DNA of 48,093 nucleotides from Pirellulaceae bacterium. GTDB lineage: Bacteria; Planctomycetota; Planctomycetia; Pirellulales; Pirellulaceae. Both the position numbers and the translations under genes were made by a program. The notes below the pieces were generated by a model. It saw nothing but the letters and a program-made list of their open reading frames with translations, did not search any database and was not told the origin of the DNA. Below are positions 1 through 48,093 of the stretch, one piece after another; within the stretch, counting starts at the first letter, position 1, and each line of letters begins with the position of its first letter. The DNA is taken from contig JALSIV010000358.1 in NCBI GenBank assembly GCA_026989685.1, positions 1 through 48,093 of the forward strand. The letters run 5' to 3'.

Positions 1-20
1 GGGCCGTGCACGTTTACCGT

Positions 21-34
21 TCGAACCGGTTCGA
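21..34. other. 14-bp perfect palindrome
   Basis: TCGAACCGGTTCGA reads identically on both strands. It lies about 180 bp upstream of a candidate promoter for the ECF sigma gene and could be a dimeric regulator's operator. A palindrome of this length also occurs by chance in GC-rich DNA, and no second copy was noticed. The rest of positions 1-309 holds only a weak 74-codon frame (89-313) that I do not accept as a gene. Confidence 0.25.
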
Positions 35-215
35 CAGTCCTCCCAGCAGCGACCCTTCCCCCTTGCTCGAACCGCCGACGGAGGGAGCGTGAGCCAGCAC
101 ACGGTCGGCCAAACGAGAAAACGGCAAGCTCTGGAGCAGTACCGTGCCGAAACCCGACAGCCGAGCCAGAAAAAGGCCTCAGCACGCGGAATCCCTCGCC
201 CATGGGCCACCCCAT

Positions 216-244
216 TTGACAAGGTCTGCCCCCCGTTCCAAGAT
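216..244 (+). promoter_or_regulatory. candidate sigma-70 promoter for ECF sigma gene
   Basis: A perfect TTGACA (216-221) is followed after 17 bp by CAAGAT (239-244), a poor -10 with three matches to consensus. It would start transcription near 251, about 60 nt before the sigma factor start. The -35 is good and the -10 is weak, so this is tentative. Confidence 0.3.
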
Positions 245-309
245 AGCAGCGGGCTTCTCATTGTGCCTCTAGGGACAACCGTCGGCGAGTCAGCGAAGGT
301 GGTGGCCGT

Positions 310-855
310 TTGAACGACGAGGGGGAATTGATCGACCGCACCTTGCAGGGCGACGGCGACGCCTTCGGAACGCTCGTGCGCCGGTACCAGGACCGGCTCT
401 ACACCAGCATGGTTCACGTGCTGCACAACGAGGAGGATGCTCGCGACGTCGTTCAAGACGCCTTCGTGCAGGCCCTCACCCAGCTCCGCTCGTTTTCTCG
501 CCGTTCCTCATTTTACACGTGGATTTACCGGATCGCCTTCAATCGGGCCCTCAATCGCCGCAAGCGTCAGCAGCGGGAGCGGGAACTGCTCGGCGATCCG
601 GGCACCGCAATAGCAGCCGACGACGACGCCGGACAAGAACTGGAACGCAAAGAGACGATTGCTCAGGTCCAGCGAGCCCTTGCGTCGTTGGACGCTCCGT
701 TTCGGGCCGTATTGGTACTGCGGGAAATCGAACAGCTCGACTACCGTACGATCGCCGAGATCCTTCAGATCGAAGTGGGCACGGTGCGCAGCCGACTGCA
801 CCGAGCTCGAGTGCTACTGCGTCAGGCCCTCCGCCGCATCATGGCAGCCGACTGA
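310..855 (+). CDS. ECF-type RNA polymerase sigma factor
   Basis: A 181-residue sigma-70 family protein of ECF size. Region 2 is seen at about residues 10-85, with the typical EEDARDVVQDAFVQAL stretch and an FYTWIYRIAFNRALNRRK segment. Region 4 is at about 115-175, with LDAPFRAVLVLREIEQLDY followed by a helix-turn-helix ending GTVRSRLHRAR. It would redirect RNA polymerase to a specific promoter set. I chose the TTG at 310 because the family N-terminus begins there and AAGGTGG (296-302) lies 7 nt upstream. No anti-sigma factor gene follows; the 3' end runs 42 bp into the convergent comEC gene. ECF family is clear; the subgroup and regulon are unknown. Confidence 0.93.
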   Translation: MNDEGELIDRTLQGDGDAFGTLVRRYQDRLYTSMVHVLHNEEDARDVVQDAFVQALTQLRSFSRRSSFYTWIYRIAFNRALNRRKRQQRERELLGDPGTAIAADDDAGQELERKETIAQVQRALASLDAPFRAVLVLREIEQLDYRTIAEILQIEVGTVRSRLHRARVLLRQALRRIMAAD

Positions 856-3378
856 ATTCCTGCTCCAGCCGTCTCCGTTCCACTGCTGTACCGTCCAGTG
901 TCCCCGCAGGCAACGAATCCGCACCGCTCCCGCCGACGTGTGCCAAACCTGCGATGACGGAGCGTGCCTCCACCGCTCGATCGTCGCGCGTGCCGTTCGC
1001 GCCGAGCCACTGACAATTACGTGTCGCGGCTCGAATCGGCTCGACCAGAACTCGGGGTGGCTGTGCCGACTGCCGTGGTGCGGAGCGACCAGCACAAGCA
1101 GCGGCGAGCGAACCTGCCGCTGCAGCACCGACCAGACTTCCCGCTCTCCCCGCTGCTCAAGGTCGCCGGGAAAGACGAGCTGCCTCCCGGCATACTCGAG
1201 CCCCAACACCAGGCTCGATTCGTTGTCCGACCAATGAGACGGAACGGGGCCGGGGTGCCACACCTCGATCGACAGTTTCGAAAAAGCAAACCGGTCCCCT
1301 CGCCTCACCAATCCCCACTCGATCCCCCGCTCGGCCAGCTCCTCGAAGAACTGCGGAAATCGGCGCGAAACGCGGCGCAGCATGATGGGAGTCAGCAACA
1401 CCTCCGACACCGGCAATTCCGAGGCCAGATAGGGAACCAGGTTGAAATGGTCGGCGTCGGCATGAGAAAGATAGACTCCGTCGAGCCGCGTCACCCCCAG
1501 GGTCCTCAGTGAGCGAGCGATTTCCCTGCCGGTCAGGTGAGCATCTCCCATCGTTCCCGCATCGCACAGCCAATTCCGGCCGTCGGGCGTGTGCACCCAG
1601 ACGCAGCTACCATGGCCCACCGAGAAAACCACGCATTCCAGCTCGGCCGCCGCCGGTCCGCCGAACCACAACCGGGCCGCCAAGAGATATCCGGCCGTGC
1701 AGGCCAGCCCTCGCCGCATGCGAAAGTTCCGGCCCTGCGCACACCACATGCCCAAGAACAAGACGTAATAGCTCATGCAGTACCAGCGGGGCGGCGGCGC
1801 CCAGCGAACCGCCGGCAGTAGGGGGGAAGCGGCCGAGTTGAGCCACTGACCGAACTCCAGGGCGACTCCACAAACCGCGCCTGCCCATCCCGCCCCGACC
1901 GCTCCTGGAAGCGCGGCGAAGGCAACGGTCGCCAAACCCGCCCAGAGTGCCACGGACATGGCAATCGCCAAGACGGGCGTCAGCAGGACACCGGCGAGCG
2001 GAATGGCCTGAAACGTCTGCCACACCAACGGAAGCAGCGCCGAGGTCACGGCCAGGGAGACGCCGACGTTGTATCGGGCACGCACCGCGATCCAGCTTGC
2101 CAGACGCCGCCAGCGGGGAGCCGAATCCCGGACCAGTCGGTCCAGCGGCGAGAGTGTCGGCGGACGGCTCACCTGACTCCACCACATCAGCGCGCCGACG
2201 GCTGCCAATGAAAGTTGCACGCCGCTTTGCGTCCAACTCAAAGGCCGCACGACCCACATCGCCAAAGCTACGGCCGCCAGCAACTGGCGATGGGCCACCG
2301 CCCGCCCCAGACGTACGGCGATCAACCAGCCACCGATCCACAAGGTGGCCCGCCATACCGGCGGCTGCCCCCCAGTGAACCACGCATAGCCGGCAGCGAC
2401 CCACAGCGTACTCCACCACGCATGCCGCTCGCATCCGGGAACCATTCGCAGCAACCACCACCATCCGCAAAGGGCGATGGCCACGTGCATTCCCGACACG
2501 GCCAATAGATGAGCGGTCCCCGTGTCACGAAACGACCGTAGCTCGCGCTCGTCGATCCCCCCGCGGTCCCCCAGCACGATGGCAGCCGCCAAGCCCTGCT
2601 GCTCGAGGGGAACCCAGTCCTCCACCGCCCGCCTGGCATGCTCTCTCAGTCGCTCGAGCCAGTAACGCGCCGCCATGCCCGTTCGCCGCCCGCTCTCCAA
2701 TACCACCAACGACTCCGGCGACTCGACATCCAAACGGGCGGTGACTCGGTAGGCTCTCCAGTAGACCCGCGAGGAGTACCCACCCGGATTGCGAGCGTGC
2801 CGAAGGCCGCTCAGCCGGCCCCACACTCTTATCGAACTGCCGGCGATCCGAGCCGGGAGCCGCGGCCGCCCGGCGGGGATGTCGACGACGACCCGCACTG
2901 CTCCCTGCACCGGATCCCAGCGGCGCCCTCGGCGGACTCGGCTCGTCTCCAGCAGGAACCGAGCCGTGGTTCGCCCCGGTCGAGGGTGCCAAGGGGCAGT
3001 CGGCGGCGACCGGCGATACGTGACGGCCCCTCGCAGACGTCCTTCAAGCACGGCGGGAACCGACTGTTCGCCCAGCAGGAACTTCACGTGGTTCGGCGGG
3101 AAGGTACTCGAATACTCGTGCGTGCGAAAGGCCGCGAAACAGGCAACGGCACCCCACAGCGCGACCGCCGCCATGCGGCTTGGGCGAAGCCCCTGCCAGG
3201 CCGCCAAGCCGGCGACCGTGCCCAGCATCCAGACCACGACTCCGCCCCAGCGGAGCTCAAAAGCGAGGACCCCGGCGACGACGGCGCAGCAGACCACCAT
3301 CAACGGCTCGCGGCGCGGGATCGGGCACTCCAGATCGGCTGCCCCGACGGAATCGATGGCAATGGGAGACGACGGCAC
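814..3378 (-). CDS. ComEC/Rec2-type DNA uptake protein
   Basis: This 854-residue protein has the full ComEC architecture. An N-terminal membrane and OB-like region covers about residues 25-230. The competence membrane domain at about 255-510 starts with the family signature LGDRGGIDERELRSFRDTGT and then AHLLAVSGMHVA. The C-terminal metallo-beta-lactamase-like domain at about 580-800 carries SHADADHF (638-645) and PHHGSRHS (766-773). In competent bacteria ComEC forms the inner-membrane channel through which single-stranded DNA enters; the C-terminal domain is thought to degrade the other strand. All three parts are present and in frame, so the gene looks functional. No other competence gene lies next to it. 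The last 42 bp overlap the 3' end of the convergent ECF sigma gene. Confidence 0.93.
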   Translation of the reverse strand: MPSSPIAIDSVGAADLECPIPRREPLMVVCCAVVAGVLAFELRWGGVVVWMLGTVAGLAAWQGLRPSRMAAVALWGAVACFAAFRTHEYSSTFPPNHVKFLLGEQSVPAVLEGRLRGAVTYRRSPPTAPWHPRPGRTTARFLLETSRVRRGRRWDPVQGAVRVVVDIPAGRPRLPARIAGSSIRVWGRLSGLRHARNPGGYSSRVYWRAYRVTARLDVESPESLVVLESGRRTGMAARYWLERLREHARRAVEDWVPLEQQGLAAAIVLGDRGGIDERELRSFRDTGTAHLLAVSGMHVAIALCGWWWLLRMVPGCERHAWWSTLWVAAGYAWFTGGQPPVWRATLWIGGWLIAVRLGRAVAHRQLLAAVALAMWVVRPLSWTQSGVQLSLAAVGALMWWSQVSRPPTLSPLDRLVRDSAPRWRRLASWIAVRARYNVGVSLAVTSALLPLVWQTFQAIPLAGVLLTPVLAIAMSVALWAGLATVAFAALPGAVGAGWAGAVCGVALEFGQWLNSAASPLLPAVRWAPPPRWYCMSYYVLFLGMWCAQGRNFRMRRGLACTAGYLLAARLWFGGPAAAELECVVFSVGHGSCVWVHTPDGRNWLCDAGTMGDAHLTGREIARSLRTLGVTRLDGVYLSHADADHFNLVPYLASELPVSEVLLTPIMLRRVSRRFPQFFEELAERGIEWGLVRRGDRFAFSKLSIEVWHPGPVPSHWSDNESSLVLGLEYAGRQLVFPGDLEQRGEREVWSVLQRQVRSPLLVLVAPHHGSRHSHPEFWSSRFEPRHVIVSGSARTARATIERWRHAPSSQVWHTSAGAVRIRCLRGHWTVQQWNGDGWSRNSVGCHDAAEGLTQ

Positions 3379-3428
3379 AACGGTCCCTCATCCAGTCCGG
3401 TGGGACCGTCGGGTGCCGTGTGACGTTC

Positions 3429-3458
3429 ATGATAGCCAACGGTCGGCCGATCTGTCTA
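3429..3458 (-). promoter_or_regulatory. sigma-70-type promoter of comEC
   Basis: On the minus strand TAGACA (3453-3458) is separated by 18 bp from TATCAT (3429-3434). Each hexamer matches five of six consensus bases. Transcription would start near 3422, about 45 nt before the comEC start at 3378. Confidence 0.5.
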
Positions 3459-3660
3459 CTCAGGTCGTCTGGCCGCGGGGCGCGGCGGTGCTACACTGGA
3501 CGCGTCGGTGCCGCACGATGAAATCCCGCACGTCGGGCATTTCCGCAAGCCGGCAGCAAGCCCCGCCGCTCGACGGCCCATCTTTGGGGCTGCGGGCTGC
3601 GGCAGCGCGTTTTGTTTCCGATGCGAAACCGGTCACCAACCAATCCAGGAGCGTAGGGCG

Positions 3661-5880
3661 ATGAGAATCGATCGAAATCGGATGGGATGGGCCTGCAGCC
3701 TGCTCGCGCTGGCGTATCTGACGTCGGCATTGCCGGCGGCCGATGACGGACCGTCGCCCCGAAACGGCTCGGCGGCCGCCCGGCGGTTTCCGCCGGTCCG
3801 GTATCCGCCGTCGCGGCGGAGTGACCACGTCGATATCTACCACGGCACCAAAGTTCCCGATCCCTATCGTTGGCTGGAAGCTGTCGACAGCGCCGAGACG
3901 CGGCAATGGGTGCAAGCGCAGAACAAGCTGACCTTTGGTGTGCTCGAGTCGATCCCGGAACGGGAAGCGATCCGCAAGAGACTGACACAACTGTGGAACT
4001 ACGAACGTTACGGGCTGGCTCGCAAACGAGGCGGCCGCTATTTCTACACGCACAACAACGGCCTGCAAAACCAGTCGGTGCTGTACGTTTCGGAAGGCTT
4101 GCAGGGCGAACCGCGACTGCTGCTGGACCCCAATACGCTCTCGGAAGACGGAACGGTGGCACTGGCCGCTTGGGTTCCCAGCGAAGACGGCAAACTGGTG
4201 GCTCTGGGGCTGGCCGGTGCCGGATCGGATTGGCGCGAGTGGAAAGTGCTCGACGTCGATACGGGCAAGCTGCGGAAAGACCACCTCAAGTGGGTGAAGT
4301 TCTCCAGCGTCTCCTGGCTGCCCGACAGCAGCGGGTTCTATTACAGTCGCTACGATGAACCGAAGGCGGGCGAAGAACTGACGGGAGTGAACTACTATCA
4401 GAAGCTTTACTTTCACCGGATCGGTACGCCCCAGTCGGCCGACCGGCTGGTCTATCAGCGCCGCGACCACAAAGAGTGGGGATTCGGAGGCCACGTCACC
4501 GAAGACGGCGACTACCTGATCATCGCCGTATGGCGGGGAACCGACCCGAAGAACCAGCTTTTCTATCAGCCACTCGAAGGCGAAAAGGTCGGCGAGACCA
4601 TCGAACTGCTGGCAGGCTTCGATGCCGAGTATACGTTCATCGGAAATGACGGCCCGATCTTCTACGTGATGACCGACCGGGACGCTCCCCGGCGCCGACT
4701 CGTCGCCATCGACGTGCGCCGCCCCGATCCGAAGGACTGGCGCGACGTGATTCCGCAAGCCGCCGAGACGCTCGAGGGGGTGGCCTATGTCGGCGGGCGC
4801 TTTTTCGCCAGCTTTCTCAAAGACGCCCACGCGCTGGTGCGCATGGTGTCACCCGCAGGAAAACCGCTCGGTGAGCTGCGTCTTCCCGGAATCGGTTCGG
4901 TGGGCGGATTCACCGGCAGGAAGAAGGAGACGGAAACGTTTTACGCGTTCACCGGCTTTACCACTCCCACCACCATCTACCGGTTCGACATCGCCGGCAA
5001 TCAGAGCGAAGTATTCCGGCGGCCGAAAGTCGAATTCGATCCATCGCGATTTGAAACGAAGCAAGTGTTCTACCGCAGCAAAGACGGAACGCGAGTTCCC
5101 ATGTTCCTCACCTACCGCAAGGGACTGGAGTGGAACGGCGAAAACCCCACGATTCTGTATGGCTACGGCGGGTTCAACATTTCCATCACGCCCTCCTTCA
5201 GCGTGGCCAATCTGGTGTGGATGGAGATGGGCGGCGTGTATGCGGTGGCCAATCTGCGCGGGGGCGCGGAGTACGGCCGCGAATGGCATGAAGCGGGAAT
5301 GCTCGATAAGAAACAGAACGTGTTTGACGACTTCATTGCGGCCGCCGAGTGGCTGATCGAGAACCGAGTCACTTCGTCGCGCCGGCTGGCGATCCGCGGT
5401 GGCAGCAACGGCGGCCTGCTGGTGGGAGCCGTGATGACGCAGCGACCGGAACTATTCGGCGCCGCATTGCCGGCCGTCGGCGTGATGGACATGCTCCGCT
5501 TCCACCGCTTTACGATCGGCTGGGCCTGGACTTCCGAATACGGCTCATCCGATGATCCCCGACAATTCAAGACGTTGCTGAAGTACTCGCCCCTCCATAA
5601 CCTCAAGAAGGGAACCCGTTATCCGGCAACGATGGTCACCACAGCCGATCACGACGACCGCGTTGTGCCCGGACACAGCTTCAAGTTCGCCGCCGCACTG
5701 CAGTATGCTCAGGCCGGCAAGGCTCCCGTGCTGATCCGCATCGAGACGCGAGCCGGCCACGGGGCGGGAACCCCGGTCAGCAAGCGGATCGCTCAAGCCG
5801 CCGATATGCTGGCATTTCTGCTGGTAGCGCTCGACTGGAAATTGCCCGAAGACTGGAAGGTGATCAGCGACTGCGGCTGA
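3661..5880 (+). CDS. secreted prolyl oligopeptidase (S9A family)
   Basis: A 739-residue serine peptidase that cleaves short peptides after proline. A signal peptide covers roughly residues 1-26 (basic start, then CSLLALAYLTSALPA), so it acts outside the cytoplasm. The N-terminal beta-propeller part begins with the family hallmark YHGTKVPDPYRWLE. The catalytic domain has the nucleophile Ser582 in GGSNGG, the acid in ADHDDRVVPGHSF (663-675) and His700 in RAGHGAG. I chose ATG 3661 over an in-frame start 153 bp upstream because it gives the signal peptide and has AGGAG 9 nt before it. Its 3' end overlaps the convergent thioredoxin-like gene by 17 bp. Length and triad are normal for S9A. Confidence 0.95.
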   Translation: MRIDRNRMGWACSLLALAYLTSALPAADDGPSPRNGSAAARRFPPVRYPPSRRSDHVDIYHGTKVPDPYRWLEAVDSAETRQWVQAQNKLTFGVLESIPEREAIRKRLTQLWNYERYGLARKRGGRYFYTHNNGLQNQSVLYVSEGLQGEPRLLLDPNTLSEDGTVALAAWVPSEDGKLVALGLAGAGSDWREWKVLDVDTGKLRKDHLKWVKFSSVSWLPDSSGFYYSRYDEPKAGEELTGVNYYQKLYFHRIGTPQSADRLVYQRRDHKEWGFGGHVTEDGDYLIIAVWRGTDPKNQLFYQPLEGEKVGETIELLAGFDAEYTFIGNDGPIFYVMTDRDAPRRRLVAIDVRRPDPKDWRDVIPQAAETLEGVAYVGGRFFASFLKDAHALVRMVSPAGKPLGELRLPGIGSVGGFTGRKKETETFYAFTGFTTPTTIYRFDIAGNQSEVFRRPKVEFDPSRFETKQVFYRSKDGTRVPMFLTYRKGLEWNGENPTILYGYGGFNISITPSFSVANLVWMEMGGVYAVANLRGGAEYGREWHEAGMLDKKQNVFDDFIAAAEWLIENRVTSSRRLAIRGGSNGGLLVGAVMTQRPELFGAALPAVGVMDMLRFHRFTIGWAWTSEYGSSDDPRQFKTLLKYSPLHNLKKGTRYPATMVTTADHDDRVVPGHSFKFAAALQYAQAGKAPVLIRIETRAGHGAGTPVSKRIAQAADMLAFLLVALDWKLPEDWKVISDCG

Positions 5881-7318
5881 GCAATTCGACCGCCTTTTGG
5901 TGATAGCGGTCCGGATTCTCGAAGAACTTGGCGAGCGACATTTCGTCGGCGAATACGTAGATCCGGTTCCGGTGAAAGACTCCGTGCCGCCGATGGCCGA
6001 CCACGTGGCGCCCGTGGTCGATCAGTTGCACCACGTCGAGTTCGGACAGCATGGGAGCATAGCGATCCGGATTGGACAGGAACGCCTGCTGCGCCGCCCG
6101 GCTGACGAACAAGTAGGTGCGGCCGCGATGAATGGCCCCGTATTGTGCGTCTCCCTTCTTCCATTGCTCACGGTTCACCAGCGTGACCGGACAATAGCCG
6201 TCCAGTCCGATCGGCGGATGACCGGCGGTCCCTCGCGGCGGCGTCGGCGGTTGCGGCCGTGTCGACGGTCGCGACGATGCAGGCGGTATCTGGGAACGAG
6301 TCGGAGCTGACGGCTGGGTCCCTTGAGCCGCCAAGGGGTCGAAAACGCGGCCGGGAAGCTGGCTGTCAGGTGGGCTTTGAGCGGCAGTGGCCGGGCCCGA
6401 GGGTGGCGGCGGACCGACCGGACCGGAGCCGGCGGCGGGCGGAGCGGTAAAGTCGCGGCTGCTGGCGGGAGCTGCGAAACGGTTGACCGTGGGGACGGGC
6501 GGCCGATTGGTCGAGAACCGCGAGGCTCCGGTCGCTGACGGGGGAGTCGCTGTGGCGGTACCGTTTGACGGGGAATGGCTGCGCGAAGTGGGCGGCACCG
6601 GCCCCGTCGCTGGACCGGGTACTCCGGACGGTCGGCCTCGCGGATCGACCAGTTGCTGAGCATAAGGGCCGGCCGTGGGCGCCATTTGGTGGCCCGCTTG
6701 GCCGCGATGGGCATGATCGGCAGGGGAAGGGGAACCGGCAGGCGGGCCGGCGAATCGATTCTGCACGACTTGAGCGGTGCCACCGGCCGCCGTCGCCGAA
6801 CCTCCCGGCGGGGAGAACTTCGAATTACGAACCGCTTGCGGAGCCGCTTTGGGAGGATCCCAGTTCGAGTGAGCGTCGCTCCGCTGGACCGGCCGTTGGG
6901 TGCGTGCGTGAACCGCCACGTTGCTCAGCGTGGCAAGGAAGTGCCTGGGATCGGGACGCGGAATTCCCCGGTAGAGCTCTCGGCCACTGGGCGAAAGAAC
7001 CACGTCGGTGGGCCAGGCTCGAATGCCGTATTTTTCCTTGAGTTCGGGATGCTGCCTGACATGGATCTTGACCGGGACATAGTGGAGCGAGAGGACGCGG
7101 CCGACTTCCGAATTGCGGAAGACGTTTTGCTCCATTTTGGCACAGGGAAGGCAGTTATCGTCCCAGAAATGGAGCAGCACCAGCCGTTGACTCTGGCCGG
7201 CCTTCTGCAGGGCCGCCGCCAAATCGGTCTCCCAGGGAATCCTCGCCACAGCCGGTGCCCCCATGCCCCAACAGAGCCAGCCACAGACAATGCCCAACCA
7301 AACGTGCCGCCGCACCAT
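5864..7318 (-). CDS. secreted thioredoxin-fold protein with proline-rich linker and YHS-like C-terminus
   Basis: A 484-residue exported protein. A signal peptide occupies about residues 1-25. A thioredoxin-like domain follows, with FWDDNCLPCAKME giving a CxxC pair at Cys56 and Cys59 and a cis-Pro-type GIRAWPTDVVLSPSG stretch. About residues 150-365 are low-complexity Pro/Ser/Thr/Ala sequence, a likely flexible linker. The C-terminal ~110 residues contain GYCPVTLVNREQWKKGD and later NPDRYAP and NPDRYHQ segments, resembling one or two YHS-type modules, which in other proteins bind metal. A role in extracytoplasmic thiol or metal handling is inferred. Start ATG 7318 is chosen for the signal peptide; GGGGA precedes it. 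The longer upstream start would put 25 non-signal residues in front. Confidence 0.8.
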   Translation of the reverse strand: MVRRHVWLGIVCGWLCWGMGAPAVARIPWETDLAAALQKAGQSQRLVLLHFWDDNCLPCAKMEQNVFRNSEVGRVLSLHYVPVKIHVRQHPELKEKYGIRAWPTDVVLSPSGRELYRGIPRPDPRHFLATLSNVAVHARTQRPVQRSDAHSNWDPPKAAPQAVRNSKFSPPGGSATAAGGTAQVVQNRFAGPPAGSPSPADHAHRGQAGHQMAPTAGPYAQQLVDPRGRPSGVPGPATGPVPPTSRSHSPSNGTATATPPSATGASRFSTNRPPVPTVNRFAAPASSRDFTAPPAAGSGPVGPPPPSGPATAAQSPPDSQLPGRVFDPLAAQGTQPSAPTRSQIPPASSRPSTRPQPPTPPRGTAGHPPIGLDGYCPVTLVNREQWKKGDAQYGAIHRGRTYLFVSRAAQQAFLSNPDRYAPMLSELDVVQLIDHGRHVVGHRRHGVFHRNRIYVFADEMSLAKFFENPDRYHQKAVELLSRSR

Positions 7319-7528
7319 GATCCGATTCCCCTGTGCGTGATAAACCCCGAAAACCAAGTCCACGGCGGCAACACCGCCGTTTCCTCCACTCACTCATCGG
7401 TTGTCGGAGTCTGACGGTTGCACAAAATCTCCCTGATTTGACGGCTGGTTTCGGCCGGACCAACCGGTGGAGAACGGCCTATTTCCGAAAAACCACCCCA
7501 ATTGCCACCGTTTGACTGTATATGTCGC

Positions 7529-7556
7529 TTGACAGGCTCGATCAGATGATTATGAT
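7529..7556 (+). promoter_or_regulatory. strong sigma-70-type promoter upstream of rho
   Basis: A perfect TTGACA (7529-7534) is followed after 16 bp by TATGAT (7551-7556), the best housekeeping-type promoter match I saw in the window. It points toward rho, but the predicted start near 7563 is about 720 nt from the rho start codon. An inverted repeat GGGAAC/GTTCCC (7574-7579 and 7590-7595) sits at the very beginning of the predicted transcript. Confidence 0.6.
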
Positions 7557-7562
7557 TCCGAT

Positions 7563-8282
7563 AGTCGAGATCAGGGAACTTCGAGATCTGTTCCCAAGGA
7601 GAATAGGCTCGAGTTTGGATTCTGAAGCCCCTCATGGGAAGACGCGGCCGCCTCGGCCAGCTTCGAAGGGGAATCGACGGCGTTCTTCGCTTCACAGCAA
7701 CGTAGTGAGTAAGTCGTAAACGGGCCGTCACCTGTGCTCTCCCATCGTGGGACGGTTTCGTCAGCTCAAGGGTTCGTCACGCGAGAGGTCGTGGGGCGTG
7801 GTGCTCCAAGCCACCTGACGTGACGCGGTCCGGCAAGCTGCACGGCATGGCGGTTTCTGCAAGGTCGGTATCGACGATATCCCGGCAAATACCTTGGAAA
7901 CGGTAGTAGACACAGCGCGGTCGCGATCAGCGGCGACAAAGGGGAAACGCTCCGCCCGCGCTGGTTCGGAGAATAGGAAGCCCATTCAGTATTCGGCGGC
8001 CAGTCAGACCGCCCATTCCCGTAGGTGAGGGGCCATCAAGCCACTGAGAAGGCGCTCGGGGCGCCGTCTGTGAACACACCGACGCGGTCGATTCAACATC
8101 CGGCTGCGTCGTTTTGGGGCTGATGCCGCACGAGCGGATGCCGTGCCGGCGACCTTCGGCTCACATGCCGAGTCGAACCGCGGCCGTGCGCCGTTTCCCA
8201 CCTTTGGGCAAACGGAGCAGCCGGTCGCCGAGGAGTTTGTTTTCTTTCATTAGGAGTAATGCTAGCGCATTTTTGGTGGGCC
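7563..8282 (+). promoter_or_regulatory. long untranslated leader of rho
   Basis: These 720 bp between the promoter and rho contain no convincing gene. Short open frames exist on both strands but lack recognisable sequence or good ribosome-binding sites. One frame begins at a TTG near 7616, 14 nt after AAGGAG (7596-7601), and would encode about 34 residues; I rate it only as a leader-peptide possibility. In Escherichia coli the rho leader mediates autogenous attenuation by Rho, so a similar role is plausible but inferred. The decamer GGAGAATAGG occurs twice in the leader. Confidence 0.35.
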
Positions 8283-9545
8283 ATGGCGAAAAAGAAATAT
8301 CGTGGCGGAGGCCGGAGTCGATCGGGGGGCGGCGAGGGTCGCAATCGCAGGCGACGACGCTCTTCCGGAAACCACGTGGCGACGCGACAGTCTCAAGAAC
8401 CGGTTGCCGAGAACAGTGACGCCCCATTGGAAGAGGGCGCGGGAATGCTGGAGATGCATCCCAACGGCTACGGTTTCCTCCGCAGCCCCGAGAACAACTA
8501 TTCCCGCGAACGGACCGATCCGTTCGTGCCCAGCACCATGATCGAGAAATACGGTTTGCGGCCCGGGGTGATGATCCGGGGCATGGTGCAACAAGCCCGC
8601 AAACAACAGGGACCTCGCCTGAAGGAGATCACCGACGTCGATGGCATGGAGCCCGACGAATATGTGAACGTCAAGTCGTTCGACCAGAAGACACCGATCA
8701 ATCCTCGTGAATGGCTCAAACTCGAAACCGGGCAGGAACCGCTGACGACGCGCGTGATGGATCTGCTCACACCACTGGGCAAGGGACAGCGAGCCCTCAT
8801 CGTGGCGCCGCCCCGTTCCGGCAAGACGATCCTGCTGCAACATATCGCTCATGGCGTGGCCACCAACCACCCCGATGTGAAACTGATCGTGCTGCTGATC
8901 GACGAGCGTCCCGAGGAAGTGACCGACATGCAGCGCAACGTCAACGGGGAAGTCGTCGCCAGCAGCCTCGACCAGGATGTCGAAAGCCACGTGCGGCTTT
9001 CGCAATTGATCGTGGAACGCTGCAAGCGGCTGGCCGAAATGGGCCAAGACGTCTTCCTGCTGATGGATTCGATCACCCGGCTGGCTCGAGCCTTCAACAA
9101 GTGGGTCGGCAACACGGGACGAACCATGACCGGCGGCGTCGACATCAAGGCGATGGACATTCCCAAGAAGTTGTTCGCTACGGCTCGCGCTTTCGAAGAG
9201 GGCGGATCGCTGACCGTCGTCGGCACGGCGCTGGTCGACACGGGAAGCCGGATGGACGACCTGATCTTCCAGGAATTCAAGGGCACGGGCAACATGGAGT
9301 TGGTGCTCGACCGGCGACTGGCCGACCGCCGCATCTGGCCGGCCATCGACATCAGCCAGTCCGGCACGCGCCGCGAAGAACTGCTGCTCGACCCGGACAC
9401 GCTCCACGCCGTCACCATGCTGCGCCGCACGCTGACGCAGATGCACCCGGCCGACGCGATGGAGCAGTTGACGAAACAACTGGCCAAGTTCCCCACCAAC
9501 GCCGATTTCATCGACTTCATCACCAAGGCTCGAGTCCTCGATTGA
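8283..9545 (+). CDS. rho: transcription termination factor Rho
   Basis: A 420-residue hexameric RNA helicase that ends transcription of untranslated RNA. The N-terminus (1-45) is rich in Arg, Lys and Gly and would bind nucleic acid. An RNA-binding cold-shock-like domain follows (EGAGMLEMHPNGYGFLR start). The ATPase domain has a Walker A motif APPRSGKT with Lys181, a Walker B region KLIVLLIDERPEEVTDM, and the family segment NTGRTMTGGVD. The start is uncertain: ATG 8259 has AGGAG only 2 nt upstream, while ATG 8283 (MAKKKYRGGG) gives the more family-like N-terminus and has GGTGGG just before it. A very long leader precedes it and tRNA-Ser follows 42 bp downstream. Confidence 0.96.
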   Translation: MAKKKYRGGGRSRSGGGEGRNRRRRRSSGNHVATRQSQEPVAENSDAPLEEGAGMLEMHPNGYGFLRSPENNYSRERTDPFVPSTMIEKYGLRPGVMIRGMVQQARKQQGPRLKEITDVDGMEPDEYVNVKSFDQKTPINPREWLKLETGQEPLTTRVMDLLTPLGKGQRALIVAPPRSGKTILLQHIAHGVATNHPDVKLIVLLIDERPEEVTDMQRNVNGEVVASSLDQDVESHVRLSQLIVERCKRLAEMGQDVFLLMDSITRLARAFNKWVGNTGRTMTGGVDIKAMDIPKKLFATARAFEEGGSLTVVGTALVDTGSRMDDLIFQEFKGTGNMELVLDRRLADRRIWPAIDISQSGTRREELLLDPDTLHAVTMLRRTLTQMHPADAMEQLTKQLAKFPTNADFIDFITKARVLD

Positions 9546-9587
9546 TCGAGTCTCCCCGCCGCGTTAAAATGCGCGCCGGTGTTTTCC

Positions 9588-9670
9588 GGAGGGTATGCGA
9601 ATTGGTGAGCGGCCTGTTTGGAGTACAGGTGCCCCGTAAGGGGTTGCGGGTTCGAGTCCCGTGCCCTCCG
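9588..9670 (+). tRNA. tRNA-Ser (GGA anticodon)
   Basis: The acceptor stem GGAGGGT (9588-9594) pairs with GCCCTCC (9663-9669), with discriminator G at 9670. The anticodon stem CCTGT/ACAGG encloses the loop TTGGAGT, giving anticodon GGA (9620-9622). A long variable arm (CCCC-GTAA-GGGG) is typical of serine tRNAs. The T arm is GCGGG-TTCGAGT-CCCGT. The D stem is short and includes a G-U pair. No CCA is encoded. Confidence 0.95.
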
Positions 9671-9734
9671 CTGTGCAGTGATTCGCTGCCGCAAGTCATT
9701 CCGTTGACGGCTCGATGTCCGCAGCGGTGACCCG

Positions 9735-11573
9735 CTAATCCGATGATGACGCCGATGTGTCACTCTTGCGCGCGACACGGACCGGTGGGATGCGAGACAA
9801 GTCGACGGCCGGAAACCGGTCGTGCCAAGCGATGCGTCCTCGAGCGTCTCGCACAACGCGGCCGATCACGACCGTGCGATTGGCGGGACCACGCGGCAAC
9901 GGGTCGCAGTTGATCCGGGCGATTTCGATCCAGCGAAACGGGAGCGTGCCGGGAACCGATCGCCCACTCCGGCCCCGCCCGCAGGCTTTCCGCTGGTTGG
10001 TGTCATTGCGAGACACGTCGAAACAGAAGAAGTCGAGGTCGGCGGGAACGTGAGCACGCTCCAGAGGCCAAACCTCTTCCTTGACAGGTTCGCGATAGTA
10101 GTAAAGAAAACGGTGGTAGACCGGCCCCAGGCTGCGCAGCGATTCGATTCGGTGGCGGGTTCGCTGGTCGGCCAGCGTTTCGGTCAGGTCCCCGAGCTGC
10201 TGGGCCACGATGGGATACCAGAGTAGGCCGTATGCCAACATCAGCCATCCACCGATCGCCCAGGGGGGAACCTCCCAGCGCAGACGACCTCGTGCCGCCG
10301 CCACGATCAGTCCGGCGGTCGCCAACGCCCCTGCCAGCAGCAGCCACAACGCCGGCCGCAGAGGCCGACAGTCGACATGCCAGCGAGCCGACACGCTGTC
10401 TGCGGCGATCCCCAGCAACAGCACGGGCAACGCAATCATCACACCGCAGACCGTGAATTGCCACAGCAGGAATCCGGCTCGCGACCAGCCATCCCGAGTC
10501 CGCATGGTGCGCCGAATGCCCTCGGCGATCAACAAGGCCACCAGGGGATAAAGGGGCATGTAGTAGCGGCCGCGAGCCCCTACGGCCAGCAACATCGATG
10601 GATAGGTGACCAACAAGCTGACGAGTAGAAACGTCAACTGCCGATCCCGTGTCCCCTGCTGTTGTCGAACGCATCGATAGGCGAACTGCAGCAGCAACGG
10701 CGACCACGGCAACAGACACCCGAAGGTCTCAAAAGGATAAGTGGCCATGTGCCGAAGCAGCCCGCTGGTCCCGACACGGTCACGAGCCAGCCCCAGCCAA
10801 ATGTCGTGAGCCGACTGCCAATCGGTCATCCACACAAAAGGCACGAACCACGCTCCGACGATCGCAGCGAATGCCATCACGCCCCCCAGGAACGCCCGGG
10901 AAAACACGGCGGACCAGCGACCGGTCCACCAGAGATACACCATCGTCGCGGTGATGAAATAGACGGGGGCCTGCAGCCCCTTGCTCAAAGCCGCCAGCGC
11001 GGCCAATGAGAATCCGGCCGTCCAGCACCGCCAAGCCGATTTGCCGTCTTCCCACCAGCGGTGCCACACCAACAGCGATGCGGCCAGCAGCAGCGTGAAA
11101 ACGGCCTCCGACTCACCGCGCCGCCCCAGCTGCAACACTTGCCCGAACGAACCGTAGATAACGGCGGCCATCCAGCCCGTCGACCGGTCGGTGGATCGGC
11201 GGGCGTACCAGTACACCAGCAGCATCGTGCCGAGAACCGCCAAGATCGATGGAACTCGAACGGCAACCGGGTCGACCCAGCCTCGCACGACTCCGATTGC
11301 CGCCATCAACCAACTGTTGAGCGGCGGTCGCTCAGGGAAAACATTGCCCTGCTGACGCGGCACGATCCAGTCGCCACTGTGCAACATCCACTCCGCGCCC
11401 AATGCCCAGCGAGTTTCTTCGCCACGGACCGGCACCCACGAGACGCCCCAACCGTAGCCGATGATCGCGATCAGCAAACTGGCCACGATCGCTCCCTGCA
11501 GATAAGAGAAAGGCGCTCCCGTGACCGATCGTGCTTGCGAACCCAAGGTAACCACCGCCCTACCCTCGCTCAT
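9735..11573 (-). CDS. GT39/ArnT-like membrane glycosyltransferase
   Basis: A 612-residue polytopic membrane protein with about a dozen hydrophobic segments over residues 20-480, then a soluble C-terminal part. The first extracytoplasmic loop carries the family signature as GEETRWALGAEWMLHSGDW followed by PRQQGNVFPERPPLNSWL, the equivalent of the acidic-x-R and KPPL motifs of polyprenyl-phosphate-sugar transferases (PMT/ArnT/GT39). Such enzymes move a sugar from a lipid carrier to protein or lipid outside the membrane. The acidic motif is E-E-T-R here instead of the commoner D-E-x-R. ATG 11573 is preferred because the longer frame upstream is arginine-rich and overlaps the preceding gene. It follows a GT2 gene by 50 bp, which probably makes the lipid-linked sugar donor. 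Confidence 0.85.
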   Translation of the reverse strand: MSEGRAVVTLGSQARSVTGAPFSYLQGAIVASLLIAIIGYGWGVSWVPVRGEETRWALGAEWMLHSGDWIVPRQQGNVFPERPPLNSWLMAAIGVVRGWVDPVAVRVPSILAVLGTMLLVYWYARRSTDRSTGWMAAVIYGSFGQVLQLGRRGESEAVFTLLLAASLLVWHRWWEDGKSAWRCWTAGFSLAALAALSKGLQAPVYFITATMVYLWWTGRWSAVFSRAFLGGVMAFAAIVGAWFVPFVWMTDWQSAHDIWLGLARDRVGTSGLLRHMATYPFETFGCLLPWSPLLLQFAYRCVRQQQGTRDRQLTFLLVSLLVTYPSMLLAVGARGRYYMPLYPLVALLIAEGIRRTMRTRDGWSRAGFLLWQFTVCGVMIALPVLLLGIAADSVSARWHVDCRPLRPALWLLLAGALATAGLIVAAARGRLRWEVPPWAIGGWLMLAYGLLWYPIVAQQLGDLTETLADQRTRHRIESLRSLGPVYHRFLYYYREPVKEEVWPLERAHVPADLDFFCFDVSRNDTNQRKACGRGRSGRSVPGTLPFRWIEIARINCDPLPRGPANRTVVIGRVVRDARGRIAWHDRFPAVDLSRIPPVRVARKSDTSASSSD

Positions 11574-11623
11574 GAAACTCGTCCTGCGATCGACTGCTCC
11601 GCCGCGCCTCGGCGCCGCCGCAC

Positions 11624-12439
11624 TCACGCGGCCTCCTCGTGGCAGGATTCGGATGTATCTACCACCGGGCAACGATGGTCGGCCAATGCCAATCGAAGGA
11701 GCTCGAACACCGCACGGCCGAAGTCGGACCACCTCAGCTTCGATCCGGCAACATCCGACCACTCCTCGAGCGGATACTCGTAGATCGACTCGAGCAGCCG
11801 TGCTTTCCCCAGCGTGGCTCGATAGCGAGCCAGCAACTCGACGTCGAAGATCCAACGGCTTTGAAATGGGCGCTGCAATACGGCTCGCAAGCAACCGTCA
11901 TTGCGAAACAACTTGGCGCCGCACTGGGTGTCGCAGCGGGGCATGCGGAGGACTCGCGAGGCGACCCAGGAGAAGCCGCCTCCCAGCAAGCCGCGAATCC
12001 GCTTGCGGCGGATGCGGCGACCGAGGATCCGCCGCCGAACACCGACCACCAGGCGCATCTGCTCATTGCGGATCAACACATCTCGCATTTGCGGCAGTTC
12101 GGAAAGAGGAGCCGCCAAGTCGGCATCCCAAAACCCCACCAGCTCATGCGGTTCGGCCGACGCCGCCAACAAACCATGGCGGACTGCTTCCGCCTTTCCC
12201 CGGTTCTGATGCAGACGCAGCACGGTGATCGACAGTGGCAAGGTCTGACGCATTTGTGCGAGCGTCCGGTAGGTCGTGTCGGTACTGCCGTCGTCCACGA
12301 AATAGTAATGCAGCCACGGGTTCTCCCGCGCAAAACGCAAGAACTCCCAGCGCGACATGCGGCCGGCTTCGTTGTAACAAGGGACAACCAGCCCGACCGC
12401 GGCAGATGCAATTCGAGACTCGGTAGCGAGGCCATCCAT
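11624..12439 (-). CDS. GT2 family glycosyltransferase (dolichyl/polyprenyl-phosphate sugar synthase-like)
   Basis: A 271-residue cytoplasmic GT-A enzyme. Motifs in order are VGLVVPCYNEAGRM, YYFVDDGSTDTTYR (donor binding), HQNRGKAEAVRHG and FWDADLAAPL, where DAD is the metal-binding DxD-type motif. A late RWIFDVELLARY stretch is typical of DPM1-like synthases. It would transfer a sugar from a nucleotide donor to polyprenyl phosphate. It lies 50 bp upstream of the GT39 gene in the same direction, so the pair probably builds and uses one lipid-linked sugar. The start is uncertain: ATG 12439 is given, but an in-frame GTG at 12532 adds 31 residues, and neither has a clear ribosome-binding site. 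Confidence 0.88.
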   Translation of the reverse strand: MDGLATESRIASAAVGLVVPCYNEAGRMSRWEFLRFARENPWLHYYFVDDGSTDTTYRTLAQMRQTLPLSITVLRLHQNRGKAEAVRHGLLAASAEPHELVGFWDADLAAPLSELPQMRDVLIRNEQMRLVVGVRRRILGRRIRRKRIRGLLGGGFSWVASRVLRMPRCDTQCGAKLFRNDGCLRAVLQRPFQSRWIFDVELLARYRATLGKARLLESIYEYPLEEWSDVAGSKLRWSDFGRAVFELLRLALADHRCPVVDTSESCHEEAA

Positions 12440-12570
12440 GGCATACTCGGCGCTGTGAAGGAATCGAGACAAGCGTGCCGGCGGTTTGTAGCAAGACCGT
12501 CGCAGCAATCCAAGAGCGGTTTCGGTCCGCACAGCAAAAGGGAAGACCGGGAAAGCTGGAGAAAGTGCGG

Positions 12571-14007
12571 TCAGACGCGCACGTCGGCTTCCGGTGGCGA
12601 CTCGCCACCGGTTTGCTCCAACAGCGGCGTCACCACGTCCGCGAGAAATTCCTCGACTTGCTGCGGCGCCCGCCCCACAAAACGAGACGGTTCCATCAGC
12701 TCGTCCAAAGGCAACGAAGCAAAGGCCGGGTCGGCCTTGAGTCGCTCCAGCAAGTCGTTGGGGCGTCCCTGCTGCTTCACCACGGCCGCCGCCTGTTGGC
12801 TGTGTTGCCGAATGCGTTCGTGCAACTCCTGCCGGTCTCCACCGGCCGCCACCGCCGCCATCAAGATCGATTCGGTGGCCATGAAGGGCAGCTCCTGCTG
12901 AAAAAAGTGGTCGATCACCCGCGGATAGACGACCAGCCCGGACGCCACGTTGGCCGCCAAGATCAAAATGGCGTCCGCCGCAAGAAACGACTGGGGAATG
13001 GCCAGCCGCCGGTTGGCACTGTCATCCAGCGTTCGTTCCAGCCATTGCTGCGCGGCGGTGTGCGCCGCGTTGGTGGCCTCGCAGATCAAATGGCGGGCCA
13101 GCGCACAAATCCGCTCGCTGCGCATCGGGTTGCGTTTATAGGCCATGGCCGACGAACCGATCTGGTCTTTCTCGAACGGCTCTTCCAGCTCCTTGCGGTG
13201 CGCAAGCAGGCGGATGTCGGTGGCGAACTTCTGGGCGCTTTGAGCGATCCCGGAAAGAGTTTCGAGGACGCGGCTGTCCACCTTGCGCGGGTAAGTCTGC
13301 CCCGTCACGGCGTAGGTGGCATCAAACCCCATCTTTTCCGCCACCCGCCGCTCCAGCTCTCTCACTTTCCCATGATCGCCGTCGAACAGTTGCAAGAAGG
13401 AGGCTTGAGTCCCCGTGGTGCCTTTCGTGCTGCGCGCCCGCAACTCGCGACGCTGACGATTGGTGGCTTCCCAGTCGAATATCCAATCGTAGATCCACAG
13501 GCAGGCCCGCTTGCCCACCGTGGTCGGCTGAGCCGGCTGGAAGTGAGTGAAGGCCAGGCACGGCAACTTGCGGTGTTCGCGAGCGAATTCGGCCAGATGC
13601 CCGATCACCGCCAGCAACCGCCCCTCGATCAGTCGCAGCGCATCGCGCATCAAGATCAGGTCGGTGTTGTCGGTGACAAAGCAACTGGTGGCACCCCAGT
13701 GAATGATGGCTCGTGCATCCGGGCACTGGTCACCGAAAGCATGCACATGAGCCATCACGTCGTGCCGCAACTTCCGTTCGTAGGCCGCCGCAGCCTCGAA
13801 GTCGATCTGGTCCTGATGCGCCCGCAACTGAGCGATCTGTTCCGCGCGGATCGGAAGCCCCAACTCGAACTGAGCCTCCGCCAACGCGACCCATAGCCGG
13901 CGCCAGGTCTGGAACTTGCGGCGCGGACTCCAGATCGCAGCCATCGCGTCGGAAGCATACCGGTCGATCAGCGGATTGGAATAGCGGTCCAGGTGGTCGT
14001 CATTCAT
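12571..14007 (-). CDS. purB: adenylosuccinate lyase
   Basis: A 478-residue enzyme of the fumarase/aspartase superfamily. It performs two beta-eliminations in purine synthesis: SAICAR to AICAR, and adenylosuccinate to AMP plus fumarate. The superfamily signature [15 protein letters not shown] lies near residues 282-296, [15 protein letters not shown] gives the conserved GATS region, and [15 protein letters not shown] carries the catalytic His region. The starting codon ATG 14007 ([19 protein letters not shown]) matches the family N-terminus; 19 extra upstream codons are ignored. It sits 67 bp after the HD-domain gene and ahead of the two glycosyltransferase genes, all on the minus strand. Length is normal and all motifs are present. 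Confidence 0.96.
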
Positions 14008-14074
14008 TGCTTCGATTCGGCGATCGCAGTGATCCGAAGTGGCAAGGGAACGGGCGGCCGACAAACGGCTCGGC

Positions 14075-15517
14075 CTACATGTTGGTCAGATCGTCTTCCA
14101 CGGCATCCCCCAGGATCCGGTCGAGCGCGGCCGTAATCTGCTCGCCCACCCCCACGTCGTGGGCATAAACCCGGCAAATCCGGTGGCTGATCGGCAGTTG
14201 ACGGTAGAGCTCGTGCGCATCCAGCGGTCGCACGCGCCGACGATCGGCATCGTAGAGGAAGTTGTGGCCGGCCGCCGGTCCTCGTGTATGGGGCCGGTGG
14301 ATCTGGCGGGCAATATCGACGCGCAGCGGCAACTCGGCAAGTTCCCTCGGCAAGAACGTCCGCAACTGCCTTTCCAGGAGTTGTGGCGAACTGAGCAGGC
14401 TGGCCGCCTCGGATTGCCCTGCCGCGAACACGACCGTCCGCTGGCACACCATTTTCCAGGGAACTTCTCGAGCCATCAATCGCTGCCAACGCTCGCCCAA
14501 CTCCCGCTTCCGCTCGTCGTCCGCATGGCACCACCGGCCGACATCGACCAGCAAAGACCACTCGGTAAGCCGGCAGTACGCATCGAGTGCTTCGACCGGG
14601 TTGTGGGGAAACAGGTACTGCCTCCCATCGGCAAACAGATCGGCCAACTCCAGATCGATGGCTCGCACGGTGCGATGGTAATAGACCGAACGAAACAGTT
14701 CGGCTCGAGCCGACAAGAACCGCATCAGCGCGTCCATTCCTCTGGAGTGAATCGTCAGACCGTCTTGAGTGAAAAAGGTATAGTGGAGCAACCGTTCCAA
14801 ATCGAACGCTCGAGGACTGTAGCCCGTCATGTAGGCGTCCCGGAGCACGAAATCCATGTTGTCCACCGTATAGATCCCGCAGAACAGACTGCGCAGCAGC
14901 CGCAGCCACCGAGGTGCCGAGGTCCCCGTATCGCGATCGCGGGGCCGGCAGATCAAGTACGAGATCTGGCCCGGCTCCAAACGCTCATCGGCGCCGATGC
15001 GACCCGCCGGCGTCTGCCGCAAGTCGCCGAGCAACCCCGCCAGCGGGCCTTCGATGATGTGCGTCCCCAGAGACTCGTGCGTCAATTGATAGTGGCAAAG
15101 AAAATGCGCGTCGAAGAAATGACCGAACGGTCCATGCCCCACGTCGTGCAGCAGCGCTGCCGTGCGCATCAACAGATCGACGTACGGCAGACTGGGCACG
15201 TCGGCCACCGACTGCTTCAGAGAACGGTACCAACGCCCTACCGAACGGGAAGCCAGGTGCATGGCGCCCAGTACATGCTGAAACCGTGTGTGTTCGGCCG
15301 TAGGAAACACCCACCATGCGGTCTGCAATTGGTGGATCTGCCGCAGCCGCTGCACCCACGGCGAATCAATCAGTTGCCGCTCGGTGGACTCCCCCGATTG
15401 GCGGCCCTGTGACACGAACGGAATATAGCCGTGCAACGGGTCGTAAAACAGGTTCTCGTATTGGAATGGATCCACGGCCAACGGTCTCAAGCCTTCGAGT
15501 CGCCGGGCAAATATCAC
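14075..15517 (-). CDS. HD-domain phosphohydrolase, SAMHD1/dNTPase-like
   Basis: A 480-residue protein with the layout of dGTPase/SAMHD1-type dNTP triphosphohydrolases. [13 protein letters not shown] (76-88) supplies the first metal-binding His, [14 protein letters not shown] (122-135) the HD pair at His124-Asp125, and [17 protein letters not shown] a later conserved Asp. It begins with DPLHGYIPF, also typical of the family. The substrate is not certain: it could hydrolyse dNTPs or another phosphate ester. It heads a minus-strand run with purB 67 bp downstream, which fits a nucleotide-related role. The start is a GTG at 15517 without an obvious ribosome-binding site, so a few residues may shift. 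Confidence 0.85.
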
Positions 15518-15665
15518 GTGCCTGGCCGGCGCAGTGCTGCCCGCCTATGAGGGGCTCCCACTACGCTAGCACCGACTCGGCGCGTCGACCAGCAGGGGCC
15601 GGGGTCGCGCCCGGCGGTGACGCGGCCTGCTCCACCTCGCGGTTCCGCCGCGGTGCCAATTCGGG

Positions 15666-15694
15666 TTCGCCCGGCCGAGGCTTTCCGGTATAAT
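15666..15694 (+). promoter_or_regulatory. promoter of secreted protein gene
   Basis: A perfect -10 TATAAT (15689-15694) lies 17 bp after TTCGCC (15666-15671), a weak -35 with three matches. Transcription would start near 15701 and leave a leader of about 165 nt before the GTG at 15867. The rest of the 15518-15866 gap holds no gene I can support. Confidence 0.5.
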
Positions 15695-15866
15695 CGGACC
15701 GCCTCGTCGTCGAAGCATGCACGTCGACAGCGTGCGACAACGCAGAATGGGAGCGTTTCGAGGAGCGGGGTCAGCCGCCCGGCGGGCGGTCGTACGAGAC
15801 CGTTTTGGCCAACTCTCCGCGGGTTGGATTCCATTGACAAGCGAAGATATTGACAGGAGAATCGCT

Positions 15867-17843
15867 GTGCGGATCAGGACGTTTTGCCATGTCGCCTTGC
15901 TGTTGGGAATGTTGCTGCCGAGCGCCTGGGCACAGCGCAGCGAGTCGCTCCTCCCGCCGACGACTCGAGGCTTCATCTCCCTGCCCGACGTCGACCGTCT
16001 GAGGGAAAAATGGAGCAAGACGCAATTGGGCGAGATGACTCGCGATCCGGCCATGCAGCCGTTCATCCAAGACCTGCAGCGCCAGCTCGAGCAGAAGCTG
16101 AGCCAGACCGGGCGGCGTCTGCGCATCCAGTGGTCCGATCTGGACGGCGTGTACGGTGGCGAGGTCTGTGCGGCGGTGATCCAGCCCGACGGCGACCTCG
16201 AGCAACATGCGCTGGCGCTGCTGGTCGACATCACCGACCATCGCCAGCAGGCCCGGGCCATGTTGGAGAAGGTCTGGCAGCGCGAGAAAGCGAAGGGCGC
16301 CACTCGGTCGTCGCAACGAATGGCCGGAGTCGAAGTGATGGTGCTCTCGGTCGCCGACGCCAATCGCTCCGAGGAAGGTCACGACGTCTACTACGCGCTC
16401 CACAACAATCGCTTGGTAGCCCTCGACCACGCAGCGGAAATGGCGGCCATCCTGAAGCGACTCAACGGGGATCGCTCGGAAACGCTGGCCGGCGTGCCGG
16501 CGTTTGAGCCGATCATGAAGCAGGGAATCTGGCAAGACCGGGAAGGTGAAATCCGCTGGTTCGTCGAGCCGTTCGGATATGCCGAAACGATGCGGGCGAT
16601 GAACCCGGTTTCCGAGCGGAAGCAGGACCTGGTCAAGGTCCTCTCCCATCAAGGATTTCGCGAAGCCATCCAGGGGATCGGGGGACACCTGTTCCTGGCC
16701 AACGGCGAGCAGGACATCGTGCACCGGACGTTCGTCTACGCGCCGCCGGTCCAGCGCAAGGAGGGCGATCCGGAAACGACTCGTTACCGCCTGGCCGCTC
16801 GGATGCTGGACTTCCCCAACACCGAAAACTTGCAGCCTCATCCCTTCATTCCTTCCACTACCGCAACGTTCCTTTCGCTGTCGTGGAAGATGACCGAGGC
16901 GTTCGAGTATTCCAAGACGCTGGTCAACGAGCTGATCGGTTCGGCCGAAGACCAGGATTTGTTCGAAGAAGTGATTGGCGGAATGGCGACCGACCCGGAC
17001 GGTCCTCGAGTCGATATTCGCAAGGAAATCGTGCAGCACCTGGCAACTCGAGCCACCGTGATTGGCGAACCCAAGCTTCCCATCACGACCAAAAGCGAGC
17101 AGATTCTAGCAATGGTGGAGCTGAAAAACGTCGAACCGGTTCGCAAAGCCATCAACCGCCTGATGGAAAGCGATGCCGATGCACGCAAACACGTGATCGG
17201 CGACGTCATCGTGTGGGAGATCGTGCCGGAACAGCCACCGGTGGAAATCCCCGAACTCGACGTGTTCGATCCGTATGACACCGATACGGAAGAAGACAAG
17301 AAAAAGGCTCAGGAAAAGAAACTGACCGTCCCCAAGAACTCGGCCATTACCGTGGCCAAGGGCCACCTGATCGTCGCCAACCACATCGACTACCTCAAGA
17401 TGTTCCTAAAGCAGGCGGATCAGGAACAGGGACTGGCGGCGGCAGCCGACTACAGCGCCGTCCAGCAGGCCCTCGGCGGCTTGGGCGCCGACGTCGACGC
17501 GTTTCGGATGTTCACCCGCACCGACCAGGCCTACCGCACGACTTACGAGTTGCTGCGGACCGGGAAGATGCCGGAGGCGGAAACGATCTTGGGCAAACTG
17601 CTCAATCGGCTGCTGGCATCCGAAGACAGCGACGAGCCGCGCGAGCAACAGATCGACGGCAGCAAGCTGCCTCCCTTCACCGCCGTCGCCAAGTACTTGG
17701 GGCCGGCCGGCACCTACGTCCGCAGCGTGGATGACGGATGGTTCGCGTCCGGCTGTCTGCTCAGACGGGGCGAATTCGTATCGCAGGCGGATCAGTCGAC
17801 CGATGCGCGCAACGAGTCGGGGTTGGAATCGACGCGGCGCTAG
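15867..17843 (+). CDS. secreted protein of unknown function
   Basis: A 658-residue exported protein. Residues 1-22 (MRIRTFCHVALLLGMLLPSA, then WAQ) form a signal peptide. The mature part begins RSESLLPPTTRGFISLPDVDRLREKW and is mainly alpha/beta soluble sequence without cysteines in pairs or repeats that I can see. An acidic-to-basic segment YDTDTEEDKKKAQEKKLTV lies near residues 470-490. The general look, with a signal peptide followed by a phrase about 'LPD' and a long mixed domain, recalls large planctomycete secreted proteins, but I do not recognise a named family. The GTG start is supported by AGGAGA (15855-15860) 6 nt upstream and by the signal peptide. It is convergent with the alpha/beta hydrolase gene, with 7 bp between them. 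Confidence 0.75.
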   Translation: MRIRTFCHVALLLGMLLPSAWAQRSESLLPPTTRGFISLPDVDRLREKWSKTQLGEMTRDPAMQPFIQDLQRQLEQKLSQTGRRLRIQWSDLDGVYGGEVCAAVIQPDGDLEQHALALLVDITDHRQQARAMLEKVWQREKAKGATRSSQRMAGVEVMVLSVADANRSEEGHDVYYALHNNRLVALDHAAEMAAILKRLNGDRSETLAGVPAFEPIMKQGIWQDREGEIRWFVEPFGYAETMRAMNPVSERKQDLVKVLSHQGFREAIQGIGGHLFLANGEQDIVHRTFVYAPPVQRKEGDPETTRYRLAARMLDFPNTENLQPHPFIPSTTATFLSLSWKMTEAFEYSKTLVNELIGSAEDQDLFEEVIGGMATDPDGPRVDIRKEIVQHLATRATVIGEPKLPITTKSEQILAMVELKNVEPVRKAINRLMESDADARKHVIGDVIVWEIVPEQPPVEIPELDVFDPYDTDTEEDKKKAQEKKLTVPKNSAITVAKGHLIVANHIDYLKMFLKQADQEQGLAAAADYSAVQQALGGLGADVDAFRMFTRTDQAYRTTYELLRTGKMPEAETILGKLLNRLLASEDSDEPREQQIDGSKLPPFTAVAKYLGPAGTYVRSVDDGWFASGCLLRRGEFVSQADQSTDARNESGLESTRR

Positions 17844-17850
17844 GTGGCGA

Positions 17851-20241
17851 CTACCTCCGCCCCATTTCGATCTTGGCCCAGAAGACTTCCTGCCGGTCGG
17901 CTCGCGTGCGCGCGTCCTCCAACAAGACCCGTCGGGACGGTGTTACTTCGACGCGACGTCCGTTCACGGTGACCCGCTGCGAAAAGTCGACCACCTTCGG
18001 CGACAACCACAGCGTGTACGACTCCGTGTTGGTGTTGATCCGGAATCGATTGGTGCCGCGACGGTGAGCCGTAATCCCGGTGGACCGCACCTTCTCCGGC
18101 GGCCAAAGCTCCGGAAGGGTCACGTTTTCCGGTCGCATCCCCGACACTTCGATCCACCAGAAGAAGTTATCCCAAGGACGCATCGACCGAGCCTGAATCT
18201 CGACAGGCGGGTCGCCGCGACGCTGGCGATTGAGCCACTCGAACAGCGGAATGGCCTCCTCCGGGAAGGACTCGTGGCCGCGTCCCCGGTACTCGACCAC
18301 GATCCCCTGATAATCAGTGTACTTGACATAGCGGTCGAGCCGCGCGACCTGGCTGGGAATCCAGTGGTTGTCCAACTCACCACCCACGAAATAGAAGGGG
18401 ATCCCTCGGACGTTGTCGTGGTAGTAACTGACGTACTTGTGCCCCCATGCTACGAAGGGAATCACGCCGGCCCACAGGTCCGGATGAGCGGCTCCGATGT
18501 CCCAGGCCGCGTCGCCTCCCGCCGAGTGGCCGCTGAGGAACACGCGGTTGGTGTCGATGGAAAAGCGGCGAAGAGCGTCCCGCAGCGACGCCAACACGGC
18601 ATCGTGAGCGGCGAACGAATAGTCGTAGTTGGGCGATCCGGTCACGTTCCATGCGGGAGCCACCACGATGTAGCCGTGCCGCGTGGCCTGTCCCATGCGC
18701 GTCCGCCGCGAGGCCACGTAGGGACCCGCCCACCAATTGAGCTGGCCCTCGGGAGACCCCCCCGCAGGATGCAACGTCACCACGCACGGATAGCGCCGGT
18801 AGGGATCGTATTCCGGAGGAAGTTGAACCAGATACCGCAGCGCTGGCCGGTCCTCGCCGCGGTCCACTTCGATCGACAACATACCCGGGATCTTCGACTC
18901 CTCGGGGACCTCCGTGGGAAGCGGCGGAAGCAAGTGGGCAATCAGCGGCGCCAGCAACTCCGGCGCGCTCCCTTCTTCCTTTTCCAAGCGACTTAAGATG
19001 GCTTCGCGGTCGGCCACTTCATCCCGTGTGGTTCTCAGATAATGAGCCACTTCGTCGCGAACTTTCAACAGCGACAGCGCCTCGGCAAGATTCCGCCGAC
19101 TCGCTCCGCTCCCCAATAGCCAACCTGTCACCGCCAACGACAGCTTTTGGTCCACCGACAGCCGCTCGTCGTCCGCCAGGCGGAGATAGTCGGCCAGGCG
19201 ATCGATATTGTTGATGTTGACTCGCTCGCGGATCTCCGAAAGTGCGAGGTCCAGGACCGCCGCTTCCTCGATCGGCTGGAGTTTTCCGCGGTCGGCCTCG
19301 AGCGACCGCAAGAGCCGTTCCTTCCTGGCGAAGAACGCATCGTACTCCTTCAACAAGTCCTCCACTCGCAGCAGAATCTCGCCCGCCACACCTTCCCGCG
19401 GGAAGTGCTCGAGCAGCCGGTGAGCGAAGGCGAACTGTCCCGCGCTTTGCCGCCGCTCGATTTCATCCAGCACCTCCTGGGCGACACTTTGATACAACCG
19501 GCGCCGAGTCGTCGACAGGTCGCGGGCGTTGGGGAAATCCTTCAACATCTTTTGGAGTTCGACCAGAGCATCCTGATTTCGCCCGGCTTGGATGTACAAC
19601 GCAATGATCCGTTGCCGGTCGTGAAAGCTCTTGGCGTCGATGCCTCGCATCATCCACGACGTCAGTTGGGCTCGAGGAAAACTCGAGGTGGCCAAACGCA
19701 TGTCCCAGTAAAAGCCGGCTTTTCCCGTCAACGTTTCGACCTGGACATATTCGGGAGTGATCTTGGTGATCCCCTGCAACACGTCGATGGTCCGGTCCGA
19801 CGCATAGACCGTGCAAACGCGATTCCCGAATTCATCGAAGGGAGACGTGCGCAGGATGGTTCCCAATGCTCCCACCGTCCGCGTCGAAGAGGAGACCCGC
19901 TTGGGCAATACGATCTCCTCGGTGTTGATCAGAGCGTCCGGAGCCAGTCCGCCGGCGCGGATGCGCCGACGTGCTACGAAGACGCGGCGGAGGCCGTTGT
20001 CGATCACAACCAATCGTCCCAATGGAGCGCCGGGTTGGACCGGCTTGCTCAAGTCGACCCCCACCGAATTGGCCGTGCGCAGCTTTCCCGTCAATTGCAG
20101 GCCGTCGTTGAGTGTCACCGTCTCGGCAGAGACCCGTACACCGGGACTCGCCGGAACCAACACGACCCATGCCGCAGCCGCGATCCAACCGTACCACCTT
20201 CGCCACAAGCCGGCAGCCGAATTTCGCAGGTTCAGTATCAT
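17851..20241 (-). CDS. exported alpha/beta hydrolase (PHB depolymerase/feruloyl esterase-like)
   Basis: A 796-residue protein with three parts. Residues 1-40 are a signal peptide (WYGWIAAAAWVVLVPASPG...). Residues 40-440 are a soluble region rich in charged helices, with a TPR-like QAGRNQDALVELQKMLKDFP segment. Residues 445-710 are an alpha/beta hydrolase with LHPAGGSPEG as oxyanion region, nucleophile Ser573 in SGHSAGGDAAW, Asp624 in GGELDNHW and His656 in GRGHESF. The hydrolase part resembles secreted esterases and poly-hydroxybutyrate depolymerases; the substrate is not known. It follows the zinc-ribbon membrane gene by 52 bp on the same strand and is probably co-transcribed. The unusual feature is the 400-residue N-terminal domain. 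Confidence 0.82.
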   Translation of the reverse strand: MILNLRNSAAGLWRRWYGWIAAAAWVVLVPASPGVRVSAETVTLNDGLQLTGKLRTANSVGVDLSKPVQPGAPLGRLVVIDNGLRRVFVARRRIRAGGLAPDALINTEEIVLPKRVSSSTRTVGALGTILRTSPFDEFGNRVCTVYASDRTIDVLQGITKITPEYVQVETLTGKAGFYWDMRLATSSFPRAQLTSWMMRGIDAKSFHDRQRIIALYIQAGRNQDALVELQKMLKDFPNARDLSTTRRRLYQSVAQEVLDEIERRQSAGQFAFAHRLLEHFPREGVAGEILLRVEDLLKEYDAFFARKERLLRSLEADRGKLQPIEEAAVLDLALSEIRERVNINNIDRLADYLRLADDERLSVDQKLSLAVTGWLLGSGASRRNLAEALSLLKVRDEVAHYLRTTRDEVADREAILSRLEKEEGSAPELLAPLIAHLLPPLPTEVPEESKIPGMLSIEVDRGEDRPALRYLVQLPPEYDPYRRYPCVVTLHPAGGSPEGQLNWWAGPYVASRRTRMGQATRHGYIVVAPAWNVTGSPNYDYSFAAHDAVLASLRDALRRFSIDTNRVFLSGHSAGGDAAWDIGAAHPDLWAGVIPFVAWGHKYVSYYHDNVRGIPFYFVGGELDNHWIPSQVARLDRYVKYTDYQGIVVEYRGRGHESFPEEAIPLFEWLNRQRRGDPPVEIQARSMRPWDNFFWWIEVSGMRPENVTLPELWPPEKVRSTGITAHRRGTNRFRINTNTESYTLWLSPKVVDFSQRVTVNGRRVEVTPSRRVLLEDARTRADRQEVFWAKIEMGRR

Positions 20242-20293
20242 CGGGTCACCAGTCGAACGGAGAAAAGAACCAACACCGCCGCACCAAGCTGCC

Positions 20294-21190
20294 TCACCGA
20301 TCCGGCGGCCGGATCACGATAGTGGACAAATCCCGCTCGCCCACCACCTCGAGCCGCCGCCACTGGTACGCTCGGTCGGCAAGTAAGTCTACGGCAGGAA
20401 GAAAGAAACGGCCAATCTGAGCCAGATCTTCCAGTTCGGGACGCTGCTCGCCACGCGCCACGGCAGCCGACACAACCAGCAGAAAAAATGGGCCACCCTT
20501 GTGAACACGAAGTCGAAAACGGCCATTGCGATCGACTCGCGCATAGTCGCCCCCCCAAGCATGGATCGCCTGGAGTGACGGGTGCAGGTCGCTGATGGGA
20601 GCATCGCCGGGCCGGAGTCCCTCCACACCCAGTTTCGAATCGGGACGGGAATCGGCGGGCAACAACATCACCACCGCCCCCTCGTCCGCTCGAGTCCGCC
20701 CCTGACGGCGGTACAACACTCGGCCCGTCAACTGCGCCGGGGCGGCGGGGCGCACCCCGGCAGACGGCCCACTGCTGTGGCGACCCACCACCATACCGGC
20801 CACGAAAAACACGACGGCCGTAACCGCCAGCAGTACCCCCTGCAAGAACACGGTCAACCGGGAAACGCCGATCCAGTCGCTGCCCGAAGACGCATGGTGC
20901 GTTTGCGAAGCAGATTCCGTCGCCGGGAAGGCAATCAGATCCGGAGCCACACTCGAGGAACGCGCAGAACTCGACGCCACGGACCAACTCGATTCACCGG
21001 CGACGGCACCGTCGGTCGCCATATCCCCAGACGACGCCGAGTCGCCTTCGGCTCCATCCTGTCGGCTCGCGCCCGCCTCGGGAACCGCAATCAGCGAATG
21101 GCAACTGGGACAGTGCAACGCCGCCCCCGCCTTGCGCGTCGGAGCCACCAAACGCTTTTGACATTCGGAACAGCGGAATTGGATCGGCAT
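20294..21190 (-). CDS. zinc-ribbon membrane-anchored protein, unknown function
   Basis: A 298-residue protein. The N-terminus FRCSECQKRL...LHCPSC has four cysteines at 7, 10, 27 and 30, a zinc ribbon. Residues 40-100 are low-complexity Ala/Ser. One transmembrane helix lies near 110-132 (FLQGVLLAVTAVVFFVAGMV). The exterior part, about 150-270, includes GRVLYRRQGRTRADEGAVVM and DRNGRFRLRVHKGGPFFLL, which look like a carboxypeptidase-regulatory (beta-sandwich) domain. Zinc ribbon in the cytoplasm and a sandwich domain outside is a common planctomycete layout with no established role. It sits between a small membrane protein gene upstream and the alpha/beta hydrolase gene 52 bp downstream. Confidence 0.72.
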   Translation of the reverse strand: MPIQFRCSECQKRLVAPTRKAGAALHCPSCHSLIAVPEAGASRQDGAEGDSASSGDMATDGAVAGESSWSVASSSARSSSVAPDLIAFPATESASQTHHASSGSDWIGVSRLTVFLQGVLLAVTAVVFFVAGMVVGRHSSGPSAGVRPAAPAQLTGRVLYRRQGRTRADEGAVVMLLPADSRPDSKLGVEGLRPGDAPISDLHPSLQAIHAWGGDYARVDRNGRFRLRVHKGGPFFLLVVSAAVARGEQRPELEDLAQIGRFFLPAVDLLADRAYQWRRLEVVGERDLSTIVIRPPDR

Positions 21191-21309
21191 CAGAGCGTGG
21201 GGCCAGCAAAGAGATCAAACGAGCGCCAGGGGCCTGCTTCCTCCACCCTACCAAAGGGACGGCGCGCGGACCAGTATTTCCGCCGACTCCTTCGGGCGAC
21301 CGCCGCCGG

Positions 21310-21552
21310 CTAGGACGAAGATTCCGGTGGTCCACCTGCGCCCACACTGGCAGCGGCCAATGCGGCCACCAATAGCAAGATATCGGTGAGCAGCACGCAA
21401 AGGGCGGCCACCGATAGATACCGGAATACGGCCGTCCCCCCTTCGTCCCCGGCCGCCTGACAAAGAAGCCACCCCCCTACAAGAACTGGAAAGAGCGCCA
21501 GCACGACGCATAGGGCGACCAGCAGAATCGTAATTAGGCGTTTGAGCATCAT
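21310..21552 (-). CDS. small membrane protein, unknown function
   Basis: An 80-residue protein with two clear hydrophobic helices, about residues 6-32 (ITILLVALCVVLALFPVLVG) and 44-70 (FRYLSVAALCVLLTDILLLV). The short C-terminal tail is GAGGPPESSS. It lies 119 bp upstream of the zinc-ribbon gene in the same direction. The composition is too consistently hydrophobic to be a chance frame. Function is unknown. Confidence 0.6.
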   Translation of the reverse strand: MMLKRLITILLVALCVVLALFPVLVGGWLLCQAAGDEGGTAVFRYLSVAALCVLLTDILLLVAALAAASVGAGGPPESSS

Positions 21553-21616
21553 CGGTGGCCGTTAAGGTTTGGGCAGACCACCTAATTTACGACGTATGAG
21601 ATGCCGGTGTCAATCG

Positions 21617-21676
21617 CCTAGCGCGGGCGGCGCCCGCAAGGCTGCAGCCTTCAGGCGGGAGACCGGAGGCTGTAGG
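21617..21676 (+). repeat. dispersed hairpin repeat, copy 1
   Basis: A 60-bp sequence that starts CCTAGCGCGGGC and ends GGAGGCTGTAGG. Its first half forms the stem GCGGGC-GGC-GCCCGC. A near-identical copy on the opposite strand is at 41384-41442, and a partial one is at 31089-31117. It lies between the small membrane gene and ilvD; positions 21553-21837 otherwise hold only a second repeat. Confidence 0.7.
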
Positions 21677-21706
21677 AGCGGTGGTGGCAACGGAAAGCCG
21701 GTGTCA

Positions 21707-21793
21707 GAGGCTGCCACAAGACTCATCACAAAACCCCATGCTGCAAGCAACACTCCCGAAGCCGGAGAGCGGCGCGGCGGGTTGGGTTACAGG
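21707..21793 (+). repeat. degenerate copy of the 78-bp miniature element
   Basis: It begins GAGGCTGCCACAAGACTC and shares ATGCTGCAAGCAACA and a GGCG-CGGCGGGTT-GGTTACAGG end with the 78-bp elements at 38588, 38669 and 39457. It is about 9 bp longer, with a partly duplicated left end (TCACAAAAC again), and its right end and flanking TAA are lost. It is probably an old copy. Confidence 0.65.
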
Positions 21794-21837
21794 ATTGAAC
21801 ATGCCCGCACGGCGCGTGGATGTTACGAAGCGAGAGT

Positions 21838-23517
21838 CTAACCGTCCGTGACGCATCCTTGGGACGCTGGCCGAACCAGTTGCGTGTACTTGTAAAGGAC
21901 GCCGCGAGTCACCTTGGGTGGCGGGGCGGTCCAAGCCGTACGACGGGCGGCCAGTTCCTCCTCCGTGCAATCCACGTCGATCCGGTTCTCGACAGCGTCG
22001 ATGGTGATTCGGTCGCCGTCCTTGATAAGCGCGATGGGACCGCCAACCTGCGCTTCAGGGACCAGATGGCCCACAATGAAGCCGTGCGATCCGCCGGAAA
22101 AACGACCATCGGTGATCAGCGCCACGTGGCCGCCCAGTCCGGCGCCGACGATGGCCGAGGTCGGAGTCAGCATTTCGGGCATGCCGGGACCGCCTTTGGG
22201 ACCCTCGTAACGAATTACCACCACGTCTCCTTTTTCGATCTGATTCTGCTCGAGGGCTCGCAACATGGCTTCTTCCGAATCGAACACCCGTGCCGGGCCG
22301 GAAAATCGTTCCCCTTCCTTCCCCGTGATCTTGGCCACGGCCCCATCGGGAGCCAGGTTGCCTCGCAGAATCTGAATGTGGCCGGTCGGTTTGAGCGGCC
22401 GATCGATGGGACGGACGATGGTCTGACCGTCTGCCAGTGGCCGGCAATCTTCCAGGTTCTCCGCCAGCGTCTTTCCGGTGACCGTCAGGCAATCGCCGTG
22501 GAGCAGTCCGTTTTCGAGTAAGTATTTGAAGACGGCCGGCGTGCCTCCGACCGAATGCAGGTCCTCTTGCACAAACCGGCCGCTCGGCTTGAGGTCGGCC
22601 AAGTAGGGAACCCGGTCGCTGATCCGTTGAAAGTCATCTAGGGAGAGCGGCACATCGACGGCGTGAGCCATCGCCAACAGGTGGAGCACGGCGTTGGTGG
22701 AACCGCCGAGCGCCATCACCACGGTGATGGCGTTTTCGAAGGCTCGAGCCGTCATGATGTCCCTCGGCTTGATGTCCCGCTCCAGCAGCAGTCGAATGGC
22801 GGCTGCCGCCTGGCGGCATTCGGCCCGTTTCTGCGGATCCTCGGCCGGCACCGAAGCCGAGTAGGGAAGCGACATTCCCAGTGCCTCGATAGCGCTGGCC
22901 ATGGTGTTGGCGGTGTACATGCCTCCGCAAGCGCCGGCACCGGGACAGGAGCGGCGGATAATCTCGCGGCGCTGCTCGTCATCGATCTCGCCCGAGAGGA
23001 ACTGGCCGTAGCACTGAAAGGCCGAGACGATGTCGAGCTTCTGATCGTTCCAGTGTCCCGGCCGGATGGTCCCGCCGTAGATCATCAGCGCCGGCCGATT
23101 GAGCCGCCCCATCGCCATCAAACAACCCGGCATATTCTTGTCGCATCCGGGAAGGGCGATCAGGGCGTCGTACCATTGCGCTCCCATGATCGTCTCGATC
23201 GAATCGGCGATCAGATCCCGCGATGGCAGCGAGTAACTCATTCCGGCCGTTCCCATGGAAATGCCGTCGCTCACGCCGATCGTGTTGAACCGCATGCCGA
23301 CCAGCTCCTGGTCGGCCATCGCACCTTTGACCTCGGCCGCCAGCTCATTGAGGTGCATGTTGCAGGTGTTGCCTTCATACCACACGCTGGCGATACCGAC
23401 TTGCGGCTTGTCGAGGTCCTCCTCGGACAAACCGGTACCCAGCAACATCGCCTGCGACGCTCCTTGACTCTTGGCCTGAGTGATCGTCCGGCTGTAGCGG
23501 TTCAATCCTTGAGACAT
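21838..23517 (-). CDS. ilvD: dihydroxy-acid dehydratase
   Basis: A 559-residue iron-sulfur enzyme that dehydrates 2,3-dihydroxy-isovalerate and its homologue, the third shared step of valine, leucine and isoleucine synthesis. GCDKNMPGC starts near Cys125, [11 protein letters not shown] contains Cys197, and a third cysteine in [11 protein letters not shown] (near residue 55) completes the usual cluster ligands. The C-terminal [11 protein letters not shown] and [16 protein letters not shown] stretches are family signatures. ATG 23517 ([15 protein letters not shown]) matches the family start; an in-frame codon 99 bp upstream would add unrelated sequence. No other branched-chain gene is adjacent. 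Repeats occupy the region just after its stop. Confidence 0.96.
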
Positions 23518-23699
23518 GACCGAGAACTCGCATTCGAAGGTGGGAAATCGGGAAGGCGGGAAGGTTCGGACGGCTGGCGGCGCCTCTGCTGGTCGGTCCG
23601 CGACGACGCCAGCCATTCTAGAGGCTTTTCTCGCAAGAGCTACGCCCCCGGAATCAGACGGATGGGACAGCGCCGTTCGAGAATGGAAGGAGCAGATAC

Positions 23700-23729
23700 T
23701 TGACCGGCGGTGATCCGATCTTGCATAAA
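23700..23729 (+). promoter_or_regulatory. candidate promoter of DUF2167-like gene
   Basis: TTGACC (23700-23705) is followed after 18 bp by CATAAA (23724-23729), five and four matches to consensus. Predicted start near 23736, about 100 nt before the gene. It lies in the 320-bp divergent gap between ilvD and this gene; TAGAAT on the other strand near 23620 could serve ilvD but has no good -35. Confidence 0.4.
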
Positions 23730-23837
23730 CGCACTAGGCAAGTTGTGGGGAATCTCCGCCTTTGGGAGGGCCTTCGGGTTCTGGAACGGCTGTTTTTCCT
23801 TGCGTCTTTTCTTCGAATACCGGGAGGTCGTGAGGCG

Positions 23838-24725
23838 ATGTTATCGAACGCGGTGTGCGCCGTTGGGCGGACGATTTGGCACGGGGTTGGGCTGTTGGTG
23901 ATGGTCTCGCTCGCCTGCGGCACCACGACACACTCGGCAGGAGCCCAAGAAACGGAAGCCAAACAATACGGAATACCGATCGACTGGCAGGTCGGACCGA
24001 CCAAGGCGCGGATGGGCGACCTTGCGGAAATCCGGGTCCCCGCCGGATACCAGTTTACAGGCGCTGCGGGAACACAGAAGCTGCTCCAGTTGATGGAAAA
24101 TCCGGTGGCGGGCAATGAAGTCGGATTGTTGACGCCGACGGACGAAGATGCCGACTGGTTCGTCGTGTTCGAATTCCAGGACATCGGATATGTGAAGGAC
24201 GACGAGCGAGACCAACTGGATGCGGATGCCATACTCAAGTCGATCCGGGACGCCACGGAGCAGGCGAACGAGGAGCGGCGAAGACGGGGTTGGGCGACCA
24301 TGGAAATCCTCGGTTGGGAACGGCCGCCCTCCTACGACGTGAAGACGAATAACCTGACGTGGGCCATCCGCGCACGCAGCGAAGGCGAGTTGATCGTGAA
24401 CTACAATACCCGGTTGCTGGGGCGAACCGGCGTGATGAGCGCCAATCTGGTCGTCTCCCCCGAAAAGTTGGCGGCGGCACTGCCGGAGTTCGACTCACTG
24501 CTGGCCGGCTACGCTTTTCAGCCGGGCAAGAAGTATTCGGAATTCCGTGCGGGCGACCGAGTCGCCAAGTACGGGCTGGCCGCGCTGGTTACCGGAGGGG
24601 CCGCCGCCGTCGCGGCTAAAGCGGGCTTGTTCAAGAAGTTGTGGAAACTGATCGTCGTCGCGGTTGTCGGTGCGGGAGCATTAGTGAAAAAACTGTTCGG
24701 CGGCGGCAAGCAGAGCACCGCTTGA
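23838..24725 (+). CDS. DUF2167-like membrane protein
   Basis: A 295-residue exported protein resembling the DUF2167 family. A signal peptide covers about residues 1-35. The body contains YGIPIDWQVGPTKARMGDLAEIRVPAGY, GLLTPTDEDADWFVVFEFQDIGYVKDDE and a later WATMEILGWERPPSYD segment, all typical of the family. The C-terminal ~50 residues are a glycine/alanine stretch and a transmembrane helix (KLWKLIVVAVVGAGALVKKLF). Function of the family is unknown; it is usually membrane-bound. ATG 23838 is chosen because the signal peptide begins there and GGGAGG (23822-23827) lies 10 nt upstream. Confidence 0.85.
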   Translation: MLSNAVCAVGRTIWHGVGLLVMVSLACGTTTHSAGAQETEAKQYGIPIDWQVGPTKARMGDLAEIRVPAGYQFTGAAGTQKLLQLMENPVAGNEVGLLTPTDEDADWFVVFEFQDIGYVKDDERDQLDADAILKSIRDATEQANEERRRRGWATMEILGWERPPSYDVKTNNLTWAIRARSEGELIVNYNTRLLGRTGVMSANLVVSPEKLAAALPEFDSLLAGYAFQPGKKYSEFRAGDRVAKYGLAALVTGGAAAVAAKAGLFKKLWKLIVVAVVGAGALVKKLFGGGKQSTA

Positions 24726-24942
24726 TCGGCGAAAACCGTTCCTCGAAATACCGCCGGGCCGGCTGATTCGGAAGAGACGAAGCGCCGTTTCGTCGGTCAG
24801 CCAGGGGTAGGCCGGAAGAGTGGCCGGTCCGACGATGCGCTCTTTCCGCCGTGCCGTGGGGACGAGTCGTTCCGGATCGAAGTGTTCCATGACACCCGAC
24901 CAGAGGATCTGCTTTGCTCGCAATTCTCGAGACGCGCTTCTG

Positions 24943-26118
24943 ATGACGGATTCGCAGTCGCTGTTTCTGGTGATGGTCCTGATCTATGGGACCGAATGTT
25001 TCACATGGACGAACCTGCACGTGATCGCGTTCGTTTCCTGGTTCGGCACGCGCTGGGACTGGACACGCCCGGGGCGATGGTTCGGCAATCGCAGCGGGGG
25101 GCTACTGGCCAAACCGCCGCTACCCTTGCTGGGAACGACTTTTCTTTGTCAGCTCTGGCCCGTGTCGGTATCCCCGCAGGGCGTCTTCTCGAACGTCTCT
25201 CACGCCGTCGATTTGCCTTGGCGTCCCGACGGTCCGTCCTGGTTCATCGGATTCGACGAAGTCGACGAGATCGCGGCCGATGGTCGGAAGGTGTATATCA
25301 ACGGCAGGTACTTCTGCCAGACGTTCTCCAATGCTGTCTCAAGCCACCTCGCCGAATTTCTTCGTTCCCTGGTTTCTCTGACGGAATCGGAGCGGGTCGA
25401 GGCGATCATGGAGACGCTGCAAGCGCGTCTGGACCGAGATGCCATCGCGCAGCGTCAAGAAGCCTTGGCATCTTGCGACCTCGGTGTGCGTCTCTCGAGC
25501 AGTACGCTGTTTGCAATAGTCTTCATCGGCGGTCCCGTCGCGGTATCGCTCGTCGGCTGGATCCGCTGCTGGCCGTATCTCTTGGGCGCGATCATCGCCA
25601 ATATGGCACTCGCGGTGGCCGTTTTTCACACAGCCTATCGCGAACTGTACCCCGATCAGAAAGGGGACCGGCGAACGCACATCGCCGTTATGTTGTTGAA
25701 CCCGTTATCGGCCATTCGCGCCCACGACACATTGGCTCGCGATCTGTTCGCCCGGTTTCACCCCTTGGCGGTAGCCCACCGTCTGTGCGACGAGAAGACC
25801 TACCGCGATTTTGCCAGGCGATTGCTGCGGGATCTCCGTCATCCGATCCTTTCGGTTTGGAGCGAACGGACCGGGCCGGCGGAGCAAGCCGAGCGGTGGT
25901 TCCGCGAACGGAACTTGGCCGCCGTCGAAGCTTTTCTGAAGTCGACCCAAGTCACGCCCCACCAACTGCTCGCCCCCGATCCACCGGTTGATGAGACGTG
26001 CCGAAGCTATTGTCCGCGTTGCGGCTGTCAGTTCGTCGTCGAACAGGGACAATGTGATCCGTGCGGCGGCCTCCCCCTGGTCGGCTGGAAACAACGCGAT
26101 CTATCCGATACTCGCTGA
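24943..26118 (+). CDS. membrane protein with C-terminal zinc ribbon, unknown function
   Basis: A 391-residue protein I do not recognise. An N-terminal hydrophobic segment (FLVMVLIYGTECFTWT) is near residues 8-25, and two more helices lie near 185-240 (FAIVFIGGPVAVSLVGW and LLGAIIANMALAVAVF). The last 40 residues hold SYCPRCGCQFVVEQGQCDPCGG, a four-cysteine zinc ribbon. The central part has FIGFDEVDEIAADGRKVYINGRYF, which suggests a folded beta-rich domain. The start is placed at ATG 24943 by similarity to ordinary protein composition; more upstream in-frame codons (from 24820) look non-coding. It stands alone between the DUF2167-like gene and the csrA region. Confidence 0.6.
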   Translation: MTDSQSLFLVMVLIYGTECFTWTNLHVIAFVSWFGTRWDWTRPGRWFGNRSGGLLAKPPLPLLGTTFLCQLWPVSVSPQGVFSNVSHAVDLPWRPDGPSWFIGFDEVDEIAADGRKVYINGRYFCQTFSNAVSSHLAEFLRSLVSLTESERVEAIMETLQARLDRDAIAQRQEALASCDLGVRLSSSTLFAIVFIGGPVAVSLVGWIRCWPYLLGAIIANMALAVAVFHTAYRELYPDQKGDRRTHIAVMLLNPLSAIRAHDTLARDLFARFHPLAVAHRLCDEKTYRDFARRLLRDLRHPILSVWSERTGPAEQAERWFRERNLAAVEAFLKSTQVTPHQLLAPDPPVDETCRSYCPRCGCQFVVEQGQCDPCGGLPLVGWKQRDLSDTR

Positions 26119-26170
26119 GTCCCACCACCGATGGCAAGCTCCGTGGCACATCCAGCCAAACACCATCGCG

Positions 26171-26219
26171 ATTCCCCATTCCCCATTCCCCATTCCCCAT
26201 TTTGCATTTTGCATTTTGC
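26171..26219 (+). repeat. double heptanucleotide tandem repeat
   Basis: Four exact copies of ATTCCCC (26171-26198) are followed directly by three exact copies of ATTTTGC (26199-26219). Both units are 7 bp and share ATT. The array lies in the 338-bp gap between the membrane gene and csrA, about 110 bp upstream of a sigma-54-type promoter. Confidence 0.9.
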
Positions 26220-26331
26220 ATTCTTTTGTAAATCCATCCATCGCCTGTCCGCTAGCACGCAGCGCCGCAACGGAGTCTAAGTCAGGACTTGCCAACGACT
26301 TGAGCAGCAAGCTCGGATAAGTGACTTTCCT

Positions 26332-26348
26332 TTGGCACGCCGCGTGCA
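26332..26348 (+). promoter_or_regulatory. sigma-54-type promoter of csrA
   Basis: TTGGCACGCCGCGTGCA matches the sigma-54 (RpoN) consensus: TTGGCACG is perfect, GG (26334-26335) and GC (26346-26347) have the required spacing, and only the first T of TTGCA is G. Predicted start is near 26359, leaving about 100 nt before csrA. A pair CTTGC/GCAAG about 25-45 bp upstream could belong to an activator site. Sigma-54 promoters need an enhancer-binding ATPase, which is not seen in this window. Confidence 0.55.
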
Positions 26349-26456
26349 TAACCTTGTTGCGGCGGATGGCGACCGGTTTGCTCGGTCTCCCGTCCCGTCA
26401 GGATGCGGCAAGCGATCCCTTGCCAGTCTCTTCTCGAAACGCAAAGGAGTGTAGTC

Positions 26457-26759
26457 ATGCTCGTACTGACACGCAAGCTGAAAGAATCGATCCGAATCGG
26501 CGACGACATCACCGTGACCATCGTTCGCGTCAAAGGCAATGCCGTACGGATCGGCATCGAAGCGCCCCCGCATGTCCGGGTGATTCGAGGCGAATTGAAT
26601 CGGCGGGTGGATCGAGTCGGCGGGATTCTGGAGGACCGAGTCCGACGCGGCGAGTCGGTGGTCATCGAGCAGAACGAATTCGACGCGAGTGAGGAGCTCA
26701 GCGACGAGTGGTCGCGGGAAGTCGACGGTCCGATGGCAGCCGAGGTGGTGGCGTCGTGA
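26457..26759 (+). CDS. csrA: carbon storage regulator CsrA
   Basis: A 100-residue RNA-binding regulator that blocks or alters translation of target mRNAs by binding GGA motifs near their start sites. The first ~50 residues ([20 protein letters not shown] then [20 protein letters not shown]) are textbook CsrA, and VRVIRGEL keeps the RNA-binding arginine. The C-terminal ~45 residues are an acidic, charged extension beyond the usual 60-75 residue length. AAAGGAG (26443-26449) is 7 nt upstream of the ATG. Its 3' end overlaps the convergent lipase-like gene by 62 bp. A sigma-54-type promoter lies upstream. CsrA/FliW and flagellar genes are not nearby. Confidence 0.95.
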
Positions 26760-28791
26760 GGGTGGCTCGACGGACGGGGTAGCCCTCACGTTCGACTTCG
26801 GCCAAATGCTCCAGCAAAATGCGGCGGACTTCCAGGATGGCGAGTGGGTGACGATGCACGTTTTGGTGGTCCGCCGTGACGGTGATCTCGGATTCGGCTT
26901 GATCGAAGCGAGCGCTCCACAGCGGGACAACTCCGTCTCCGGGCTCGTCCTCGACCCACTTCCACCAGCTCTGCTCTTCCACCAACCCGACCACGTTGTG
27001 TTGATGGACGACGGGAGGCGGGCGGAGCGAGTCGAGTACGGGGAAGAACGGATTGTCTGGTGACAGCGAATCGATGCTGGTGGCCGGCCGCAGCAGAATA
27101 GGAGACTTGATGAGGTCGGCGTTCTGGCGGAGGACTTTGGACTTCAGCAGCATGGCGCGAGGCGTCCGAATCAGAGTCCTCGCCAGCCACTCGGTCCAAT
27201 CGTTGGCCAGGCGGCTGCCTCGGTGCGGAGTTCCCAACGTAATGACTCGGCGAATCGACGGATTGGCTCGGAAGAAGGCGACTTGAGCGATCTGCTGTTT
27301 CACTTCCGGGTCGGCTTTCAGCTCATCGAAAGATCCTTCGGCGACTGCCGACCAGAAGCGATCGCCACTGTCGAGCACCTGCATGCGGGAGAGCAGTCCT
27401 CCCATGCTGTGGCCGACCAGCACCATCTCATCCAAATGCCGGTTGGCGTGCTGTGGATCGATTTCGGCTCGTAGTTCTGCCAGATCCCGGCGGAGCGACG
27501 CGGCGGACGTCCAGAACGGCTTGGCCGTGGGATACATATAGAACCAGAACTGGTACCGCGTGCGAATCTCGGGATAGGCTCGCAGATCGTTGAACATGTC
27601 GATCCAAGTCAACGGGGTCGACCATAGTCCGTGGACCAGCAGCACGGGAATCTTGTTGGGATCATACGGTTCGAGTAGATAGATTCCCCGATAGGCTTCG
27701 ACGTCATCGGGAAACAGCAGCCCCAGCGTGGCCAACCGTTTCGACTCTTTCAGAGACGGGCTGTCCAGCGAGTATCCCAGTGGCGTCGTGATGTCACTCT
27801 GCATGGGCACGCGGCGTCCCTCGACCACCAGATCGGTGGAGACGAGCGGATCGAGCAGTTCCAGGTCGGCGACGGCGACACCGTCGGCAGCCTGGTCATG
27901 GGTCTGATGGATGCGCAGAAAGGCGGTGATGGGGAACGCCAGTCCTTTGGGATAGCGTGAATCGATCGGATCATCATGGTGCCTTTCGGCGTGGACGGCG
28001 ATCAGCGGCACTCCCAGCCCGAAGGTCGTGTAGTGGTTCCGCAATCCCTCCACCTGATAATCGGACGCGAACTCGAACTTGCCCAAGTGCTCGGGTTTCC
28101 ACTTCCCTCGAGGCACAATCCGCAGGCGGCATCGGCGACCGGCGTTGTCGAGCAGTTGTTCGGTACCGGCGACAAGCCGGCCTTCGTCATTCAGGATGCG
28201 CAGCGACGATTCCAGACTCTCGTTGTAGATGTCGCATGCCTTGCGAAACTGGGGGTCGTAGGGGTTGCGCAGCGGGTCGTAGCGAGGATCGAACAGGAAC
28301 TGGTAGGAGGCCAGCACTGCGGAGCCGTACCAGTTCAAAGCTCGCTTATCCTGTCCCAGAGCGTCTTTGCGATAGCCCTGGATGTAGGCCAATTCGGCAA
28401 ACGCGATCGCTTTGTCGGCCGTCGGTTCCCTTTCCATTTCCATGCGCAAGCGGCCGAGTGCTTCTTCGGCATCCTTCTCATACGTCGCCAACAGATCGTA
28501 ACGCCTCAACAATTGGCGAGTGCGCCGCGACGGATGCGCTTGGTGCGACGAGACCAGTTCAATGGAATCGGCCAGTGGATTCCATCGTTCCTTGCGAACG
28601 GTCAAGTAGTTGTCGGAGCGGCAGCCGGTCTGGAGTGGTAGCAGAGCGGTCAGGAGTAGAAAAAAAGCCGGGTGGCACGCCCAGAGGAGGAAACGGCGGC
28701 AAGCCGCCACTTCGGACGCGCGCGGATCCCGGCTCACGACAAGGTGGACGCAGTGGGATCGGTCGGCGGGTGGTCGCATCATGCGGCGCAC
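26698..28791 (-). CDS. lipoprotein with lipase-like alpha/beta hydrolase domain
   Basis: A 697-residue exported lipoprotein. A hydrophobic segment with lipobox LLPLQTGC (lipidated Cys57) marks it for membrane anchoring. The N-terminal half has a helical region ([20 protein letters not shown]). The hydrolase domain covers about 385-620, with [15 protein letters not shown], nucleophile Ser462 in [12 protein letters not shown] and TLGTPHRGS. It resembles secreted triacylglycerol lipases and cutinase-like enzymes; the substrate is unknown. The likely start is one of several closely spaced Met/Val codons near 28791, so the first residues are uncertain. Its stop end lies inside csrA's 3' end on the other strand, 62 bp overlap. 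A 36-bp repeat follows upstream of it. Confidence 0.82.
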
Positions 28792-28896
28792 CTCGATCGT
28801 GGTGTCAGTGACTTGGATGGATCAAACGGATGTCCGCTCGACGAGGCGGGAAGATACGAAAACCGCACCGCAGGTGTCAAGAAAGAAAAAAACTTG

Positions 28897-28932
28897 CCAC
28901 GATCGACTCGACACGACAGAGCCGCTGACGGC
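28897..28932 (+). repeat. 36-bp dispersed repeat, copy 1
   Basis: This copy and the one at 38519-38554 agree at about 31 of 36 positions, including CCACGATCG and ACGACAGA and CCGCT. It lies in the 177-bp gap between the lipase-like gene (minus, start at 28791) and the radical SAM gene (minus, ends at 28969). Function is unknown. Confidence 0.6.
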
Positions 28933-28968
28933 CTTCCGGAAGCGACGCCGGCGCCAACGAACGTCGGG

Positions 28969-30990
28969 CTACTTGGCGATCCGTTTCCGCCCGGGACGAT
29001 AGCCGGGGACCGGCGCGTGGCGCGACTGCCGTTTCCGTTTCTTCTTCCCCTTCGCGGGACGGCTCGAGTCCCCGCCGCCTTGCAAGGCCCGCCCAGCTTC
29101 CCGACGCCTCCGGCGCAGCGCTTCGCGAGGCGGCCGGGAGGGAATCAGACAGTCGCAACCTTCACCGATCAGGTCGGTGCGCCCGGCCTGCTGCAATGCC
29201 TTGCGCACTTCGAAGTAGTTCTCCGGTTTGAAAAACTGCATCAAGGCCCGTTGCAACTTGCGGTCTCTCAGGTGCCGAGCGACATGGACCGGCTTCTTCG
29301 TGAACGGATCGATGCCCGTGTAGTACATGGCCGTCGCCACATCCAGCGGTGCCGGAATGAAGTCCTGAACCTGATCGGGGCGGTAACCGTTCTGCTTGAG
29401 AAACACCGCCAGGTCGATCATGGCATCCAAGTCGCTCCCGGGATGACTGGCGATGAAATAGGGGACCAGGTATTGGCGTTTGCCCGCCTTGCTCGATTCG
29501 CGCTGGAAGATTTCGGCGAACCGGCGAAAATCGTCGATGGCCGGTTTGCGCATCTTGTCGAGCACGTCGTCGTCGGTATGTTCGGGAGCCACTTTCAACA
29601 GGCCACCGACGTGATGCCGCACCAGCTCACGGATGTACCGAGGCGACAAGCGTGCCAGGTCCATGCGAATGCCGCTGGCGACGAACACCTTGCGGATGCC
29701 TTCGATCGATCGAGCCTTTTTCATCAACTCGATCAGCGGACCATGATCGGTACCCAGCAGCTTGCAGATCGTCGGGTGAACGCACGACTGGCGGCGGCAC
29801 ACGGCTTCCACTTCGGGACGCGTGCACTTCATTTGATACATGTTGGCCGTTGGACCGCCGATGTCGCTGACGATTCCCTTGAACTGCGGGTCTTCGGTCA
29901 GTTGCTCGAGTTCCCGAAGGATCGATTCCTGGCTGCGCGACTGGATCGTCCGTCCCTGGTGCGTGGTGATCGAGCAGAACGTGCAGCCCCCGAAACAGCC
30001 TCGCATGATGGTGACCGAGTCCTTGATCATCTGATGGGCGGGAATCGGTTCCTTGTAGGACGGATGAGGCCTGCGCGTGAAGGGTAGATCGTAAATGGCG
30101 TCCATCGCCGCTTGAGACAGCGGGAAGGCGGGCGGGTTGGCGACCACCGCCTGGCGATCGTGCCATTGCACCAGTCGCCGAGCGTTGTAGGGATTGGTTT
30201 CGTTGTGGATGATCCGCGTCGCCTCGGCAAAGGCCGGCTTGTCCCGGCAGACGTCCTCGTAAGAAGGGAGCACCAAGGCGTCTTCCGGCGGCGACTCGGA
30301 GGCGCCCATCGCATAGGCCACGCCGCGCATGTCGCGCAAATCCTTCACCGTCGCGCCGCCGGCCAGCCGTTCGGCGATCTCCACCACGGCACGTTCTCCC
30401 ATCCCGAAGACGACCAGGTCGGCCTTGGCATCGAGCAGGATCGAACGGCGAACCTTGTCGCTCCAGTAGTCGTAGTGGGCCAACCGACGCAACGATGCCT
30501 CCACCCCGCCGGCGATCACCGGAACTCCCTTGTAAGCCTGGCGGGCCCGCTGGCAGTAGGCCAAAGTGGCTCGATCGGGCCGGCGCCCGATGCGGCCGCC
30601 CGGCGAATAGGCGTCGTCGTTGCGCACCTTCCGATTGGCCGTGTAATGATTGATCATCGAGTCCATGTTGCCGGCACTGATTCCGAAGAACAGCCGCGGC
30701 CGTCCCAGCCGCTGCCAGTCCTTGCAGTCCTGCCAGTCGGGCTGGCTGACGATGCCCACGCGGTACCCCGCCGCCTCGAGCACCCGTCCGAGCAAGGCCA
30801 TGGCGAAGCTGGGATGGTCGACGTAAGCGTCTCCGGTGACGAGCACCACATCGAGTTCATCCCAGCCGCGAGCTTTCATCTCGCGCCGCGACATGGGCAA
30901 GGGGCGAGGATCGACGCGAGTCGGATCGAGCCGACGGAGAAACCGATCGTGATCGAGCGCCGCCTGGTCGAGAATGGGGAGCAAAGTCAT
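28969..30990 (-). CDS. YgiQ-family radical SAM protein
   Basis: A 673-residue enzyme of the YgiQ type. The radical SAM cluster motif CFGGCTFC gives ligand cysteines 332, 336 and 339, after SVTIMRG. The N-terminal region ([20 protein letters not shown] then [11 protein letters not shown]) and the late [20 protein letters not shown] are characteristic. The last ~50 residues are a basic arginine/lysine-rich tail, common in this family. The enzyme binds S-adenosylmethionine and a 4Fe-4S cluster; its substrate has not been settled. ATG 30990 (MTLLPILDQ) is chosen as the start; the longer in-frame start at 31065 adds a less conserved stretch. It is divergent from the CobW-type gene. Confidence 0.92.
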
Positions 30991-31088
30991 GCGAGGATGG
31001 CCAAGAGTAAAAATGGATCGCGGCACGTAGCGTCGTACTTCGTAACATCTGCGCGCATCGGGCACTGCGTTTCGGTTCTCATCACCAT

Positions 31089-31117
31089 CCCTACAGCCTC
31101 GCGCCTCCAGCCTTCGG
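31089..31117 (-). repeat. dispersed hairpin repeat, partial copy 3
   Basis: On the minus strand this reads CCGAAGGCTGGAGGCGCG then AGGCTGTAGG, matching the right half of the repeats at 21617 and 41384. It lacks their GCGGGC hairpin half. It lies in the 212-bp divergent gap between the YgiQ-type and CobW-type genes. Confidence 0.5.
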
Positions 31118-31202
31118 ATGGGGCTTGTCCATTATCGCGGCGATCGTTCACACTGTCAAAGGAGCCAGCGAGGACCTCGGGGGAAGGGAGCGACAGCATA
31201 TC

Positions 31203-32294
31203 ATGCGCATCACGATGATCGGCGGCTTCTTGGGAGCCGGAAAAACCACGACAATCGCGCGACTCGCCCGCCATTACCTCGAGGCCGGCCAGAGGGTGGG
31301 GATTGTGACCAACGACCAGGCTGCCGAGCTGGTCGACACTCAGTTCTTGCGGTCCCAGGGATTTTCCGTGGGGGAAGTGGCCGGCGCGTGTTTCTGTTGC
31401 AAATTCGACGCGCTCGCCGAAACGCTGGGACAACTCGACCGTCAAATCGCGCCCGATGTGATCTTGACCGAGCCGGTGGGCAGTTGCACCGATCTGGTGG
31501 CAACGGTGGTCGAACCGCTAAGAGCCCTGCACGGCGACCGCTACGAAATGGGCCCGCTGGCCGTTCTGCTCAAACCGGAACACGGACAGAGAATCCTGAC
31601 TGGCGGACCTCGGATCGGCTTTTCGCCTCAAGCCGAGTACATCTTTCTCAAGCAATTGGAAGAAGCCGACGTGGTGGCGGTGAACAAGGTCGATCGATTG
31701 GATCGGGAGGCACGCGAGCAATTGAAGGAGGCGCTGGAAGCGAGGTTCTCCGGCAAGCCGATCCTGTTTGTCAGTGCACGCACCGGCGAGGGATTCGACG
31801 AGTTGCTCTTGGCGCTGGCGTCCAGCCCGGCTCCACACCGGTCGATGATGGAGGTGGATTATGAACGCTATGCGGCGGGCGAGGCCGAACTGGGCTGGCT
31901 CAACGCCGCCGCCACCGCTCACGGCAGCGCGTTTTCACTCGACCAGCTCACTTTGCAGTTGGCCGGCGAACTGGCCGAGCGATTGGAAGCCGCCCGTATG
32001 GAGGCGGCTCACGTCAAGATCCTAGCCGAATCCGAGGGCGACGTTTCCATGAGCAACATCGTATCGAGCGACCGCGGGGCGGAGCTGTCCCTGGCGTGCT
32101 CGGTGCAGGTCGACCGGGCCGATTTGACAGTGAACGCTCGAGTGGCCGGTGATCCGGATCTTCTCAAGACGATCGTTGAAGATGGGCTCGATGCGGTCGG
32201 TGCCATGCTGGGAGTGCGTTTGGCGCTGGGAGCCGTCCACCACTTCCGCCCTGCCCCGCCGGTACCCACTCATCGGTTTCAAAGCGGCGAATGA
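31203..32294 (+). CDS. CobW/G3E-family GTPase, putative metal chaperone
   Basis: A 363-residue P-loop GTPase of the G3E (CobW/HypB/UreG) group. Walker A is GGFLGAGKTTT (7-17), the metal-binding CxCC motif lies in GACFCCKFDA (Cys63, Cys65, Cys66), and NKVD is at 161-164. These proteins deliver metals, most often zinc, cobalt or nickel, to enzymes. The C-terminal ~140 residues are not the usual CobW C-terminal domain in an obvious way. The likely start is ATG 31203 because the P-loop begins five residues later; GGGAAGGGAG ends 12 nt upstream. Its 3' end overlaps the convergent histidine kinase gene by 16 bp. The metal is not indicated by neighbours. Confidence 0.88.
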   Translation: MRITMIGGFLGAGKTTTIARLARHYLEAGQRVGIVTNDQAAELVDTQFLRSQGFSVGEVAGACFCCKFDALAETLGQLDRQIAPDVILTEPVGSCTDLVATVVEPLRALHGDRYEMGPLAVLLKPEHGQRILTGGPRIGFSPQAEYIFLKQLEEADVVAVNKVDRLDREAREQLKEALEARFSGKPILFVSARTGEGFDELLLALASSPAPHRSMMEVDYERYAAGEAELGWLNAAATAHGSAFSLDQLTLQLAGELAERLEAARMEAAHVKILAESEGDVSMSNIVSSDRGAELSLACSVQVDRADLTVNARVAGDPDLLKTIVEDGLDAVGAMLGVRLALGAVHHFRPAPPVPTHRFQSGE

Positions 32295-33097
32295 GTATTC
32301 TGGGAACACGGGGCCGAATGAGGCGTTCCGGACAGATGCCCGCTGGGCGTGGGAGCTACCGGGAGACCGATACAGAAGGCGGTCCCCTGCCCCACCGTAC
32401 TCTGCACGCGAATCCGGCCGCGGTGCGATTCGACGATGTTGCGGCAGGCGGCCAGTCCCAATCCCGTACCGCCCCGCCCGCTTCCGTCCGGCCCCGATTT
32501 GGTGCTGAAAAAGGGATCGAAGATCTTGGGGAGCACATCGGGAGAAATCCCGGTACCCGTATCGCGCACCACCAGCTCGACCGTCTCGGCATCCGGCTGA
32601 CGCACGGCGATCCGTAGGTGCCCACCGCGTGGCATGGCCTGGCGAGCGTTGATCAGCAGGTTGAGCAGCACTTGTTGGATCTGGTTTCCGTTGGCCAGGA
32701 CGGGAGCCGTATCATCCAGTTGCAGTTCGACGGCGATTCGGTACTTGCTGAGTTCCCGCTCCAAGAGCACCAGAGTGTCCCTGACCAGTTGCGACAGGTT
32801 GGTGGGTTCGAAGTTGGCCGAGCGGTTGCGAACGGCACCGAGGATGGTCTGCGTAATCTTGGCCGCTCGTTCACTGGCTTCCAGGATGCGGGAGAGCGCC
32901 TTGGTGCGTGTGGCTTCATCGGTGCGCCGCAGGCCCATTTTGGCGTAGTTCATGATCGTCATCAGGATGTTGTTGAACTCGTGAGTGGTCGTGCCGGCCA
33001 GTTCGCCGACCGCCGTGAGTCGTTCGGCCTGCAGCAACCGTTCTTGAAGTGTCGCCAGTTGTTGTTCCAGTTGTTGCACGCGCTCGGAATGGCTCAT
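32279..33097 (-). CDS. soluble histidine kinase
   Basis: A 272-residue two-component sensor kinase without a membrane segment or periplasmic domain. A short coiled coil (RVQQLEQQLATLQERLLQAERL) precedes the HisKA domain with the phosphorylation site His39 in TTTHEFNNIL. The ATPase domain shows the N box QVLLNLLINARQAMP, G1 box DTGTGIS, F box DPFFSTK and G2 box GGTGLGLA. No response regulator gene is adjacent, so it is an orphan. ATG 33097 (MSHSERVQQLEQQ) is chosen; AGGAGG lies about 11 nt upstream. Upstream codons in the same frame look like spacer. It may receive its signal through a partner protein. Confidence 0.9.
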   Translation of the reverse strand: MSHSERVQQLEQQLATLQERLLQAERLTAVGELAGTTTHEFNNILMTIMNYAKMGLRRTDEATRTKALSRILEASERAAKITQTILGAVRNRSANFEPTNLSQLVRDTLVLLERELSKYRIAVELQLDDTAPVLANGNQIQQVLLNLLINARQAMPRGGHLRIAVRQPDAETVELVVRDTGTGISPDVLPKIFDPFFSTKSGPDGSGRGGTGLGLAACRNIVESHRGRIRVQSTVGQGTAFCIGLPVAPTPSGHLSGTPHSAPCSQNTHSPL

Positions 33098-33268
33098 GAG
33101 ATAACAGGCCTCCTTGACTGGTTTGGCCGACCCGAAGACTCGGTGAAGCTCGGCTAGGTTGCGTGGTTTGCCGCCGCAGTGTCGACTTGCCTGCGTTCGC
33201 CGACAGTGAAGGCTTAACTTGTGCTCTCTACAGCATTTAAGCCCACAAGACGTATCGACGGATTCGCC

Positions 33269-33297
33269 TGGGCAACTGGAGTCCAAGCCGATATAAT
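33269..33297 (+). promoter_or_regulatory. promoter of 99-residue protein gene
   Basis: A perfect -10 TATAAT (33292-33297) lies 17 bp after TGGGCA (33269-33274), four of six matches. Start near 33304, about 48 nt before the ATG at 33352. Confidence 0.5.
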
Positions 33298-33351
33298 CTG
33301 GCAGACGATGGGAGATATTTGGCAGGGACGCGAACGGAAGGACCCGGCAGG

Positions 33352-33651
33352 ATGCAGACGTTGGAGTTGTTGCAGGAAGCACTCGAGTTGGCCCGCGAGT
33401 TGGGCTACCAGATCCGCGAAGAGTCCATGGGCGGCGTGGGTGGCGGTGCCTGCGAGTTCGCGGGACGCAAGTGGCTTTTCCTCGACCTCGCCTGGAATGC
33501 TCACGAGCAATTGGAAAATGTGATCTCGGTGCTCAAGGAAGACCTCGCCCTGTTCGCGGTCGCGGATCGGCTGAGCCCCCAGTTGGCTTGGCACTTGGGA
33601 TGGAATGATCCGGACGGCGGGCGGCCGGACTGCGGCCAAGCAGCGGCCTGA
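33352..33651 (+). CDS. small acidic-helical protein, unknown function
   Basis: A 99-residue protein. It has a leucine-rich helix start (MQTLELLQEALELARELGYQ), a glycine-rich turn MGGVGGGACEFAGRKW, and a compact WLFLDLAWNAHEQLENVI segment. The sequence looks like a small folded protein of a conserved hypothetical family. The promoter and the clear start argue that it is expressed. It is divergent from the histidine kinase gene. Function unknown. Confidence 0.65.
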   Translation: MQTLELLQEALELARELGYQIREESMGGVGGGACEFAGRKWLFLDLAWNAHEQLENVISVLKEDLALFAVADRLSPQLAWHLGWNDPDGGRPDCGQAAA

Positions 33652-33681
33652 TGGTGGTCGCAGGCTCCGGCACTCTGCTGG

Positions 33682-34197
33682 TTACCGAATCGGTTGAGCC
33701 CGGCGAACCAACCGCTTCCCGCCGACGGCAACGCCCAGTACCAGCGCCCCGAGCCCAAACATCAAGCCCGCGGAAGGCTCGGGGACGGGGTTGGATTCTC
33801 AAGACCGGCTCGAAGCCCCCCGAAGACTCTTTGCTGCGAAACTTTACATGGAGGCCGGCATTCCCGGAGGTGCTGCTCGGGCGGAGCGTTACACCGCAAT
33901 TGTTCTTGGCTCCGATGTACCGCGCCTGTACGAAACTGGTTCCATCCCACTCGCGTCATTCTTTTGGATTCACGCTACCACTGAACGGTCAACTGTGCCG
34001 TCCCCTCTTCCGCCGATGGACGAAAAAAAGGCGGAACTGGTTGTGGCCGCTGCTCGTGTTGCCGTCCCCGTTGCTTGTCAGAGCACAGCCCGGATCTCTG
34101 GAGATCGTCGGTACCGGCCCCGACACAGTGAAGTCACCGGTGATGTTGATGGTATCATCCTGGTTGTGTGTCTGGGCGACGAGGCGAGTCGATTCCC
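33682..34197 (-). pseudogene. decayed PEP-CTERM secreted protein gene
   Basis: The minus strand encodes a complete PEP-CTERM sorting tail ending at a TAA at 33682-33684: VPEPSAGLMFGLGALVLGVA, then VGGKRLVRRAQPIR. This tail directs exosortase-dependent sorting. An in-frame TGA (33799-33801) stops that frame upstream. Further upstream, other frames on the same strand show protein-like fragments such as TINITGDFTVSG and NDASGMEPVSYRRG, broken by stops and shifts. I read this as a gene killed by several frameshifts, its true start lost. The exosortase (XrtA-type) is not in this window. Confidence 0.65.
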
Positions 34198-34740
34198 GTT
34201 TGGGCTTCGACTACTGAAACTCACCCTCGGACCACCGGAGTCCGGCTGCCGATCAATCTGAGGACAACACGTCTCGACCTCGATGGAAACGGAACGTCGA
34301 TCTACCTGTTTGTGGGTGAGGCCGACCTCGCCCCCTTAGCAGCCGGGCGTCCTCAGCAGCGCGGCGAATTTCAACTCAACTGGGTCGTGTTCGACGGCGG
34401 CGACGTCCATTGGTTGCGAGGTTACTGTCACCTGTTGATGGCGATCGGCGACATAGCGCTGGCCTACGACTGGAAAGAGCTTTTCGAACGAACAGGGCAC
34501 TTGATGTATCCGCGAGTGGAATCGCCATACCAGTTCTTGCGTGATGAAGCACGCCACAAACAGCCACGCTCATTCGACCCGACCGAAATCTTGGATTCGA
34601 TTGCCGCCATACAAAGGTCCGATCACCAAGCCGCAGTTCTGGCGGAAACTCCAGCAGGTCTTCCGGGGACGATTTGTCGGATTCGCCGTTTGGTTCAACT
34701 GACCCGAAGCCAGCCAGTGCGCTCTTGGCGGAGTTTCTGA
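34168..34740 (+). pseudogene. truncated planctomycete-type hypothetical protein
   Basis: The plus strand holds one protein-like block: RGEFQLNWVVFDGGDVHWLR, then GYCHLLMAIGDIALAYDWKE and LFERTGHLMYPRVESPYQFL. The block looks like a conserved domain, but the N-terminus (from about 34168 to 34210) and the C-terminal tail (from about 34620) read as scrambled, arginine-rich sequence. No start with a ribosome-binding site fits. It faces the PEP-CTERM remnant head to head and overlaps its 5' side, so both are likely fragments joined by deletion. A short real gene cannot be excluded. Confidence 0.4.
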
Positions 34741-34772
34741 CAGGGTTCGAGGCTGACGGCGAGCGGTAGCGC

Positions 34773-36905
34773 TCATCGACCGAGCGAACGAAGCAGCCGA
34801 GCCTTCAACTGCGTGTGGGAGTCGAACTTTCCGTCTTCGGCCAGCAATTGTTGGACCATCTGGAGCGCCTTTCTCCGCAACTCATCGGCGCGCGACACGC
34901 TGCCGCTCGCTTGCTCGGCGTCCGCAGCGTCCGCAAGCCATTGCGAGGTCTCGAACAGGGTGGCGGGATCCATCGGTTGAGGAGGCGGAGGACGCCAAGC
35001 CAACGCTTGTCGCCAACAATGGACGGCCTGCGAGGCAAGCCCCAAACGCGTCGACGCTCGGGCCGCTTCCGCATACGTCGACGCGACTTCGCCGGCGTAG
35101 GATGGGTGGCGCGTCGTGTTCGCTTCGGGGAGCGATTGCAGCAACGCGACGGCGGATGCCAGTCGCCGCCGTCCCGAGAGGTCGCCGCCGGGCGACTCGG
35201 CGGTGGTCGCCCACAAGATCAGATTGTTTGCCAGCGGGAGTCGGACGGCGACGGCCCCGTTTCCCATTCGGTTCGCGGCGCGGGACCAGTAAACGGCGCG
35301 GGCCGCGTGTCTCTCGGATGCCGCGCGGTTGTTTTCGAGCCAGTAACCCTGCGCCATCAGGCGCTGGGCGCGAGCGGCCGACTCGAGCGGCCGGAGGTCG
35401 TCCGCGTCGGTGGAGGTTCCGGCCTCCGTGTCGGCCAGTCTCCGGGCGGCCAAGGAGTCGTAGAAAGAGACGGCCGTCCGGGCGCAATGGAGAACACGAT
35501 CCCCCTCCCCGAGTTGCCAATAGAGGCGAGCGCGCATCAGAGCCAATCCGGCCTCGAATTCCCGAGGATCGATGTCGGGCGGCAATGGAGCGGTTTCGAC
35601 CGAATCGATCAATCGCAACATGGCTTGTAGCGCCACGCGGCGTTGGGAACTCGGCCGAGGATCGGCGGCCTGCCGCTGGTGGGCGATCCATGAGATCGCC
35701 ATGGCGGCCGCGGAATCCTGCGGCGTTCGGAGAGCCGGTTCCGGAGCGGACACCGACGCCGACGACTCGGCGGTTCGGCCGGTGCCAGACAGAGGCAGCG
35801 ATGTTCGACCGGCCCCCTCGGACCAGCTCACGCACGCCAGGCTCAACAAGAACCCGAGGGCGACTTGGCAGGCGCGGCGCGGGTTGTTCCAATGTCTGCG
35901 ACGGCATAGCGAAGGAAGCTCGTCTCCTCGCAACCAGGCACGGAGGTCATCGGCCATCGCGGCGGCCGACGGATACCGGCGGGTCGGTTGTCTGGCCATG
36001 GCACGACGCACGATGCGGATCAGCCCGAAGGGAACGCCGCGCCGGACGAGCTGCTCCCAGTCGACCGAACCGTAAAGCGTCTGCGCAATCAACTCGGGAA
36101 GACTGCCTCGAAAGGGCACGTTTCCCGTGAGCATTTCAAACAGCAGCACCCCCAGAGCATAGACGTCGGCTCGCCGGTCGCATTCCAACTCCGGCCGGAA
36201 CCGCTCGGGCGCCATGTAGTACGGCGTGCCCGGAATCACATCGCACGAGGTGACGGTGCCACCGGGGCAGAGAGGGCGGATCAATCCGAAATCGGCGAGC
36301 AGGGCTTTCGCTTCCGCTCCGCTCACCAGCACGTTGGCCGGTTTGATGTCGCGGTGGATCCAGCCGGCGGCGTGCAATGCTTCGAGCCCCCCTGCCAACT
36401 GCAATGCGACTCGTGCGGCTTCGGGAGGCACCAGCGGGCCGTCCTCCTCCAGATGCTCGGCCAGCGATCGGCCCTCGATGCACTCCATGACGACGTACGG
36501 CCAGCGCCGCGGCAGCACTCCGCCTCGCAAGACGCGCACGAGGTGATCGTGGGAGAGTTGGGAGGCGACCACGACTTCCCGCAGGAATCGCTCCCGAGCC
36601 GCATCGGTCCAGTCGTCGGTCGTCAGCACTTTGACGGCCACTCGACGGCCCGTCTCCGCCTCACAGGCACGAAAAACCAGCGACGAGCTGCCTCGTCCAA
36701 TCAGCAGGCAATCTCGGAAGCCCACGTTCGACAACTGATCGATGGCATGATGTTCGACGTCGCCGTCGGACGGCCCCTCCCCCAACGCCGACGACCACAC
36801 TCGGTCCAGCTCCGGTTCCGACTCCGCGTTCTGCCGCAGTCGCCGCCGGGCACGTTCCCAGCGCATGCTCCAAGTGTCGTCGATGCGAGTGATCCGCTCC
36901 GTCAT
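34773..36905 (-). CDS. membrane-anchored Ser/Thr protein kinase
   Basis: A 710-residue Hanks-type kinase. The kinase domain covers about residues 63-330: glycine loop IGRGSSSLVF, Lys92 in VAVKVL, the catalytic loop HRDIKPANVL with Asp186, DFG at 205-207 and the APE-like GTPYYMAPE segment. A hydrophobic helix near 338-356 (ACQVALGFLLSLACVSW) would anchor it. The remaining ~350 residues form a helical, probably TPR-like, extracytoplasmic domain (ALMRARLYWQLGEGDRVLHC, AYAEAARASTRLGLAS). ATG 36905 has AGGTGA about 10 nt upstream. The ECF sigma gene ends 40 bp before it, so the pair is co-transcribed; planctomycetes are known for ECF sigma factors controlled by such kinases. Confidence 0.9.
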   Translation of the reverse strand: MTERITRIDDTWSMRWERARRRLRQNAESEPELDRVWSSALGEGPSDGDVEHHAIDQLSNVGFRDCLLIGRGSSSLVFRACEAETGRRVAVKVLTTDDWTDAARERFLREVVVASQLSHDHLVRVLRGGVLPRRWPYVVMECIEGRSLAEHLEEDGPLVPPEAARVALQLAGGLEALHAAGWIHRDIKPANVLVSGAEAKALLADFGLIRPLCPGGTVTSCDVIPGTPYYMAPERFRPELECDRRADVYALGVLLFEMLTGNVPFRGSLPELIAQTLYGSVDWEQLVRRGVPFGLIRIVRRAMARQPTRRYPSAAAMADDLRAWLRGDELPSLCRRRHWNNPRRACQVALGFLLSLACVSWSEGAGRTSLPLSGTGRTAESSASVSAPEPALRTPQDSAAAMAISWIAHQRQAADPRPSSQRRVALQAMLRLIDSVETAPLPPDIDPREFEAGLALMRARLYWQLGEGDRVLHCARTAVSFYDSLAARRLADTEAGTSTDADDLRPLESAARAQRLMAQGYWLENNRAASERHAARAVYWSRAANRMGNGAVAVRLPLANNLILWATTAESPGGDLSGRRRLASAVALLQSLPEANTTRHPSYAGEVASTYAEAARASTRLGLASQAVHCWRQALAWRPPPPQPMDPATLFETSQWLADAADAEQASGSVSRADELRRKALQMVQQLLAEDGKFDSHTQLKARLLRSLGR

Positions 36906-36945
36906 TGGTTCCCATCACCTCATTCGTCGCCCACACGGTTGCCGG

Positions 36946-37542
36946 TCAATCCAGCGCCAGATTCCGCATCTGTCGTTCCACTTCTCGGCGTACCTTCCGA
37001 AGAACGCGGGACTTGGCCACGTAGACCCATGCCGTATCGCGCCCCATCGAACGGGCGACTTGGGCAGCCGGTTCGTCGTGCAACCATGTTCGCACAAAGG
37101 CCTGCCAAGTGGACGGCTCGACCCGACCGGAGACTTCGCGCATCGCCTGGCGCAGTACGTGAGTATCGACGTCGTCGTTCCAGTCCGCACGGTGGTCCTC
37201 GAGGGATTCGGCGAGGCGCATGACATCGAGCGATGCATGGGGCAGCCGGAGTCGGAGTCGACGCCAATAGCGGCACAGCCGCCGGTAGGTGAGCGTACCC
37301 AGCCAAGCGCGAAATCGGCCCCGTTTCCGGTCGTACCGGAATCCGGGCATGGCTCGAGCCACGTCCACCAGCACGTCCTGGACAACCTCCACCGCGTCGG
37401 CATGCTGCAGGCCGTGACGGCGACAGTGAGCGTAGATCAGCGGCCCATAAGCGTCATGAAAGCTTTGCCACGCGACGTCGTTTTGCCTGTCGGAGAGCCG
37501 GGCCAGCAGGCTGGGGCGCGTCGCCGGTGCGTTGCCTTCCAT
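36946..37542 (-). CDS. ECF-type sigma factor, kinase-paired
   Basis: A 198-residue sigma-70 family protein of ECF size. Region 2 is at about residues 15-90, with DAVEVVQDVLVDVARAM and FRAWLGTLTYRRLCRYWRRL. Region 4 is at about 135-190, ending in a helix-turn-helix-like AQVARSMGRDTAWVYVAKSR. It would direct transcription of a specific regulon when its partner kinase phosphorylates it; that mechanism is known for other kinase-linked ECF groups and is an inference here. ATG 37542 (MEGNAPATRP) has GGGAG about 8 nt upstream. It precedes the kinase gene by 40 bp. Confidence 0.88.
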   Translation of the reverse strand: MEGNAPATRPSLLARLSDRQNDVAWQSFHDAYGPLIYAHCRRHGLQHADAVEVVQDVLVDVARAMPGFRYDRKRGRFRAWLGTLTYRRLCRYWRRLRLRLPHASLDVMRLAESLEDHRADWNDDVDTHVLRQAMREVSGRVEPSTWQAFVRTWLHDEPAAQVARSMGRDTAWVYVAKSRVLRKVRREVERQMRNLALD

Positions 37543-37760
37543 CAATCGTGCTCCCAACCCAGGGGACGCCCTCCCGGAAACTCTGCGTCGGTTTGTCAGT
37601 CGGTCTCTTTCAGCACTGCCCGCTGTGTTGGACCGGCGGACCATTCGAAAAGTTCCCGCATCCATTGGATTTTTTCGCCAAGTCGCGCAAGAACCGTCCC
37701 TCAAGCGGCTATTCACTACTGAGGCCAACTGATTTCCCTTGCAACACAGGAGACGACTCG

Positions 37761-38168
37761 ATGATCTCTGCACGGACCAACACCATGTTCACCCTCGGCC
37801 GAATGCTGCGTCCGGCCTGTTGGGTACTTGCCGCCAGCCTGTGGACTGCCGGCGGATCGGCCGGACAAGCCGGCGACATTCCGCGTTTCGATCGCAACGC
37901 CGTGATGCTGGGCGGCAATGGGGCACCCTGTTATCTGGTCGCCGACATGCGAGCAGCCAGCTTCCACGGAGTGCCGGCCGTAGTGGGCGTCTGGACGGAC
38001 GGAATCCGGACCGCCCCGTTCGTGGCGATTCCCACGAACGACCCCACGCGCTGGCTATGGCTGACGTCGAACGGTCCGGCCGGCGTCATCGAGTTCCATC
38101 CGGGACGGCAGCCGTTCGCCACGTGGCGCGACAACTACGGCAACGGAGGAACACTGATCACCTTCTGA
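37761..38168 (+). CDS. small exported protein, unknown function
   Basis: A 135-residue protein. It has a likely signal peptide around residues 13-35 (MLRPACWVLAASLWTAGGSAG). The mature part is short with GVPAVVGVWTDGIRTAPFVA and FATWRDNYGNGGTLITF. AGGAG lies about 10 nt upstream of the ATG at 37761. It is divergent from the ECF sigma gene. No family recognised. It is probably a small extracytoplasmic protein. Confidence 0.65.
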   Translation: MISARTNTMFTLGRMLRPACWVLAASLWTAGGSAGQAGDIPRFDRNAVMLGGNGAPCYLVADMRAASFHGVPAVVGVWTDGIRTAPFVAIPTNDPTRWLWLTSNGPAGVIEFHPGRQPFATWRDNYGNGGTLITF

Positions 38169-38283
38169 ATGGGCGCACGAGAGGGTTTGCACGTGGATCG
38201 GGAGCCGAGGGCGCGCAAATCGACCACTCTGTCGAACAGCCTTCTGCGCCATGACCGTTCCACGCCTTGCTCTGGAATCTCCT

Positions 38284-38488
38284 ACTCTCGTACTCGTACT
38301 CCTTAACTCGTACGCGATGCCTCCATCGCTATGTGCCGCCGCAGCTTCCTGACGAGCGACCACGAAATCGCAGGAAGAAGCGAGTTACTCCGTCAACAGG
38401 CGGCAAACATCCCGCTGATCGTGATCGAAGAGCGGCTCGGCAAGCGAGATGCTCTTTTCGAGTACGAGTACGAGTACGGTATCGTGAG
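38284..38488. repeat. opposed GTACTC/GAGTAC arrays
   Basis: CTCTCGTACTCGTACTCC lies near 38285-38302, followed by ACTCGTACGCGAT. The complementary array CGAGTACGAGTACGAGTACG lies at 38459-38478, followed by GTATCGTGAG. The two arrays are inverted relative to each other about 160 bp apart. They lie in the gene-free stretch 38169-38787, in which no supported gene was found. Confidence 0.6.
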
Positions 38489-38518
38489 TTTTCACCGAGA
38501 GTGCGTGACGAACACTCA

Positions 38519-38554
38519 CCACGATCGGCTCGGTACGACAGAACCGCTTACGGC
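38519..38554 (+). repeat. 36-bp dispersed repeat, copy 2
   Basis: Same orientation as the copy at 28897-28932 and about 31 of 36 identical. It begins CCACGATCGGCTCGG and ends CCGCTTACGGC. The two copies lie in different gene contexts, so the repeat is not tied to one gene. Confidence 0.6.
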
Positions 38555-38587
38555 ATGGACGCACGGCGCGTAGATGTGGTAAAGTAA

Positions 38588-38665
38588 GAGGCTGTCACAA
38601 AACTCCATGCTGCAAGCAACATGCCCGAGGCCGGAAAGCGGCACGGCGGGTTTTGTTACAGGCTC
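38588..38665 (+). repeat. 78-bp miniature element, copy B
   Basis: A 78-bp element starting GAGGCTGTCACAAAACTCC and ending GGGTTTTGTTACAGGCTC. The ends are imperfect inverted repeats of about 19 bp. It is preceded by TAA (38585-38587) and followed by TAA (38666-38668). It resembles a non-autonomous MITE whose target site is TAA. No transposase lies in the window. Confidence 0.85.
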
Positions 38666-38668
38666 TAA

Positions 38669-38746
38669 GAGGCTGTCACAAAACTCCGTGCCGCAAGCAA
38701 CACATCCGAGCTTCGGAGGTGGGACGGCAGGTTTTGTTACAGGCTC
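38669..38746 (+). repeat. 78-bp miniature element, copy C
   Basis: Also exactly 78 bp, same orientation as copy B, sharing the TAA at 38666-38668 and followed by TAA (38747-38749). Its centre differs from copy B (CATCCGAGCTTCGGAGG instead of ATGCCCGAGGCCGG), so it is not a recent tandem duplication of B. Confidence 0.85.
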
Positions 38747-38787
38747 TAAGAATCTAACAATCGACCACAACTCGTGAGATTTCAACC

Positions 38788-39306
38788 ATGGCGTCCACCA
38801 CTCCGTCAGAATGTTCCTCCACTTCTCGCGAGTCCGTACGGACCCGACTGGCCGATCTGCAGTCCCCCACCGACCTGTCCACGACGATCGAACTGCTCGA
38901 CATGTACGCTCGAGAACCGATGGGGGCCGGCGAGCCGTTGGCGGCCGAGGTCCTCGAGCGCCTGAGGTCCGACCTGCCGACGCTCGAGAGATTGCTGGTG
39001 ATCCTCGCCGAAGATGCGGGCGGACGTGCAGTCGGGTTGGCGTTTTGCCTGATGGGCTATTCCACGTTCTATGCGCGGCCTCTGATCAACATCCATGATC
39101 TGGCCGTCGTCCCCGAAGCGCGCGGCCAAGGCGTCGGCGCCTCGCTACTCCACGCCGTCCTCGAACAGGCCCGGCAGAGAGACTGCTGCAAGGTGACTTT
39201 GGAAGTGCGCAGCGACAACGATGGCGCTCAGCGACTCTACCGGAGATTCGGTTTCACCGGCGGCCCGCGCAAATCGGCCATGCAGTTTTGGACACGGCAT
39301 CTCTAG
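38788..39306 (+). CDS. GNAT-family N-acetyltransferase
   Basis: A 172-residue acetyltransferase. The acetyl-CoA binding motif is VVPEARGQGVGASLLHAVLE (about residues 111-130), preceded by INIHDLAV, and the C-terminal DGAQRLYRRFGFTGG segment completes the fold. It would acetylate a small molecule or protein amine; no neighbour indicates the substrate. ATG 38788 follows the MITE pair by 40 bp. It is bounded on both sides by repeats. Confidence 0.9.
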   Translation: MASTTPSECSSTSRESVRTRLADLQSPTDLSTTIELLDMYAREPMGAGEPLAAEVLERLRSDLPTLERLLVILAEDAGGRAVGLAFCLMGYSTFYARPLINIHDLAVVPEARGQGVGASLLHAVLEQARQRDCCKVTLEVRSDNDGAQRLYRRFGFTGGPRKSAMQFWTRHL

Positions 39307-39378
39307 GGCAAACGGTCCAGCCGCGAAGCGGTCATAGCATCGATCCGAATGGCACGCGGATAAGAGCAGAAGGGATCT

Positions 39379-39402
39379 CACGGAGGCACGGGGGCACGGA
39401 GA
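39379..39402 (+). repeat. 8-bp tandem repeat
   Basis: Three copies of an octamer, CACGGAGG, CACGGGGG and CACGGAGA, stand in direct succession. They lie in the gap between the GNAT gene and copy D of the miniature element. Confidence 0.7.
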
Positions 39403-39456
39403 AGATAGAGGACAAAGGGAGAAGATGGGGAACGATAGGCGTTTCTGGAAGTATAA

Positions 39457-39534
39457 GAGCCTGTAACAAGACCCGCCGTGCCGTTCTTCGGCCTCGGGTG
39501 TGTTGCTTGCGGCAGGGAGTTTTGTGACAGCCTC
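39457..39534 (-). repeat. 78-bp miniature element, copy D
   Basis: Exactly 78 bp in the opposite orientation to copies B and C. It starts GAGCCTGTAACAAGACC on the plus strand and ends AGTTTTGTGACAGCCTC. TAA flanks it on both sides (39454-39456 and 39535-39537). It lies directly before the broken nuclease frame. Confidence 0.85.
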
Positions 39535-39546
39535 TAAGAACTCTAA

Positions 39547-40194
39547 GAACTCACAGACACCCACCAGGCATGCTGCGCCGAGCGGCACCCGATCGCCACG
39601 CGACACAAATGGTTCTCCGAAATGTTGTCGTCGATCTCGATCTGCCTGCTGTGCGATGTGCTGTTTTCCGACCGCGGGGTGCCGCACCACCGTTTCCAGC
39701 TTCCCGATGCCGAGCACGGTCGGACGTTGGCGGAGACGATCGAGGTACACACGGTGGAGTTGGCAAAGTACAATATCCGAGAAGAGGCGATCGCGGAGGC
39801 GTCCCAGATCGAGAAATGGGTGTTTTTCCTGCGATATGCGGACAGGTATGACGCCGGGCGTCTGCGGGCGCTGTTTCCGGAGGAGCCGTTTCAGCAGGCC
39901 ATATCGGAGGCGGAGCGGATTGCCGAGCGGACGGTGGACCGGATGATGTACGACCAGCGTGAGAAAGCACTGCGGGACTACCAGTGGGCGATCGAGAGCG
40001 CCCGCCGCGAAGGACTCGAAAAAGGGCGCGAACAAGGACGCGAGGAAGGTGTCCTGATTGGTAAGATCCAAGTGCTCGAGCAGCTTTTGGGCGACACTCC
40101 TACTCCAACGGCGCGTCTGTTGCAACGTTCCGTTTCCGAGCTGAATGCGATGGTTGCGCAACTTCAGGAGCGTTTGCGTCACCGCAGAGCGTAG
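39547..40194 (+). pseudogene. 5'-truncated Rpn/PD-(D/E)XK-family nuclease remnant
   Basis: The plus strand encodes the C-terminal two-thirds of an Rpn-type (recombination-promoting nuclease, PD-(D/E)XK transposase-like) protein. SSISICLLCDVLFSD, VPHHRFQLPDAEHGRTL and EVHTVELAKYN, then EKWVFFLRYADRYDA and the charged helix REGLEKGREQGREEG, are family features. The expected N-terminal catalytic region (about 100 residues) is absent: the open frame begins at 39547, directly after MITE copy D, and a TAA closes it upstream. ATG 39622 would give 190 residues, but without the catalytic half it is unlikely to work. The 16-bp gap to nnrE is tight. Confidence 0.7.
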
Positions 40195-40210
40195 CAGCGG
40201 CGAGAGTCGA

Positions 40211-40885
40211 TCACCTGAGAAGATCCCACACACGACGGGGCAACCCGATGTCGACCACTCGGACCTCGCCGGTATAGTGCGAGGCGCCGGCTTGAGCGAA
40301 TCCCGGTTTGGGAGCGACCAGCGTCACGGTGCAGTCGGCACGGAAAGCCACTCCTGCGACTTCACCGCTGTCCGCGTCCAGTCCACTGGGCAGATCGATG
40401 GCCAGGCGTCGGCCGGCCGCTCGATTGAGCAGCTCGATGTCTTCGGCCATCGGCGACCGGGGCGCTCCCTTGGCTCCCGTTCCCAGGAGGCCGTCCACGA
40501 TCCAGTCGGCCGTCTCCAGCGCCTCGATCAACTCGGGCCACCGGGAGGTAGCAGGCCGAACCGCCAACGGAATCCTGGCACGCTCCAGGATCTCGAAATT
40601 GCGATGGGCATCCGGAGCCAGCTTCTCCGGGACGCCCCACAGAAAGACGCGAACAGCGTGCCCTCGCCCGTCGAGTTGCCGAGCCACCACCAGCCCGTCG
40701 CCTCCATTGTTGCCGCGGCCGCAACAGATCACGACCGGCCCCTCGATCCCCAACTGTTCCAACTGGTCCGCCACACCGCGCCCGGCGTTTTCCATCAAGA
40801 TGGTGCCTGGAATCCGCAGCTCATCGATGGCCAGGCGGTCGAGGCGGCGCACCTCGTCTCGCTTTAACGTGGCAGGACGCTTCAT
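40211..40885 (-). CDS. nnrE: NAD(P)H-hydrate epimerase
   Basis: A 224-residue protein of the YjeF N-terminal family, which repairs hydrated NAD(P)H by epimerising it before dehydration. The dinucleotide-binding core starts GPVVICCGRGNNGGDGLVVA, followed by DWIVDGLLGTGAKGAPRSP and AIDLPSGLDADSG. The paired dehydratase domain (NnrD) is absent from this protein and from this window. ATG 40885 (MKRPATLKRDEV) is chosen; an ATG 45 bp upstream adds 15 residues. It ends 16 bp after the nuclease remnant and is divergent from the zinc ribbon gene. Confidence 0.93.
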   Translation of the reverse strand: MKRPATLKRDEVRRLDRLAIDELRIPGTILMENAGRGVADQLEQLGIEGPVVICCGRGNNGGDGLVVARQLDGRGHAVRVFLWGVPEKLAPDAHRNFEILERARIPLAVRPATSRWPELIEALETADWIVDGLLGTGAKGAPRSPMAEDIELLNRAAGRRLAIDLPSGLDADSGEVAGVAFRADCTVTLVAPKPGFAQAGASHYTGEVRVVDIGLPRRVWDLLR

Positions 40886-40965
40886 CCGTATTCGGCTTCG
40901 TCGTAAAATGGGAGCGGAAGACCATAACAACCGTAGGTTACCGGGATTTGCTCGAGGATGCCACG

Positions 40966-41151
40966 ATGCCCATTTACGAATACGTCTGTCAGTCGTGCGG
41001 AAAGGCTTGCGAATTGCTGATTCGCGGCAGCGAGACCCCGCAGTGTCCTCATTGCCAGGCTTCGTCCTTGGAGAAGCAGTTCAGCGTTCCGGCCGCTCAC
41101 ACCGGCGCGAGCGGCGGCGAGCTTCCCGTCTGCCAGCCGGGGGGAACGTGA
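40966..41151 (+). CDS. FmdB-family zinc ribbon protein
   Basis: A 61-residue protein starting MPIYEYVCQSCGKACELL, the classic FmdB/CxxC-type zinc ribbon opening. Cysteines at 8, 11, 27 and 30 (VCQSCGK and PQCPHC) complete the ribbon. The function of the family is not firmly known; a regulatory role has been proposed. GAGG lies about 8 nt upstream of ATG 40966. TAAAAT (40904-40909) could be its -10, 57 bp upstream of the ATG. It is divergent from nnrE. Confidence 0.88.
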   Translation: MPIYEYVCQSCGKACELLIRGSETPQCPHCQASSLEKQFSVPAAHTGASGGELPVCQPGGT

Positions 41152-41236
41152 GGCGTTTCTCCGTGCGGCCAGGGTGGCTGCGAACTCGAGTAATGAAAAA
41201 GGATCGGTGAAGCCAACCTTCTCGGTACGGACAAGC

Positions 41237-41262
41237 GGCAAGGTGCTCGTCGGCACCTTGCC
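41237..41262. terminator. perfect 10-bp stem-loop
   Basis: GGCAAGGTGC and GCACCTTGCC flank the loop TCGTCG. The stem is perfect but no T-run follows on either strand. It lies between the convergent FmdB and SHD1 genes and may stop or slow transcription from either side; a rho-independent terminator would need a T-run. Confidence 0.4.
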
Positions 41263-41294
41263 GCCTCCAGTCCAATCGCTCCCGTCTCCAGTCC

Positions 41295-41322
41295 AACCGG
41301 CAATCTGGTCGATTTGCCGGTT
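41295..41322. terminator. perfect 9-bp stem-loop
   Basis: AACCGGCAA and TTGCCGGTT flank a 10-nt loop (41304-41313). It is the second hairpin in the same convergent intergenic region (41152-41437). No T-run follows. Possible bidirectional terminator. Confidence 0.4.
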
Positions 41323-41383
41323 GCTGTGCGAGCTTGTTAAGGTCCTAAGGTCCTCGCCATTTCCGCCGATTGTCACGACATTA

Positions 41384-41437
41384 CCTACAGCTTCAGCCTC
41401 CAGTCTCCAGCCTCCGGCTTTGCGGGCGCAGCCCGCG

Positions 41438-41442
<5 letters not shown>
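41384..41442 (-). repeat. dispersed hairpin repeat, copy 2
   Basis: Read on the minus strand this 59-bp copy is CCTAGCGCGGGC-TGCGCCCGC... to GCTGTAGG, matching copy 1 at 21617. Its GCGGGC hairpin overlaps the end of the SHD1 gene: the TAG stop codon (41438-41440) is part of the repeat's CCTAGCGC. A copy so placed suggests insertion at, or use as, a gene end. Confidence 0.75.
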
Positions 41443-44369
<2,927 letters not shown>

Positions 44370-44405
44370 TCATCGATTCGTGACGGGGAACTCGATAAGG
44401 GGCGC

Positions 44406-44435
44406 ATTATGAGCGCGGCGAGCCAAGTTGGACAA
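44406..44435 (-). promoter_or_regulatory. promoter of guaB
   Basis: On the minus strand TTGTCC (44430-44435) is separated by 18 bp from CATAAT (44406-44411), four and five matches to consensus. Start near 44399, about 42 nt before guaB. Both elements fall in the gap to the RND gene. Confidence 0.5.
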
Positions 44436-44467
44436 GATGGGCCAAGGGGGCGGCCGGCGGCATTCGA

Positions 44468-47400
44468 TCAAGTGTGCCCCGAGTTGCGCCGCACGATCTT
44501 GGGCGCCTGAAGCTGCGAGGCGGGTTGGTGTGGGGGCGGAGGCGAAGCGCCGCCCGCTTCAAACGGCTCCGCGGGCTCCCCCGCCGCCGGAACGCCCCCG
44601 TCGCCCCCGGCCGACCCGGCCTTCTTGCTGGGCTTGGGGACGAAAAAACGCCCCAACGGCCCGGCCAATAGCGCCGGCAACATGATCAGGTCACCCACCA
44701 AAGCCGCCAGCAGGAGGGTCAGCATCATCGTGCCGAATCGCTGCGTGGGCGTGAACGTGCTGAAGGAGAACACGGCCAGCCCCAGCCCGCCGATCAGTGT
44801 CGTCTGAGTCATCGCCGTTGCCACTCGGCGGTACGATTCCAGGATCGCCTCCCTGCGAGACATCCCCATCCGGCACGCGTGCCGGAACCAGGCGAGGAAG
44901 TGAATGGTGTCGTCCACCGCCACGCCCATGGCCACCGAGGCGCACATCATCGTGCCGATATCGATCAACACGCGGCGATGCCCCATGAACCCGAAGATGA
45001 TGACGACCGGGAACACGTTGGGGAGCATGGAGAGGAGGCCCGACGGCAGATTGCGAGCGCGCCAACTCCCCCACATCAGCAGCAGCGTCATCACGGCCCC
45101 GATCATGAAGAATGCCGAAATGATACTGTTGATCAGGCTTTCCAGCAGCGTTCGCTGGGCCTTGTAGACGATGGGCACCACGCCGGTGTACGTCACTTGC
45201 AACGGCAGTCCTTTTTCCTTGGCCGTCGCCGTCGGATCGTCGAGCGAAACATGGGTTCTCGGCTTCTCCGCTTCGACACGTCCCACAATGGGGATGACCT
45301 GTTTGAACGTGGCCAGCGTGGGACGCCAATGCCGCTTCTCCACCGGTGGAATGAATCTGTGGTTGCGAGCGTCGATGAACACGCGGGCATGCTGTTTGAC
45401 GAATTCGAGATCGTACCCCGGATCGTCCGAAACGAGAACCACGACCTGGCAGGCCTCGAGCACCTTTCCCCATTTTTCCGACGTTGCGTAGCCTTCGGGA
45501 AACGGGCGCGCTTGGGGGGCGTGCCACAACAGGTACCGCTTGGGCCCCCGACTGCGAAATCCCTTGGCCCGCAGCAACCGGTACAGCGTGTTGCCGAACA
45601 GCGGCGTCTGAGGAACCTGCAGGTTGCCCTGCTCGTCGCGCGTGGCGTGGATGGGAGTTCCCGGCGAGGGAGCTCCCAGGACGCAGATCCTTCCACCATT
45701 CCAAATGGCCGACGTACTGCGGGCCTCGTTGTCCAGTTCCCGTTCGACGGCAGTGAGAATCTGATCGCGATATTGATAGGCCTTCATCACCGGCTCGACC
45801 ACTCGCTTCAACTCGCGGACGAACTCGCCGTAATCGACATCCTTGAGTGCGGCCAGTCGAATGCTGACTCGCCATAGTTCGCTCTTGCCGTCATCGTCCA
45901 GCGCCAGATAGTCTTCCTCGAGCAGGCGCTGGCGGTTTTCCTCCAGCAACCGATTCAGGGTCACGCGTTGGCGAGATCCCGGGTCGGGAATGGGGGGCAA
46001 GAAGGTAGTGACCGACATGCCGCGACCCACGATATCGACTCCGTGCTCGCCGAATACTTCCTCCACGGCCTGCTGAACCAGCATGGCCATCTCGGCCCGC
46101 TCCAAGAAGCTGTACCGATAAAGCTCTCGGCGCAATTCCTCGTCGGAAACATCCGCCTCCAATTGCGCTACCGGCCGGCGAATCCGGCTTTCGTCGACAC
46201 GCACGACCAGTTCCATCGGCACCAGCTTGCCCAGATGGCGCTCGAGCCAGGCGTAGTCCCGGATAATCTTGGCGTTCTGGTCGAACAGCTTCAACAACTG
46301 AATCGACGTATTGAGTTTGGGGAGGCCCAAGCCGAAGGCCACCATCACCGCCAGACACCCCACAGCGACCCACGCGTGCCGGTGGACGATGAACCGTCCC
46401 AACCGCTGCCAGAAGGCGGTTACCCATTGATGGAGCGTTTCACCGGACGACGGCTGGTTGAGCGTCTTCCTGAAGGGCTGCCAGATCGCCAGTGCGGCCG
46501 GCAAATACGTGAACAGGAGAATCAACGTGGCCATCACGCCCAGAGCCGAATAGAGTCCGAACTTCTTGATGGGGATGATGTTGCTGTTGTAGAGCGACAT
46601 CAGCCCCAAGGCCGTGGTGAAGGCGGCCAACGTGCAGGGCACGAACCCATGCTTGACGGCTCGATCCTCCGCCCCGTCGAACCCGCCCGTCTCGGCGGAC
46701 TCGCGATAATAGTTGACGATGTGAACGGCCCCGGAGAGCCCCAGCACGTACACCAGCGCCGGCATGCTCAACAAAATCGCGTCGACCGAACTGCCGTTCC
46801 ACCAGACGATCGCCAGACTGGCCAGAGCACTCACGCCCCCCACGAAGAAGATCATGATCATCGCTTCGATGCTGCGGAAGCAGAGGTAGGACAGGCCGAA
46901 GCCGAGGATGATGCAGAACCCGATCAACCGAGCCAGCGTGATGCTCCCCTCTTCGTCGATCGCTACGTTGTCGACCGGCGGCCCTCCCAGACGGAGCACT
47001 CGGCCGGACAAATCCGGCTCGGGAGAAAATGGGGAGAGGGGCGGTTTGGGCGGAGGCACGACTCCCGCACTCTCGGCCAGACGAATCAGTTTCCCCCGCG
47101 GCTTTCCCAACACGCCTCGTCCCAGGACCCGCCTCAAATCGCGAGTCGCCGGATCGCTCAAGGTGACCATGATGCACGTCGGCACGGCCGGCGGCTCGAT
47201 GCCCACCTTGCGGCACAGAGCCGCGAAGTAGTATTCCTGGTCGCCCGGCGGCAATTCCCTCAGCGCCTTGCGATTCCCTTTGAACTTCTTCTCGACCAGC
47301 CGCTCGAGGTATTCCCGAGCCGCCGTTCGCCACCCCTTGGGTAACGCTTGCTGGTGCTCGGCATCAAGCACCTTCGGCAGACCGTCCACGGTCCAGTCAT

Positions 47401-48093
47401 AGCGGGAGGCGGGGCCGGGACCGAACAACGCGCCGGTCAGCCGATTGAGTGCCTGCCTGCGTGCTTCCAATCGCCTACCCTCTTCGGATAGATCACCGCC
47501 GACCGGGTAAAGCGACCCGCCGGGCCGGGTCAACTCTTCCAGAACCTCCGGGCCCGTCACCACGCCGGTCAGAATGCGCGCCGTGAGGCGTTCGGGATTG
47601 GCGTAGAAATCGTTGGTCTCGTCCTCGGTGGTCGGTGTTCCGAAACGAGCAACGAACTCGCCTCGAGCCCGCTTGTTGCCGAGAACGTAGCGGCGAAACG
47701 CTCGAGTCAGCCCGTCGAGCACGTTTTGTTTCCCCGTCCAACGATACAGCGAACCATCCGGCGTGATGTAATACCAGCTCTGATGGTCCCCCTGCAGCCA
47801 TTTTTCCTGGAGCCCTCCCCAATTCAGCCGAACGTCATCGGGCACCATCAGCCCCAGGCGGTCCCCCAGCGCTCGGGCCCGAGCCAACTCGCGAGCCGAC
47901 TCGTCTTCGCGCCGCCGCAACATGTCCTCCAGCGTGGTCGGTGACTCGCCCTCTTCCGGTTCGGCGATGCCCGATGCCACGGGAGGAGCCGCATCGAGCG
48001 GGTGAGCGCTGTCGGTCTTGGATGTGGGAGCCGATTTCCGCTGTTTGGGCGGAATGACTTCATGCCGGAGTTTCTCGACCAGCAACTGAAAAC
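44468..48093 (-). CDS. RND-superfamily exporter (MMPL-like), partial
   Basis: At least 1205 residues are visible; the N-terminus lies beyond the window edge, so the gene is partial. Two blocks of transmembrane helices are seen, around visible residues 395-560 and 1000-1160, each with the RND layout (helices, then a large exterior loop). SSVDAILLSMPALVYVLGLSG and GVAVDDTIHFLAWFRHACRM are typical of MMPL/SSD-type exporters, the latter with paired acidic residues used in proton relay. The C-terminal tail is Gly/Pro/Ala-rich. It would use the proton gradient to move lipids or other hydrophobic compounds. The visible first 390 residues are an unusually long soluble N-terminal part between or before the helices. 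It faces the window edge, so operon partners are unknown. Confidence 0.85.
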   Translation of the reverse strand, partial: FQLLVEKLRHEVIPPKQRKSAPTSKTDSAHPLDAAPPVASGIAEPEEGESPTTLEDMLRRREDESARELARARALGDRLGLMVPDDVRLNWGGLQEKWLQGDHQSWYYITPDGSLYRWTGKQNVLDGLTRAFRRYVLGNKRARGEFVARFGTPTTEDETNDFYANPERLTARILTGVVTGPEVLEELTRPGGSLYPVGGDLSEEGRRLEARRQALNRLTGALFGPGPASRYDWTVDGLPKVLDAEHQQALPKGWRTAAREYLERLVEKKFKGNRKALRELPPGDQEYYFAALCRKVGIEPPAVPTCIMVTLSDPATRDLRRVLGRGVLGKPRGKLIRLAESAGVVPPPKPPLSPFSPEPDLSGRVLRLGGPPVDNVAIDEEGSITLARLIGFCIILGFGLSYLCFRSIEAMIMIFFVGGVSALASLAIVWWNGSSVDAILLSMPALVYVLGLSGAVHIVNYYRESAETGGFDGAEDRAVKHGFVPCTLAAFTTALGLMSLYNSNIIPIKKFGLYSALGVMATLILLFTYLPAALAIWQPFRKTLNQPSSGETLHQWVTAFWQRLGRFIVHRHAWVAVGCLAVMVAFGLGLPKLNTSIQLLKLFDQNAKIIRDYAWLERHLGKLVPMELVVRVDESRIRRPVAQLEADVSDEELRRELYRYSFLERAEMAMLVQQAVEEVFGEHGVDIVGRGMSVTTFLPPIPDPGSRQRVTLNRLLEENRQRLLEEDYLALDDDGKSELWRVSIRLAALKDVDYGEFVRELKRVVEPVMKAYQYRDQILTAVERELDNEARSTSAIWNGGRICVLGAPSPGTPIHATRDEQGNLQVPQTPLFGNTLYRLLRAKGFRSRGPKRYLLWHAPQARPFPEGYATSEKWGKVLEACQVVVLVSDDPGYDLEFVKQHARVFIDARNHRFIPPVEKRHWRPTLATFKQVIPIVGRVEAEKPRTHVSLDDPTATAKEKGLPLQVTYTGVVPIVYKAQRTLLESLINSIISAFFMIGAVMTLLLMWGSWRARNLPSGLLSMLPNVFPVVIIFGFMGHRRVLIDIGTMMCASVAMGVAVDDTIHFLAWFRHACRMGMSRREAILESYRRVATAMTQTTLIGGLGLAVFSFSTFTPTQRFGTMMLTLLLAALVGDLIMLPALLAGPLGRFFVPKPSKKAGSAGGDGGVPAAGEPAEPFEAGGASPPPPHQPASQLQAPKIVRRNSGHT

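Follow-up and report, generated by a model that had tools for sequence, protein, structure and literature searches.

Prokaryotic MITEs, as reviewed in PMC10969869, are short, have inverted ends and a target duplication, reach high copy numbers and lack a transposase gene. The 78-bp family described here shares all of these properties but differs by its recurrent head-to-tail pairs on one target triplet and by a frame-neutral step of 81 bp. The Rickettsia palindromic elements, about 150 bp long and mostly genic (PMC10969869), are likewise palindromic and found in frame within genes; in contrast to them, the 78-bp family has a transposon-type target duplication, many intergenic copies and few verified genic cases. 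A further likeness is to the subgroups of the IS5 family with 3-bp TNA targets, with which the family shares a 3-bp TWA duplication and GAGGCTGT-type ends, and the same order contains full-length elements that combine ends of this kind with an IS5-family transposase, whereas the 78-bp element carries no transposase. The subgroup resembled is presumably that of the IS1031-like IS5 elements.

Among eukaryotes, the Tourist MITEs of PIF/Harbinger type target TWA. They have the MITE form and, according to PMC2213677, a 3-bp target duplication, as does our family, which is however bacterial. Full-length MITEs in tandem have been described as coral CMITE arrays and ascribed to replication slippage (PMC2872659), whereas the pairs of the 78-bp family are mostly separate insertions. 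REP elements are recognized by a palindrome of 20-40 bp and a GTAG or CGTC tag (PMC3733652); the present element, with its 78 bp and GAG...CTC ends, has neither.

Two adjacent copies in the window

The window, a stretch of 48,093 nucleotides from a Pirellulaceae bacterium, contains the following features.

21719..21796, plus strand: fourth family copy, degenerate, about 60 bits in the profile search, without an intact duplication
38554..38584, plus strand: terminal part of another dispersed repeat, R2 (...ACGGCGCGTAGATGTTACGAAG / TAAGACTCTAAC), which hosts the pair; from R2 matches in the sample
38585..38587, plus strand: left TAA target duplication; direct reading and family flank statistics
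38588..38665, plus strand: copy B, 78-bp element; one mismatch to the single copy L184:6766 (contig C372)
38666..38668, plus strand: TAA common to copies B and C; direct reading and genome-wide junction search
38669..38746, plus strand: copy C, 78-bp element of the subtype with a GAGCTTCGGAGGTGG centre; identical to the single copy L126:2129 (contig C177)
38747..38749, plus strand: right TAA target duplication; direct reading
38750..38758, plus strand: R2 resuming beyond the pair with GAATCTAAC, the second half of the empty site; direct reading and R2 matches
39457..39534, minus strand: third family copy, with TTA/TTA flanks

Read directly, positions 38585-38749 are TAA - 78 bp - TAA - 78 bp - TAA, with both copies in one orientation, a TAA outside each and a single one between them, exactly as the sequence-only reading had it. 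The ends, GAGGCTGTCACAAAAC and GTTTTGTTACAGGCTC, form the imperfect inverted repeat that it had also described: among the first 16 positions 14 are complementary to the opposite end, the mismatches at 4/75 and 9/70 being fixed, and no transposase gene lies within the 78 bp. Copies B and C are 82% identical, differing at 14 positions (18%), mostly central ones, and each is matched at 99-100% by a single copy at an unrelated site, with one mismatch for B and none for C. As the two are this divergent and each has a near-identical distant single, the window pair consists of two insertions and is not a duplication, which upholds the earlier proposal on the same point. A 362-aa ORF on the minus strand (window 39145-40233) reads in frame through the third copy; no Pfam domain was found in it, and it may be no gene.

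The host sequence gives the layout of the site before insertion. The R2 end in the window reads ...GATGTTACGAAGTAAGACTCTAAC, and removal of B+TAA and C+TAA leaves GATGTGGTAAAG-TAA-GAATCTAAC, which is the uninterrupted R2 form present elsewhere. R2 has 59 matches in the 1.4 Mb sample, a few of them probably due to chance, including uninterrupted copies and copies broken at the same TAA as in the window, and it flanks 32 of the sampled element copies. In the window R2 (...GGCTGTAGGGGTGGTGGTGACAACCGAAAGCC...ACGGCGCGTAGATGTTACGAAGTAAGACTCTAAC) is seen at 21617-21850 and 38554-38584, and the MITE has often inserted into this repeat. A search for the orthologous empty site in the genus-mate genome gave only a short fragment as the best match to the window locus, and so yielded no empty site.

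Family, target site and putative transposase

The family was surveyed in the window plus 100 further stretches, together 1.40 Mb of the 4.73-Mb assembly; these stretches were picked mostly for carrying copies, and densities in the sample are therefore biased upward. The profile search gave 186 hits in the sample, 177 of them extendable to near-full length and 165 exactly 78 bp long, and the end pattern, allowing up to two mismatches, was matched 362 times in the whole assembly against none for the reversed-pattern control; the end motif is far commoner than chance in both window and genome. The expectation of many copies elsewhere was thus borne out. Eight pairs of copies at unrelated sites are fully identical, which points to recent movement on the scale of sequence drift. 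Related 78-bp elements were found in the genus-mate genome G001, where they are about 75% identical, and in genome G076. An exact match to a 22-base end pattern was found, among named genomes, only in the MAG Planctomycetales bacterium S012_138, and a plasmid search with the element-encoded peptide found no match. Elsewhere in the same order, the genomes G070 (L185, L203, L212), G108 (L186) and G216/G220 (L196, L198, L207) have further short elements, 130-137 and 89-91 bp long, whose ends are of the GAGGCT type and whose flanks are TWA; these are several related MITE families.

The flanks of single copies were TAA/TAA in 46 cases, TTA/TTA in 14 and mixed TAA/TTA in none. Matching flank triplets were found in 60 of 118 singles, where shuffling would give about 34 and at most 48, and about half of the single copies lack an intact duplication. 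The flanking TWA is a transposon-type target-site duplication, and together with the dispersed identical copies it supports the transposon origin suggested beforehand. In the orientation of the element the consensus site is C-T(A/T)A-(G/A)-A. The earlier idea of a preference for TAA is correct in that TAA is duplicated, but it was too narrow, the target being TWA in a CTWAGA context. Often, as in 25 copies (e.g., L096:5702, L167:7415, L128:5753), the left TAA is intact and the right flank reads GAA in place of TAA, a T-to-G change according to the cases hosted by R2. Selection against a stop codon was considered for this change and found unsupported, since the left TAA still closes the frame in most such copies.

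A search for an insertion sequence with matching ends had also been suggested, and elements with similar ends exist in other genomes of the order, but none was found in the window assembly. In G046 an element of 918 bp (L238:1616-2533), with ends GAGGCTATGACAGAAC and GTTTTGTCACAGCCTC and TAA/TAA flanks, codes for a 302-aa IS5-family transposase (NF033580 at 128.9 bits, cut-off 110; PF13340; PF01609). The same genome has an internally deleted relative of 431 bp with TTA/TTA flanks (L242:568-998), and this deletion derivative beside the complete element is a MITE-like intermediate. G067, from the same family as the window genome, has an IS of 876 bp with GAGGCTGTTTCAAAAC ends, whose IS5-type gene is split over two frames. 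The ends of these IS5-family elements are similar, not identical, to those of the 78-bp element. In the window assembly we detected no PF13340 match and no homologue of the G067 transposase, although at 92% completeness of this genome a missing transposase is not proof of absence. Within the 1.4 Mb, inverted ends spaced 300-4000 bp from each other enclosed no transposase-bearing element. A PF01609 gene at C11 was considered as the autonomous partner and discarded, as it is a PF13701-type transposase gene with a copy of the element inside it.

Origin of the side-by-side pairs

We counted 30 adjacent junctions in the sample, all head-to-tail with a spacing of 3-4 bp, and a genome-wide junction search gave about 36, head-to-tail only among the forms listed; the arrangement seen in the window is thus recurrent, which the sequence-only reading had not anticipated. 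A target model trained on single copies only, and applied with model windows of different width, forecasts about 12, 22 or 32 pairs, depending on that width, against the 30 seen. The element's own junctions have hundreds of times the average weight in this model, because the GAG...CTC ends plus TAA rebuild CTAAGA, and the re-creation of its own target mostly explains the pairs. The model forecasts only about 2:1 for same over opposite orientation, and yet inverted pairs were not found at all (P about 1e-5 to 3e-4 under the model), so a further cause is needed beyond the modelled bias. An inverted pair would be a near-perfect palindrome of 159 bp and would therefore tend to be lost by cells and by short-read assemblies; perhaps this instability is behind the missing inverted pairs.

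The perfect 81-bp register and head-to-tail order of every junction would also be expected if the pair were a tandem duplication of one 81-bp unit, by replication slippage or unequal crossing-over, which is how the coral arrays have been explained (PMC2872659), and a few other arrays in this genome, namely the L119 triple and the pairs at L128 and L146, are indeed duplications. At L128 (99%) and L146 (97%) the pair mates are mutual nearest relatives, and these and the triple are a minority of true tandem duplications, a further amendment to the earlier picture. The triple array (L119:11464-11703) has CTC replacing TAA between copies and private variants common to all three. For most paired copies, however, the nearest relative is not the pair mate, and the divergence of B and C and their near-identical singles at unrelated sites speak against this origin, which we find improbable; for the window pair it is refuted unless later gene conversion swapped the centre of one copy. 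With the obvious duplications left out, pair mates are still slightly more alike than chance (0.860 vs 0.836, p=0.0006), and duplication or gene conversion thus contributes to some extent.

Another route would be transposition of the IS30 or IS911 type, in which the two copies arise together from a dimer or circle intermediate whose ends abut. A dimer is expected to show copies in head-to-tail order and a short spacer of fixed length, and all junctions have this geometry, but two halves derived from one copy would be identical, and in most pairs they are not, which makes such an origin very improbable. Both copies form good folds as single-stranded DNA (z -5.3 and -6.2), as would be expected of a structured RNA or a regulatory hairpin repeat that is no transposon; we find this scarcely credible, given that the stem positions vary with almost no compensatory changes, that RNAalifold returned no consensus structure, and that target duplication and identical copies at scattered sites are marks of a transposon.

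We consider it highly probable that the 78-bp element is a non-autonomous MITE moved by an IS5-family transposase and that its re-created target explains the pairs. The putative mover, of the NF033580 type (DUF4096 plus DDE), would act in trans, duplicating a 3-bp TWA target and favouring the CTWAGA context. As the element starts with GAG and finishes with CTC, an inserted copy rebuilds C-TAA-GA at its junctions, and a later element would often hit such a junction exactly, leaving two copies with one TAA between them; pairs in inverted orientation would disappear, either in the cell or during assembly.

Copies inside genes

Element plus duplication add up to 81 bp, and most copies (132-139 of 165; 56-68 after shuffling) are open from end to end in three of the six frames. 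In-frame insertion into genes with insertion-free relatives was found in two cases. In an ABC-2 permease gene a single copy follows ATG-TCT-AAG and adds 27 in-frame residues, so that the protein reads MSK-RLSQNSMPQATRPRSGSGTAGFVTGSK-ALVIARREY, and the relative in G039, which is without them, reads MSKSLVIAGREF. The second case is a NAPRTase gene containing a pair, which contributes 54 in-frame residues ahead of TFLLTDLYQLTMLQGY, where the genus-mate genome reads MSVPLLLTDLYQLTMLQGY. Another copy, at L086:5943-6020, is in frame within the domain match of a PF13701-type transposase gene, with flanks changed to CGA and GAA; most others of the 20 long copy-containing ORFs scanned had no domain or a domain on one side only. 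We infer that genic copies would be translated, in which case the ABC-2 permease or the NAPRTase would have a peptide such as RLSQNSMPQATRPR close to its N-terminus.

The family might even be a planctomycete counterpart of the Rickettsia palindromic elements, in which selection keeps the 81-bp footprint and the three open frames; we hold this to be doubtful, but if true, single copies and self-targeted pairs would repeatedly add 27 or 54 residues and leave the proteins unbroken.

We regard the 78-bp elements as a new MITE family of the IS5 type from Planctomycetes, which works like known IS5-type mini-transposons. What the analysis adds is a quantitative account of why pairs form, together with the in-frame cases. 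It shows in numbers, from sequence only, how a mini-transposon stacks on itself when its ends rebuild its own target, and it offers many natural cases for testing the harmless lengthening of proteins by a frame-neutral mobile element outside Rickettsia.
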